NCBI RefSeq assembly: GCF_032854445.1
Contig: NC_088305.1
Location: forward strand, 19,329,717 to 19,393,716
Origin: Liolophura sinensis
Taxonomy: Eukaryota; Mollusca; Polyplacophora; Chitonida; Chitonidae
Reading direction: 5' to 3'
Length of the DNA: 64,000 bases
The notes under the pieces are model-generated. The model was not told the origin of the DNA and did no database searches. It saw only the letters and a list, made by a program, of their open reading frames with translations. This document shows, one piece after another, positions 1 to 64,000 of the stretch; position 1 is the first letter of the stretch, and the number at the start of each line of letters is the position of its first letter. The translations under genes were made by a program, and so were the position numbers.

Positions 1-244
1 CTACAGAGCACGACCAGATGTTAGTCTATCTCCCAATCGCCACTGGCTAGACAGTCAACCTTAAGTTATAAAAGTCCCAAATAGAAACGTCCATCTGCGA
101 TACGGAGATCTTGATCAACTCTGACGCAGAAAATTGCAGAAGGGAAAAATATTTTCAACCAAAAACATGATTATATCAGTCGCAGTAGATATATACACTT
201 ACAAAGATTGTACCAGCACGGCCGCCTGTGAGCCTTAGAATCAT

Positions 245-515
245 GAACGGAAGTAGCCTATGCTTAATTGCTTGTTTGGTTAGATTTATATTATTTTGTT
301 ACTTTTAGCCGGTTTGATGTTCAAAAGCCACTCTCAGGAAATAGTCATTTTACAATGTGGTGGCCAGTTTTATGGGTACAGGAAGTTAGAGTGCCCTTGG
401 TAAACCACCAGTATTTGGCTAGTCACTGATGAACTTTCCACGTGACGCAAAGATATGCCCACCATATTGGTGGAAGACAATTGGTCTTTAACGCACATTA
501 ATCTGTGCATACCAC
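245..515 (-). repeat. SINE group IV body, minus orientation, degenerate
   Basis: Read on the minus strand, this stretch carries the words cttccaccaatatggtgggc, then gtggaaagttcatcagt and gcactctaacttcctgtacc. The same order of words recurs near 18.4-18.66 kb (minus) and 50.3, 56.2 and 58.2 kb (plus). I read it as the body of a tRNA-related SINE with diffuse ends. There are no coding signs. Confidence 0.45.
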
Positions 516-536
516 CGCACCATGCCTACCTACCCA

Positions 537-800
537 CAAACTGCTCAGTTGGTTAGCGCCGCTACCGCAGCGTAATGACCCAGGAGTCTCTCACCAATAC
601 GGTCGAGTTCAAGTCCGGCTCCTGCTGGCTTCCTCTCCAGCCATATGTGGGAAGGTCTGTCAGCAACCTGCAGATGGTCGTGGGTTTCCCCCCGGGCTCA
701 GCCCAATTTTCTCCCACCATAATGCTGGCCGCCGTCGTATAAGTGAAATATTCTTGAGTACGTGGTAAAACACCAATCAAATGAATAAATAAATAAATCT
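537..800 (+). repeat. SINE group I (tRNA-derived), nearly full length
   Basis: The tRNA-like head (gctcagttggttagcgcc), the middle (gtgggaaggtctgtcagcaa) and the conserved 3' part (ccataatgctggccgccgtc, then gtataagtgaaatattcttgag) are followed by an aataaataaataa tail. This is the most abundant repeat of the window, with about 22 copies. Short open frames over it are by-products of the repeat. Confidence 0.85.
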
Positions 801-885
801 ATAAACTCCAAACCCGGGTTTGAACCCGCTCCTCGTGTGTCCTAGAAATTGAAAGGCAATCTACGTCACGGACCGTCCCTAAAGT
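800..885 (-). repeat. tRNA-like head of SINE group IV
   Basis: On the minus strand it reads attgcctttcaatttctagg followed by a B-box-like gagcgggttcaaacccgggt. The same words occur at 10.07-10.18 kb and 57.78-57.89 kb (plus). It lacks a clean tRNA fold and is more likely a SINE head than a tRNA gene. Confidence 0.45.
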
Positions 886-899
886 ATCGATGTTATTGG

Positions 900-980
900 C
901 AAGTGCCATAATATTATAATTGATAATCAATACTTATTATAATTGATAATAAATACTTGTTATAACTGATAATCAATAAC
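900..980. repeat. AT-rich direct repeat, about 23 bp x 3
   Basis: The block tataattgataatcaatact recurs three times with small changes. The surrounding 885-1330 holds nothing else I can recognise. Confidence 0.7.
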
Positions 981-1339
981 ACTTTCCTAAACAACACCAG
1001 GTGTCCAAAAACAACATTAAGGACAGCGTGACCGAATCTTTCTGTAGGCATGATCACCGTGGCATAACCCAGCCAAATGTAAATAGGCCTACCAGTGTCC
1101 ACTGATCAATATAAAAGCCCGTCAAACGACGCTCAACGCTCTCACGTGCAATGTCACCGTGACCTGGATAAGCCAACCACCGGGGTAATGGTAAGTGCAG
1201 TGGACGAAAGACTCGGGCATGTATTCGCCAAGCGACAGCGGTAACTACGGTATCTCTGTCATTCACATCGTTGTGAATTCAGGCATGTATTTGTCACCAT
1301 TTGTAGTCGGCGTTTAACATCACTGCACTTTTTTTGGCC

Positions 1340-3340
1340 TAAGTCTGCAAAGACATTCCACAAGAGTAAGCCTAACACTGGGTCAATGTATATTCCACAG
1401 ACATTTCACAAGAGTCGGTCTTACACTGGGTCAATGTATACTCCATAGACATTCCACAAGAGTAGGCCTAACACTGGGACCAATGTATACACCACAGACA
1501 TTCCACAAGGGTAGGACTAACACTGGATCAATGTATACGCCATAGACATTCCTCAAGAGTAGGACTAACACTGGATCAATGTATACGCCATAGACATTCC
1601 ACAAGAGTAGGCCTAACACGGGATCAATGTATACTCCGTAGACATTCTGTAAGAGTAGGCCTCAAACTGAATCAATGTGAACTCCATGGACATTACAGAG
1701 GAGGAGGCCAAACACTGGGTCAATGTATACTCCACAGACATTCCACAAGAGTAGGCCTAACACTGGATCAATGTATACTCCATAGACATTCCACAAGGGT
1801 CGGCCTAAACCCTGGATCAATGTATACTCCATAGACATTCCACAAGGGTCGGCCTAACACTGGGTCAATGTATACTCCATAGACATTCCACAAGAGTAGG
1901 TCTAATACTGGATCAATGTATACACCATAGACATTCCACAAGAGTAGGCCTAACACTGGGTCAAAGTACACTCCATAGACATTCCACAAGAGTAGGTCTA
2001 ATACTGGGTCAATGTATACACCATAGACATTCCCCAAGAGTAGGCCTAACATCGGATCAATGTATACGCCATAGACATTTCACAAGAGTAGGTCTAACAC
2101 TGCGTCAATGTATACACCATAGACATTCCACAAGAGTAGGCCTAATACTGGGTCAAAGTACACTCCATAGACATTCCACAAGAGTAGGCCTAACACTGGG
2201 TCAATGTATACACCATAGACATTCCACAAGAGTAGGACTAACACTGGGTCAAAGTACACTCCATAGACATTCCACAAGAGTAGGTCTAACACTGCGTCAA
2301 TGTATACTCCATAGACATTCCACAAGAGTAGGACTAACACTGGGTCAGTGTATACTCCATAGACATTCCACAAGAGTAGGCCTAACACTGGATCAATGTA
2401 TACGCCATAGACATTCCACAAGAGTAGGCCTAACACTGGGTCAATGTATACACCATAGACATTCCCCAAGAGTGAGCCTAACACTGGATCAATGTATACG
2501 CCATAGACATTTCTCAAGAGTAGGCCTAACACTGGATCAATGTATACTCCATAGACATTCCACAAGAGTAGGTCTAATACTGGATCAATGTATACGCCAT
2601 AGATATTCCACAAGAGTAGGAGTAACACTGGATCAATGTATACGCCATAGACATTCCACAAGAGTAGGAGTAACACTGGGTCAATGTATACACCATAGAC
2701 ATTCCCCAAGAGTAGGCCTAACATCGGATCAATGTATACGCCATAGATATTCCACAAGTGTTGGCCTAACACTGGATCAATGTATACGCCATAGACATTC
2801 CTCAAGAGTAGGTCTAACCCTGGATCAATGTATACTCCATAGACATTCCACAAGGGTCGGCCTAACACTGGGTCAATGTATACTCCACAGACATTCCACA
2901 AGAGTAGGACTAACACTGGATCAATGTATACGCCATAGACATTCCACAAGAGTAGGCCTAACACGGGATCAATGTATACTCCGTAGACATTCTGTAAGAG
3001 TAGGCCTCAAACTGAATCAATGTGAACTCCATGGACATTACAGAGGAGGAGGCCAAACACTGGGTCAATGTATACTCCACAGACATTCCACAAGAGTAGG
3101 CCTAACACTGGATCAATGTATACTCCATAGACATTCCACAAGGGTCGGCCTAACACTGGATCAATGTATACTCCATAGACATTCCACAAGGGTCGGCCTA
3201 ACACTGGGTCATTGTATACTCCATAGACATTCCACAAGGGTAGGCCTAACTTTGGATGAATGTATACTCCGTAGACATTCCGTAAGAGTAGGCCTCAAAC
3301 TGAATCAATGTGTACTCCGTAGACACGCCCCAGCAGCATA
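1340..3340. repeat. 48-bp minisatellite, about 41 copies
   Basis: The unit runs gtcaatgtatactccatagac then attccacaagagtaggccta, plus acactgg, giving 48 bp (16 codons). Both strands stay open for long stretches, with a repeating WNVYGVYIDPVLGLLL-type peptide on minus and a DQCILHRHSTRVGLTL-type peptide on plus. A variant block near 1611-1807 is repeated almost unchanged near 2956-3155 (offset 1345 bp, about 28 units), which shows segmental duplication inside the array. The peptides have no signal, start context or splice context that suggests a gene. Confidence 0.92.
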
Positions 3341-4250
3341 GCTTAGTACTAAATCAATGCATACTCCATAGGCATTGCACAGTAGACCCAACCTTGAGAC
3401 CTATGTATTTCACGTTCCACAAGAGAACGTCTATAACTTCAAGAAATCTGTATTCCTTTTACAATGGTTTATAGCACAGTCTCGTTTCTACTGACATTTC
3501 TCTTTCAAACATAGGCTTCGTCGTTATATACATGCGTACTCAGAGTCAATAATTCCAGAGTAGGCCATGTATACAGCTCCACAAGAGTAGGCCTAACTAT
3601 TGAAATAAGCTATACTCCTAATTCGCATAAACACAACACAGGAGTAGGCCTAACTATTGAAATAAGCTATACTCCTAATTCGCATATACACAACACAAGA
3701 GTAGGCCTAACTATTGAAATAAGCTATACTCCGTATAACTCGCATATACACAACACAAGAGTAAGCCTTAAATTTAGCCATTGTATTCTCTTGAAGCCTC
3801 GTTCACAGGGTACGATTTGCACCGAACGCACTTGTCCAGTGACATTATGACATGCTCTTTTGCATTTGATTTGAAGTAATCAAATAAACTCGATGATAAT
3901 CAATTCCTTTAATCTCCATTTTGCCGGTCACACTGCAAATCACAGCGTGTGAGGTGAATTCCACATCACTATAGAGTTGGCCTAAAAACTGGACGACTAC
4001 AAAATCCGTATCGATATTTCCCTAGAATAGGCCTAAAATTGGACAGATGTGTTTCTGTAAAAGCCGTGTAGACATGTGTGTTGAATATCTACACTTACAT
4101 ATATGCGGTATCACCAATATATAAGCAAAGTGTCCAGTGTAATACGAAGACGTGTAATTTTACATCAAACTTTGCCGGCAGTTTCGGTTACAGTCGATTT
4201 TTCTGTGCATAAACAGCTCCATTCTGATTGTAAACTCAGATACAAACACA
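3341..4250. other. Intergenic; short 57-bp direct repeat
   Basis: From about 3585 to 3775 a 57-bp block (gtaggcctaactattgaaat then aagctatactcctaattcgc) is present three times. It shares gtaggccta with the upstream 48-bp array and may be a diverged offshoot. Nothing else is recognisable. Confidence 0.6.
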
Positions 4251-4520
4251 AGGGGGCTCCGTGGCTCAGCTGGTTAGCGCGCTAACGCAGCGTAATGACC
4301 CAGGAGCCTCTCACCAATGTGGTCGCTGTGAGTTCATGTCCACCTCATGCTGGTTTCCTCTCTAACTGTACGTGGGAAGGTCTGCAAGCAACCTGTGAAT
4401 GGTCGTGGGTTTCCCCTGGGCACTGCCCGGTTTCCTTCCACCATAATGCTCGCTGCAGTCGTACAAGTGAAATATTCTTGACTACGGCGTAAAACAGTAA
4501 TCAAATAAATAAATAAATAC
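4251..4520 (+). repeat. SINE group I, full length
   Basis: It starts gggggctccgtggctcagct (A-box-like) and has a B-box-like gtgagttcatgtccacc. The usual 3' part follows (accataatgctcgctgcagt, then acaagtgaaatattcttgac) and it ends in aaataaataaata. Confidence 0.85.
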
Positions 4521-4735
4521 AAATCTGTTGCCTGAGTCATGATATAATACAGTATTTTTACAGCATCATACTGAGTCATATTATCATGTTAGTCTAATAC
4601 ACCCTTTATACTGAATTAATAGAATACGTGTGCTATATTCAACAGAATAATTTACCGTAATAACGGAATGCATTCAGAAACAGACTTTCTGTTAAATCTA
4701 AAGATAATTGTGTTGTTACATACCCTTTGTGCTGT

Positions 4736-5070
4736 CTGCACGCGATGTTTTCTGTGAATGTCCATGTCTGCACGCCATGTTTTCTGTGGATGTCCATGTC
4801 TGCACGCGTTGTTTTCTGTGGATGTACATGTCTGCGCGCGATGTTTTCTGTGGATGTCCATGTCTGCACGCGTTGTTTTCTGTGGATGTCCATGTCTGCA
4901 CGCGATGTTTTCTGTGGATGTCCATGTCTGCACGCGTTGTTTTCTGTGGATGTCCATGTCTGTAAGCGTTGTTTTCTGTGGATGTGCAGTTTTGCATTGA
5001 CGTGTTGTTTTTTCTTGATGCGCATTTTGGTACGCGTTCTTTTCTGTGGATGTGCATTTTTGCACATGTC
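4736..5070. repeat. 32-bp minisatellite, about 10 copies
   Basis: The unit is ctgcacgcgttgttttctgt followed by ggatgtccatgt (32 bp). Because 32 is not a multiple of three, each frame reads the unit in all three registers, yet three plus-strand and three minus-strand frames stay open across most of it. The last units decay near 4975-5070. Confidence 0.9.
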
Positions 5071-5461
5071 ATTTTAATACTATTAAAAGATCTATAACCA
5101 TGTGCATGTGGAACCGTCATGGACTTCAATTTTCCTATCCAAACAATGTCAGTAGCTTTGAACTTGGCCTTCGCAGGTTTCGAACTCGTGGCTTTAACAA
5201 GACTGGCCTACAGATACAGAGATTTAATGGACACTCCATTGTGTACTTTACTTATACGTGCGTTTTACCTCTAACAGGACTAATAAATCATACTCAAAAT
5301 GCACTTCTAAATGGTATCAAATATACATGGCAAATTCTGGCTCTGTGCTTAATGGCACGTATTTTGTGACACATTTTCATTTATTAATTAATTAAAATGT
5401 GGCATGTCTTTACATGTATACTCATACAAAGAGTTTAAACGGTTAACTATTTATTACGCTG
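5071..5461. other. Intergenic, nothing recognised
   Basis: A 107-codon open frame crosses 5046-5369, but it starts inside the 32-bp array and shows no motif or splice context. I see no feature here. Confidence 0.5.
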
Positions 5462-5699
5462 TGGGGTTTCCGTGACCGAGGTGACTTTGCATGCCAGCGC
5501 GACGCAATGACCCAGGAGCCTCTCGCCAATTCGGTCATAGAGAGTTTAAGTCCAGCTCTTGCCGGCTTCCTCTCCGGTCTTACGTGGGAAATTCTGCCAG
5601 CAACCTGCGGATGGTCGACGGTTTTGCCAGTTATACCCGTCGTATAAGTAAAATATTGTTGGGTACAGCGTAAAACACCAATCAAATAAATAAATAAAT
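5462..5699 (+). repeat. SINE group I with internal deletion
   Basis: The head (gcgacgcaatgacccaggag) and middle (atggtcgacggttttgcc) are present. The segment between gggtttccc and the cgtcgtataag box is missing, and the copy ends in caaataaataaataaatgg. Confidence 0.75.
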
Positions 5700-6737
5700 G
5701 GCTATGTACACAATTGGTATATTTAGCTTATAAAAGAAACAAATAAAAGTCAATTAAATAAATAAATAAATAACGAAAGATGTTTTCCTGTAACTCAAGC
5801 AAATATAATAACAGCAATTTAAACGACTCACCGACATTTTACGGTGAAATTTATGAAAATTTTTACTTTATTAGTTAAGGCCTATATTTAAAGCTTCTCC
5901 CGAAAAATATTTCCCTGTAACAGTCAAATACACCGGCTTGACAGGATATATTTTAGCAAACACCTATATTCCCTCAAAAAATATAACTTTCTATTTTTAC
6001 TCTTTTTTCTCTGAAAATATTTACTTTATTAGTTTAGGCCTATATTTAAAGCTTCTCCAGAAAAATATTTCACTTCAACAGTCAAATACACCGGCTTGAC
6101 CGGAGATATTTTAGCAAACACCTATATTCCCTCAAAAAATATAATTTTCTCTTTTTACCAAGAATAGCAAAAAAATTAAATTTTTGCTATTTTCCATTTC
6201 ATTAAATTTCACTGAATATCAGACACGTACCTGGACTATTTAAAGCGTTAATATGATTCTAAAGTATTTTTGAAAAAGGCTCAGAAATTTTATTACTGAT
6301 TTTCAACGCTAACATGTGCACAGACGAGGCTGTTATTTTGCGAAAGGTAATTATTTGGGCTATTCTAAAATACGTTCATATAATAGCAAAACTTCCATTG
6401 ATTTATGCTGATTGATTTTCTGCCAAAATGTCCCTCACAGTAATCTTTAAGCACAAGGTCACTGTAGCACGAAAGTTCATTCAGTGCAAGAAATCTGAGC
6501 TTCCGATGTCTGACGTTCAGCAAATGTTGCACAGTTGGGCAGCGCGTGCGCAAAGCATAGGAACGGTTGGTAAATATTACGTATCCTGACTGATATTGAG
6601 AAGGTCTTGATTAAATGTATGTGGGCAATCGGCCTATTTAGTTTGAACTGTTTAGCATTGTACAGGGTATAGGCTATCAGTACACAACTGCACCAAACCA
6701 GCGTAAACTTAAAATGAATGAATGATTATTTATTTTT
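5700..6737. other. Intergenic; 158-bp tandem duplication
   Basis: The stretch from about 5855 to 6000 (tttactttattagttaaggc, then gcttctcccgaaaaatattt and caaatacaccggcttgacag) recurs from about 6013 to 6160 at an offset of 158 bp. The rest is AT-rich with no feature seen. Confidence 0.6.
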
Positions 6738-6891
6738 TTATCTGATTGGTGTTTTACGCGGTATTCAATGATATTTCACTTATACGACGGCGGCCAGCAT
6801 TATGGTGGGAGGAAACCGGGCAGTCAAGGGGGGAAACCCACGCCTATCCGCAGGTTGCTGACAGATCTTCCACGTAGGGCCGGAGAGATGA
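6738..6891 (-). repeat. SINE group I, 3' portion
   Basis: It reads gattggtgttttacgcggta, then acgacggcggccagcattat and atccgcaggttgctgacaga, which is the reverse complement of the group I 3' two thirds. The tRNA-like head is missing. Confidence 0.8.
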
Positions 6892-8380
6892 ATGATTATG
6901 GCTTAACGTCACGTAGGCAATACTTCAGCCATATTGTGGCGAGAACATGTTTACATGTAAACTTAGAAGCGAATAGCACTGGACATTTAAGACAGCAATG
7001 AGTGTAAATATATACAAAAATGCTGTATCACGCTTTGTCATTCACAGCCAGATGTATAGGTTAAAGACACTTCTAAGTATAGGTATACTTTGCTTTATAA
7101 TAAGGGCCATACACATCTAAATATCTCACACACTATAAAATATAAAATACACCACAATTTACAACCCAGTGAGTGCACCTTGCTATTTTATGACCAGGGG
7201 GGCCAGGTGTATATAAGGTGTAAATAGATAATATATCACCTTACCTTTACGGTACTGCGTTGGGCTGATCTCCCATTTCACTGCGTTTGCATATACATAT
7301 AACTGATTTATAACCAGATGCATAAATCACAGTCCGCGATTACGGGTGTTATGCAGAAATACATATATATGTATGTAAATATATATATATCTATATATAT
7401 ATCACCACGGCTTGGTCTAGTTTGAAGTCACTATTTGACAAACCGTTAACACTTGCGTGTGCACTTAACGTGTAGTACACCGTATATACAGAGGTATTAC
7501 CTTGTTGGTAAAACCGGTAGCTATAGGCTAGCTGTTTGCACTGACTTGCCCATTGTATCTGGTAACTAGGTGCCAGGCTTAATGGCTCACCCATTAGCCA
7601 TGCGCAATTTGTGGTCCGCGCTTTCAAAGCGGATTTGGACGTGTTTCTATAATAGGCCTATCTATAGCAAAGCCAGGACGACCAAAGATTGAGCCTGTGT
7701 GTTTTCAATAGACGAACTAAGTGGCCGATAAGCCCGGGCATTCTTATAATGCGTTAAGGTGCACTTGAGATGCATTATGTAGATAAGATAAAACTTAAGC
7801 TGTCATCGTTTTCTTTTAGTTATGTTAAGACAACTACTAGGCCTAGGTTTTGTAAACACAGTGAAGGTTACACAAGTCGGCCAACTGCGTCCAAGATTTG
7901 CTTCCGAAATGAATTGTGAAGGAGCACTGATTGGGTAATAGTGCCACATAAGTTTGGGTTGTTGATATACTGTAAATTTCTGCACTGTTATTTTGCATCT
8001 AGTTAAAAAAATATATCCGAATTTTGTCTATTTTAGATAGAACTAAAAACTTTTTGTCAAGTATTATTTTTCACACCTTTGAGGTTACCAAGGTAACAAA
8101 ATGCTGTCATGTCACTTCCAGAAACCACAGCTAAAAAAAATGGTGGTCATGCTAGGTTGATTTTTTTATATGTTGTAGAGAAAAGTTCAAGCTGCTTGTG
8201 GTGGTATGGCATGGTACCACGTAAAAGTTAGGGTATATATATCTTTGAGGTTGAAGTTGACAAATTTGCTGAAGGCCTATATAACGTTTAAGGACTTGGC
8301 GTGAAAAATTCAACCGTGATTTAAATACTTATTCTTTTGAACTCTCAGAAGAAAAAAATAATCTTTTAAATTAACAGGAA
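6892..8380. other. Intergenic; AT microsatellite only
   Basis: A TA-rich simple repeat lies at about 7363-7402. No exon-like frame, RNA gene or known repeat was recognised elsewhere. Confidence 0.5.
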
Positions 8381-8384
8381 GCAT

Positions 8385-8572
8385 TTTGTCTGAATGATGC
8401 CAGGCTCTGTTCTGTTATTTCATATATTGTTCTGTTAAACTTGGCACACATACTCTATTAATTCAAGATAAGATTTTATCAGACTAACAGGATGCTATAT
8501 TGATTGGAATATGACATAGCATTAAGTTAGAATAACAGAATGCATTCTAGCATCACTCAGACGACAGACTCA
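8385..8572. repeat. Imperfect inverted-repeat element (MITE-like candidate)
   Basis: The left arm (about 8387-8421) contains ttgtctgaatgatgcc and ttctgttatt. The right arm (about 8532-8572) contains gaataacagaatgcattcta and gcatcactcagacgacag, close to its reverse complement. About 110 bp lie between the arms. No target duplication was established. Confidence 0.35.
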
Positions 8573-8923
8573 CTGTTTACATTTTTTTTTCTCACCAATC
8601 AGATTCTATTTTCTCTAAGTACTCATACATTCATACTTTTGATTTAACTATTTTTAACTATAAAATTTTTCTCACCGGTTTAGAAAATTGTTGCCTTTCC
8701 CGGATATATCAGCTATATATTTTTCGATTTTTTAATGGTCATTTACCGTTTTCTGCAGGTTAATTATGTTTAATTTGGCGTCATTTCGTCTCATGTCAAA
8801 GATGTACTTTTTCGCTAAAATTGTCAGTAAATTTAAAGGTGAAGAATTGTGTTTCTCGCTCAATCCCATAATGGCTTTACTGTTAACATTAACAGAGTAT
8901 TATTTTTAGTGTATTTGATTTCT

Positions 8924-9110
8924 TTATTTATTCATTTGATTGGTGTTTTACGCCGTACTCAAGAATATTTCTCTTATACGACGGGGGCTAGGATTATGGT
9001 GGGAGGTAACCGGGCAGAGCCCAGGGCCAACCCACGGCCATCCGCAAGTTGCTGACAAACCAAACGTACGGCCGAGGCTCGAGGAAGCCAGCGATTGCAT
9101 TGGTGAGATG
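8924..9110 (-). repeat. SINE group I, minus orientation
   Basis: It shows tttgattggtgttttacgcc, then gtactcaagaatatttctct, a diverged middle (ccatccgcaagttgctgaca) and a degraded head region. The end is ragged at attggtgagatgc. Confidence 0.75.
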
Positions 9111-9477
9111 CTTTTAGTATATTCCGTGACAAGAAACAAATATATAGGCCGAGAAGTCACTTTAATATCTGAAACCAGTAATTTCACGAAAGACTCACTT
9201 CCCCCCCTCTCCTCCCCCAACACAAAAAGCGCTTCCTCTGCACGTAATCGGCACTTGAACTGACATTTGCGTTCTTATGTAGTCTCAGTGTGAATAAACA
9301 CAACTGGATATATGCCAGTCAATATTCATGTACATATGTATACGACTGGGTTTGTCCAGATTTATGCAGTCTGAAATTTTGCACTGAGCAAAATATGTAT
9401 ATTTTTACGTAATCAGGAGAGAATTAATCCGCAAGCTCGACGAAATTGCAATCCATCATCACTCAAGGAACGGAGTT

Positions 9478-9640
9478 TTGAAGGCGGCTCTTAGTCCATT
9501 GATCTTCAGGTCGCGTGTTCGAATCAAGCTCTTGCTTGTTCAAAGGTTGCAAAGCGTTAAGTCAGGAGGTTTACACGACAAAGATTTTTCCTTGATTCCT
9601 TTCTTAAGTTTCCCCCTGTCGTATAAGAAAAAACATACAC
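9478..9640 (+). repeat. Degenerate tRNA-like SINE
   Basis: The words cggctcttagtccattgatc, ggtcgcgtgttcgaatc (B-box-like) and, further on, ttccccctgtcgtataag resemble a tRNA-derived head plus a short body. A functional tRNA is unlikely because no acceptor stem pairs cleanly by eye. Confidence 0.4.
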
Positions 9641-10069
9641 CTGTAACCACAAATAAATTCTCATTATATACGGTGCACAAAACACTATGCTTAAACACTA
9701 CATGAAAAACATCTTTTGTAAAACATTCAGTAATTGATATTATATAATTATGGTTAGAGTTGTAGTCCCATGACTACTATCGATGCATACCTGTACAGCT
9801 CAGTTCCTAACTTCCACAAGAGATTTTAATTTATTTATTTGATTCTTGTTAAAGTCCATACCGAAGATGTTTGTCAAATATTGATTAGCGATAAACCAAC
9901 TGAATTTTTGCAGTTAGAGAAGCACAGATAATTATACCTTTCACAAAATATCAGCCCCCCTTTGTGCACCCTCTGTGTTACGTTTCAAAATCGGTAATAA
10001 AATTCGTAAAATTTATATTGTGGGTCGCTTGATAACTTTTTCAAACTTTTACAGTTCTGCGATGAATGG

Positions 10070-10185
10070 GGAGCATTTCATGGTCTAGTGGTTTGAGGCG
10101 TTTGCCTTTCAATAGCTAAGGCACACCAGGTGCGGGTTCAAACCCGGCCTTGGACAGGGAGTTTATAGATTCCCATAATGTATGG
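10070..10185 (+). repeat. SINE group IV head (tRNA-like)
   Basis: It reads catggtctagtggtttgagg, then cgtttgcctttcaatagct and ggtgcgggttcaaacccggc, followed by gacagggagtttatagattc. The B-box-like element is strong. Copies with the same flanking words at 57.8 and 50.2 kb show that it is a dispersed repeat rather than a single tRNA gene. Confidence 0.55.
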
Positions 10186-10454
10186 AGTACGGATTTCAGG
10201 AAATATCAAAAAAACACTACAAGACAGCGAGAAGTAACGAAACAAACTATTTAATAGATTTATTGACGACCCGTAAGGCATGGCTTCGTGATTGTAATGG
10301 AACAATATATGGTGAATTAAATGTACAATATGGGTATATGGCTAACCCTAATGGAAATCTAATATACACCGCATGACAGGCATCCATGCATATATGATAA
10401 GCCTAGATATGTATCCAGCTGACATGAAATCGCCAGTGACCTTTCGTCTCTGAC

Positions 10455-10580
10455 GTAATTGGCAGACCTCTCCACGGAGAGGAAGCCAGCATGAGCTGGA
10501 CTTGAACTCACAGCGAGCGCATTGGTGAGGGGTCATTACGCTGCACTAGTGCGCTAACCAACTGAGCCTTGGAGGCCCCC
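10455..10580 (-). repeat. SINE group I, 5' half
   Basis: On the minus strand it runs from ggcctccaaggctcagttgg through ttagcgcactagtgcagcg to gagttcaagtccagctcatg and stops at ggagaggtctgcc. The 3' half and tail are absent. Confidence 0.8.
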
Positions 10581-10829
10581 CAAGGGATGTTTTAGGTGAA
10601 TGCATGAAATCATTATTCAAACCATGTACCATGCTAGTATAAAAGATGTTGATGATGTACTACTCTGGCATAACACAAAAACTGCTGCCTTAGTTGGACA
10701 GAGAATATGTTGATTCGATCGTTATCACTGCTCGTGGGGCTTTGGTGACAATGTATGGTTGACAACGCTCGTGCACAACGCCCACAAGAAAATCTTTGTA
10801 AAAGACCACGTTTTCCATCAATTCACCAG

Positions 10830-12045
10830 TGTTAAAACTGAAGTGGTATATACATGTATAACTGTAAACACAGTCTTAAAACTGAAGTGGTATATGCATG
10901 TGTAACTGTAAACACAGTCTTAAAACTGAAGTGGTATATGCATGTGTAACTGTAAAGACAGTCTTAAAACTGAAGTGGTATATGCATGTGTAACTGTAAA
11001 CACAATCTTAAAACTGAAGTGGTATATGCATGTGTAACTGTAAACACAGTCTTAAACTGAAGAGGTATATGCATGTGTAACTGTAAAGACAGTCTTAAAA
11101 CTGAAGTGGTATATGCATGTGTAACTGTAAACACAGTCTTAAAACTGAAGTGGTACATGCATGTATAACTGTTAACACAGTCTTAAACTGAAGAGGTATA
11201 TGCATGTGTAACTGTAAACACAGTCTTAAACTGAAGTGGTATATGCATGTGTAACTGTAAACACAGTCTTAAAACTGAAGTGGTATATGCATGTGTAACT
11301 GTAAACGAAGTCTTAAAACTGAAGTGGTACATGCATGTACAATTGTAAACACAGTTTTAAAACTAAAGTGGTATGTGCATGTATAACTGTAAAACACAGT
11401 CTTAAAACTGAAGTGTTATATGCATGTATAACTGTAAACAGTCTTAATACTGAAGTGGTACATACAGGTATAACTGTAAACACAGTCTTAAAACTGAAGT
11501 GGTATATACATGTATAACTGTCAACAGTCTTAATACTGAAGTGGTATATACATGTATAACTGTAGACAGTCTTAATACTGAAGTGGTACATGCAGGTATA
11601 ACTGTAAACACAGTCTTAAAACTGAAGTGGTATATACATGTATAACTGTAAACACAGTCTTAAAACTGAAGTGGTATATACATGTATAACTGTAAACAGT
11701 CTTAATACTGAAGTGGTATATGCATGTGTAACTGTAAACAGTCTTAATACTGAAGTGGTATATGCATGTGTAACTGTAAACAGTCTTAATACTGAAGTGG
11801 TACATGCAGGTATAACTGTAAACACAGTCTTAAAACTGAAGTGGTATATACATGTACAACTGTAAACACAGTCTTAAAACTGAAGTGGTATATACATGTA
11901 CAACTGTAAACAGAGTCTTAAAACTGAAGTGGTATATACATGTATAGCTGTAAACAGTCTTAATACTGAAGTGGTATATGCATGTGTAACTGTAAACAGT
12001 CTTAATACTGAAGTGGTATATACATGTATAACTGTAAACATCTTT
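10830..12045. repeat. 42-44-bp minisatellite, about 28 copies
   Basis: The unit is cttaaaactgaagtggtata then tgcatgtgtaactgtaaaca plus cagt. Two length classes alternate: 44 bp with aaacacagtcttaaaact and 42 bp with aaacagtcttaatact. The short class clusters after about 11.4 kb. Open frames across it are periodic shadows. Confidence 0.92.
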
Positions 12046-12184
12046 GCAAGCAGTCATTAGATGGCGCATAGTATTTAAGACAGTCTATAACTACACTTCA
12101 GCCAAGACTACACTTTTCCCAAATCTTTGCTGTACCTAAACCATCGAAGAGAAATCACAAGCACAGGGATTAAGAAAAAGATTT

Positions 12185-14903
12185 TTTATTTGCTTGCAGA
12201 AAAAAAAAAAAAACAATCATAAAATGTGGACCTTCTCTTCTCTCTGCATCAAAATGACAAAGATATACATGTACTATCAAAACTAGGAATTATGCTTAAA
12301 CAACTGTCATTACTTCATTTTCCCACAATCTCAAAGTTTGAACTGAACAGCCTTTTGCAAAAAATTATGAATTACCCATGACATGATGCACAAAGTAAAG
12401 TAACTGTCTGATTGTACTACATTCCAAAAATGCTATCCCCTACCACATTTCGCTTCTTGACCAAATTTGTCATTTTGCCTTGAAGCATACGACACACGTG
12501 GTTAGCATAACCTCAGATGTAAAGTACAGGTAAGTCTAGATGTAAACTGATAAAGAAATTGTGATAAAATCGTACATATTCAGTGTGAGAAGTTCTCGCC
12601 AGACGAAGGGTTTTCTGAAAATGCTAATATATTATCGGGTCAATCACCCTCTTCACGGTTATACATTTTATTTAAATAATGACAAATATCCTGGGCAGAC
12701 CCCTTACTGAGATTTTTGCTAAGGAACTACATACATGTTAATAGTTGTTAGTACAGGAATAACATTATAAAGTGAAAATAAAGGCATAAATAAACATTTC
12801 TTCTTATGTATGTACACATATTTACAGGGCAAGAACTTAACCCTTGTGTTAGCACAATCAGTGTTATATTTCATACATATATATATGTACACACATGTAA
12901 ATGTAAGAAACACATAAAAATCGACTAAAATGAGAAGGCAAATGTCAATGAAATACACACACTGCGTGTGATAACTTCACATTGTGACCTATTCCTACAC
13001 CTAGCTCACCACCCAATTATGCTAAACACAGTGTTTGCAAATTATCAGTACAGTTAAATGGAGACTGAAAACTCTAGCTCAAAGACATCTAAGTTTTTCA
13101 TGCAACATTGCCTATCTGAGAATATCCTATTTGCTAACGGAGTTATCTCCCCTGAATGGATAAGCAGAAAACTGGTTAAGCACTACTGATTAAAAACAAA
13201 CCCTTCACTTCCCAGGGATTATGTATTCAAGCATATAAGTTTATGCACTGGTAGATAAATAGATGTATGACGTTCACCGTCCTTTGATGAGCACATCTGC
13301 GATGACCAAAAGTAAACATTAAATTCTCATCACATCACAGCCTATTAAAAACACAGCAGACTGGTACATCATCTGAAAGACGATAGTAAGGACTTTGGTA
13401 CTGTGGGTAATGAATAATGTCATCTATATATTAAAGGGATAAAGAATGGCTTCTGATTGGCTGGTGTAAGAGACAGGCAAGTTCAGGCTATGTCTGATAT
13501 AACATGAATTTTAGGAATGGCAGATTTGATTGCTGAAAAACTATGATGACTTATTCAATGAAAAGGAAACTCAATTTTATTTATTTATTTTTCCTTCTAA
13601 GTATCACACACTTCTCTCCTTTTTTTTTTTTATTTGTTGAATTTTGGGCTTGCAAGTTTCCACCACCAAAATGATGTACAAGATCCAACCAAGGTTGCCA
13701 TTAACCAATGATAGCCAAGTGATACCTCAACCTGACCTGGCAGTCAAGCACAGAGGGCACAAAGTGTGCTGCTTTCAGTACCAGACTGCAGGCTGTTGCG
13801 TCAAATCAGGGACAAAAGTTACCTCCCTTCCTCAGTCACACAGTGAAGAAAAATTAAGCTAATATCTTCCCCATTGCACACTTGTACATAACCCCTTATC
13901 ATTGCTAAATTTTTCTACAGCATTGGTGGCTAAAACTTGCATCCTAAAACTTGAAAGAGGAATAGTACCTGGCATCCAGAGTAGTGTTCATTAATCAGGA
14001 AAAAATAAAAACTACACAATACAACAACAACACACACATTCCACTGTTCAAATCTGATTACCTCTTCAAAGCTTGGCTTGCACTAATAACAATTTCCAGC
14101 TTCCTCAAAGAATTAAACAAAGTAAAATGTGCTGAACCAGGGAGAATTTCCTTTTAGTCCAGTGACAGAAAGGAAAGCTCACAAAGGTCATCAGTGCTTC
14201 AACCCTTAGCAGGGTTGTCCTGGGTGACGATATGAGGCGTGGTGTTTACAGTGGTCACGGCTGTCTGCTGGAAGATGTGCTTGTAATGCGAGACAGATAA
14301 GGTTACAAGAGACCATAGGATAAAAATTTCTCTCTAAAAATTGTTATATAGGTTAGAGCATGGAAATCTGGTCTTCACAAACTTAAAACCCTTTTCAGAC
14401 ACAATATTATTCATATTTGAACACTGAATGTACATGTAGGAGGGATTTAACTCTAAATATCTGAAAAGAGATAATGATTTAATAAAGAGTTCCTCAAGAA
14501 TGTCTCATGGAGTCTTCAATACATGTCCTCGTATACACTACATGATAATCATTCTGTCGTTTCATTTTTCTTTTCTTTTTTTTTCTTTTCTATCTGACAT
14601 CATCAGCGACTGATTCAACTACTCGAATGGTAGTCCAGCCATTTGTATTGCAAGAGCCCTAAGCACTACTGTACAAGAACCTAAGGCAAATGTAGTCTTG
14701 GAAATTCTCCTACAAATCGCCAGTCAAAATGCACCATTATACCCTAGTGTTTTCAAGGTGTCAAGATAAAAAAGAGAATTTTGTTTAACATTAACACTTT
14801 TCTCTGGTTGCTCCATGCAAACCATGGAACTTCAAAGAGCACATTTGAACCATATTATTAACTGTCTCTTCAAAAATAACAACAACAGCCACACCCAATT
14901 CCC
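12185..14903 (-). other. Probable 3' UTR / 3' flank of gene A
   Basis: This repeat-poor stretch follows the stop codon of gene A on the minus strand. AATAAA-type poly(A) signals on that strand lie at 12185-12190 and about 13576-13590, so a 1.3- or 2.7-kb 3' UTR is possible. The true end cannot be decided from sequence. A candidate alternative terminal exon lies inside it at 14199-14267. Confidence 0.3.
14199..14267 (-). CDS. Candidate alternative terminal exon of gene A (low confidence)
   Basis: On the minus strand a pyrimidine-rich stretch and tcttccag precede 23 codons in phase 0, reading QTAVTTVNTTPHIVTQDNP then AKG and a stop. Phase 0 matches the donor of gene A exon 4, so splicing here instead of to exon 5 would give a protein with no PPxY motif. 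An acceptor 12 bases upstream (acaag) also keeps the frame. This could equally be chance coding-like sequence in the 3' UTR; no homology is recognised. Confidence 0.22.
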   Translation of the reverse strand, partial: QTAVTTVNTTPHIVTQDNPAKG

Positions 14904-17900
14904 TCAATGTTGATAGAAGTTCTGGTTTCTGGTTTCAAAGTCACAGTATCCTGTGGGTGGGGCTGCATAAGATGGAGGCAGAGTCATATAGGCAGCCTGG
15001 GCGGGGTATTGTTGGCCGTACGGTGGAGGTGGGCTGTTGTTGGCACCTGAGTAAAAACTGCTGCTTCTTAGGTCAGAGTCGGAATAAGCTGGTGGCTGAA
15101 ACAGAGAATGGTAGAAACTAGAAGATATGCGGCGTGTTTACAAAGTATAGATACCCCTGCCGACTCTTTTCTTTTCGTCACTTGTGGGGAATATCGAGAA
15201 CTACACGGTAACACCCACACAGACATGCTTTATCCGATTAAGCCCCACCCCCAACCCCCCTTCAAACACCACTCCTCAGACCTGTAACACTCTGTAAAAC
15301 TTTTAAAAAGTGTTCCACAAAATTTTATCAGATCATATCTTGCCCACAACAATGTACCACATACCCACACCCATGTGTAAATAACAAACACCCCTTACAC
15401 ACACACAGTACAAAACTCCAGCCACAGAATACTTTCAGACCAGTGTTTAGGAGGCCTCTTTGCCCTTGTGATTGGCACGCAGGCAGAGCCAGCGGCAAAC
15501 CCATCAGTAGGTTGCTGGCAGACTATTTGGCAGGGGACTACAGTAACGTGATTTTATATGATGTGACTAACCTGCTCTAGACCTGCCAATGGCTCTGTGT
15601 TTGACAGGGGACTGTGTGGTAGCCTTATGATGATGGGATGTTATGTGATGTGACTTACCTTCTCTAGATCTGCCAATGGCTCTGTGTTTGACAGGGGACT
15701 GTATGGTAGCGTGATGATGATGGGATATTATGTGATGTGACTGACCTTCTCTAGATCTGCCAATGGCTCTGTGTTTGACAGGAGACTGTATGGTAGCGTG
15801 ATGATGATGGGATGTTATGTGATGTGACTAACCTGCTCTAGACCTGCCAAGGGCTCTGTGTTTGACAGGGGACTGTGTGGTAGCGTGATAATGATGGGAT
15901 GTTATGTGATGTGACTAACCTTCTCTAGATCTGCCGAGGGCTCTGTGTTTGACAGGGGACTGTATGGTAGCGTGATGATGATGGGATGTTATGTGATGTG
16001 ACTTACCTTCTCTAGATCTGCCGAGTGCTCTGTGTCTGACAGGGGACTGTGTGGTAGCATGATGATGATGGGATGTTATGTGATGTGACTTACCTTTTCT
16101 AGACCTGCCAAGGGCTCTGTGTTTGACAGGGGACTGTGTGGTAGCCTTATGATGATGGGATGTTATGTGATGTGACTTACCTTCTCTAGATCTGCTGATG
16201 GCTCTGTGTTTGACAGGGGACTGTATGGTAGCCTTATGATGGGATGTTATGTGATGTGACTAACCTTCTCTAGATCTGCCAATGGCTCTGTGTTTGACAG
16301 GGGACTGTGTGGTAGCCTTATGATGATGGGATGTTATGTGATGTGACTCACCTTCTCTAGATCTGCCAATGGCTCTGTGTTTGACAGGGGACTGTGTGGT
16401 AGCGTGATGATGATGGGATGTTATGTGATGTCACTTACCTTCTCGACCTGCTGATGGCTCTGTGTTTGACAGGGGACTGTGTGGTAGCGTGATGATGATG
16501 AGATGTTATGTGATGTGACTTACCTTCTCTAGATCTGCCAATGGCTCTGTGTTTGACAGGGGACTGTATGGTAACGTGATGATGATGGGATGTTATGTGA
16601 TGTCACTTACCTTCTCGACCTGCTGATGGCTGTGTTTGACAGGGGACTGTGTGGTAGCGTGATGATGATGAGATGTTATGTGATGTGACTAACCTTCTCT
16701 AGATCTGCCGATGGCTCTGTGTTTGACAGGGGACTGAATGGTAACATTATGATAATGGAATGCTATGTGATGTGACTAACGTTCTCTAGATCTGCTGATG
16801 GCTCTGTGATTGATAGGGGACTGTATGGTAGCGTGATGATGATGGGATGTTATGTGATGTGACTAACCTTCTCTAGATCTGCCAATGGCTCTGTGTTTGA
16901 CAGGGGACTGTGTGGTAGCGTGATGATGATGGGATGTTATGTGATGTGACTAACCTCTAGATCTGCCGATGGCTCTGTGTTTGACAGGGGACTGTGTGGT
17001 AGCCTTATGATGATGGGATGTTATGTGATGTGACTAACCTTCTCTAGATCTGCCAAGGGCTCTGTGTTTGACAGGAGACTGTATGGTAGCGTGATGATGA
17101 TGGGATGCTATGTGATGTGACTAACCTTCTCTAGACCTCCTAATGGCTCTGTGTTTGACAGGAGACTGTATGGTAGCGTGATGATGATGGAATGTTATGT
17201 GATGTGACTAACCTTCTCTAGATCTGCCGAGGGCTCTGTGTTTGACAGGGGACTGTGTGGTAGCCTTATGATGATGGGATGTTCTGTGATGTGACTTACC
17301 TTCTCTAGACTTGCCGATGGCTCTGTGTTTGACAGGAGACTGTATGGTAGCGTTATGATGATGGAATGTTATGTGATGTGACTAACCTTCTCTAGATCTG
17401 CTGATGGTTCTGTAATTGACAGGTGACTGTAAGGTAGCGTTTTGATGATGGGATGTTATGTGATGTGACAGACCTTCTCTAGACTTGCTGATGGCTCTGT
17501 GTTTGACAGGAGACTGTATGGTAGCGTGATGATGATGGAATGTTATGTGATGTGACTCACCTTCTCTAGATCTGCTGATGGTTCTGTAATTGACAGGTGA
17601 CTGTAAAGTAGCGTTTTGATGATGGGATGTTATGTGATGTGACTGACCTTCTCGAGATCTACCGATAGCTCTGTGTTTGACAGGGGACTGTATGGTAGCG
17701 TGATGATGATGGGATGTTATGTGATGTGACTAACCTTCTCTAGATCTGCCGAGGGCTCTGTGTTTGACAGGGGACTGTGTGGTAGCCTTATGATGATGGG
17801 ATGTTATGTGATGTGACTAACCTTCTCTAGATCTGCCGAGGGCTCTGTGTTTGACAGGGGACTGTGTGGTAGCCTTATGATTTTTTTTTTTTTTTTTTTT

Positions 17901-20900
17901 GATTGGTGTTTTACGCCGTACTCAAGAATATTTCACTTATACGACGGCGGCCAGCATTATGGTGGGTGGAAACCGGGCAGAGCCCGGCGGAAGGTAGCCT
18001 TATGATGATGGAATGTTATGTGATGTGACTAACCTTCTCTAGATCTGCCGAGGGCTCTGTGTTTGACAGGGGGCTGTACGGTAGAGTGATAATAACGGGA
18101 TGTTGCCGATATCTGTATCTCCAGAATCCAGCACATGACGAGAGAAGAAAGATGAAGAAGACTAAACCAAACCTGTTCAAGAAGAAGAGTACTACACATC
18201 AAGAAAATGACTAATAATATTATATTCATTAGAAGTAGTACAAGAAATATGGTCATTATGAACACAAAATAGTATATTTTGCTCATGATGAAATTACTCA
18301 TTCTGGGAGTTCCATCAAAGTTAGAAAACTGTTTTAAGTCTTCCATGTTTTTTTTTTTTCATTTCTTTTGGATGGTAGGGTGATATCCTACTGGGAAAAC
18401 ATACACGTAAGTTGCAGCTCCAAAGTGTTTACCTATTTACTTATTGTTGTTTATCGCTAAACTCAATGACTTTTTGCCTTACTCGATGTCGCCAACTTGC
18501 ATGGGTGGAGAAAAGCAGGGGGCCTGGCATAAACCACCAACCTCTGGTAAGTTACTGACAAACTTTTTCACTTATGACTTTCCACAGACATGCCCATGAT
18601 ATTAGTGGAAGACAATAATCATGAGAACATCAGGTTTGACCCCGCACCTTGGGTATCCCAGCAAATAAAAAACAACCTACCAGAAGTACCATAAACCCAA
18701 GACTCTGTATGACGCACAACAAACGTTGATACCACAGCAATATTCATCCTCACTGCATCTACGTAAGCAAACAGATAAAGTAACTTTCAACGATACAACA
18801 TTACAATGTAGTTTGCAAGAAATACATACACTAAATAATAAAAATCTGTCCAGCAGACAATATGTGTTTCTATAAAAATCCCAACTTTGACTGTCAGTGG
18901 AATGCCATATTTAAAACAAGGTATGACTTTCTTTGTAGTTGCAGTCACTGTCAGTTTGTGGGTATTTTATTTGTTACACGTACATGGTTACTTAGTGGCA
19001 GGATACAGAAATAACCCTCATCATATAGACGCCAAGCCCAATATGAAGGATACTGACATCATATATTTCTGTATCCTGCCACTGAGTAACAACATAACAA
19101 ATTTATCCTACAAAGACCCATCGATTCAGGGCAAAAGACCGATGTATAGGTGAATATCTTCCATGATCAATGTTTTCACAATTGAACAAATGGAGATAAC
19201 CAAATCAGCACAAACATTTCACGTGGGCTGCAGTGTACTGGAATATACACGGCCCTCATGTGACAGATGCCATCCAATGAAAAGCAGAGTATTTTTGTCT
19301 GACGTGGGATAACTGCCTCTACAAGAGAGCGGTCACACTTTAACAGCAGGGGCATAATTCCCCTAATGCTGTTTTGGTCAGGCTTTGGTGACATTAACCA
19401 GTCAACAGATATTTGTGAAGCAATATTTCTCCGTCTAACCTTTGCTGAAGACCACTTGTTCAACCATACTAAAAAATATTTTGTGAAACGTAAGTAACCT
19501 TCAACAAGACCATTTAAATAGTCCTTCGAGCACTGCGGAATGCTTACTACCTCCTTGAAAAAAAAAGTAGATGCTGGAAAATCTGAACAATTTCCTGCCC
19601 AAGACTGGGATTGAACCAACATCTTGCATCTCCTCTCAAAGCAATGACCAGAATCTTGATTGATTGGTAACAACCTGCTTCTTCCTGGTCATACTCATGA
19701 ACAATCTCTATCTTTAATAAGTGGAGGTTAGCGTGCTAGCATAGCACCATGAGGAGCCTCTCTCCAATGTTATCGCTCTAAGTTCAAGTCCAGCTCATGA
19801 TGCCTTCCCCTCCAGTTGTATGTGGGAGAATCTGCCAACAACCAGTGGACAGTCGGGGGTTTCTCTTTGGCTCTGCCTGGTTTCCCCCCACCATAATGCT
19901 GGACATTGTTGTATAAGTGAAATATTCTTGAGTACATGTACGACGAAACAAAATCAAATAAATAAATAAATCTACCTTTAATACACACTGGAATTTCATA
20001 TTTGATTAGATTATTTGTGATTTCAGAAACATTATGGAGATGAACAGACATAACAAACTACTCACCTATTGTTGTCACAATAATAAGCATTGACCTAGAA
20101 GACAAAGAAAACATATTTGAGATTATCACTGAACAAAAAGACCAAACTACCCAGCTTAAAGCAAACATGGAAAGGTAATGTAAAACTAAGAATATGCTTT
20201 TAAGAAAATTGAAAAAAGACATGCCAAAATAAAAGGTAATAATAAAATGTTGCACTTTTGAGGCAAGTTATATATTTCTTAGTAACCCCTCTATTTCATG
20301 CATATTTTCCATATCAATGGTCTGGAACATTCGGAAATGACGTCACCAATAAAGATACTGGGACCGCAGAACCAGCTTAGCCTGCACCCACCTCCAAGAG
20401 TTGTTTTGACGGCTATCACCGTTTATTCTATGTCACCACAGCAGGCTACTTAATTTCGGGACTGACCACTGGGGCATGTGGAAAGTTCTAGTTTAAAGCC
20501 ATCTTTACACCTCTACAAGAAAGCTAAGAAGTTTCTATGTGTTAGATCATATCCTAAACTCCATATTCAAACATGAAAACCAAGCCATTTCATGTATCAT
20601 TCAAAGCAGTCTTGAACATGATTTTTGTGCAGTACAACTGTACCTAAAACACATGAGAATTTTCAAAGGACATTTTTAGTCTCACATCGTGTGAAGATAC
20701 ATGTACGTTACTTCAACTCATATCAACACGCTGTTGCCAAAAAAAAAAAATGCGGGATGGTGAACAAGAGTTTGTGCTACATGTAGCTGTCTAAAAAAAC
20801 ACATGTCCATATGTACCAGGCATGTTTATTTTCTTCCAGGCAATCAATCAAGGTTTTAACAATCTGGGTTTGCACATGGCCAAAAATTTCTACCCCTGGA

Positions 20901-21996
20901 CATAGCCCCCACTTCCAACTATTCTGTATGGGAGAACATTGAGAAACAAACCTACACCTAATCACAGTGCATGACTGTGAAAACCAAGGAAAACTGCTCA
21001 ATTCCAAATGTATAAATGAGGTAAAAACTAGAATCTGTTTGTGTTACAAGTAGTAGAGTGTGCACAATTTGAAGTCTGTATTACATGTAAAGTTTGTGTT
21101 ACATGTACTGTGTGCACCACATTTGATGTCTGAACTAGAGTTGTCAATTATTTCAATTCTAGCAGAGTGTACGCCAGTCACTTTGATCATTACCTAAGAA
21201 TCTATTTGCATTCAATCAACAGACAGATTTAAATGGGATGTACTCTCTAACACTGTCTAACTTTGGTTTCAAGAAATTGACATACGGCTGAACAAGATTG
21301 TTCCAATTTAACTTCAGAGCACTCTTGAACTAACTGAAATTTTTAAATGTTATCATGTTTTCCAACATTGAAAAACCAATTACCGGTAGTCTAATTTACA
21401 CCCAGACATGTCGGCTTCCTCTCCGGCTGCATGTAGGAACGTCTGCGAGCAACCTTGGGAAGGTCATGAGTTTCCCCCAGGCTCTCCATCATACAAGTGA
21501 AATATTCTTGAGCACGGCGTAAAAACACGGTAAAATATCAAGTAAATAAATAGTCAAAACCTGGGATTTTAAGTTGCATTTTCACCTTCTTTAACCTAAG
21601 ACTTACTGCTCAAGTAAAGGGTGCTGAACTGAACATTTTGTTTGTGAAGTGTGATGAACCTATAGTGAAAACTCAAAGAATTTATCTTGAACTTGCAAAA
21701 CTTTACCAAAATTCGAAACACCAATTATGAACTAATGACCAAAAATAATAGGCCTACTACTTGAAGTACTACAATCTAAAGGGTCGCATTTCCGCTTCTT
21801 TTTTTTTTCCTTTTTGTTTTACAGCGTCCCAATTCTGTTGTTTCATAGCCTAAATAAAGAACTAATGAAGCCTGGCTTAACGTAAAGAGCTTACAGTGTA
21901 CTAGGACGTTACGTATACACGAAGACAGCCTAAAAAACCAACCTGCTGAATCTTCAAGGATAATCCGAAAAACGTCAACAACAAAGTCCCTGCCAT
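14904..21996 (-). CDS. Gene A: VOPP1/WBP1-family membrane adaptor, 5 coding exons
   Basis: Coding exons are 21996-21943, 20094-20066, 18758-18681, 18172-18034 and 15095-14904, totalling 492 nt and 163 aa. All borders are AG/GT and the frame is continuous (intron phases 0, 2, 2, 0). Residues 1-18 form a signal peptide ([14 protein letters not shown]). Residues 24-42 are the Cys-rich lumenal segment ending [13 protein letters not shown] at 50-54 begins a membrane helix to about 71, followed by basic RYRYR. The cytosolic tail has PPAY (101-104), PPPPY (122-126) and LPPSY (139-143). Human VOPP1 has the same order: CCGSRCC, LWYFW, membrane helix, PPxY. Family members act on endosomal/lysosomal membranes and bind WW-domain proteins such as WWOX or NEDD4-type ligases; this role is inferred. 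The start has a strong context (aaaATGG). The exon 4 donor is the weak GTTAGT, and its 3' end is amplified in the next intron. Confidence 0.85.
15590..18080 (-). repeat. 87-bp minisatellite built from exon 4 3' end plus splice donor, about 27 copies
   Basis: On the minus strand each unit reads aacatcccatcatcatcacg, ctaccacacagtcccctgtc, aaacacagagccattggcag, atctagagaag, then gttagtcacatcacat. The first 71 bases correspond to the end of gene A exon 4 (from QHPVIIT to ADLEK), and the last 16 are the donor and intron start. The unit keeps the exon's reading frame (29 codons) but has an in-frame TAA six codons after the donor. The donor position varies among GTTAGT, GTAAGT, GTGAGT and GTCAGT. 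The copy nearest the transmembrane sequence (18034-18172) is the true exon end; the rest fill intron 4. Confidence 0.93.
17881..17992 (-). mobile_element. 5'-truncated SINE group I inserted in the 87-bp array
   Basis: A pure T run is followed by gattggtgttttacgccgta, then acgacggcggccagcattat and gggcagagcccggcgg, which is the group I 3' end in minus orientation. The flanks are an exact 13-bp target duplication, ggtagccttatga, at 17868-17880 and 17993-18005. The intact tail and duplication point to a recent insertion by a LINE-type machinery. It separates the first array unit from the true exon. Confidence 0.9.
18425..18660 (-). repeat. SINE group IV body, minus orientation
   Basis: The stretch contains aaaccaccaacctctggtaag, then ttactgacaaactttttcac, gacatgcccatgatattagt and ggaagacaataatcatgag, matching the body near 360-500. 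A B-box-like tttgaccccgcacc lies at its right end. It sits in intron 3 of gene A, just downstream of exon 3. Confidence 0.45.
18987..19090. repeat. Hairpin: 27-bp inverted repeat with 50-bp spacer
   Basis: The left arm 18987-19013 (gttacttagtggcaggatac, then agaaata) is the reverse complement of 19064-19090 (tatttctgtatcctgccact, then gagtaac) with one mismatch. It lies in intron 2 of gene A, so the pre-mRNA can fold into a long stem. It may be a MITE remnant or a small-RNA hairpin. Confidence 0.7.
19560..19680 (-). repeat. tRNA-like SINE head
   Basis: On the minus strand, gagaggagatgcaagatgtt then ggttcaatcccagtcttggg looks like a tRNA T-arm and B box, followed by caggaaattg as in group IV copies. 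It sits in intron 2 of gene A. It explains the start of a 165-codon minus-strand open frame here. Confidence 0.4.
19720..19972 (+). repeat. SINE group I, full length but diverged
   Basis: It reads ggttagcgtgctagcatagc, then gttcaagtccagctcatgat and caccataatgctggacattg, ending aaataaataaataaat. It lies antisense in intron 2 of gene A. Confidence 0.8.
20255..20555 (+). repeat. Dispersed repeat family V
   Basis: The order tttgaggca...tatatttcttagtaa, then cagcttagcctgcaccc, gacggctatcacc, gctacttaatttcgggac and tgaccactg recurs at 61943-62225, with a partial copy at 62390-62530. No tRNA-like head is visible. The copy is in intron 1 of gene A. Ends are approximate. Confidence 0.55.
20556..21402. 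other. Intron 1 of gene A, nothing recognised
   Basis: A 76-codon minus-strand open frame at 20777-21007 shows no family motif and no splice borders consistent with gene A phases. I see no repeat here. Confidence 0.45.
21403..21551 (+). repeat. SINE group I, 3' half, diverged
   Basis: It shows tcggcttcctctccggctgc, gagcaaccttgggaaggtca and atacaagtgaaatattcttg followed by aaataaata. The head is missing and the middle is shortened. Confidence 0.75.
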
Positions 21997-22799
21997 TTTG
22001 ATGACCCCTGACCCCTGACACAGTTTTGAAGTCTTCTGCATCACGTGTTTACTCCTTTCCAAACAAAAGAATGCTTGGACAATGGTGACGATATTTAGAC
22101 AATGTTATACATCTTTTTATCACAGTAAATCCACACAGGTTCATATGAAATGCCGCGGGCTAAAAAAATATATTTCCAATCCAATAAAAGAGCCAAATTT
22201 AGTTGATATTGAAAATGTTTCAGGGAGGATAATTCAACAGCCAAGGGAGATAATTTTCCCCTGTCAGGTGAAATATCGCCAAGGAAAATCTGACCTTGAT
22301 ACAAGCGCAGCTTCAGTTAGTGAAAAATGGAGAAAGAGCTTATGCTTTAAAAAGACCAGAGTTGTCTGCAGCGAGGAAGTGGTGATCAACTCCTCTTTTG
22401 ACCAGCCATCTGTGTTTATTTGTTAGAAATTAGTTGCACAGCTTTGAAGTTATATCGCTTCAACTGGTTACAAAATTTTGACAGCATACGCACAACTACA
22501 ACGCTTTCATTTTCGCTGGCTGGGTTTTATGAAATTTCAAAGGTTCACGACACTCAGCAGGTGTGACTGCGGAAACGATTGGGCATACACGTAGCAAGGT
22601 AATCTGTGACTCTGATGTTGTAATAGCCCTCTTATTTTGCCCCAGTTTATGAATCGGCCACCAGGCCGAACGTGTTACCGTTGGGCAAACATTTGTTGTG
22701 CGTAAGGCTAAAGCATCAGTTCATCAAAGCTGCGCTGTTGTGATTCTATTACATGATCCAGCCACCAGGATACGCAAACAGAAGCTAGCAGCTGACAAC
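21997..22799. promoter_or_regulatory. Shared bidirectional promoter of genes A and B
   Basis: Only 803 bp separate the two divergent start codons, so both 5' UTRs and core promoters must lie here, unless non-coding first exons lie further upstream. A TCACGTG E-box (M-box/CLEAR-like core) is at 22041-22047, just upstream of gene A. A duplicated tgacccc word lies at 22002-22015. I see no convincing TATA box. The region contains no group I SINE, in contrast to both flanking introns. A 114-codon plus frame at 22082-22426 has no recognisable motif and is probably not coding. Confidence 0.55.
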
Positions 22800-25700
22800 A
22801 TGGAGATGGTACAGAGAGGATATTCTCACCTAAAACAGTCTGCTTTCCTGCTTTTTGTGTTCCTGTTGAGAACTGTGAGTCCACACACCTTTTTTTCTCC
22901 GTTTTAAAGCTAAGGTTGCAACATTTATTGTTAGGCCGTTGACATTCGACTGGTCTCATATGTTCGTTGTGAAAAGTAGGCGAGGTAACTTGTAACCTTA
23001 ACTTATCAAATCCTTTTTTTTTCTTTTGTAAATAGAATTAAATAGAAACAAAAATTCACCAGTAGCCACACACTATATATGTACATTAGGTCAACTGGTC
23101 TAATGATGCACTGATGTGCCAACTGCCCAACAGTACAAAGTTGTAAGTACCGTAGTACATAACAAGTGATTCAAGTGGCACATTGCCATGTGAACTCAAA
23201 TGCGTCGTTAAGACCCTGAAGAGGGATCTTGTGCGTATGATTTTTTCAGATAGAAGCAACTGGATCATCTGCAACTGTTACTGGTAGTTGTACATTCTAT
23301 CCATGTATGTATGTATGCTTGGTATTTTACATGGCACTTAACAATTTTTCAGTCATGTGACGATGAGGAGTCTTTAGACGTGTGTCCATGTTCTGTGTCT
23401 TCTTGTGACAGGGCAAGACACCAAAGTGCTGCCACCACTGAAGTATCATGCTGAAGACACCAGACATGACACCACACACAGTCTCATTATACTGATACCG
23501 GTCAACGTTTTCTGTTTCCTTGTTCTAATCTCTCAGTGCTGAGCACGGAGGGAGGCAACAACAAGTACCATTTTTTAAATCTTTGGTATGCTCCGACCTG
23601 AGTTTGATCCCGGGTCTTCTGACTTTGAGGCGGATGCTCTAATTTTTTGTCTGGTACCCTGCCGCCTCTGCAGAGCAATGCATGTACATGTATGTAATTG
23701 TTAGGTGCAAGGTGCCAGATTAAAACCAAACTCTTGTGCATGGCAAAATATCTTTGAGCACATTTGTTCTTTTTCTGCGTTGCATCTGTTGTCATGCTTG
23801 TGGCAGCGCCACTCAAATCAGAATTATGTTTTTGCAATATTTAACCACATTTACCAAAATTTTCATGCGTATCAGATGCAGAGAATTTGGTATTAAATCT
23901 ATCATGCACTAACCCCACTCCAATATTAAAATCGAACGATTAAATCCTATGGCCTGTTGTGTCTTGTGGTTGTATGTACACCCACCATTACAACTCACTT
24001 CAATCCTGAGGGCCTCTGTGGCTGAGGGGGACAGCACGTCAATACAGCCTGTCACCAATGTGGTCGCTGTGAGTTCAAGTCCAACTCATGCCGTCTTCCT
24101 CTCCGGCCGTACATGGGAAGGTCTGTCAGCAACCTGCAGATGGAGCAGGATAAATTCATTTGGGGTGGGGATGGGGATGGGGATGGGGATAAACCATAAT
24201 CATCCACGTGTTGCTGGCAGACCTTCCCACGTACATGTACGGCCAGAGAGGAAGCCAGCATGAGGTGGACTTGAACTCACAGCAACAGCATTGGTGAGAG
24301 GCTTCTGGGTCAATACGTCGTGCTGGCACACTAAACACCACCGGCTACATTGGCCCTTAACTAAAGGCAAATAAATAAATAAATTGTATAATGTATTTAA
24401 TTATAAGTCAGATCAAACTCCCAGTCACTTGTGCCCAGTTTGGGATGTTTCTAGATGTAACATAGAATCTGCTTGTTCAGCACAACAGCATATTGATTTA
24501 ACATGATTGAGTGTTAGTTTCAGAAAATTAGTTTTCCCAAATTCTCTCTGTTGACATTGTTGACAACTTCTAAAGCTGAGCGTCTGTCGAAGCTCCAACT
24601 TCAAAAAATTGACCTGTGTTTTATGCTTTTGTTAGAAAGTTTGAGAAACCTTGTGATTGTGAACATGTGGCATTGTCTGTTGCTTGGCATGTTCAGTTCT
24701 CAGTTGGTGGACTACAACTGACAGCATCTGTCAGCTCTGACGTGAATGTGGTGTAGTGACGTAACCGTCACATCACCTGTTGCATGTGATGCTTCAGAAA
24801 GACCAGCTGTGGGAAAACTTGTGCTCAACTGAGCTTATTTGCACATTGCTGGTCGAATCTGAAAAAGCTTTGAGCCATAGGAAAGTAGAACATATGTGAA
24901 GCTCCGAGCAACTGCTGAGCTATTGAGTCCTATTTTTTGCACTTATCTAAAAACTAAACTATGTTTAACTGTGATCAACTAAAACCTCCCAGTTGCTGTG
25001 AAATGATTCCCATTGCCAAAAACCCAGTTGCCCTGAGGCAGAAGATCATTCTACTGTTTTTCTGACTTAAAACGTTCTCTCCATGCCGAGGTGGTAAGCA
25101 TGCCAGCGAGGCGCAATGACTCTTTAGGCTCTCACCTTCAGAGGTTGCTGTGAGCTCAAGTCCAGCTCATGCTGGTTTCCTCTCCGGCTGTACGTGGGAA
25201 TGTCTGCCAGCAGCATGCGGATGGTCGTGGGTTTTCCCTGGGTTCAGCCAGGTTTCCTTTCACCATAATGCTGGCCCTCGTCGTATAAGTGAAAATTTTT
25301 GAGTACGGCGTAAAACACCAATCAGATAAATAAACATTCTGATTTCAGAATAACACGATGGCAGGTTTTATTGTAATGTCCCCGGCTACCTGCAGACGTA
25401 TTCCCCGGCTCTTCTCAGTTTCCTCCCACCATAATGCTTGCCACCATCGTATAAGTGAAATATTCTTGAGCACGACGTAAAACACCCGTCAAATAAATAA
25501 ATAAAAAATGGTCTTGGACATGTATTTCTGTAACTTTTGCATTTATTCACAAATTCCATTTTCCCCGTCTTGCCTGTATAAAATTATCCCTGCTGAACGA
25601 GAGATTGTGTTTGAGAGAACATTTTGTTGAGTCTGAGGTCCCCAGATTTGGCTACAATTATACAGTGGCTGCTTAGGTCTGAGTTAACTGTGAGAAGTAG

Positions 25701-28700
25701 GTCATGGTGACCCTCTGTTCAGGCTTGTCCACAGGGAAACCCTGTGGGATAGAGAGTGGTGACTGATAGTGATATTTTGTTTATGCATGTGACATCTGGA
25801 AATGTCATGGGCTGCCGACAGTAGGCCTAAAGTTCAACATTTGTCCACTGACCATTTGTCCACTGACCATTTGTCCACTGACCATTTGTCCACAGACCCA
25901 TTTCTGCGCTGACCATTTGTCCACTGACCCAATTGTCCACTGACCATTTGTCCACTGAGCCATTTGTCTACTGGCCCATTTGTCCACTGACCATTTGTCC
26001 ATGGTCCCATTTCTGCGCTGACCATTTGTCCACTGACCCAATTGTCCATTGACCATTTGTCCACTGCCCCATTTGTCCACTGAGCCATTTCTCTACTGGC
26101 CCATTTGTCCACTGACCCAATTGTCCACTGACCATTTGTCCACTGACCATTTGTCCACTGCCCCATTTGTCCACTGAGCCATTTGTCCACTGCCCCATTT
26201 GTCCACTGAGCCATTTGTCCACTGCCCCATTTGTCCACTGAGCCATTTGTCCACTGCCCCATTTGTCCACTGAGCCATTTGTCTACTGACCCATTTGTCC
26301 ACTGCCCCATTTGTCCACTGACCATTTGTCCACTGACCCATTTGTCCACTGAGCCATTTGTCTACTGACCCATTTGTCCACTGCCCCATTTGTCCACTGA
26401 CCATTTGTCCACTGACCCATTTGTCCACTGTCAATTTGTCCACTGACTATTTTGCCTGATTCTGATTGATTCATTCACCTTATAAGAGTGTTTTGTGTTA
26501 AGGTTGATCAGAAAAACTTAAGTGTTGGTATCAAAATTGTTCATTTTAGGACCTTCATGTACTTCTGAAAGTGCTTTTTTTTTTTTGAGGCCCAACTGTA
26601 GACCCTAAACAGGGCCCAGTTTCATAAAGACATTGTACATGTACGATAATTGCACATATAGAACAATCGTACAATAATAGTGACGTACAAAATACTGTAC
26701 GACAAATGTACGATAAAAAAATGTTGCACGCCGCTTTGTAAAACTGGGCCCTGGAATATCTTAATGATATCCCTTGTTACAGCATACCATTATGTGCGGT
26801 ACAAGTTTCTAATACGGTTCGTAGCGAAAAGAACACCTACATGTCGTTAGATTTAAGAACTGTAGAACACCAAATTTTCATGACGACACCATAACAATTC
26901 TTTAGGGGTTGAAGTTTTACACATACATGTACATGTACGAAATCACTGCTGCATTAGCTCGGAGATTGGTTGGCCATGTTCCTAGCTTAGCTTACACATT
27001 AACTGAAATTTCTGAAAGCTAAGCTGGGAAGAATGGAACATATCCCAGATTTACTGTCGTATTTATATATGTGTGTACAGAAATGGAAACTGTGTGCCAA
27101 AAAATGACACCAGTTGTCATATTTTCATATGAAGTTATTACAGTCACATAAACTTGGAATTTTAGCAGTGGAAATGTTCAGATACATGTATTTAATTCAG
27201 TTAATGAAGGACCTAGAGCCGTCTCACCCATGCGATCGAAGTGAGTTCAGTGTCATCTCGTGCTGACTTATTCTCTCTAAGTCATATGTCAGAAGGCCAT
27301 ATGTCAGAAGGCCTTTCAGCAACCTTCAGATCAAATATTTTTGAGTTTGGCCTAAAACAACAATCAGATATTAACTAGAAACACAAAGCAGTTTTGACAG
27401 GGGTCCATGTCGTTCGTTGTCGAAGTTATCACTGTAGACTGTCAAATGGGAGACAACTGAACTATATCTAAATGCACAACGCCTTTCGGAAGTCATTGAC
27501 AGTGCAGCAGAATTGAGCAAGTCAACAGATTATATATCTGTCCAGATGCCGTTCAACTCAATGTTACAGCAATAGGATAAACAGATATTTAGGGGGAAAA
27601 AAGGGTGGTGTCATTTAAACTCTTCTAGCGAGGAAACTGTTAGTTGTAGCTCAAGTCTGTTCACTTGGAAAGAACATGTCTTGGGCTACAATTCTGTGCA
27701 GCTGGTACTCCCATAGTTCTGGAGTTGCAGGTCATCGAAATTACGTAACTAAATTTTAGTTTTCATGACCATATCTTAAAAAGTTACATAGATAGGCAGA
27801 TTGGGAATCAGTGACTGAAAAAACAACAGAGTACGTTAAAAAAGATTGAAATTTGAAAACTAGTTGTGACATCACAACTGCAACCAATGGCGAGCTTCCA
27901 CAGTTTTGACCAGAAGTCAACGATTTTAACAAATTTAGCTACCAGCGGTCTACTTGCATATCAAATTTCAAAACAATCAGTTCAGTGGGTCTTGAGAAGA
28001 TGATGCTTAAATGATTTCATGTAAAATCCAATATGGCTGCCAAACCATGTGACATAAAAAAAAATCGATCTCCGTAATTTTACTGCAAAATTTCAGTCAG
28101 TCAATCGGTCAAGCGGTCTAGGCTGTATGTTGCTCATAAAAATCGGTGGAATAATAATAATCCGAACTAAAACAATAGGTGTCCCGCAGGACTACCTGTG
28201 TGGACCCGCTGATAACTAAGTAAGTAAAATGTATAAAGCATATACCGTAATGAGTACATGGGTGTGAATATTGTCCACATACATGTACTATTAAGAAGTG
28301 GTATTTAATATCCAAGGGATCTTATACCCTGTTTTTTTTTTTTAAAACGTGTACTGGTATTGGTTGAAATCATAGAATTGTCTGATGTAAGGATAACAGG
28401 AAGTGGATTCATATTTGTGTGTACGTGTGTGGAGGACACGGGACGAGAAAGAATGATAACTGTATGAGATCATTATTGGGAATATTTTTATCCATCTTTT
28501 GACTCGTCACTTTCGTCACAAAGTTTTAAACTAGACAGATCAGTGTAATACATTGTATTTGCTGGTCGTTTCATGGTCAGGTTTTCTCCTAGATTGATCA
28601 TAGATAAATCAGTTAGAAGAAAGCATTATGTTTGTCGTTAGTCATGGTTACATTCCAAAGCCCAGACATGCCATAAGCTGTAGATGTTGCCATATTTACC

Positions 28701-31700
28701 TCAAATGTGCCACCGTTATAACACCTGTCAAATGTTTTACATATAAGTGTACTGGCTGCAGTAGTGTAATGGCTATTGCATCTGCATCATAAATGGTAGA
28801 TCTTGGGTTCAGTACCAGTTGAAGTCATAACTTAAACTTTTCATGTCTGATGTCTTCAACATGTCACTTCAGTGAGGCAGCACTATAAGTATATGTTGTC
28901 TTTGTGCCCAGCATGCAGCACAGAGGCACCATAGTGATACAACCAAGCGATTGTTAAAAGCAACATTAAACTCTGAGTCAGACAGGGGATATTCTGTATA
29001 GTTTGTGTTGATATTTCTACACACTATGATTGTATAAATGTGAATGAATCGATATACAAGGAGATAGGTCTGGTATTTCTAATCCACAACCGCCTCTGCA
29101 ACCAATATTCTGAAACATTGTGATAGAACTATGGGTGTAGAGAAATAATTTGCACAGTTTTATGAAGCTTGCATCTTTAATGACACAAACAAATCATTTT
29201 TCGGAAATTTTCATTATAATTGTATGCATAAATTCCACTGGAAAAGATGCTTTGGTGGTTGAAAAGGTTGAAGGTTTACAGTCTGTTTCCTTCTGTTTGC
29301 AGGTGGACTCTCGGTATTGCTGGCATATCTTCCATGGTCATACACAGTACTTCTAGTAAGTTGTGCTAAAAATTGGGACAAAGATATTGGGCAAACCTAG
29401 TCAATGGTTTAAATGCTTGTAGGGGCCTCCGTGGCTCAGTCGGTTAGCGTGCTAGCACAGCGTAATGACCCAGAAGCCTCTCACCAATGCGGTCGTTGTG
29501 AGTTCAAGACCAGCTCATGCTGCCTTCCTCTCCGGCCGTACGTGGGAAGGTCTGTCAGCAACCTGCGGATGGTCGTGGGTTTCCCCCGGGCTGTGCCCGG
29601 TTTCCACCCACCATAATGCTGGCCGCCGTCGTATAAGTGAAATATTCTTGAGTACGGCGTAAAACACCAATCAGAAAAAAAAAAATGCTTGTAAATGCTT
29701 GTAACATGTTGCTTCGATCCCTTTTTTCTGCATTCCCTACATTTACTGTTCGTTAATGATCAGAAGCGGTCAGATTGCTTTTCATGTGGTGTTACATGAA
29801 ATTCATTGGAAATCATCAATACATAGACTAGTGATTTGGCCATGCAGGTGACAATCTGTGGCTATATGTGGGATGTCTCATCAGTAACTTTCCAAAGCCT
29901 GGCATTGTGCTTTGCAGTTTGGTTTTCTGCACACATGAAAGTTATAGCACAATACCCTAAATACACCGAATTTCCGCCCACAAAAGTTCATTTTTTAGGC
30001 AAATAAATGACAAAATATCAGTTTTGGTGCCGAAACATACATTCGCAGAATACAGTAAATTGAGCAAATTGATAGGTCATTTAAGGTATTGTTTATTTCT
30101 ACTTAAAACATCACTTCTGTGATCAGATAGCCAGAACATCCCACTAGTGTGAATACTGGGCTGAAATATGGCATCTAGAATAAAGACTAGGAAGGTTAAG
30201 AGTTACCTCTAAGACTGACCGACTGCGCCAGAAACATTTAATTCTCTGCATTGCTCTGGTTGAATTTGTGTCTAACCATCAGGATTTGAACGTGCACATT
30301 AAGATGCGTTAAAAGTTATTAAATTTTGCTCTTGGTGCTGAAAACTTATCCTCCTACCGTCCAAACAAAAATAAGATAAAAAGAAGATTCACAGTCAGGC
30401 AGAATGGAGAACTTATTCTTGGACACTCCACCCTCAAATTTGAATACCTTAAATGGACCATAACTTTTATCCACGACTAACTTGCTCATTTTTCCGGGAT
30501 TCTGAGAGCCCTATTGATTCTATATAGGTGTTTGCAGGTTTACTTGGAGCATGGAATGATATTCTAAGTTTAAACACCAAAAATATTATTTTGTGACATT
30601 TATTTGCTTCTAAAAAATGCACTTTTGTGGACGGAATTTTAGGTCAGTTAGAGTAGATGTTGTAGGTTTTATTTTATTTATTTATTTATTTGTTTTTTAT
30701 CTTTTATCTTCTCGATTCTATTGGATTACAACCATATACATGCAGCTGACTGAAATCTTTTTTGTGTAACAAAAGTCAGTTTCATCAGCGTAGTTATCAG
30801 CAGGACAACTTTCAAATTCATTTCAATACAACTACTGTACGTGGGAAGGTCTTGCAGCAACCTGCGAATGATCGTGGGTTCCCCCCAGGCTCTGCCTGGT
30901 TTCCTCCCACCGTAATGCTGGCTGTCGTCGTATAAGTGAAATATGATTGAATACGGCGTAAAACACCAATCAAATAAAAAAATAAATCAGTACAAACTAT
31001 ATACATGCATATGTAGCTGACTGCAACAGCAGTTTTTTGGCAAGGATTGGATCAAGGGGGGACAACTTTGTCATCATGGGAGATAATGCCCATGATGCTA
31101 TCCTGTTAAACCCAGATGAGAGTAATAAACTGTGCTAGCAGTGCAGGAAATTTGACAACTTAATCTAGCTCAAAACATTCCCCTTATTAGACTTGTTCGC
31201 TGTTTTACTGACACCGACACAGACACTGCTACACACTTTAGTCAGGCAGACCTTAAGGTGAAAATATTGTCAACATAAAATGGAATGTAATACAAAACTG
31301 TTTTATGGCGATATAAGCCCAAAACTAGGCTGTCTCATGTTCACAACTGAATGTTAAAACTAGGCTTTCTCATGTTCACAACTGAATGTTAAAACTAGGC
31401 TTTCTCATGTTCACGACTGAATGTTAAAACTAGGCTGTCTCATGCTCACAACTGAATGTTAAAACTAGGCTTTCTCATGTTCACAACTGAATGTTAAAAC
31501 TAGGCTTTCTCATGTTCACAACTGAATGTTAAATCTAGGCTTTCTCATTTCACGTTTCTTTGGGCTCTGCACGGATTTTACTTTCACCCATATTTGTTTT
31601 ACATAAAGCAAATAATCTAAATGTTCTCACTTATATATGATGACTAAAATCAATAAATTTGTGGGTTTGTCATGGTTTGTTTTTTTTTTTCTTACAGCTG

Positions 31701-34596
31701 TGGGGTCCATCAGACGTGCTGTGGAACAAAGTGTTGTGACAACATCGTAGCGTTTTACAGACTCTGGTACTTTTGGTGAGAGAATATTTTTGAATCACAT
31801 GAATCGATTAAATAAAGTAAAACTTTTGAGGAGACAAACCATGATTACATTCAGTGCATTGTGAATTAGTAATTTAAAAACTATTTAATTATATAAATAA
31901 ATGTTGATTATTTGTTAGTACGAGTAATCATTCATAGGTTGGTTTCTATGATGTCCTGGAGATTCTTGCATTTCAGTCGTACAGGCTTAGTCCCTGCCTT
32001 GAACATGGAATTTGTGAATTTCTCCCACTGTGACTGTTCAGGCATTGGTTGTAATGAGCAGTTCAGAATGCTCCTGTGGCAAAAGACCGCACTTTTTTAC
32101 ACTGGTCAATCTGGGTTCTTCCACCCATATCACATACCACCATGGAAAAGGGAAGCATTCTTTAATTAATATGGTACGTGCTAAATACATGTATCAAGCA
32201 AATACCTGAAAACCGCCATAAATTCAAATACAGGTATACTTCATGATTTAGCATATTACAGGAATGTGTTTTATGATTTCTGTGAAATTTATTTGTTCCA
32301 ATACCTGAAAAATACATTTATGTTTTCTTACCTTATGAATTGTGCTAACATGTTGCATCTAAATTTATACTTTGCTGGTCAAATTTGTTGAGGATTTAGG
32401 GTATATAAATAAATAAATAAATAAATAATGGAGTTGTCCTCTGTAAGAAGAGCTAACCCCACAAGCTTATTGGTCCAAGTAGCCAGCACAAAAAGCTACA
32501 TGCTGAAGTTTTTTTTGCCAAGTTTCTTTCCATCTTCATCAATGCTTCATCAGTTCTCTTCAGACAAGGGGCCATAAGCACAGGGGATGGGGGGCTGGGG
32601 GCTGCCTCCGTGGCTCAGTTGGTTAACGCGCTAGCGCAGCATTATGACCCAGGAGTCTTTCACCAATGCGGTCACTGTGAGTTCAAGTCCAGCTCATGCT
32701 GGCTTCCACTCTGGCCATATGTGGGAAGATCTGTCAGCAACCTGCGGATGGTCGTGGGTTTCCCCCGGGCTGTGCCCAGTTTCCACCCACCATAATGCTG
32801 GCCGCCATCATATAAGTGAAATATTCTTGAATACGGCGGTGTTTAACACCAATCAAATCAATAAATAAACAAACATAAGCACGGGTCACATTGATATAAA
32901 GTCATTGTTCAGCACTGCGTCGGTTTGTTGACAGGATATTTGTGCTGATGTTGTTCGTGGCGTGTTCAGGTGGAGGCTTCTGGCTGCGAAGACGAAGGAT
33001 GGGAGATGATTTAAGGGCCTCTCTCACCTCAACGTCAGACGATGGGTTTGTCAGAAGTAAGCGCTGAATTGTGTCATGACATCACACTGATGTGCTAGAC
33101 TTTTCAGCAGTGACTTATACAACTTTATAATTTGCTCGTACTTTCGGTTGGTAGAAGTTTTGACATCGTAACTTTTCACATGTGCTTTCTATCTTTTAAG
33201 ATAGGCCATTCATTTAACATTATTGAAAGACGTTGATGGAGAATTTGCACTTACCTGGAACACAGGATCAACTTAGCACTCTTTCCCCCCACAGAGTTGA
33301 TTTTATAGATTTTATAATATTTTGAACACATCTTAAACTGCATACATATATTTAAAAAATAGAAACCAAACCTTTAAGAAAGGTGTCATTAGATTGAGAA
33401 ATGTTACTAAGTACACCAAAGGATTGGTTTATGTGTTGTGACACACAAGAAACTTTTCATCCATAAAGTGTCTGCCACAGCGGATGACTGTGGTCTTCAC
33501 AGTGTAGTCTTGAGTATGGCATAAAACAACATTGAAATATTATAATAAATAAATAAATAAAATAATCCATAAAACTATTGGCCCAACTTGTAAATACCTT
33601 TGAACAGTGACCATTTTTAGCTGTGACAAACAGCTGCTTTAAAGTTACCCAGTATGTCTGGCTGCAGGCAGTCAAATCCTGTCTTGTGACAAGCAGCTGT
33701 GTTAAAGTTACCAGGTATGTCTAGCTCCAGGCAGTCAAATCCTGTCTTGTGACAAACAGCTGTGTTAAAGTTACCTGGTATGTCTGGCACCAGGCAGTCA
33801 GATCCTGTCTTGTGACAAGCAGCTAGGTTATAGTTACCTGGCATGTCTGGCTGCAGGCAGTCAAATCCTGTCTTGTGACAGACAGCTGTTTTAAAGCTAC
33901 CTGGTATGCCTGGCTGCAGGCAGTCAAATCCTGTCTTGTGACAAGGGCCATACAGTGTACACCTGATGAAGGGCATGAGAGCAGGAGGACACGAAATCCT
34001 TTATGGGGCATGTCTCTGCTATTGTTACTTTTTTCAAAAGTCAGAAAAGTATTTCAAACTGCAGCTTTTATTATAGATATTTTGACAAAAGAGCCATAAT
34101 CGTTTTAGAAAATAGCTCAGCTAATTGCCTGTCAGTCAATGTCAGACACATGCCTTTGCTAGGTATATTTTTAAAATGATATTTTGTGAAAGGTAATCAT
34201 TTGGTCAATTCTAAAACATTGGCAAATATTTGATTGGATTTTCGTGATGGGCTGACAGGCAGTTCTGACTTATTTTTATTATTGGTTGTAATTTAAGTTA
34301 ACATCTGTTGTGTTTCAGACCTCCGAGAATATAACCGTCCAAGAATCGTAAATGTACAGCGAGATCAGTTTTCTCCTGTTCACCACCAGGAGGCCAATCA
34401 ACTTCCTGTTCAGCCACCAGCATATTCCGATGTGGCGGAATCAAAACCACCGAGCTATGAAAGCCTTTTTCGAGATCAAGGACAGCGGGGAGATAACCCT
34501 AGTTTCCAAGAAGAAGAAAGACACTCAGAGCACAATGGAGAATCCAATCATGCCCTTGACAAAGCACAAGGACAAATGGTTGTTGTTGTTTCATAA
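22800..34596 (+). CDS. Gene B: VOPP1/WBP1-family membrane adaptor, 5 coding exons
   Basis: Coding exons are 22800-22874, 29303-29355, 31698-31775, 32935-33056 and 34319-34596, totalling 606 nt and 201 aa. Every junction is AG/GT with a continuous frame (intron phases 0, 2, 2, 1). The start has a good context (aacATGG); M3 is an alternative. Residues 14-24 are the hydrophobic core of a signal peptide (SAFLLFVFLLR). The lumenal domain has C31, C44 and the CCGTKCC block (50-56). LWYFW (65-69) opens the membrane helix to about 86, followed by RRRR (87-90). The tail has PPAY (142-145) and PPSY (153-156), then an acidic, polar C terminus. This is the VOPP1/WBP1/WBP1L plan, whose members recruit WW-domain proteins to endosomal/lysosomal membranes. 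Intron 1 is 6.4 kb and filled with SINEs and a minisatellite. Which vertebrate member it corresponds to cannot be decided by eye. Confidence 0.87.
23380..23680 (-). repeat. SINE group III, minus orientation
   Basis: On the minus strand a head with gagcatccgcctcaaagtca and acccgggatcaaactcaggt is followed by ttaaaaaatggtacttgttg. Next come a central block ggtatcagtataatgagact and an end with cttcagtggtggcagcactt. The copy at 53.5 kb has the same order. It lies in intron 1 of gene B. Confidence 0.6.
24005..24145 (+). repeat. SINE group I, 5' half (left arm of inverted pair)
   Basis: It reads ggcctctgtggctgaggggg, then gtggtcgctgtgagttcaag and gggaaggtctgtcagcaacc. It ends before the 3' part, where a GGGGAT-repeat linker (about 24160-24190) begins. 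Confidence 0.8.
24195..24357 (-). repeat. SINE group I, 5' half (right arm of inverted pair)
   Basis: The segment is the reverse complement of group I from the middle (tgttgctggcagaccttccc) back to the head (agaggcttctgggtcaatac). Together with the left arm it makes an inverted pair around a ggggatggggatggggat linker, so the transcript of gene B intron 1 can form a long hairpin. Confidence 0.8.
25083..25335 (+). repeat. SINE group I, nearly full length
   Basis: It begins ccatgccgaggtggtaagc, continues gtgagctcaagtccagctca and ggatggtcgtgggttttccc, and ends gtacggcgtaaaacaccaat with cagataaataaac. It lies in intron 1 of gene B. Confidence 0.8.
25383..25506 (+). repeat. SINE group I, 3' part
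   Basis: Only the end is present: tttcctcccaccataatgct, tataagtgaaatattcttga and an aaataaataaataaaa tail. It directly follows the previous copy after about 50 bp. Confidence 0.8.
25840..26460. repeat. 15/16-bp minisatellite, about 39 copies
   Basis: Units of 15 bp (catttgtccactgac) and 16 bp (ccatttgtccactgag or ccccatttgtccactg) are mixed. From about 26150 to 26290 they alternate as a 32-bp dimer. Minus-strand frames read WTNG/VDKW-type repeats in several registers and are not genes. The array lies in intron 1 of gene B. Confidence 0.92.
26461..27213. other. Intron 1 of gene B, nothing firm
   Basis: A short patch (26600-26750) contains repeated tgtacgataa/gtacgac words between two copies of gggccc...agttt(c)ata-like text, which may be a small inverted element. 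No exon was found. Confidence 0.35.
27214..27370 (+). repeat. SINE group I, strongly degenerate
   Basis: The words gtctcacccatgcgatcgaa, gtgagttcagtgtcatctcg and tttcagcaaccttcagat, followed by aaatatttttgagtttggcc, are spaced as in group I. They contain a small internal duplication (catatgtcagaaggc twice). Confidence 0.55.
27390..28215. mobile_element. Possible non-coding transposon remnant
   Basis: The stretch has the feel of a dispersed non-autonomous element: ggtctacttgcatatcaaat, tttcaaaacaatcagttcag, then aataataataatccgaacta and aaacaataggtgtcccgcag near the right end. I cannot define terminal repeats or a family and found no second copy in the window, so the call rests on style only. 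Confidence 0.25.
28745..28985 (+). repeat. tRNA-like SINE related to groups II/III
   Basis: A head with ctgcagtagtgtaatggcta and gatcttgggttcagtacc is followed by acttcagtgaggcagcacta, close to the cagtgaagcagcac word of group II. The end, gcaacattaaactctgagtc, also resembles the group II 3' end. It lies in intron 1 of gene B. Confidence 0.4.
29085..29255 (-). repeat. Dispersed repeat family VII
   Basis: Its reverse complement (gaatttatgcatacaattat, aagcttcataaaa, then ccatagttc, caatattggttgcagaggcgg) matches 57925-58105 in order and spacing. No tRNA head or coding sequence is visible. It ends about 50 bp before exon 2 of gene B. Confidence 0.6.
29422..29682 (+). mobile_element. SINE group I, full length with target duplication
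   Basis: This is the cleanest full-length copy. It starts ggggcctccgtggctcagtc, has a B-box-like gtgagttcaagaccagc and ends gcgtaaaacaccaatcagaa plus an A run. It is flanked by an 11-bp duplication, aaatgcttgta, at 29411-29421 and 29683-29693. The A-box match tggctcagtcgg supports a tRNA origin and RNA polymerase III transcription. It sits in sense orientation in intron 2 of gene B. Confidence 0.92.
29830..29940 (+). repeat. Fragment of SINE group IV body
   Basis: The words ggctatatgtgggatgtctc, atcagtaactttccaaagcc and ttgcagtttggttttctgc resemble the group IV body, but the match is weak. Confidence 0.3.
30836..30988 (+). repeat. SINE group I, 3' half
   Basis: It begins in the middle (gtacgtgggaaggtcttgca) and runs to gaatacggcgtaaaacacca with an aataaaaaaataaat tail. 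It lies in intron 2 of gene B. Confidence 0.85.
31310..31555. repeat. 35-bp minisatellite, about 6.5 copies
   Basis: The unit is aaaactaggctttctcatgt followed by tcacaactgaatgtt. Copies are nearly identical, so the array is young. It ends about 140 bp before exon 3 of gene B. Confidence 0.92.
32585..32872 (+). mobile_element. SINE group I, full length
   Basis: It reads gcctccgtggctcagttggt through cggatggtcgtgggtttccc to aacaccaatcaaatcaataa. The word cataagcac occurs just before it (near 32573) and again at its end (near 32873) and is a likely target duplication. It ends about 60 bp before exon 4 of gene B. Confidence 0.88.
33600..33950. repeat. 63-bp minisatellite, about 5.5 copies
   Basis: The unit holds tgtgacaaacagctg, ttaaagttacctggtatgtc and tggctgcaggcagtcaaatc plus ctgtct. 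The 63-bp length keeps one minus-strand frame open (CHKTGFDCLQPDIPGNF-type peptide), which is not a gene. It lies in intron 4 of gene B. Confidence 0.9.
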
Positions 34597-34842
34597 ACTC
34601 TTTTAAGATAACATTTAATTGTTTTTGTAATTAATCTGTAATTCTTTTGTTGATTTGTTTTTTGGGGGGTTTTTTTCTCACAAAATTTGTATTCTGTGAA
34701 CATCTATATACTATATATTTATTAAGTACATATATATGTAATTTGTTACTAACTTTCAATGGCTGTTGGTGATATAACGTATTTGTCATGAAAAATTATT
34801 CTAATTTCAAAACACTGTGATTTGTTTACACAGACCTTTACA

Positions 34843-34873
<31 letters not shown>

Positions 34874-36660
34874 GGTCATTGCCAAGAATTTTTTCGTTTA
34901 TCCCTAGTTTTTAATAAGAGACAGTTCACAATGTTTTTTGAGAATGCCGACATCCAGGCATTTGCTATTTTGCTTGCTCTTCTCACATAGGCAAAAATAG
35001 ATATAACATTGAAGACAACCACGGCTTTGTTGACGTATGTTGGGAACTTAAATTCTTGTACTCTCTTGCAGATTGTTTATTGTCAAACACATTATAATTC
35101 CCTGTTAGTATCAGCCATGGATCTCAGACTGTCATCCACTGTAGCTCATATCCCTTTATACCTTCCCATGTTATCTTTCATCTAATTGTCTGCTTGCAAT
35201 TGCCTCATGTGGGTGAAGTGGTCAAAAGTACACTGTCTCAAATTCAAATTTTTGTCAGTTTAATTGACACTGGCATAAGAGCATATAGATGCGGTTTCTA
35301 TTTGTCCAGTTACCTTTTGTTGTTGTTGTTGAGGTTGCTGTTGTTGTTGTTATAGTCTTCCATGCTTCACATGAGCCATAATGGGAAGCCACAAATTTGA
35401 GTGCTGCAACACTCTGCCTTTACAAATTACTTATCACATTAGAACAATAATTTAGACGGTTAACACAGCTTTGCTGTTTAGAATATTTGTGTATATTTAA
35501 ACATGCTCGCAGGCTTGGATTAAGGAACATTTTTAAACGGTTGCCGGTATATGAAAGTTAGTCCACAGTAGTCTCATATATGTACTTTTTACATTGTTTT
35601 TTTTACCTTAATAGTCTTACTGAAGCTGAATAGTGGAGTTTCAAGTTCAAATTCTGTTCTGGTAAAAACAATCCAACTGTATCATGTGACTGGTGAAAAA
35701 TGTTAGGCAACCAGTGTTTACCAAATTTGTGTGTATTCAAACATAGAGCCTACTTGCGGGCTTGGATTAAGGAACATTTTTAAACAGTTAACTGTATATG
35801 AAAGTTAGTTCACAGTAGTCTCATTTACTTTTTACATTGTTTTTTTACCTTAATAGTCTTACTGAAGCTGAATAGTGGAGTTTCAAGTTCGAATTCTGTT
35901 CTGGTAAAAGCAATCCTACTGAATCATGTGACTGGTGAAAAATGTTAGTCAACCTTTGTTGACATTAATTTACAGATCATCTGTCTCAAACTGTTCCAGA
36001 TTCACAAATGACACCTCTTTTCTGTAGGAACTGCTCAAGGTTACAAAGAATAAGCTCAGCAATTTTTTCTTTTTTCTGCTCTAAGTAACTTTCTGTGAAC
36101 TTTTTTCAGATGTTATAGTTCTGTAACTCTTCATACTTTTCGCATGTTTGTAAGGTGTGTATTCAAGCGTATTCTGCAGGCATTATTCTTTGTAGACGGA
36201 TAAAATTATACTTTTTGTGAAACCCTTAAACTAGCCAACCCAACCAATATAGCTTGTCTCAAAAATCAAAAAAAAAAATGTGCAGAAATTGAACTGAAAG
36301 TTGCTCTTTCATATGCAGAAAATTATTAGGGTAAAGGGTATTAAAAATAGGTGCCAAACATTTTTGATATGTCACATGACACAGTTGAAGGACTTTTTTT
36401 TTTTTTACCTTTATAGTGATAAAAGAGTTGGAGCTTGAAACTTCCCCGTAAGAGCTTTGATTTGTTTCCAGTCTGTTTTTTTTTCTTCAGATTCTCATCC
36501 TAAAGTGTAAGTGATGCATGTAAAATTAATATTTTTTATCAATTATACAAAGAGTTTGTACTAATCACTAATCAGCGCATCAACCAATAATATCACTGTG
36601 AAGTTTGATACAATGGTTTATGTCTTTAGGAGTCCTGCTTTGAAGTATTTTTAGCTCACC
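34597..36660 (+). other. 3' region of gene B with microsatellites and a duplication
   Basis: This follows the stop of gene B and probably starts with its 3' UTR. A (TG)n(TA)n tract lies at 34843-34874 and a (TTG)n tract at 35309-35353. A segment of about 247 bp is duplicated in tandem (about 35490-35735 and 35737-35985), marked by ggcttggattaaggaacatt and tcttactgaagctgaatag in each copy. No poly(A) site can be assigned. Confidence 0.5.
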
Positions 36661-38479
36661 TGGTTCATAGATCTCATATATATGCTAATGCGTTGGGGGC
36701 GTTTTGACTTACTCTGCTCTGGTTGGGTGTGTCTGTTATGAGGCTTTAGGCCGCACCAGTTTAAACTTTCGTTTTTCAGGCAGAATGAATCTTAGTGTCA
36801 GAGGAGGGTAAAAAAAAAAAAGAAGTATACTGTTAACTGAAAAATCATCTGGTTTAGGGGAGAGATGAACTATCCCAGTCTTAAAGACATAGTTACAAGA
36901 TCAGAAAACCCTGAGAAACAGGAAAATTGGAAAATGCATTAAAGGAGAAGAAAACTTAAAAATATGACACTATAGGCTGAAAAGAGCACATTTTTTTCTA
37001 TCGGGTGGTGCCTGCTGCATAATTTTGCGATTTTTCCTCGCCATACATGTAAAATCTGAAAACAGCGAAGCTGGCATAAATTGCTGAGTCCATCGCATCC
37101 TCCATCTTTAACACCCTGTAATTTATGCTGGGGGTGTGTTGCCTCTCAGCCAGTGAGAGTCGTTAAACTGCCGGCTTGTTTATGTAAACTTGGAACCTAC
37201 GTCCAACATTCCGGTTTCCCAATCGTCAAGTGGAAAACAAGCTGTACTGTTCGCTACCTTCTGGGAAGAAGAGTTCTACTGGAAATGTACGAACTGCACT
37301 TCGGCAATTTCTGATCGCAATTCTCCTCCTAACACAGAAGACTTCAGTACTAGTTCTTAGGAAACATGGAGTCACCCACAGCAGATTTTGGTGCTGACTT
37401 TATTTATAATTTATCAACTTTAGGTACATATTGCATTTTTTTGTATGGCATGCACCTGCGAGGAAATGCATACTCTTTTCAGTGGTATTTGATTGATATT
37501 TACATTTTCTTCTCCTTTAAGATCAGACAAAATAAAATAAGGGTTTTTCAGTTTCATTTTTGTTCCGTTTTTGGATATTTTAGTGTCGAATAAAATTAAA
37601 ATAATATTGGTGATGCTTTAATCTTTTAAAGAAGATATCCTCAAAACTAAAAGATGGGATCATTGACTGCCTGAAAAAAGTCAGTACTAATGGTCTAAAC
37701 TGTTCGAATTTGATGCACGTTTTTTTGTTGTTTTTTTTGGCCATTATTGTTGTGATTCAAATTTTGATTTCTTTTTCTCCATTTTTTGTGTTTACGTATT
37801 TTACAGATTTTAGATTTTTAGAGGGTTTGAGTGCTACTGTAGTAAGTAGATGTGTACCCAATAATTTACAAGTATGTGAGTGTGGGATATTCCCCATGGG
37901 GGTGGGGATTACCCTGAATATGTTTCTTATAAACATAATTCTCTTCGGGTGTTTAGTAAATACTGAAAAACTTTGATTGGTCGGCTGCGAAACATGTAAA
38001 ATTAAGGTTTGTCATTTGGGATTTTTAGAGTTCTGTTTATTGATAAGTTGACACCAACATCTTACTTTGGAGAAAGACTGCCATCATTAGGCTAGGACTT
38101 TGTCTTTATTAAATAAATTAAGATGTTCAGATTATGTTACATTTTAGCTGAGATGAGATTACTTGATTCTGATGGTAAGGGCTCACAAAGCTATGCATCA
38201 CTCAAACGGCATATGTGTAACATACATGGATATGTATGCCACTCGGTAGTACGGAAATAATGTCTGAATAAGTACAAAAAAACAATTTACTCATCAAGGT
38301 AAGCAAAATGTTTGTTTTTTGATATTCCTACCATTAATGTGTGTTTCCATCTCTTCTGATCAAAAGAAAATTTGGAGAAAAATTTTATTTCCAACCCTTT
38401 CAAATTTTTCTAGAGGATCTCAGTGGTTTGTTTATTATTATTGTCAGGGGTAAAAGAATTTTCACATGGTTGTGTATTG
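36661..38479. other. Intergenic, one GC-richer block, otherwise nothing
   Basis: At 36940-37340 the base composition rises, with words such as gcatcctccatctttaacac and ggtttcccaatcgtcaagtg. It may be an unrecognised repeat or lost exon. The 77-codon frame in it (37081-37314) has no motif I know. The rest is AT-rich. Confidence 0.35.
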
Positions 38480-39335
38480 GAAATTTGTCTCATTTCTGTG
38501 GTGATATGCACTGGTTTCTAATGACCATTTATTTCATTTGTGTGTTGACATACACCAGTTGGTAACAACCATTTGTCTCGATTGTATGTTGAAACACAGC
38601 GGTCGGTAATGACCATTTATCTCAGTTGTACATTAACATACACCGGTTGGTAATGACAGTATGTCTCAGTTGTACATTGACATATACTGGTTGGTAATGA
38701 CAGTATGTCTCAGTTGTACATTGACATACACTTGTTTGTATTGACAGTATGTCTCAGTTGTACATTGACATACTCCGGTTGGTAATGACAGTATGTCTCA
38801 GTTGTACATTGACATACACTGGTTGCTAATGACAGTATGTCTCAGTTGTACATTGACATACACTGGTTGGTAATGACAGTATGTCTCAGTTGTACATTGA
38901 CATACTCCGGTTGGTAATGACAGTATGTCTCAGTTGTATGTTGACATACACTGGTTTGTGATGACTGTTTATCTCATTTGTACACTGACATACACTGGTT
39001 GGTAATGACAGTATGTCTCAGTTGTACATTGACATACACTTGTTTGTATTGACAGTATGTCTCAGTTGTACATTGACATACTCCGGTTGGTAATGGCAGT
39101 ATGTCTCAGTTGTACATTGACATACACTGGTTGCTAATGACAGTATGTCTCAGTTGTACATTGACATACATTGGTTGGTAATGGCAGTATGTCTCAGTTG
39201 TACATTGACATACTCCGGTTGGTAATGACAGTATGTCTCAGTTGTATGTTGACATACACTGGTTTGTGATGACCGTTTATCTCATTTGTACATTGACATT
39301 CACTGATTGGTAATGACATTATGTCTGTATTGTAA
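38480..39335. repeat. 44-bp minisatellite, about 19 copies
   Basis: The unit is tcagttgtacattgacatac, actggttggtaatgacagta, tgtc. The order of variants (tccggttgg, cttgtttgtatt, ggttgctaatg) repeats with a period of several units, for example 38700-38960 versus 39000-39260. This shows a higher-order duplication. Confidence 0.92.
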
Positions 39336-39769
39336 GTTGGTCAGCATCATCAGTGGCCATTTTTCTCCGTCATATTATGGCATACACTGCTAGCTGTTTT
39401 TTTATAACTAGTATCTTTGTTCTCACAATACAAACATCTCAGTATTATGCGTTTGATGTAATTTACATTTTGTTTATATATTTGTGAAAATCGTATGGTT
39501 TCAGTATAAGTTTATGAATCTTTTACCTTTGAAAATACACTGGTACTATCTTAAAAAAAAAACAAAAAAAAAACAATGTGTTATGTTGACATTTGCATTA
39601 TGTGTGACTCCAAGAGTTGCTTGTGAACTCAGATCAAAAGTGTGTGTTTGATAGGGCTTACCAGCCCTGTACGGAAAAGTAATTCCTTCCAACTACATAA
39701 ATAACAATACTGATGGTTATTTATGCCTATGGTTATCCATAATCACTACCCTAATTCGTCAAGTTTTTC

Positions 39770-39975
39770 ATATATGAAAGAGCAACTTTGAGCGGAATTT
39801 ATGCATCTTTAATTTGGTTTTAGAGACAAAATTACAATGGTTTGGATTGGCCAGTGTCAGGGCTTTGCAAGAAGTGTAATTTTGTAAGCCACCAGAGAAA
39901 AATGAATTCAGAATATGCATGTATAAACACTTTGCAAACATGCAAAAAGTTTGAAAAATTACAGTAGTATAGTTT
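39770..39975. repeat. Dispersed repeat family VI
   Basis: The words gaaagagcaactttgagcgg, aatttatgcatctttaattt, gtttggattggccagtgtca and cacttttgcaaacatgcaa-like text match 62985-63180 in order. No coding sequence or tRNA head is seen. Confidence 0.6.
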
Positions 39976-40959
39976 TGTAAATTGCTTCTTACGAAAGCCC
40001 AACAGGTACATAGATTTATTTGCCTTTGTACAAACTGTAGACAAGCGTTGTTGATGAAATGTGGTTACATTTCTGAACTGTAGACTTCTTCATAAGACAC
40101 AATTTTGTCACACTGTTTTCCAATCTTGCTGCAGTTGGCAATTGCTGTACATAGGTTTCCAACTTGTCCCCCGGGAGGGGGGGGGGGATTATTTTTGGCC
40201 CTTTTATGGCTGTATTGATCAGTAATACACGTTGTAATGATTTAAATCACTATCACAGAAAGGTTTCTCACCTATTTGTGGAAATCATGTGCTGCTGGAT
40301 TCTTCATGAGTCATATTTTACTGGAAATTGATCTGACTGAAAAATGACCCTGGCAGAAGATCAGCAAGGAAGAGTACTGTAAAAGTAGTTGGTGTTTGCC
40401 CTGTCACTATATATTCACGGTATTATGTATATATTTGTATGCAACACATTGGCTGGGTTTGCAAGACTCCGTTACTTTAGATCAAAACAGTAAGGGAGTT
40501 TGAAGTTCGGACTCGCTGACAAGGGTTAAGGAAAAAGCAACTTAGGCAATCATTTTTGTTTGCATTTTACACAATAACATGGACGTCTGGAAAACATTTC
40601 ACGAAAGGCTGTTTAAATAAGAATAACAATGAAGAAAATTGAGGTACTGAATGTTTGTGAACTTTAAAAGTTCCTGAGGAAAAGGTGTGTCATTTGTGCA
40701 AGCCTCTGGCGAGACAGGTGATCACTAATTTAATATCAACAAAAGTTGCCTAACATTTCTGACTACAGTAGTACTTTTCTGCCTCTAGCGACAAAGATTT
40801 CAATCTGGAAACTGCCTTATCCATATCGCATGCATTGATAAACCACACCACCAGACGAATATTTGAGTTGTACCTAGCCTGATTAAAAGGGCTTAAAAAT
40901 TATGAAGTATTTTTTTTGAATATTAATTTTCAATTAGGCATACTTTATTGTATTTGTAG
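39976..40959. other. Intergenic, nothing recognised
   Basis: Apart from a G run near 40172-40187 and a short patch near 40770 resembling family VII (gcctctagcgacaaagattt), I see no feature. Confidence 0.4.
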
Positions 40960-41265
40960 TAGTCTTGTGCGGAAGACTTTTAGAGTTATACAGGAGTCAC
41001 ATATGGAAGGCTTTAAGAATTACAGGAATCACATATGGAACACTTGAAGAATTACAGGAGTCACATATGGAAGACTTTAAGAATTACTGGAGTCACGTAT
41101 TGAACACTAAGAATTACAGGAGTCACATGTGGAACACTTTTAAGATTTACAGGAGTCACATATGGAAGACTTTAAGAATTACAGGAGTCACATATGGAAG
41201 ACTTTAAGAATTACAGGAGTCACATTTGGAAGACTTTAAGAATTATAGGAGTCACCACTGAAAGT
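40960..41265. repeat. 32-bp minisatellite, about 9 copies
   Basis: The unit is acaggagtcacatatggaag followed by actttaagaatt. Some copies have gaacactt in place of gaagacttt. Confidence 0.88.
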
Positions 41266-41394
41266 ACATGTAGTTATTTGTTGATGATGGAATATTTGCA
41301 TTAGTATGTAGTAGAATGCTGAAGACTGACAATTGTTCTTATTGGACTACAGAATGACAGGAGCTCACATGTGGAAGGTTGGAGATAATGTAAG

Positions 41395-41525
41395 TCTGTA
41401 ATGGATAGCTGAAAACCTGAAGTCTCTAGAGTCAGGCTGAAAACCTGAAATCTCTAGAGTCAGGCTGAAAACCTGAAATCTCTGGAGATAGGCTGAAAAC
41501 ATGAAATCTCTAGTGGTAGACTGAG
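41395..41525. repeat. 28-bp tandem repeat, about 4 copies
   Basis: The unit is gctgaaaacctgaaatctct followed by agagtcag; the last copy has gtggtaga. Confidence 0.85.
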
Positions 41526-41639
41526 GTAGACTAAAACATTCAGTATACTTTGTTACTAGTAATTGCTGTAACATACAACTTGACATACATGTGGCCGGAT
41601 GAATTACATATGCAGTATGGTCTGTCAATGCAGGGTTGA

Positions 41640-42310
41640 AAATTATGATAGCCTTTGGAAGGCTGATTAGTTACAGTAATCATTTGGGGAATGCTCTTAA
41701 TTACAGCAGTGTGGTGTGTGGAAGACTGGTTAATTACAGTGATCACTTCTGGAAGACTGATTAATTATAGTGATCTTTTCTGGAAGGCTAATTAATTACA
41801 GTGATCTTTTCTGAAAGGCTGATTAATTAAAGTGAGCATTTGTGGAAGGGTAATTAATTACAATGATCATTTCTGGAAGGCGGTTTAATTATAGTGATCA
41901 TTTCTGGAAGGCTAATTAATTACAGCGATCTTTTCTGGAAGGCTGGTTAATTACAATGATCATTTGTGGAAGGCTGGCTATTTACAAGTTAGTCATTATA
42001 ACTACAATAGTCATTTGTGAAAGGCTGATTAATTATAGTAGTCATTTCAGGAAGGCTGATTATAACTACAGTAGTCATTTCTGGAGGAATGATTAATTAC
42101 AGTAATCATTTGTGAAAGGCTGATTATTATTATAGTAGTCATTTGTGGAAGGTTGATCAATTACAGGGATCATTTGTGGAAGGTTGATCAATAACAGGGA
42201 TTATTTGTGGAAAGTCGATTAATTACAGGGATCATTTGTGGAAGGTTGATCAATTACAGGGATCATTTGTGGAAAGTTGATTAATTACAGGGATCATTTG
42301 TGGCAAACTG
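41640..42310. repeat. 31-bp minisatellite, about 21 copies, diverged
   Basis: The unit is ggaaggctgattaattacag followed by tgatcatttct. The first half is heavily diverged. The last four copies (cagggatcatttgtggaaag) are alike, which suggests recent expansion at the right end. Confidence 0.88.
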
Positions 42311-43074
42311 AAGAATTAGTCATGTTAAACATTGAAAAATCAAAATGTTTAGTTTAATAATAAGGTGAAAAATAACTCAAGCAGTATAACAGTGTGAGGT
42401 GGCTCTACTAAAGAACATTGAATGTATATCATGTTATGCTCAGTTTACCTATCATCATGCAGGCAGCAAATTCACTGATGTGGATATTACATGTGTTTCA
42501 TTGGTTTTTGAAGTGATAGTCTCAGAAATAAAGTATGCCTCGAGCAGAAATTAATTACAAGCTGTGTTCGTATGTGATTTTTACAGTTATCATGGAGAAA
42601 GTTGCATGGCTATTGTTTGTTGCACTTGTGTGATGTATAAAATGTCATATTCGCCATTCCAGTACTTACAAATTCAGTCAAGTCTATTAGAATATACCTT
42701 TCCTCAGAATCATGAAGCTGTCTTAGACTTAACTTGAATCCTTGATTTAAATACACATTCATATACCAGCCATCAACCAAAATCGACATTCCAGATTAAT
42801 AGCATCAAAGCTAATTCCCAAAACAAACATTTAACACAAACTACCAAAGAATTAAGAAAGTATATAAAGTATGAAATTACGACAGAATCATGCAAAGAAA
42901 AGCGGTCTATAGTTTTCAGTTTATGTGGAAAGACACGTGGAATGTTCTAGGTGACCGAGTGAAATGAGTATGCAGAAGAGAAGCTTCATCTCTGTGTGGC
43001 ATGCTTTAGTTTCTGTGTTAGGAATGCTCCAGATATTGTGTCCTTAGATACAGGCTGCCCCTCACACTGACACT
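42311..43074. other. Intergenic, nothing recognised
   Basis: AT-rich unique sequence between two minisatellites, with no exon-like frame, RNA gene or repeat seen. Confidence 0.45.
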
Positions 43075-44470
43075 CACTGCATTGTCCCTCATCCTGGCAC
43101 TCACTGGACTCTCCCTCATCCTGGCACTCACTGGACTCTCCCTCATCCTGGCACTCACTGGACTCTCCCTCATCCTGGCACTCACTGGACTGCCCCTCAT
43201 CCTGACCCTCACTAGACTGTCCCTCATCCTGACACTCACTGGACTGTCCCTCATCCTGGCACTCACTGGACTATCCCTCATCCTGACACTCACTAGACTG
43301 TCTCTCATCCTGACACTCACTGGACTGTGTCTCATTGTGACACTCACTAGACTGTCTCTCATCCTGACACTCACTGGACTGCCCCTCATCCTGACAATCA
43401 CTGGACTGTCCCTCATCCTGACACTCACTGGACTCTCCCTCATCCTGACACCCACTGGACTCTCCCTCATCTTGACACTCACTGGATTCTCCCTCATCCA
43501 GACACTCACTGAGCTGTTCCGTATCATGACACTTTCTGGACAGTCCCTCATCCTGACACTCACTGGACTCTCCCTCATCCTGACACTCACTGGACTCTCC
43601 CTCATCCTGACACTCACTGGACTGTCTCTCATCCTGACACTCACTGGACTGCCCCTCATCCTGACAATCACTGGACTGTCCCTCATCCTGACACTCACTG
43701 GACTCTCCCTCATCCTGACACTCACTGGACTCTCCCTCATCTTGACACTCACTGGATTCTCCCTCATCCAGACACTCACTGAGCTGTTCCGGATCATGAC
43801 ACTTTCTGGACTGTCCCTCATCCTGACACTCACTGGACGGACCCTCATCCTGATGCTCACTGGACAGTCCCTCATCCTGGCACTCACTGGACTGTCCCTC
43901 ATCGTGACATTGGACTGTCCCTCATCCTGACACTCACTGGACAGTCCCTCACCTTGACACTCACTGGACTCTCCCTCATCCTGACACTCACTGGACTCTC
44001 CCTCATCCTGACCCTCACTCTGCTGTTCCGAATCCTGATGCTTTCTGGACAGTCCCCCATCTTGACACTCACTGGACTGTCCCTCATCGTGACATTGGAC
44101 TGTCCCTCATCCTGACACTCACTGGACTGTCCCTCATCCTGACACTCACTGGACTGTCCCTCATCCTGACACTCACTCTGCTGTTCCATATCCTGACACT
44201 CACTGGGCTGTTCCCTATCCTGACACTCACTGGACAGTCCCTCATCTTGACACTCACCGGACTGTCCCTCATCCTGACACTTTCTGGACTGTCCCCCATC
44301 CTGACACTCACTGCACTGCCCCTCATCCTGACACTCACTGGACTGTCCCTCATCTTGACACTCACTGGACAGTCCTTCATCTTGACACTCACTGGACTGT
44401 CCTTCATCTTGACACTCACTGGACTGTCCTTCATCTTGACACTCACTGGACTGTCCCTCATCCTGCCTTT
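43075..44470. repeat. 27-bp minisatellite, about 51 copies
   Basis: The unit is ctcatcctgacactcactgg followed by actgtcc (27 bp, 9 codons). It is open for about 280-290 codons on both strands, with peptide units MRDSPVSVR on minus and LTLTGLSLI on plus. A block of about 10 units repeats at a 270-bp offset (about 43375-43535 and 43645-43810, marked by acaatcactggac and gagctgttccg). A third minus frame (QDEGQSSEC units) continues to 44546. It has no signal peptide or splice context that makes it a gene. Confidence 0.93.
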
Positions 44471-44751
44471 TGCCTGGTTTCCAAAAATATGCGTAACCAT
44501 AGTAAAGTGATTGATACAACGTTGAACCGTCCTTGAAAAACGGCAATGTGAATTCATAATGCGTATGAAAAACAAAACTTTGCCAAGGATATGCTGTTGA
44601 AATTACTCATCCCGAGTGTAAGAGTTGCCGAGTTGGTACTTTAAAATGGCTGTCCAAAGGTTTAAATAAGCCAATCTGTCTTGGGTTGTTATGAGCACTG
44701 TTAGTGGTTCGACTCGGCAAATGGGCCCAGTTTCACGAACACTCTTAATTC

Positions 44752-44877
44752 AGCAGATCGCTGTTTCCCCCGAGCTTTGACCGGTTTTCTCCGACCATGA
44801 TGATCGCCGCGCCGTATTAGTGCAATAATCTTGCGTATACGGCGCAAAACACTAAGCAGTCAAGTAGATAAATAAGT
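44752..44877 (+). repeat. SINE group I, 3' part, degenerate
   Basis: The words cgctgtttcccccgagcttt, ccgaccatgatgatcgccgc and tgcgtatacggcgcaaaaca are followed by gtagataaataag and follow the group I order with many changes. Confidence 0.65.
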
Positions 44878-45055
44878 AATTTTTAGTTCAGTAAATTGCT
44901 AAAGTCTGCAGTGTTTCGCTTAAGTTTATCATGGAGCGTTTCTCGAAGAAACTTTAAATTGCTCAGCTAAGAAATAGTGTTTGCTTAAGCAAAAAAAAAA
45001 ATTGTTGGAAAAAAACATTTATATACAATAACATTAAAAACAATGCAAAAGTACC

Positions 45056-45255
45056 GGACTTGGAGGATGCTGTGAATTCAAGTCCACCTCATACTGGTTT
45101 TCCTCTCCGGCTGTACATGGGAAGGTCTGCCAGCAACCTTGGGGGTGATCGTGGTTTTCCCCGAGACTGCCGGTTTCCTCTCACCATAATGCTGGCCGTC
45201 GTCGTATAAGTGAAATATTCTTGAGTACGGCGTAAAAGAGCGGTGAAATAAATAA
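45056..45255 (+). repeat. SINE group I lacking the head
   Basis: It runs from gctgtgaattcaagtccacc through gtacatgggaaggtctgcca and accataatgctggccgtcgt to gtacggcgtaaaagagcggt with a aaataaataag tail. Confidence 0.85.
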
Positions 45256-45664
45256 GAATCCTGGTTTATACACGAATATAAGCATGGTGTAAATCACTAC
45301 GATATGTCGAAGAGTTAAACCAGAAAAGTGATGACAGCAGTGTGTGATTTATATTTCTTCTAAAAAAAAAAGCTCTATGTTGCACAAATACTGCAAAAAA
45401 AAAAATAGCTGACGTCAGCTGTTTCCTGAACTGATCGAGAAACTCTCATGGAAGGGGGATCCCGATGCCTTATAGGCATGAATAGACAGAGCTACGTGCA
45501 TATTGTATCTTGGCACTTTGACTGGACGACCTTAACACTGCATGTCCAGAAAAATGATTCTATTTTTCATTTTAGAATTTTTCCAACAAAGTAAAATGGT
45601 TTTATAACATAACATTCTGCGGTGGTCGGTGTTGACCACCGGGTCTCAGTGGCGTCACATCTAT

Positions 45665-46030
45665 ATTTTGCGGACCAGCCCCGACAGCATGCGCAGTCTA
45701 CAGAACGTCTGCTTCGGGACCGGTAGATCCAGGATCAATCCTGGGTCGGGTCACACCTAAGACTTTAAAAGAGAAAGTTGTAGCTTCCTTGCTTGGCGTT
45801 CAACATGAAGGGGATAGGGCAACGACTGGTTGGCATGTATCAGTATAATGGCTCGGGCGGGGCCGTTTACTTGCCCCTCAGTAAGTCGTCTCACTGAAGC
45901 ACCACTAGATAAATGAGCAGTGGAAATCTGTCCTGCAACAAGGAGGCACATTACATACACTCTAAGGATTCCTTCGTCGTCATACAACTGGCTAAGTAAG
46001 ACGTTAAACCCCAAACACTCACTCACTAAC
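45665..46030 (+). repeat. SINE group II, full length
   Basis: The tRNA-like head (gtctgcttcgggaccggtag, then atccaggatcaatcctgggt) is followed by agactttaaaagagaaagtt. Next come the central block cttggcgttcaacatgaagg and gtatcagtataatggctcgg, the word ggaggcacattacatacact, and the end gacgttaaaccccaaacact with cactcac repeats. Two further copies lie at 51165-51525 and 56485-56845. Confidence 0.85.
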
Positions 46031-46199
46031 TCCGTATTTTTCTTGAAATAGTGGGTTTAAATGTCCATTCGGCGAATGCATTCAGGTTTACAAAAATGAA
46101 AAAAAAATACGCATTGTATTGGGAACACTGAGCATTGTATCACGATAAAATAGAACTATGTGTATTATGCTTTTGGATAATCTTATCTTGCTCTAATTT

Positions 46200-46425
46200 T
46201 ATTTGATTTTTATATAATACGTCGTATTCAAGAATATTTCAGTTGTGCGACGGCAGTCAGCATTTTGGTGGGACGATGCCCGGCAGAATCCGGTTGGGGA
46301 GGCGGGGGATGGCGAAGAAATGACCACGACCATCCGCAGGCTGCTGTCAGACCTTCCAATACACGTACGACCGGAATGGAAGGCAGCATGAGCTGGGCTT
46401 CAATTCGCTGAAACCGCATGCCACG
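46200..46425 (-). repeat. SINE group I, minus orientation, diverged
   Basis: It shows acgtcgtattcaagaatatt, tgcgacggcagtcagcattt and ccatccgcaggctgctgtca, then agcatgagctgggcttcaat. The tRNA head is missing. Confidence 0.75.
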
Positions 46426-47487
46426 CGGTTTTAGGTATTGTTAATTGTTATTTGTTTAATTACATCTACACATACATGGGAAAATATATAGGGCTTACCT
46501 GTGTGAGATGCATATGTATGAGCGTATATCTGAGAAGAACACTCGCTATTCAAAGTCATCATGTTTCACTGTTGCGAGACACTGTCAGAGGCAAAATAAG
46601 ACACGGTTTTCATCCTTCATCGGAAGGAAATTAAAAAAAATGTGGGTAGGGTGGGGGGTTGGACGGGGAGAAGTGGCACATTAGGGAAGGGGCCGTCTAT
46701 TCCCTGTTAGCTCCGCTACTCTAGATTGCCCTAGATGACATATTAGCCATTTGGGGGCATTGAGGGATGGGATTTGGAGAGGGTATAGACCCCTAAAAGT
46801 GAACATAATGAAAATTAGTGAAACTTTACCCCCAGCACATACAGGCGAGGGCCCAAGGGCTGCCGGGAGCTCTGCGATCCTTCATGTAGGCTACATTGCG
46901 TAGAGACGACTTTTCAGCCAATTAGACGTGGGGTCTAAAAGAGTAAGGAGTCGGAAACTGACAAACTATTTAAAAGATAAAAAGTCAGTACGCCGAGTAT
47001 AGGAATCGTGATTCAAAGCTTAATACTGGAGCTCCGAGTTTAAAAGTTGGAACACCAGCTTTATACGACAGCCATTGATGAAAGCCTTAAGCGAAGTCAT
47101 TTCACTATGTCCACTGCTTCATAAAAGAGCTTAATCTGATCGACAGAAAATTAAGAATTTCAAAATTCGTACTCTAATTCTGAATAATTTCTTACTTCAC
47201 GTTATTTACGAAAACCAGGGAATCTATCTCTAAACTGTAGAGGTGTCAATGTTGTATGGGACTATTTACTCTGGCGCAGTTATTGATAAATAAGAATCAA
47301 CCATGTAGGCACTTAATCTGTTTTATTAAGAGGTAATGATTTTTATCTAGTCTATGTTATCCAGTTTAGTGCAGTAAATGTGATAGAACTGAAATTTTTG
47401 GAGGTGCAGTATATACTTTGCATTTCCTACATGCCGGATCAAATTCTCCCTGTCTTGTACAAAGTGAGACAGGGGGAACAAGTATAT
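46426..47487. other. Intergenic, nothing recognised
   Basis: Mixed composition with a GC-richer patch near 46640-46900. No frame, RNA gene or known repeat was identified. Confidence 0.45.
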
Positions 47488-47676
47488 GTACGGAAACCGA
47501 GTAGAGCCTGAAGGAAACCCACGACCATCCGCAGATAGCTGGAAGACCTTCTCACGTACGATCAGAGAAGAAGCCAGCGTGAGCTGAACTTGAACTTACA
47601 GGGATCACGTAGGTGCGTGGCTCCTGTACCATTGTGCTGCGCTGTAACACTCTGAAGCAGTAAGCCACGGAGGTCC
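47488..47676 (-). repeat. SINE group I, 5' two thirds, minus orientation
   Basis: It runs from gaaacccacgaccatccgca through agccagcgtgagctgaactt to the head end taagccacggaggtcc. Confidence 0.75.
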
Positions 47677-48331
47677 AACTTTCACCATATATACATGCAA
47701 CAAGAAACTTAACATGAGACTGTCGCAATCCGGTTCATGTATATATTTGTTTATTTACTTAATTATTACAGAAATTACACGAAAACACGGGAGAATATAC
47801 GGTGATACGGTGAATACAATCCAATAGGCCCAGTCCCGTGTCGTAGACGACCAACCGCCGGTATGGCCTGCGTTGGTGTGGTCTCTTTGTTACCGCTGTT
47901 TAAATACACCACAGAATGGAGTAAAAGGTGCGCGTCCACTTTTTGTTCGCTGTACCTTGAGAAAAAATCCTTTCTCAAGTGTCTTTTCTTTTCTTTCTTT
48001 TTTTTTTTTCGGGAAAACAGGACCTGAACGCAAGTCACATGTCTGTAATCGGCCAGCCTTCAATTTCCCGCCTTATTTTATTACAAGGGAATCCCGTTCT
48101 AATTATGACATACACAGGGCTTCCCCCAAAACGACATATGCCGAAATATTCCGAAAAATTCAGCTGATGAACGACGTATGCAAAAATCTGCGCTGGGCAT
48201 TGTCATACCTTTATCTCAGTTCAAGGACATATTTCTTAGCCACGGTAAATTTTGGCCTCCTTAGCGATGTAAGATAATGGGGGAAACTCTGTCACCGAGT
48301 AAACGGACTTGTGTCGCCGTGGTCTCGCGCG

Positions 48332-48339
48332 TGACGTCA
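48332..48339. promoter_or_regulatory. CRE palindrome upstream of the third gene
   Basis: The perfect palindrome TGACGTCA sits in a locally GC-rich patch (ctcgcgcgtgacgtcagacg), about 190 bp before the start codon at 48526. CRE sites in this position are typical binding sites for CREB/ATF factors in promoters without a TATA box. That this is the promoter is inferred. Confidence 0.45.
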
Positions 48340-48525
48340 GACGGGTGCGCGAGCAACTAAGTAAGTTGCGAAGTGGAAGTCCATAAATACACACGGACAA
48401 AACTCGCCCTTTTTCCCTTTTAATTTTTGTGCAACCCAAGAGGGCGACAAAGAACATCAAGATGGATTAGACGGGACAAAAACTTGGCGAAGTTTGGGTG
48501 AAATATTGGCGAAATTTTGGCCACT

Positions 48526-50653
48526 ATGTACAGCAGCCCGACTGGGGGACCGCCATCTTGGAACTCAATGGCTGCATCCCCGATGTCTTCACAAGTGAGA
48601 ACCCACGAAGGTAGAATTTGGAATCTCATACGTGGACAATCATATGATCTGGTATTCGTGTGGTGACTGTGCAGTTTTGATGTGTGATGGCTTGATTTTC
48701 TGTGTATATGATCATTAGGGATGTCATTTTACCTTTAGGCACAATGGTTTGTGGGGGGCCTTCGGCAAAAATTTGGGACGAAAGTATTTTATGCAAACGA
48801 CGTTGTTGTTGTTTTTTTTTTCCCCTGAAGTAAATCCCCAAATCGTTTGACCTGTCTGTGCCTAATTATCTAAGGAAATTATGCTGGAAGGCCTTCAGGA
48901 GGACCTAATTTAACCCAGTCAGTGTTATATCATTTGTTGTGCTAATAATGTGTAATCTGTCAGTGCGGACGAAGTGAAGTGCAGATATTTGAGGAAGTGC
49001 ATGTAACTGCAGTTTGCATGTGGCGTGGACATCTTGCTGCAACATCTGCAAATACTAGCCAAGGTCACTCCATGGCTGCCACTCAGCGGCTAGACTTCAT
49101 GTACTGAGTTGGCACAAATATTTCTTTATCTTTCAGAACAGGAATGGGTTGTTTACATCCTTGCCACTCCCCTGTTGATGAAGTCCTAGGAAATTCAGCT
49201 GTCTATGTCTGCTAGTTATTAAATTATGCATTTCAGTCAGCAGTTGAATATTTTTGATGGCCACATGAAATTTCCTTTATACAGTTACATGTACTTCACT
49301 GAACATTTTCTTCATAGTTTCAGAGTACACCATGTTGTAGGTGTTGACACTGTTGTTGTTGCACACATATTTGCCATATCCACAATATCGACTTTATATA
49401 TATAAATATATATGCATTTGCATACATGCATGCTGTGTATAAAGATCATTTCTTGTGGGATGGTCCGCTCAAGAACTACCATACATAGAGTAGTTGGATG
49501 TAGGTGTCCAGTACGTGGTAAATGCCAACGTGCACTTGTGGCACTGTTGAGCCTTCTGTTAACTGCACTTCTCTCCCATCTTGCAGATTGCTGGCTATCT
49601 TTCAATTGTATTTACTCATTCATTTCCACGTAAACCATGAGGAATTTAAAAAATTTATATATGTTTATAAAGTTCGTGGAAATAAAAAAATACAGAGGTA
49701 CGTTCTGGTACATTCTGCTCACAGTGATTATAAAGTACATGTGCTTCACTCGTTTGGTTACTAGTACCAAATATTATACATTTCACATATGGTATGTTTG
49801 ACTGAACTGATGAGAAAATAAATGGTACATGTATTTGACTTCATCTAAATATTACAAGACCCATGGGATTCAGCGAATAGTGGTAACAGATTGCACGTCA
49901 CTTGAATCCGCATTTGTCCATTAACACACAAGTACTTGCAGGTCTGTCAGAAGTCTGCAGATGGTTGTGAGTTTTTGTGCACTGCTTGGTTTCCTCCCAC
50001 TCGAATCAAATATATGATAGTGAATAAATAATAAGTTTACTCACCAGTTATGAACTAATATTGGAAGATAAGTCAACTTGTTAGGCTGATGATCAATTAC
50101 AGTGCTAATTTTCAAAAATAGTGTTCCATTTTTCTGTTGGCATGGAATAAAATACCTACTATTGTGTGAGTTAAGGGAAGTGAGCAGTAGAGAAGTAGTT
50201 AAGGAGATCATTAGGTCACACAAGATGCAGGTTCAAACCTGGCCAGGTACAGGGAATTTGTGGATTTCCCAGCCTATATTGACATTTGGGCCTTGATAAT
50301 GAAACGCAGCCAACAATCACTTGTCGTCCACCAGTATGGAGTAGATATCTGTACATGTACCTCTCTGGTGAGAAAATTTGTTTTCCGACCAATAAATTTG
50401 ACCGTCTTCATATAAGTGAAAAATTAAACAACAATCAAATAAATTAAATAATAAGAATTCCTGTAATAATTTCACTTGTTCGACCGTTAAGCGGGCAATA
50501 CAGCTTATATTTATACACTTGTGATGATTGAGAGTCGTGTCCTGTATTTGTCAGTTTCAACTGTGACGGCCTCAGACAGATTGAACTCTAGTCAGAATTC
50601 CTCCTCGTCAAAACGCCCTGGAGTCGACAGCTCTGATGGACACTCTCACAAAG
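48526..50653 (+). CDS. Putative 5' exons of an unidentified gene
   Basis: Exon 1 starts at ATG 48526 (A at -3) and encodes MYSSPTGGPPSWNSMAASP then MSSQ before a donor at 48594 (phase 0), or five more residues to a donor at 48610 (phase 1). A second exon-like block at 50555-50653 has an AG acceptor, a GTAAGG donor and 33 codons. These read STVTASDRLNSSQNSSSSK then RPGVDSSDGHSHK, in phase 1 at both ends. It joins in frame only to the 48610 donor. The Ser/Pro-rich, low-complexity N terminus suggests a nuclear regulator. The KRPGVDSSDG stretch faintly recalls the region before the bHLH domain of ARNT proteins, but no bHLH exon was found in the window, so this is a guess. Later exons would lie outside. 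Confidence 0.4.
48842..50149. other. Probable intron of the third gene
   Basis: It holds a short TA microsatellite near 49396-49412 and a degenerate group I fragment near 49932-50010 (aggtctgtcagaagtctgca, tggtttcctcccactcg). Nothing else is recognised. Confidence 0.4.
50150..50450 (+). repeat. SINE group IV, nearly complete but diverged
   Basis: The head contains gatgcaggttcaaacctggc, then caggtacagggaatttgtgg. The body has cttgtcgtccaccagtatgg and agatatctgtacatgtacct, and the end cttcatataagtgaaaaatt with acaatcaaataaatt. This copy links the group IV tRNA-like head to its body and shows that the 3' end resembles group I. Confidence 0.55.
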
Positions 50654-50834
50654 GTAAGGCATCTTTGTTTTTAGTCCTGGGAACAAGGCTCTTAAAGATA
50701 AAGATGATACTGTTAAGATATACATCTAATGTGCTTACTTGGCTGCACACGTATATGTTAACACTTACATGTGTAAATCTCCATGCATGCTTGATACTGA
50801 TTCCAATGAAGTCATGTTGGGCATGGTACATTTC

Positions 50835-50940
50835 TAACTCTTCAGAAAGATTTCCTCTGGTTGGGTCATACCCACATACTTCAGTGGTGGCAGAGCTTTG
50901 GCAGCATGTACTCACAAGAAGACACAGTATGTGTAAACAA
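50835..50940 (+). repeat. SINE group III, 3' fragment
   Basis: The words cttcagtggtggcagagctt, tggcagcatgtactcac and aagaagacacagtatgtg match the end of the 23.4-23.7 kb copy. Confidence 0.5.
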
Positions 50941-51164
50941 ACCTACATGTAGTGACTTCCTGTCATAATATGACTGAAAAATTGTTTTCAGTTAAGTGTG
51001 ACTTAAGCACTTCATCATGCTTACATCATGAAAGATTTCATTGTTTCTGTCCTCGCTTTGTGTATCAGTCATTCTACACTAAAGCGGGAGGTATTATTTT
51101 TTCGCCAGAAATCGTACTTAATCATTGTATTTGATACAGCAGCGGTGGAAAGGTACACTACATG

Positions 51165-51525
51165 TCAGTCTGATAGACCTGCCTCCATAGCACTCTTGGT
51201 AGACCCCATCCGGTTCGGGAGGCAGTAGATCCAGGGTCAATCCTAGGTCGGCTCACACCTATGACCTTAAAAGAGGAAGTTGTAACTCCTTTGCTTGGCG
51301 TTCAGCATTAAGGGGATAATGCAGTGACAATCAGTATAATGGCTCAGGTGGGGTGGTTTACTTGCCTTCGGTGAGTCGTCTCAGTGAAGCAGCATTAGAT
51401 AAAAGAGTGGTGGAAGTCCGTCCTGCAACAAGGAGGCACATTACATGCAATCTAAGGATTCCTTTGTCGTCATATGACTGAAAAATTGTTAAGTACGACG
51501 TTAAACCTCAAGCATTCAGTCACTC
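51165..51525 (+). repeat. SINE group II
   Basis: It contains ggttcgggaggcagtagatc, cagggtcaatcctaggtcgg, ctttgcttggcgttcagcat, cagtataatggctcaggtgg and ttgttaagtacgacgttaaa, then a tail of cattcagtcactcg. The order is the same as at 45.7 and 56.5 kb. Confidence 0.85.
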
Positions 51526-53072
51526 GCTGTTACTGTTGTATATTGATGCGTGTGTTACGACACTTACACACAAGGATCTGTTCTGAGGACTCGCACCTCC
51601 TCGGTAAGGGGAATCTTCACTATATTTTGAACGAGTCTCCTTGATGCATTGTTGTGTAGGGAAGATTAAAGTTCCACCTGGAATTCGGGCATTGCTGGCA
51701 GTGGATCACGTTGTTTGTAATGCACGTGGACTGCTTCGGTGTCTTTATGGTTAGAGCGCGCTGGGGTATTTTAGAAAGTATTTTATATTCTGAGTTCAGA
51801 TTTTACATACAGGTTGGGCACGAGAGGAATGATCCATCATTGATGTGCTCTGTGCGTATTGATTACCGTAAGCTAGTAAATTCACAGCTTAGCGTATTGT
51901 GTAGTTTTAGAATCAGTATTAAGGTAAATGTTAGGGTGATAGGTCAAAAAGCACTGCCTGTATTCAGCTCAGTTTATACATACACGTAAAGCACAATAAT
52001 ATAAGGGAGGGGTTTCATCACTGATTCTCTATGCAGATATTAATTACCGCAAATTACAGAATTCATGACTTATTCTCTTGTGGATTAAAATCACTGTTAA
52101 AGGTGGTATCTCAAAAAATGCTGCATATATTTACATGTAACTCAGGTTTTGCTTATATGTAAGGCACAACAACACGTAGGGGATGTTCCAGGCCCAATAA
52201 ATTACGAAATTCATCACTTTTACTTCTCTTTCTTGGAAGGCGGGGGGCGTATTATAATCTGTGTAATTGTGTCAGATCTTTATGCATTGTCCGAAGTTTT
52301 GCATGGATGTGTCTTCTATAGGAGAGCTCTTCATAGCCTTACCACCAAATCTATGTTTCTGAAATTGTCAGTTTGAAACCAAGATAATATAAGTATTTTA
52401 TTGTCAGATGTCAGCAAGAGTTCTATTTATTACAAATGTAAATCTCTAAATATATAGAATAGAGCCTAAGACTTCAGTCTCAATGAGCTAAAGTACAGCT
52501 CGAAAGGTGATTCAGCCAGTGTGCAATGACCAGTCATGTACATTTATGAGGATAACAGAGGAGCTTGCACAGGTTATGGTGAGTGAACTCAGTTTTGTTC
52601 AAGACGAGTGTTTGTGTTTATTGACGGCAATCAGCTATGACATCTGGCCAGAACTGCTTAAACACTCCTCTTTGCAGGACAGTTCTTGCGGGTATTGAGA
52701 AATTGTGAGTTAAATACGTCAAGCAAACCTTGCAAAGATGAACATATATCACTTGATGTGCAGATGAGTCTTATGAAGGAATACATTTCATTTCCTTATA
52801 TTCATCACATAGTTACCCTTTGCTGATCACCACTCAGAGGACTTGGTTGCCTTTTCTGACAGAAGAGTGACATGTACATGTATTGGAGGGAGGCTATAGA
52901 ACTTGGAGTTGGATGAATGGACCACAAGATTTTATGTTTAAGGTTATCAAGCATTTACCAGGCGTTTTGTTTTTGGTTTGGTTTTGAACAGTGTCTGATT
53001 GTCATACCCCATCCTAAAGGGCAGGGCAGTGAATTGTACACTTTAATTCACATTTGTCTCAGTCTCAAAACG
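51526..53072. other. Probable intron or intergenic, nothing recognised
   Basis: The stretches near 51820-51990 and 52000-52170 share weak similarity (gattaccg, gcatattt, tacatgtaactcag-type words), perhaps an old duplication. No exon with a family motif was seen. Confidence 0.35.
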
Positions 53073-53269
53073 TCACTGCAGTTGCTGTGAGTTCAAGCCC
53101 AGCTCATTCTGGCTTCCTCTTGGGCCGTAAGTGGGAAGGCCTATCAGAAACCTGTGGATGGTCGTGGGTTTCCCCCGGGCTCTGCCCGGTTTCCTCCCAC
53201 CATAATGCTGGCCGCCATCATATAAGTGAAATATTCTTGAGTACGGCGTAAAACACCAATCAGATAAAT
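53073..53269 (+). repeat. SINE group I lacking the head
   Basis: It runs from gctgtgagttcaagcccagc through gtggatggtcgtgggtttcc and accataatgctggccgccat to gtacggcgtaaaacaccaat with cagataaat. Confidence 0.88.
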
Positions 53270-53494
53270 CCAAAATAATCAAAACGTCACAAAACAGTAA
53301 CCACCCTGTGTGAATGTAGAAATGCTATTTTCCTCAAGTTGTCATGACCATGTGTAAAAGCCTTTTCCGATACCTATTCAATATGTGGCTGATTACAGAA
53401 CTTGTACTCTTTCACAACTTTAACTGCATCCATTTATCACCCGTGACAACCACAGCTTTTATGCATTACTGTGTACAAGACTGCTTTAACTGGA

Positions 53495-53760
53495 AGTTGG
53501 GAGACCCAAGGATTAAACCAGGGTCAGGTCAAAAACTTAAAAAGAAAAAGGTACTTTCTGCTGCCTCAATTTGGGCTCAGCAATGAGAGGTTGGAGCAAG
53601 GAAAAAGAACTGGTTGGCCCGGTGTCAGTATAATTTGACTGGGTGGGGTGTCATGTGTGGTGTCTTTGGCATGATACTTCAGCTGCACTATGCGGCATGG
53701 ACTTGCCGTGTAGCAAGAAAACTGAGTGAGCAATTGTTAAGTATGACGTACCCCAAGTAC
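53495..53760 (+). repeat. SINE group III
   Basis: It reads gggagacccaaggattaaac, ggtcaggtcaaaaacttaaa, gctcagcaatgagaggttgg and ggtgtcagtataatttgact, then ggcatgatacttcagctgca and gttaagtatgacg. The central cagtataat block is shared with group II. Confidence 0.6.
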
Positions 53761-55639
53761 ATACATGTTCATTTGTTGCAGACAAGTTTGCTTTAAAGTT
53801 CCATTCTTCCCTATACCTATCTGTAGGTGTGGCCCTGACTGTGCACAGTTAACACTGTGCCCCTGACTGTGGACAGTTAACACTGTGCCCAGGGTGATTC
53901 CATCCTGCGCAGAACTGCTTTCTTTTTAGGCCTTGAGGAAACAGCTCCTCGTAACGGGACTCCTTTATCTTGCTCTCTCTGTCCGTAGGGTAGTGAACAA
54001 ATCCACTGCATGCATGTAATGTACAGCAGACAGAAGTTGTTTGCAGTTTGAGATGGAATTGTTGCAGATGTAGGCAAGTGTGAAACAATGAATGAATCCA
54101 AGATACCTGCATTGTCTACTGTCTTTCAAAAGCACTTCTGCAGCATCTGTTTTTAACAGTTACGGGAGTGATTTCAGATACCTTTTTGCCACGAACTCTG
54201 TCTATCTTGCAGTGTTCAATTTTTCTGACAAAACTCACTTTCAGTAGCTCCAAGCTTTCTGTAAGCACACAAATAAACCTTCTGTCAGAAAGGATAGAAA
54301 TTGCAGCTTTTAAATGCTATTACATTTTAAAATTCATACAGAGAATCTTTGCCTACACTTTGCATGCCTTGCTTTCCCAAGGCAGACAGATGTGGAGTTT
54401 ATTTTATTGGTATTTGTTACCAGTCCTAACATGTCTGTTCAGACTGTAATCCAGGTGCTGTGCTGGAACTCATGATAAGGTTTGTGAGCTATTGAACAGT
54501 TGTGCCAATTTTTAAAACTTTCGCTTTAAAAATAAAGGTTTATGATGGAGATGACTTCAGATCACTCTGAGATGATAAATTGTCACAAAACACATGCTGA
54601 CATAAAACCGTCAGTGCTGTTCGATTTTTAAGAAAGCACACGTTCTGTCAGCCTAAGCTTACGGCCATTTATTGTCAGTTATGGTAGTTTTTGATCTTAA
54701 TAAACTACTATGTACAAACATGAAGTTTTCTGCTATTATAGCAGAAATTATAGCTATTATAGCCTATATCAAGACTGAGATGAAAAGGTGGTCAGGATGT
54801 TTGTCACAAGTTGTCTCCCCTGTATTGTGTGTACATAGTGCCTTCCTGCCTCTGTAAACAAAAGAAGCATGTACACATATAGGTTTACATACTGTTTATT
54901 TTGAAAGATGTTTAGAGCGTCAGATTTGTATGCATGTTGATTAGAAAAGGTTTACCTATAATTTAAGCCTGAAATGAGTTGATCATGCAAAAATAAAATG
55001 ACAAAGATACATGTGAAATTGCATTGTACGGTACAACCGAATATCCTACGCCCATCCTGGCAGGACCATACGAGGGCTCTACGCATCATAGTGCCATGGT
55101 ACGCGCACCTTGATTGGATTCTACGCCCATGATGTACGGATAATGGAATATCAGCAACCGTGGTCGCTGCTGCATTGTGGGTCGACTATGGTTGGAGGAT
55201 ATTCATCTAGGATCCGGGTGTACTGTATATATAATGGGGAGTCGTAAAACTCCTTCTAGCCTATATCGATACAGTCCAAAGATGTGTGAAGTGGACATAC
55301 AGTGTATGTTAATGAATTTGTACCATGTCAGTCTACAGATTAACGGCCTAATCTGCTAATCTTGGTCAGTATTGATTAGGTTCAGTCCATTCATGTTGAC
55401 TGACACATCAGATACATTAAGGCAGGTGTTCATCAGCAGGAGAGACGGATGAAAACCAAAGCCACCCTGTTCTACATGTAGGCTTGAAAGTTGAGAGTAG
55501 TAATCTGTATGAGTATAGAGATGTGCTGAGGATTTAAGTGTTTGAAGTTCCATTTCTGTGATGGCGACTGGCCCCAACTTTGAAGACTTTTGAATGGGGC
55601 TATTGTAGTAGAAAATTGAATGACAGATCCTCTGGTATG
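53761..55639. other. Nothing recognised
   Basis: A 21-bp word (cctgactgtg...cagttaacac) is repeated at 53832-53880. A GC-richer patch near 55030-55260 (cctacgcccatcctggcagg) could be a promoter or repeat. No exon was supported. Confidence 0.35.
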
Positions 55640-55990
55640 AAAAGTTGGATTGTGTGTTAGTATAGCAGTGAATAACATTACTCAGATTTTAAAGGTTGGA
55701 TTTTGCATTTGTATGATAGTGGTGAACAACTGAACTCAGATATTGAAGGTTGGATTTTGCATTTAAATGATAGTGTTAAACAACTTTCCTCAGATTTTGC
55801 ATTTGCATGATAACGGTAACAATCCCCCTTGGATTTGAATGCTAGGGTTTCGCATTTGTATAATGCTAGTGAACAGCTTCCATCGAATTTGGACGCTGGG
55901 ATTTTGCATTTGTACAATACTAGTGAATAACGTCCATCAAATTTGGACGCTAGGATTTTGCATTTGTGTGATGCTAGTGAACAACTATAG
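55640..55990. repeat. 54-bp minisatellite, about 6 diverged copies
   Basis: The unit contains gattttgcatttgtataatg, ctagtgaacagcttccatcg and aatttggacgctgg (54 bp, 18 codons). One minus-strand frame stays open for 161 codons to 56163 with CKILASKFDG-type units. Lengths vary more in the left copies. Confidence 0.8.
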
Positions 55991-56159
55991 TTATAAAATC
56001 TGTTGTTGCTAAAACTGAATCTATTATGTAAAACCATATTTGCTTGTTGTTTTAAATAACATTTAGAAGAGCTGCCCACATCCTCTATTGATTGCCCCAG
56101 CTTTTTTGGGTTGATCTTGTTGATCTTATGTGGATATTCCGTCTCTAACGTTTTGAAAG

Positions 56160-56300
56160 CCACTTGTTGTCCAGCAGTATTAAGTGTGTATATCTGTACG
56201 TTACGTCTGAAAGTTCGTTGTTAGCTTGCCAAAGGCAGGGATGAGAATTTCCAGTGAATTTGCGGGTTTCCAACTTTTTGTAGCGAAAAATATGACACTT
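56160..56300 (+). repeat. SINE group IV body fragment
   Basis: The words ccacttgttgtccagcagta, tgtatatctgtacgttacgt, ctgaaagttcg and agcttgccaaaggcagg match 58180-58260. Confidence 0.5.
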
Positions 56301-56484
56301 GAGATTTGTTTAAACTTGTAATTAAAATGTGGAGAGTGGGGAAGTAGGTATCGTTCAGATCCGTCAGATCTTACTTTTTGCGTGTGTGCAAAACAGCCTG
56401 AGCAGACCTTAGAGGACAAAGGGCTGGATCCAATAAGCTTGCTTTACTACCTCCTTACGAGCAAGACTTCTTTACCTCGCGACC

Positions 56485-56845
56485 GGCCCGGATAGCACGG
56501 TTGGTAGAGCGTCCGCTTCGGGACTGGTAGATCCAGGATCAATCCTTGATCGAGTCACACCTAAGACTTTAAAAGAGGAAGTTGTAACTTCCTCGCTTGG
56601 CGTTCAGCATGAAGGGGATAGTGCAACGACTGGTTGACCCGTATCAGTATAATGGCTCGGGCGGGGCGGCTTACTTGCCTTCGGTAAGTCGTCTCAGTGA
56701 AGCAGCACTGAATAAAAGAGCGGTGGAAATCCGTCCTGCAACAAGGAGGCACATTACACGTACATGCACCCTAATGATTCCTTCGTCGCCATATGACTGA
56801 AAAATGGTTGAGTACGATGTTAAACCCCAAGCACTCACTCACTCT
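56485..56845 (+). repeat. SINE group II, best-preserved copy
   Basis: The head cggatagcacggttggtaga, then gcgtccgcttcgggactggt, carries an A-box-like and a B-box-like element. The body continues aaaagaggaagttgtaactt, cttggcgttcagcatgaagg and cagtataatggctcgggcgg, ending gtacgatgttaaaccccaag with actcactcactc. Confidence 0.88.
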
Positions 56846-57774
56846 TTACCTCGCACGCATACCTGCGTGCCTTGAAATGATGGGTGTTGGAAATAGGGTG
56901 CGTACTGAACGTTTTGCGACAGGGACAGCATACCTGCACATCAGAATGGCAAATTTTCTTGACAAGAAAGATGAAAACCATGCTCGTTCAAGAGATAAAG
57001 AGGCCTGGATTAAGAATAGTTTCAAGTGGGCTTGGCTGGAAAAGACTGTATTGCTCACTCTTGGTGCATAGGCTGTTACGGTTTCGCTGCAGTCGGACAT
57101 TAGAAAAGTTGACGTGGCTGGAAAAGTCTGTCTCTGGTGTGATCTGATCAATTACGGGAGCAGAGGAGCAAGGACTTTTATAGAACACAAGCACCCACGA
57201 AATCACCTAGATTAGTAGACCAAATGCTAGTTGTTATGTTGGCTATGCCTTTTGGTTTATCTTTTGTTTGTTTTAATCTTACTGCCAAACATTGCCGAAA
57301 CTAAATGTGTTACAACAGCAACATTGCCAAAGTAAGTTAAACCAAAATATGTGTAAATGATATGTTAATGGTATAATTGTAAATGTATAATGCATTGAAC
57401 TTTTCTTAGATAAAATTTTTGCAATCTGTTTTTCAGAGCGAAATTTCAAAAGCTTTCTTCCCACAATGTATCAAACTGAACAAGAAAGCATACCCTCTGA
57501 AATGCTGTCTCAGTGCATCTTGCCCCTCTCGCACTCACCCCCTCTCTCAATCACCCCTTTCTCGCACTCACCCCTTTCTCGCACTCACCCCCTCACTCAC
57601 ATTGCTCATTCACACATTCACAGTGCTCATTCCATTTTGAATATAAAATATTTTCAGAGTTTTTTTCCAATTACCATTTTCATCCCTGCAAAGGTTGGTA
57701 GTTTTCCTCTAGATTACATTGCATGCTGTAGAACTGCTCTATTGCAGTGAGCAGTTTACACATGTTTCCTTAAT
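56846..57774. other. Unique sequence; short CT-rich repeat
   Basis: A cactcaccccttctcg-type direct repeat lies at about 57530-57605. Overlapping short frames on both strands around 56850-57150 show no family motif. Confidence 0.4.
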
Positions 57775-57890
57775 GGAGCAGGCAGTGGTCCAGTGGGTTA
57801 ACAGTGCTTGCCTTTCAATTGCTAGGCCACAAGGTGCAGACTCAAAACCATCGTTGGACAGGGAATTAGTAGATTGCCCGATCTCCCTGC
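57775..57890 (+). repeat. SINE group IV head (tRNA-like)
   Basis: It reads gcagtggtccagtgggttaa, cagtgcttgcctttcaattg, ctaggccacaaggtgcagac and tcgttggacagggaattagt, paralleling 10070-10185. Confidence 0.55.
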
Positions 57891-57924
57891 TTGTGAAATT
57901 ACTTTAAATCTTTAACAGTTTTGA

Positions 57925-58105
57925 CCTCCAAAGCAGTTTTTTTCAGTGGAATTTATGCATACAATTATTCTCAAAATCCTGCTAAAATGAATTGTTTGTG
58001 TCACTAAACATGCAAGCTTCATAAAAGTGTATACATTAGTTCTCTATACCCCATAGTTCGCTCAGAACGTTTCAAAATATTGGTTGCAGAGGTAGTTTAA
58101 ATGTT
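57925..58105 (+). repeat. Dispersed repeat family VII
   Basis: It contains ggaatttatgcatacaatta, catgcaagcttcataaaagt, accccatagttcgctcagaa and atattggttgcagagg, the reverse complement of the 29085-29255 copy. Confidence 0.6.
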
Positions 58106-58179
58106 GAAGAATTAGTTTATGAATTGAGTTTACGATATTTATGTGGCCATTTAAGCTGTGTAATGTTGACTTAAGGCCA

Positions 58180-58370
58180 CTTGTCTTCCAGCAGTATAAT
58201 GTGCGTATATCTGTATGCTACATCTGAAAGTTAACTTGCCAAAGGTTGGTAGTTTTCCCCCCCCCCTCCCCCTTCCCAGCACTCTGGTTTCCTCTACCCA
58301 AAATTTTATATGAGACGTAGTGGTATATAAGTGTTGATTCTTTAGTATGGGCTTAAATAACTGTAAAAAA
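58180..58370 (+). repeat. SINE group IV body
   Basis: It contains cttgtcttccagcagtataa, tgtatgctacatctgaaagt, taacttgccaaaggttggta, a C run (58256-58272) and cactctggtttcctctaccc, then gtggtatataagtgttgatt. Confidence 0.55.
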
Positions 58371-61300
58371 AAATCCTGTGAAATGTTAACATTGATATAT
58401 AGGAAGTAGTGGCCATGTTTCTGCATGGCAGTACTTAGTGCTTGCACATATCAATATTCCACCATTGGGCATGTCCCCGCTTGCCCATCTGTCTACTTAG
58501 GGTGACCTCTGGGGACCAGTGTGGAGCTCAGCCACCCCCAAAACCCAACACCCCAACACCCCACCCCCAAGGTAGCTTCTGTCAGTGTGGTACATTACCA
58601 TAATGTACCTAAAATATGGTTTGTCAAGCTGAATGTACATGTGAGCACAGAGGGCCAAAGCCCAAACCTCAGAGCTTACGTGTAATAGATACCAGGCTTG
58701 TCAAGGTTGGTGTTAAACAAAGTAATTGTAAACAGTTTTTCATACTTTGTTCCATATGTCTGATTTGTATGAATGTACATTGCTGCATATGATTGCCTTG
58801 ATACCAGTGCATTCTAAATGTATGGGGCGGCAGACAGCAAGATAACGGCTGCATCATTGTGGATGTTTTCACTGCAGGTGTGAACACATGATGTTTCAAA
58901 ATTACATCTACATTTGCACCTGTCACAACAAGAAGGGAGAATTAAAAAAAAAAGATTTTAGGATAAATTTTATGAATACATGTAACATACATGTAGTTAG
59001 AAATGTCCATTCAGTGAGGATGTGTGACAGTAAGGAAACATCGGGAAGATGACTTAATGGCAAAGACAAGACTAAACTGAAGTATGTGTCAGATGAAAGA
59101 CCATTAAAAAGTGTCCAGTAAAATAGTTGGATTTAGTAAAATGCATTTAAATATTTTATTCTGTGGTCGCCTTTTCTGACCATAGTGGAACCAGTTAATG
59201 GTCTTCCATCTGATATATACTTCATTTTAAAGTTGTATTTGTCTTTAATAGATTCATTATTAGAAGGGCCACCATTGATAATATGTTTGTTTGGGGATAA
59301 CCTGTCTGATATTCGAAAGTTTTATTGGGGTTTTGAAAGAATTTCACGAATTCCTTTTTTCTCATTGTTAATAATTTCCTTAAAATTACCGTCTCTTTTA
59401 TTAAACAGAATAATTTTAAAAAAATTTCCAACAAACCAATCATATTTTTACTGATAGAATATTTTTTTAACCATTTCCAGTTCAAGAATGAAAGTGTTGA
59501 AAATATAACAGTCTTCAGTTTGATCAGAGTGTACTGTTTTTTAGTTTTCTATTTTGTATTTTTTCATTTTAGTTTTCCTTTATTGGTTGTTCTGGTCAAG
59601 GTGTACTATATTATTGCTGGATGTTTTACATTGCTGAAGGTGTACTATCTTAACCAGGTAGTGTGGGTTACAATGATGTATATGAAAATGTCAACCCATT
59701 GTGAGAAAATATTGAACTGAAAGGTTGAATGTTAAGCAATGACGCTGTAAACTGCTTTTGGAAATGCATGGTGATGGTTACATATATACATGTACACAGA
59801 TTCAATATTCATAGGCTTTCTGCACAGAGATTGGATGGTGTTTGGCAGTTTTCCCGAGCTATATGTACAACGTTAACACAGAGAATTCCTGGGCCAGATG
59901 CACTTTCACACAGCCACCAGTGTTTCAAGGCATGCGCTGGCTCGCATGAGTAAACCTGGCCATTGTAGCTTGGCCTCCACACGCTGTGTTCAGTTGCCTG
60001 GTAGCTCCCTGGTTTTTAGGGAATGTACGGTATTCTGGTTTGTTGTCCATACATGTTGTGTACTGTCTGGTATGGAAACCTCTAGTTTGTTTTAACACAG
60101 AGACCTAATTGTGAAGTGAGAGGCCTTGGACCAGACTGTACTCTTTAATCCACTCCCCACAGAGCTTATGCATTAAGCCAGGCATATCCAAAGCCTGGCA
60201 AGACCTGTACTACTGTTATACCTCATCAGCTTTAACTATCTTTGCTATTCATTGGCAACATTAGAACTGAACTACCCCAGTAAGTACTCGTGACATTGGT
60301 GCAGGTACTGTCCTGTTACTCAAGTCTGTGTCTTCTTTTCATCACTATATTCTGCAGTCTTTACAGCCCGACTTTAAGAAACGTAAGACCAACAAGTATG
60401 CTAACAGTATTGATACCGATACTGAAAATGCCATACTTTTTTCTGGATAAGTCGTTCACTTGGAGATTAACTGGAAGTTAGGGGAATCGCTTAGTGGTTT
60501 ACAAATGGTACATGCATCACAAGATCTATATAAACCATTTACACCTGTGTTTATTGCCATAAATAGTATCAAAAAGACTTACAAGAAACCACTAGTTCAT
60601 AGGTGAAGGTAGCAACTCAATGTTTTGGCTGAAAATGCATTGTATTCGCTGCTCTCCCATACATGCAAAATTTTTAACAAAATTTCCTCAAAGAAAACCA
60701 CAGTTCAGTGATGTAATGAAACAATTTAAAGCTACGTGTATTTTTTTTTTTAAATTGGTATTGTGCACCAAATTTGCCTGTGTTTCTTTTTGGTAAAAAA
60801 AAATTTCCAATTTCTGAAAATGTATAATATTTTTTTTATCCCCACCCTTCCACCTCCCCTTTTCAAAGCTAAAGAGAACCCTGATTTGTGATCACAAAAT
60901 AACAGGTAGTACTTGTCAGTGTCATGTTCCCAATGTCAAGACGGCTAACTGCCATTGTGGCCGTGGCCATTACCCCATCATTGCGTACTTGGCTAGCCTC
61001 TTCACCCTGTGACTGCCAACAAACAGCTGTCTGTGTCACAACATTGCTCGCCCTTGGGGAGCTCAACCAGTGTGGGTAGATATAAATTGATTTATCCCCT
61101 GTCTTCTAGTGACCAGACAACCAGAATACACGGTAAACATGCTGAATATCAGAACAGATGCACATGCTGTCATCATTAATTAGCCCCTGAAGAGAATCCC
61201 AGTCCATTATTAGCCCCTGAAGAGCATCCCTGTCCATTATTAGCCATACCTCGGAATATGAGCTCTGCCAGCATAAGGCCATTCTTATTTAATTCCTAGC

Positions 61301-61458
61301 TTCTCATGGCCCAGCTTCTTAAGGAACATCCACCGGACACATGATAAGTGCAATAATTACATGTAATTATTTTAAAATTTTCAAGCAAAATGTACGTGTA
61401 CATTGACTTTGAGTAAAGTTCTGTTTCAAAATACTAGTCCCACGTGCATTTTTTTGTC
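58371..61458. other. Long stretch, nothing firm
   Basis: I looked for exon-like frames with AG/GT borders and found none with a recognisable motif. The AT-rich frames at 59185-59485 are open on both strands by composition. A short duplication (attagcccctgaagag) lies at 61180-61225. Confidence 0.35.
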
Positions 61459-61553
61459 ATTTCCTGGTTTCCTCCAAGCATAATGCTGGCCGCTGTTGTA
61501 TTAGTGAAATATTCTTGAGTACGACGTAAAACACCAATCAAATAAATCAGTCA
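61459..61553 (+). repeat. SINE group I, 3' part
   Basis: It reads tttcctggtttcctccaagc, ataatgctggccgctgttgt and gaaatattcttgagtacgac, then gtaaaacaccaatcaaataa. Confidence 0.82.
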
Positions 61554-61942
61554 ATCATAATACTAGTCTCACATGCTTTTTTGTCATTTTGCCTGAAAAC
61601 GGGTCATGAAAAACTAACGATTATTTGTCTTAATATTTGCCTTAACTGGAGGACGGAATGCATGCGCAACTGAATGCAGCTTCTTGCATATTGCTGCATT
61701 GCGCATGCATTTAGGATCACCGTGAATAATTTAAAGCATTAACATCTTGGCTTCTGTCCATATTTTGTTACACCTGTACAGGTTATACGTACCCGTTATG
61801 TTGCACTGTATTTAGGCTCTTGTTGGCTGAGTACTCTAAAGTGCTATTCATTTCAAGGATACACAAAAAGGTACTGTGAAACAAAGAGTATAGTTAAAAA
61901 AGAAAAAGATTTTCCAAAAAAGAGATTTTTTTTGTTTTTTTT

Positions 61943-62225
61943 TTACGTTTTTGAGGCATATTTTATATTTCTTAGTAAACCGTCCACGTTATGCACATTT
62001 TCCATCAGTGGTTGAAATGAACATGCTGGGAATTTGGGACCAGCTTGACCTCTCCCCCAACAAAGCTGTGTTTGACAGCTATCACCATTGACGAGCCAAC
62101 AGAGGGTACTTAATTTGTGGATTGACCACTGAGGCCAACTGAGGAAACTGACGTTTACAGCAATTTTTACGCCCCAAGAAAAAAGTTCAGAAATTTCATG
62201 ATATGCTCCACATTTAACCAAGCTT
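61943..62225 (+). repeat. Dispersed repeat family V
   Basis: It contains tttgaggcatattttatatt, cttagtaaac, gacagctatcaccattgacg, gtacttaatttgtggattga and ccactgagg, aligned in order with 20255-20555. Confidence 0.6.
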
Positions 62226-62389
62226 TTCATGTACCCTGTAAGTCTACATGGGAATATAAGTAAACGTAATGCGTTTCATCTTCAGCATTTTGGATTAGAG
62301 GATGTATTTTAAGGAGGTGTAAGATAAAGCTTATAGTTTATGGAAATAAGAAAGGTATACCCCTAAAAAAAATGAAAGAAAAATATTAT

Positions 62390-62530
62390 TTTTGAGGCAT
62401 ATTTTGTGTCTCTTATTAAAGAATCTTGCTATTTTATGTACATTTTCTGTCAGTGGTCAGAAATTTCCCGAAAGGATGTCATTATTGAACTCGCTGGAAT
62501 TTGATCCAGGCCATCACCAGTTAGGCTTTG
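62390..62530 (+). repeat. Dispersed repeat family V, partial
   Basis: Its opening tttgaggcatattttgtgtc, the word gtacattttctgtcagtggt and the end gctggaatttgatccagg match the left half of the copy about 450 bp upstream. The two may be a tandem duplication of part of the element. Confidence 0.5.
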
Positions 62531-62984
62531 AATCATGGAGTTCATAATTTCAGACATACACAAATGATTGTTGCATGTTGTGGGAATACAATGTTCCACA
62601 ATGGAATCTGTTTCACACCTTTAAGTATGTGGAGGACAAGTTTTGTCAAGGCCATCATTCTGACGAGCTAAGAGTGGGGATTGGGGTGTTGTCAGGTAAT
62701 GTACCTGTACATATAACCAATGGGGCATCAGTTTTTCCGAGCACTCTCTGGTTTCCTCCACCTAAATGTATAAACACCTGTCATATAACTAAATAGACCC
62801 TAGAAAACTAAAATAAAATGTTGTGTACATGTATAAATAATATTTTATCATGTTTGACATATGCATGTGTTGGGTGTAATGGATACAGGAATGCTGACTA
62901 AGGCCTCTGTATGTAGAGGGTACTTGTGACCCCGGAAAGTATACACCACTAATTTGATATCATACACCTCATTTTTTTTTTTTT

Positions 62985-63180
62985 TTTTTGCGTATGAAAA
63001 AGCAACTTTCAGGGCAATTTATGCACATTTTTATGCTGATTTTGGAGACAAACCTGCATTGGTTGGATTGGCCAATTTCAGGACTTCACAGAAAGTGTGA
63101 TTTTGTTGTTTTACACAGAATAATTAATAATATATAACACCTTGCAAACAAGCTAAAGAGTTGACGAATTACAGTAGGTT
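62985..63180. repeat. Dispersed repeat family VI
   Basis: It contains gaaaaagcaactttcagggc, aatttatgcacatttttatg, ggttggattggccaatttca and ccttgcaaacaagctaaaga, ordered as at 39770-39975. Confidence 0.6.
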
Positions 63181-64000
63181 ATTGGCCCCCTAATTCTGGC
63201 CCCAAAAATCAGAGAAAAAAAAAATGTAAATGTGGATTTTGTTTTTTTTTTTCGCTTGTATGTATAGTATTGCATACCAAGCGTTCCAAATAGTAGCTCA
63301 TAAGTGCATTACATGTACATGTGCAGTGGCTTTTGATAATTTGTTTGACTATATATAAATGTCCACCAATAATCGCTAATGTTTAAAACATGCAGGTCTT
63401 GAATTTTCTCTTAAAAATATATTCTGCTTAATATTCTATAATTTGCGCTGGGCTATGTGGCTGCTAATATGAAGTGGAGGGGTTTATATACAGTGTAGCC
63501 GTGAAAGCCGGACTTTTGATCAAATCAATTGATATTTGGGTTATCATTGCTGTTAATCGTCTGTTATTGGGCTTGACTAGGCTGTGACTTATCAACCCTT
63601 GAATCTGCAGTGGATTTGCCCATGACCTTTTGAACTTATGCATTATGCAAACATGTTATATTGTCTTTTGACTGTACCATGCATGTGTTGGAGGGGTTAA
63701 GGTAAGGTGGTTGTGTTTGACAAGTGGCAGAGTGATCAGGTGTTGGGAGGTGTAAATGACTAGGCTACATGGCCAAGAGGACTGATCACAGGGTCATACC
63801 CCTACCCAAGGGCTCCCAATAACAGCTTTATCCCAGGACTAAGGAGTGGTTCCCCTAACATGATGTTGCGTATAGGTAATGACTAGAAAAAAAAAAAAAA
63901 ACTGCAGCTGTAAATGTAATACATGTATATGTGTGAATCAGCTCTGTATTGTATGTACATATAACTAAGCTTCTGTGCTTCTGTGCTCTCTGTGTGACCT
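63181..64000. other. Nothing recognised
   Basis: Unique AT-rich sequence with A and T runs. No gene or repeat is supported up to the window end. Confidence 0.4.

Follow-up and report, generated by a model that had tools for sequence, protein, structure and literature searches.

A minisatellite built from an exon end and its splice donor in intron 4 of a VOPP1-like gene of the chiton Liolophura sinensis, probably a neutral passenger

The window analysed here, a 64-kb stretch of the genome of the chiton Liolophura sinensis, carries on its minus strand a VOPP1-like gene with a five-exon coding sequence (CDS), the translation of which is identical to the NCBI protein P0001 with zero differences. 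Joining exons 3, 4 and 5 gives a protein that matches, at 100% identity, a 163-amino-acid NCBI entry titled WW domain binding protein VOPP1-like [Liolophura sinensis]. The coding parts of the gene and the acceptor of its last intron are located as follows:

21943..21996, minus strand: exon 1, coding part from the ATG (five-exon CDS)
20066..20094, minus strand: exon 2 (five-exon CDS)
18681..18758, minus strand: exon 3 (five-exon CDS)
18034..18172, minus strand: exon 4, 139 nt, including the membrane span (CDS translation equals the NCBI protein)
14904..15095, minus strand: exon 5, coding part, containing the stop codon; the three PPxY motifs of the protein are all encoded here (translation)
15095..15096, minus strand: boundary of intron 4 and exon 5, the sole site in intron 4 where 11 or more of the 14 bases ahead of NYAG are pyrimidines

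A Cys-rich ectodomain, one membrane span and PPxY motifs are all present in the translation, which is 43% identical to a VOPP1-like protein of abalone; its match to the Pfam family WBP-1 is weak and falls under the cut-off (E 0.058). The original prediction of a WW-domain adaptor holds in the form of a PPxY-containing, i.e. WW-binding, VOPP1-like protein, and the predicted joining of exon 4 to the acceptor at 15095 is borne out by the agreement of the five-exon CDS with the NCBI protein. Searching the whole genome (609,464,459 bp in 632 contigs) with the protein resulted in 15 matches, every one at the VOPP1-like locus, and no paralogue was found outside of it at E 0.001. The assembly was published under the name Liolophura japonica, later corrected to L. 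sinensis, with 609,495,693 bp in 632 scaffolds (PMC11068029; PMC12441733).

Intron 4 contains a tandem repeat for which TRF, applied to the window, reports positions 15550-17881, a period of 87, 26.9 copies and 90% matches. The repeat unit of 87 bp consists of 71 bases of exon 4 (AACATCCC...GAGAAG) followed by 16 bases of intron 4 (GTTAGTCACATCACAT):

15550..17881, minus strand: minisatellite, 27 GT donor-bearing units measuring 83-87 bp (TRF and unit alignment)
18034..18104, minus strand: 71 exonic bases matching the exonic part of the repeat unit (unit alignment)

We cut and aligned 28 units, the exon tail (u00) heading the series with its donor GT at 18033 and the 27 array units following with donors running from 17821 to 15571. 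The tandem array is contiguous with the authentic donor of the exon, the exon tail being unit 0. In the best ungapped alignment the 71 bases of the tail are 91.5% identical to the array, compared to at most 50.7% reached by 50 shuffles of the tail. The donor GT is present in 28/28 units, with G at -1 in 27/28 and G at +5 in 28/28; the pattern used for finding the units itself ends in GT, and donor-to-donor spacings of 83-87 bases everywhere, except for 212 across a SINE, indicate that no unit was missed despite this. Thus, a unit of about 71 final coding bases of exon 4 plus 16 intron bases, its roughly 27-fold repetition within intron 4 and the GT donor in every copy (27/27 array units) were all predicted correctly. 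The predicted extent of 15590..18172 needs correction, as the array is present there but the array proper covers 15550-17881 and a SINE intervenes before the exon tail. The idea that each copy keeps the coding segment is true for part of the copies and not for all: among the 22 array units that can be read gap-free, 'HP' is kept in 17 and 'ADLEK' in 14, and PYS (12) outnumbers PHS (9).

The unit was found only in this gene. A whole-genome search gave 28 matches, all at the VOPP1-like locus (both of the two candidates scored), and no dispersed copies were found outside the locus at E 0.001. With a loose BLAST of the unit within the window, 28 of 41 matches lie in the exon or the array, and of the remaining 13, the eight listed measure 11 to 14 bases. 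AACATCCC is found in the exon, where the unit begins, and again at the joints between units; the first duplication may have formed through this stretch of homology.

The exon tail is parted from the first array unit by a SINE with its target-site duplications:

17881..17992, minus strand: SINE of 112 nt including its A-tail (genomic copies)
17993..18005, minus strand: target-site duplication TCATAAGGCTACC, exon side, 13 bp
17868..17880, minus strand: target-site duplication TCATAAGGCTACC, array side, 13 bp

At least 39 identical copies of its first 93 bases exist elsewhere in the genome, counted among the 67 matches listed, this number being a lower bound with 40 of 759 candidates scored. The 13 bp duplicated on either side of the SINE are unit sequence, which suggests that it arrived after the array.

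Comparing the exon tail with the array provides insights into the forces acting on both. The tail differs from the array consensus at seven positions, six of them synonymous and one nonsynonymous (V/I; binomial p = 0.003 against a neutral synonymous expectation of 0.286), whereas the distinct variants within the array, 12 synonymous and 22 nonsynonymous as counted over 26 of the 27 array units with gapped codons skipped, conform to neutrality (p = 0.45), and the two sets differ from each other (Fisher p = 0.031), all p values being rough because array units share three of the seven exon differences (found in 7, 1 and 1 of them) and variants within such an array cannot be counted as independent. 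The simple reading would be that the exon is under protein constraint and the array variants are drifting, so that, judged from this comparison, the exon tail appears as the functional copy. The abalone protein aligns to the exon tail at YSPL and the end of the tail is not conserved, the comparison comprising two sequences only.

The donor at the end of exon 4 is the following:

18028..18033, minus strand: intronic bases of the authentic donor AAG/GTTAGT (U1 duplex -6.7 kcal/mol)

With this energy it is the weakest of the four donors of the gene, donors 1 to 3 reaching -8.0, -12.2 and -8.8 kcal/mol. Compared to it in the duplex energy with the U1 5'-end, 13 of the 27 decoys in the array are stronger, 10 equal and four weaker; among the stronger ones, 10 are at -10.6 kcal/mol or below, two at -8.2, and one is ahead by just 0.1. 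A weakest authentic donor facing many stronger decoys counts against a wholly inert array, and competition of the decoys with the authentic donor would be possible. GT, G at +5 and T at +6 are invariant in 27/27 array units. Invariance is common in the unit, with 49 of its 87 columns being invariant and 26 of 86 neighbouring column pairs showing no variation, and the donor 9-mer comes 53rd among 79 windows ordered by low diversity, chiefly owing to +3 (T 14, A 8, C 3, G 2), which is the most variable of all 87 columns. The sequences show no sign of selection to keep the array donors as such, and conservation is not higher at these donors than elsewhere in the unit.

The deposited protein requires the junction from 18034 to 15095, i.e. 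use of the first donor, with the protein record possibly resting in part on prediction. If the first donor is skipped, translation meets a stop codon:

18016..18018, minus strand: in-frame TAA, after VSHIT, if the first donor is skipped (translation)

This TAA is reached at intron base 16 and precedes all decoys, so that one and the same truncated product without PPxY motifs would follow whether the intron is retained or spliced from one of the 27 decoys. Every decoy junction would be 195 nt or more downstream of the stop, and splicing via the decoys would extend exon 4 from the normal 139 nt to 351 to 2601 nt. A read-through form, whose length was in range, was not present among the two protein hits. 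Within intron 4, no acceptor-like site by the rule of 11 or more pyrimidines in 14 was found besides the true one at 15096. RNA spanning about three units folds worse than shuffled sequences (z +1.69), and neither Rfam at gathering scores nor ARAGORN returned a match. Inspection by eye showed no pyrimidine tract ahead of AAG/GT, and recursive splicing was discarded on this ground.

The original prediction regarded the repeat as belonging to no named type, which does not stand, since human ABCA7, F7 and IFI6 have donor-bearing repeats at exon boundaries. We group these as 'donor-bearing exon-boundary VNTR' (ABCA7, F7, IFI6 type), the grouping being our own. The kind itself is known, and new in the chiton case are the mostly coding unit and the mollusc host; among open-licence papers we found no literature on the chiton locus or on any molluscan case. 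In ABCA7, a 25-bp VNTR of about 12 to 427 units in intron 18 is described as starting at the exon 18 donor GT, use of the donor one unit downstream causing a frameshift and a premature stop; length polymorphism and RNA effects are demonstrated there, and VNTR length is reported to affect splicing (PMC5954066). As in ABCA7 as described there, the chiton array takes in the authentic donor of the exon and use of the next donor would give a premature stop. The ABCA7 unit comprises 25 bp whereas the chiton unit has 87 bp, 71 bases of which are coding, and the chiton array is known from one assembly alone.

The minisatellite of IFI6 (6-16) has a unit of 12 bp, and the repeats in F7 intron 7 reportedly go back to an original study by Borensztajn in 2006. 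For F7, 37-bp donor repeats are reviewed of which normally only the most upstream donor is used (PMC6627357). This mammalian case, as reviewed, has been experimentally tested, while the chiton array differs by its 27 decoys, the variable +3 position and the SINE after the first unit. In IFI6, the repeat units are described as acting as splice donors (PMC4526556, citing Turri 1995), with two downstream units being used to give three mRNAs, whereas in the chiton splicing from a downstream unit would lead to a premature stop and is not annotated. By their descriptions, the intron repeats of earthworm metallothionein (PMC12783039) and of sea bream myostatin-2 (PMC3045353) are not donor-bearing units, and both were rejected as precedents. 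For intron retention, splice-site decoys are described that may interfere with the intron's own sites (PMC8706089). We rejected an assignment of the array units as decoy exons, because the units are without an acceptor-like site by the rule of 11 of 14 pyrimidines. A decoy exon is made up of an acceptor and a donor.

Our data support a model according to which the array is probably a neutral passenger minisatellite that was born at the exon 4/intron 4 boundary, the transcript being spliced from the first donor. A tandem duplication of 71 exonic and 16 intronic bases at this boundary would have started the minisatellite, which presumably grew by unequal exchange to 28 units, i.e. the exon tail and 27 intron copies, before the SINE parted the first unit from the remainder. 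The array would since persist as a neutral passenger. The spliceosome would pick the first donor because it comes first in order and defines an exon of normal size, 139 nt compared to 351-2601 nt for the decoys. Where a decoy is used or the intron retained, translation would stop five codons past exon 4, the PPxY motifs would be lost and the message would likely be degraded.

The original prediction suggested that the array could titrate U1 snRNP, shift donor choice, or slow splicing and thereby tune dosage; for U1 titration, slowed splicing or dosage tuning we find no support, the protein using the first donor, the array appearing neutral and its donors not being specially conserved. In a model of this type, the decoys would compete with a weak authentic donor for U1, splicing would be delayed or diverted, and the quantity of functional protein would depend on the length of the array, as for the ABCA7 VNTR; we consider this model unlikely. 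It draws on the authentic donor at -6.7 kcal/mol being the weakest of the four and on the 13 of 27 decoys pairing better with U1, 10 of these at -10.6 or below, and likewise on the downstream donor use and length effect described for ABCA7 (PMC5954066) and on decoy splice sites being capable of promoting intron retention (PMC8706089), but the annotated protein is built with the first donor, the reviewed F7 repeats normally use the most upstream site only (PMC6627357) and the array donors lack special conservation. Decidedly improbable appears a dosage dial, by which 27 tandem partial exons with copied exonic context and donors compete with the weakest authentic donor, array length and variable +3 composition setting the amount of VOPP1-like protein in each chiton.

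A stop 195 nt or more ahead of a splice junction makes decay of the mRNA likely. This and the missing of such an isoform from the two protein hits, although its length was in range, render it very improbable that the array acts as a switch to a membrane protein without a PPxY tail, even if the in-frame TAA at 18018-18016 lies 5' of every decoy, all PPxY motifs reside in exon 5 and all decoys as well as retention share the same end. Telescripting, i.e. U1 sites of the array shielding the intron from premature polyadenylation, is extremely unlikely: the array has 27 donor-like sites in 2,331 nt (11.6 per kb), a high density compared to introns 1 to 3 (2.2, 2.3 and 3.9 per kb), but the 454 nt of intron 4 past the array are equally dense (five sites, 11.0 per kb), and AATAAA, ATTAAA and AGTAAA are absent from the 2938-nt intron 4, which contains a single TATAAA at 15558. 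That the copy number is an artefact of the assembly is also very unlikely. Tandem arrays are prone to collapse and expansion and HiFi coverage is given as just 14x, but the mean HiFi read of 8,347 bp exceeds the 2.3-kb array (PMC11068029) and no identical pair exists among the aligned units.

Counting minisatellites with a period of at least 20, at least four copies and a length of at least 200 bp, we obtained 10 in 200 kb sampled as 20 10-kb stretches on four contigs (5.0 per 100 kb, mean unit 55.5 bp) and 10 in the window (15.6 per 100 kb, mean unit 50.5). Minisatellites being this common in the genome, overlaps with exon ends are expected by chance. Should arrays arise irrespective of genes, our own arithmetic on the 200-kb sample would place roughly 0.3 to 0.8% of donors within a founder unit, corresponding to a chance of 1 to 3% for the four donors of the VOPP1-like gene, so that, extrapolating from this sample, the genome should hold many such cases. 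Donor-like units are not enriched among the minisatellites, with 1/10 in the sample compared to 0.58 expected and 0/10 in the window compared to 0.28 expected, at a threshold of -10 kcal/mol on consensus units of which the consensus of the VOPP1-like array (GTTAGT) itself falls short. A 99-bp array with a strong donor-like site (L028) was considered as a second case and dropped, inspection by eye giving no exon evidence.

As a summary, the comparison of exon and array offers a neutral reference from within the gene itself against which selection on a short coding segment can be gauged, and the frequency of minisatellites suggests that many such loci may exist in the genome, open to survey. If the first donor cleanly beats 27 near-identical and often stronger decoys, the gene would offer a natural setting, in a mollusc, for testing the first-site rule that has been proposed for mammals; should its use not be clean, the length of the array would act as a natural dial by which gene output is set.

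Minisatellites (period of at least 20, at least 4 copies and at least 200 bp) occur at 15.6 per 100 kb in window 1-64000 versus 5.0 in a 200-kb sample of the same genome, an about threefold density. Among them is a 27-bp unit present in 52.6 copies at window 43055-44465, both strands of which hold long open frames of up to 362 aa, as is expected of a nine-codon unit. Outside the window, a 99-bp unit forms a 25-copy minisatellite in L028, another sequence of this genome (L028:4335-6801). Many of its units carry ATG|GTAAGTAAG, and inspection by eye shows a higher-order repeat roughly 0.9 kb long.

GT and donor-like sites are also abundant on the minus strand of intron 4 past the 87-bp array (window 15549-15096), the donor-like sites numbering five per 454 nt.

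On the plus strand, an ORF at window 34297-34596 encodes the motifs PPAYSDV and PPSYESLF; a Pfam search of it returned no match, and it is perhaps an exon of a different PPxY protein.

Five copies of a 63-bp unit lie on the minus strand at window 33622-33944. GGTAACT or GGTAGCT is present in all five units, CAG precedes the GT in three of them, and a single ORF of 127 aa (window 33617-34000) runs uninterrupted through the units. No exon evidence was found for this minisatellite, which is possibly another boundary-type array, i.e. a tandem repeat born at an exon/intron boundary with units carrying the splice donor.
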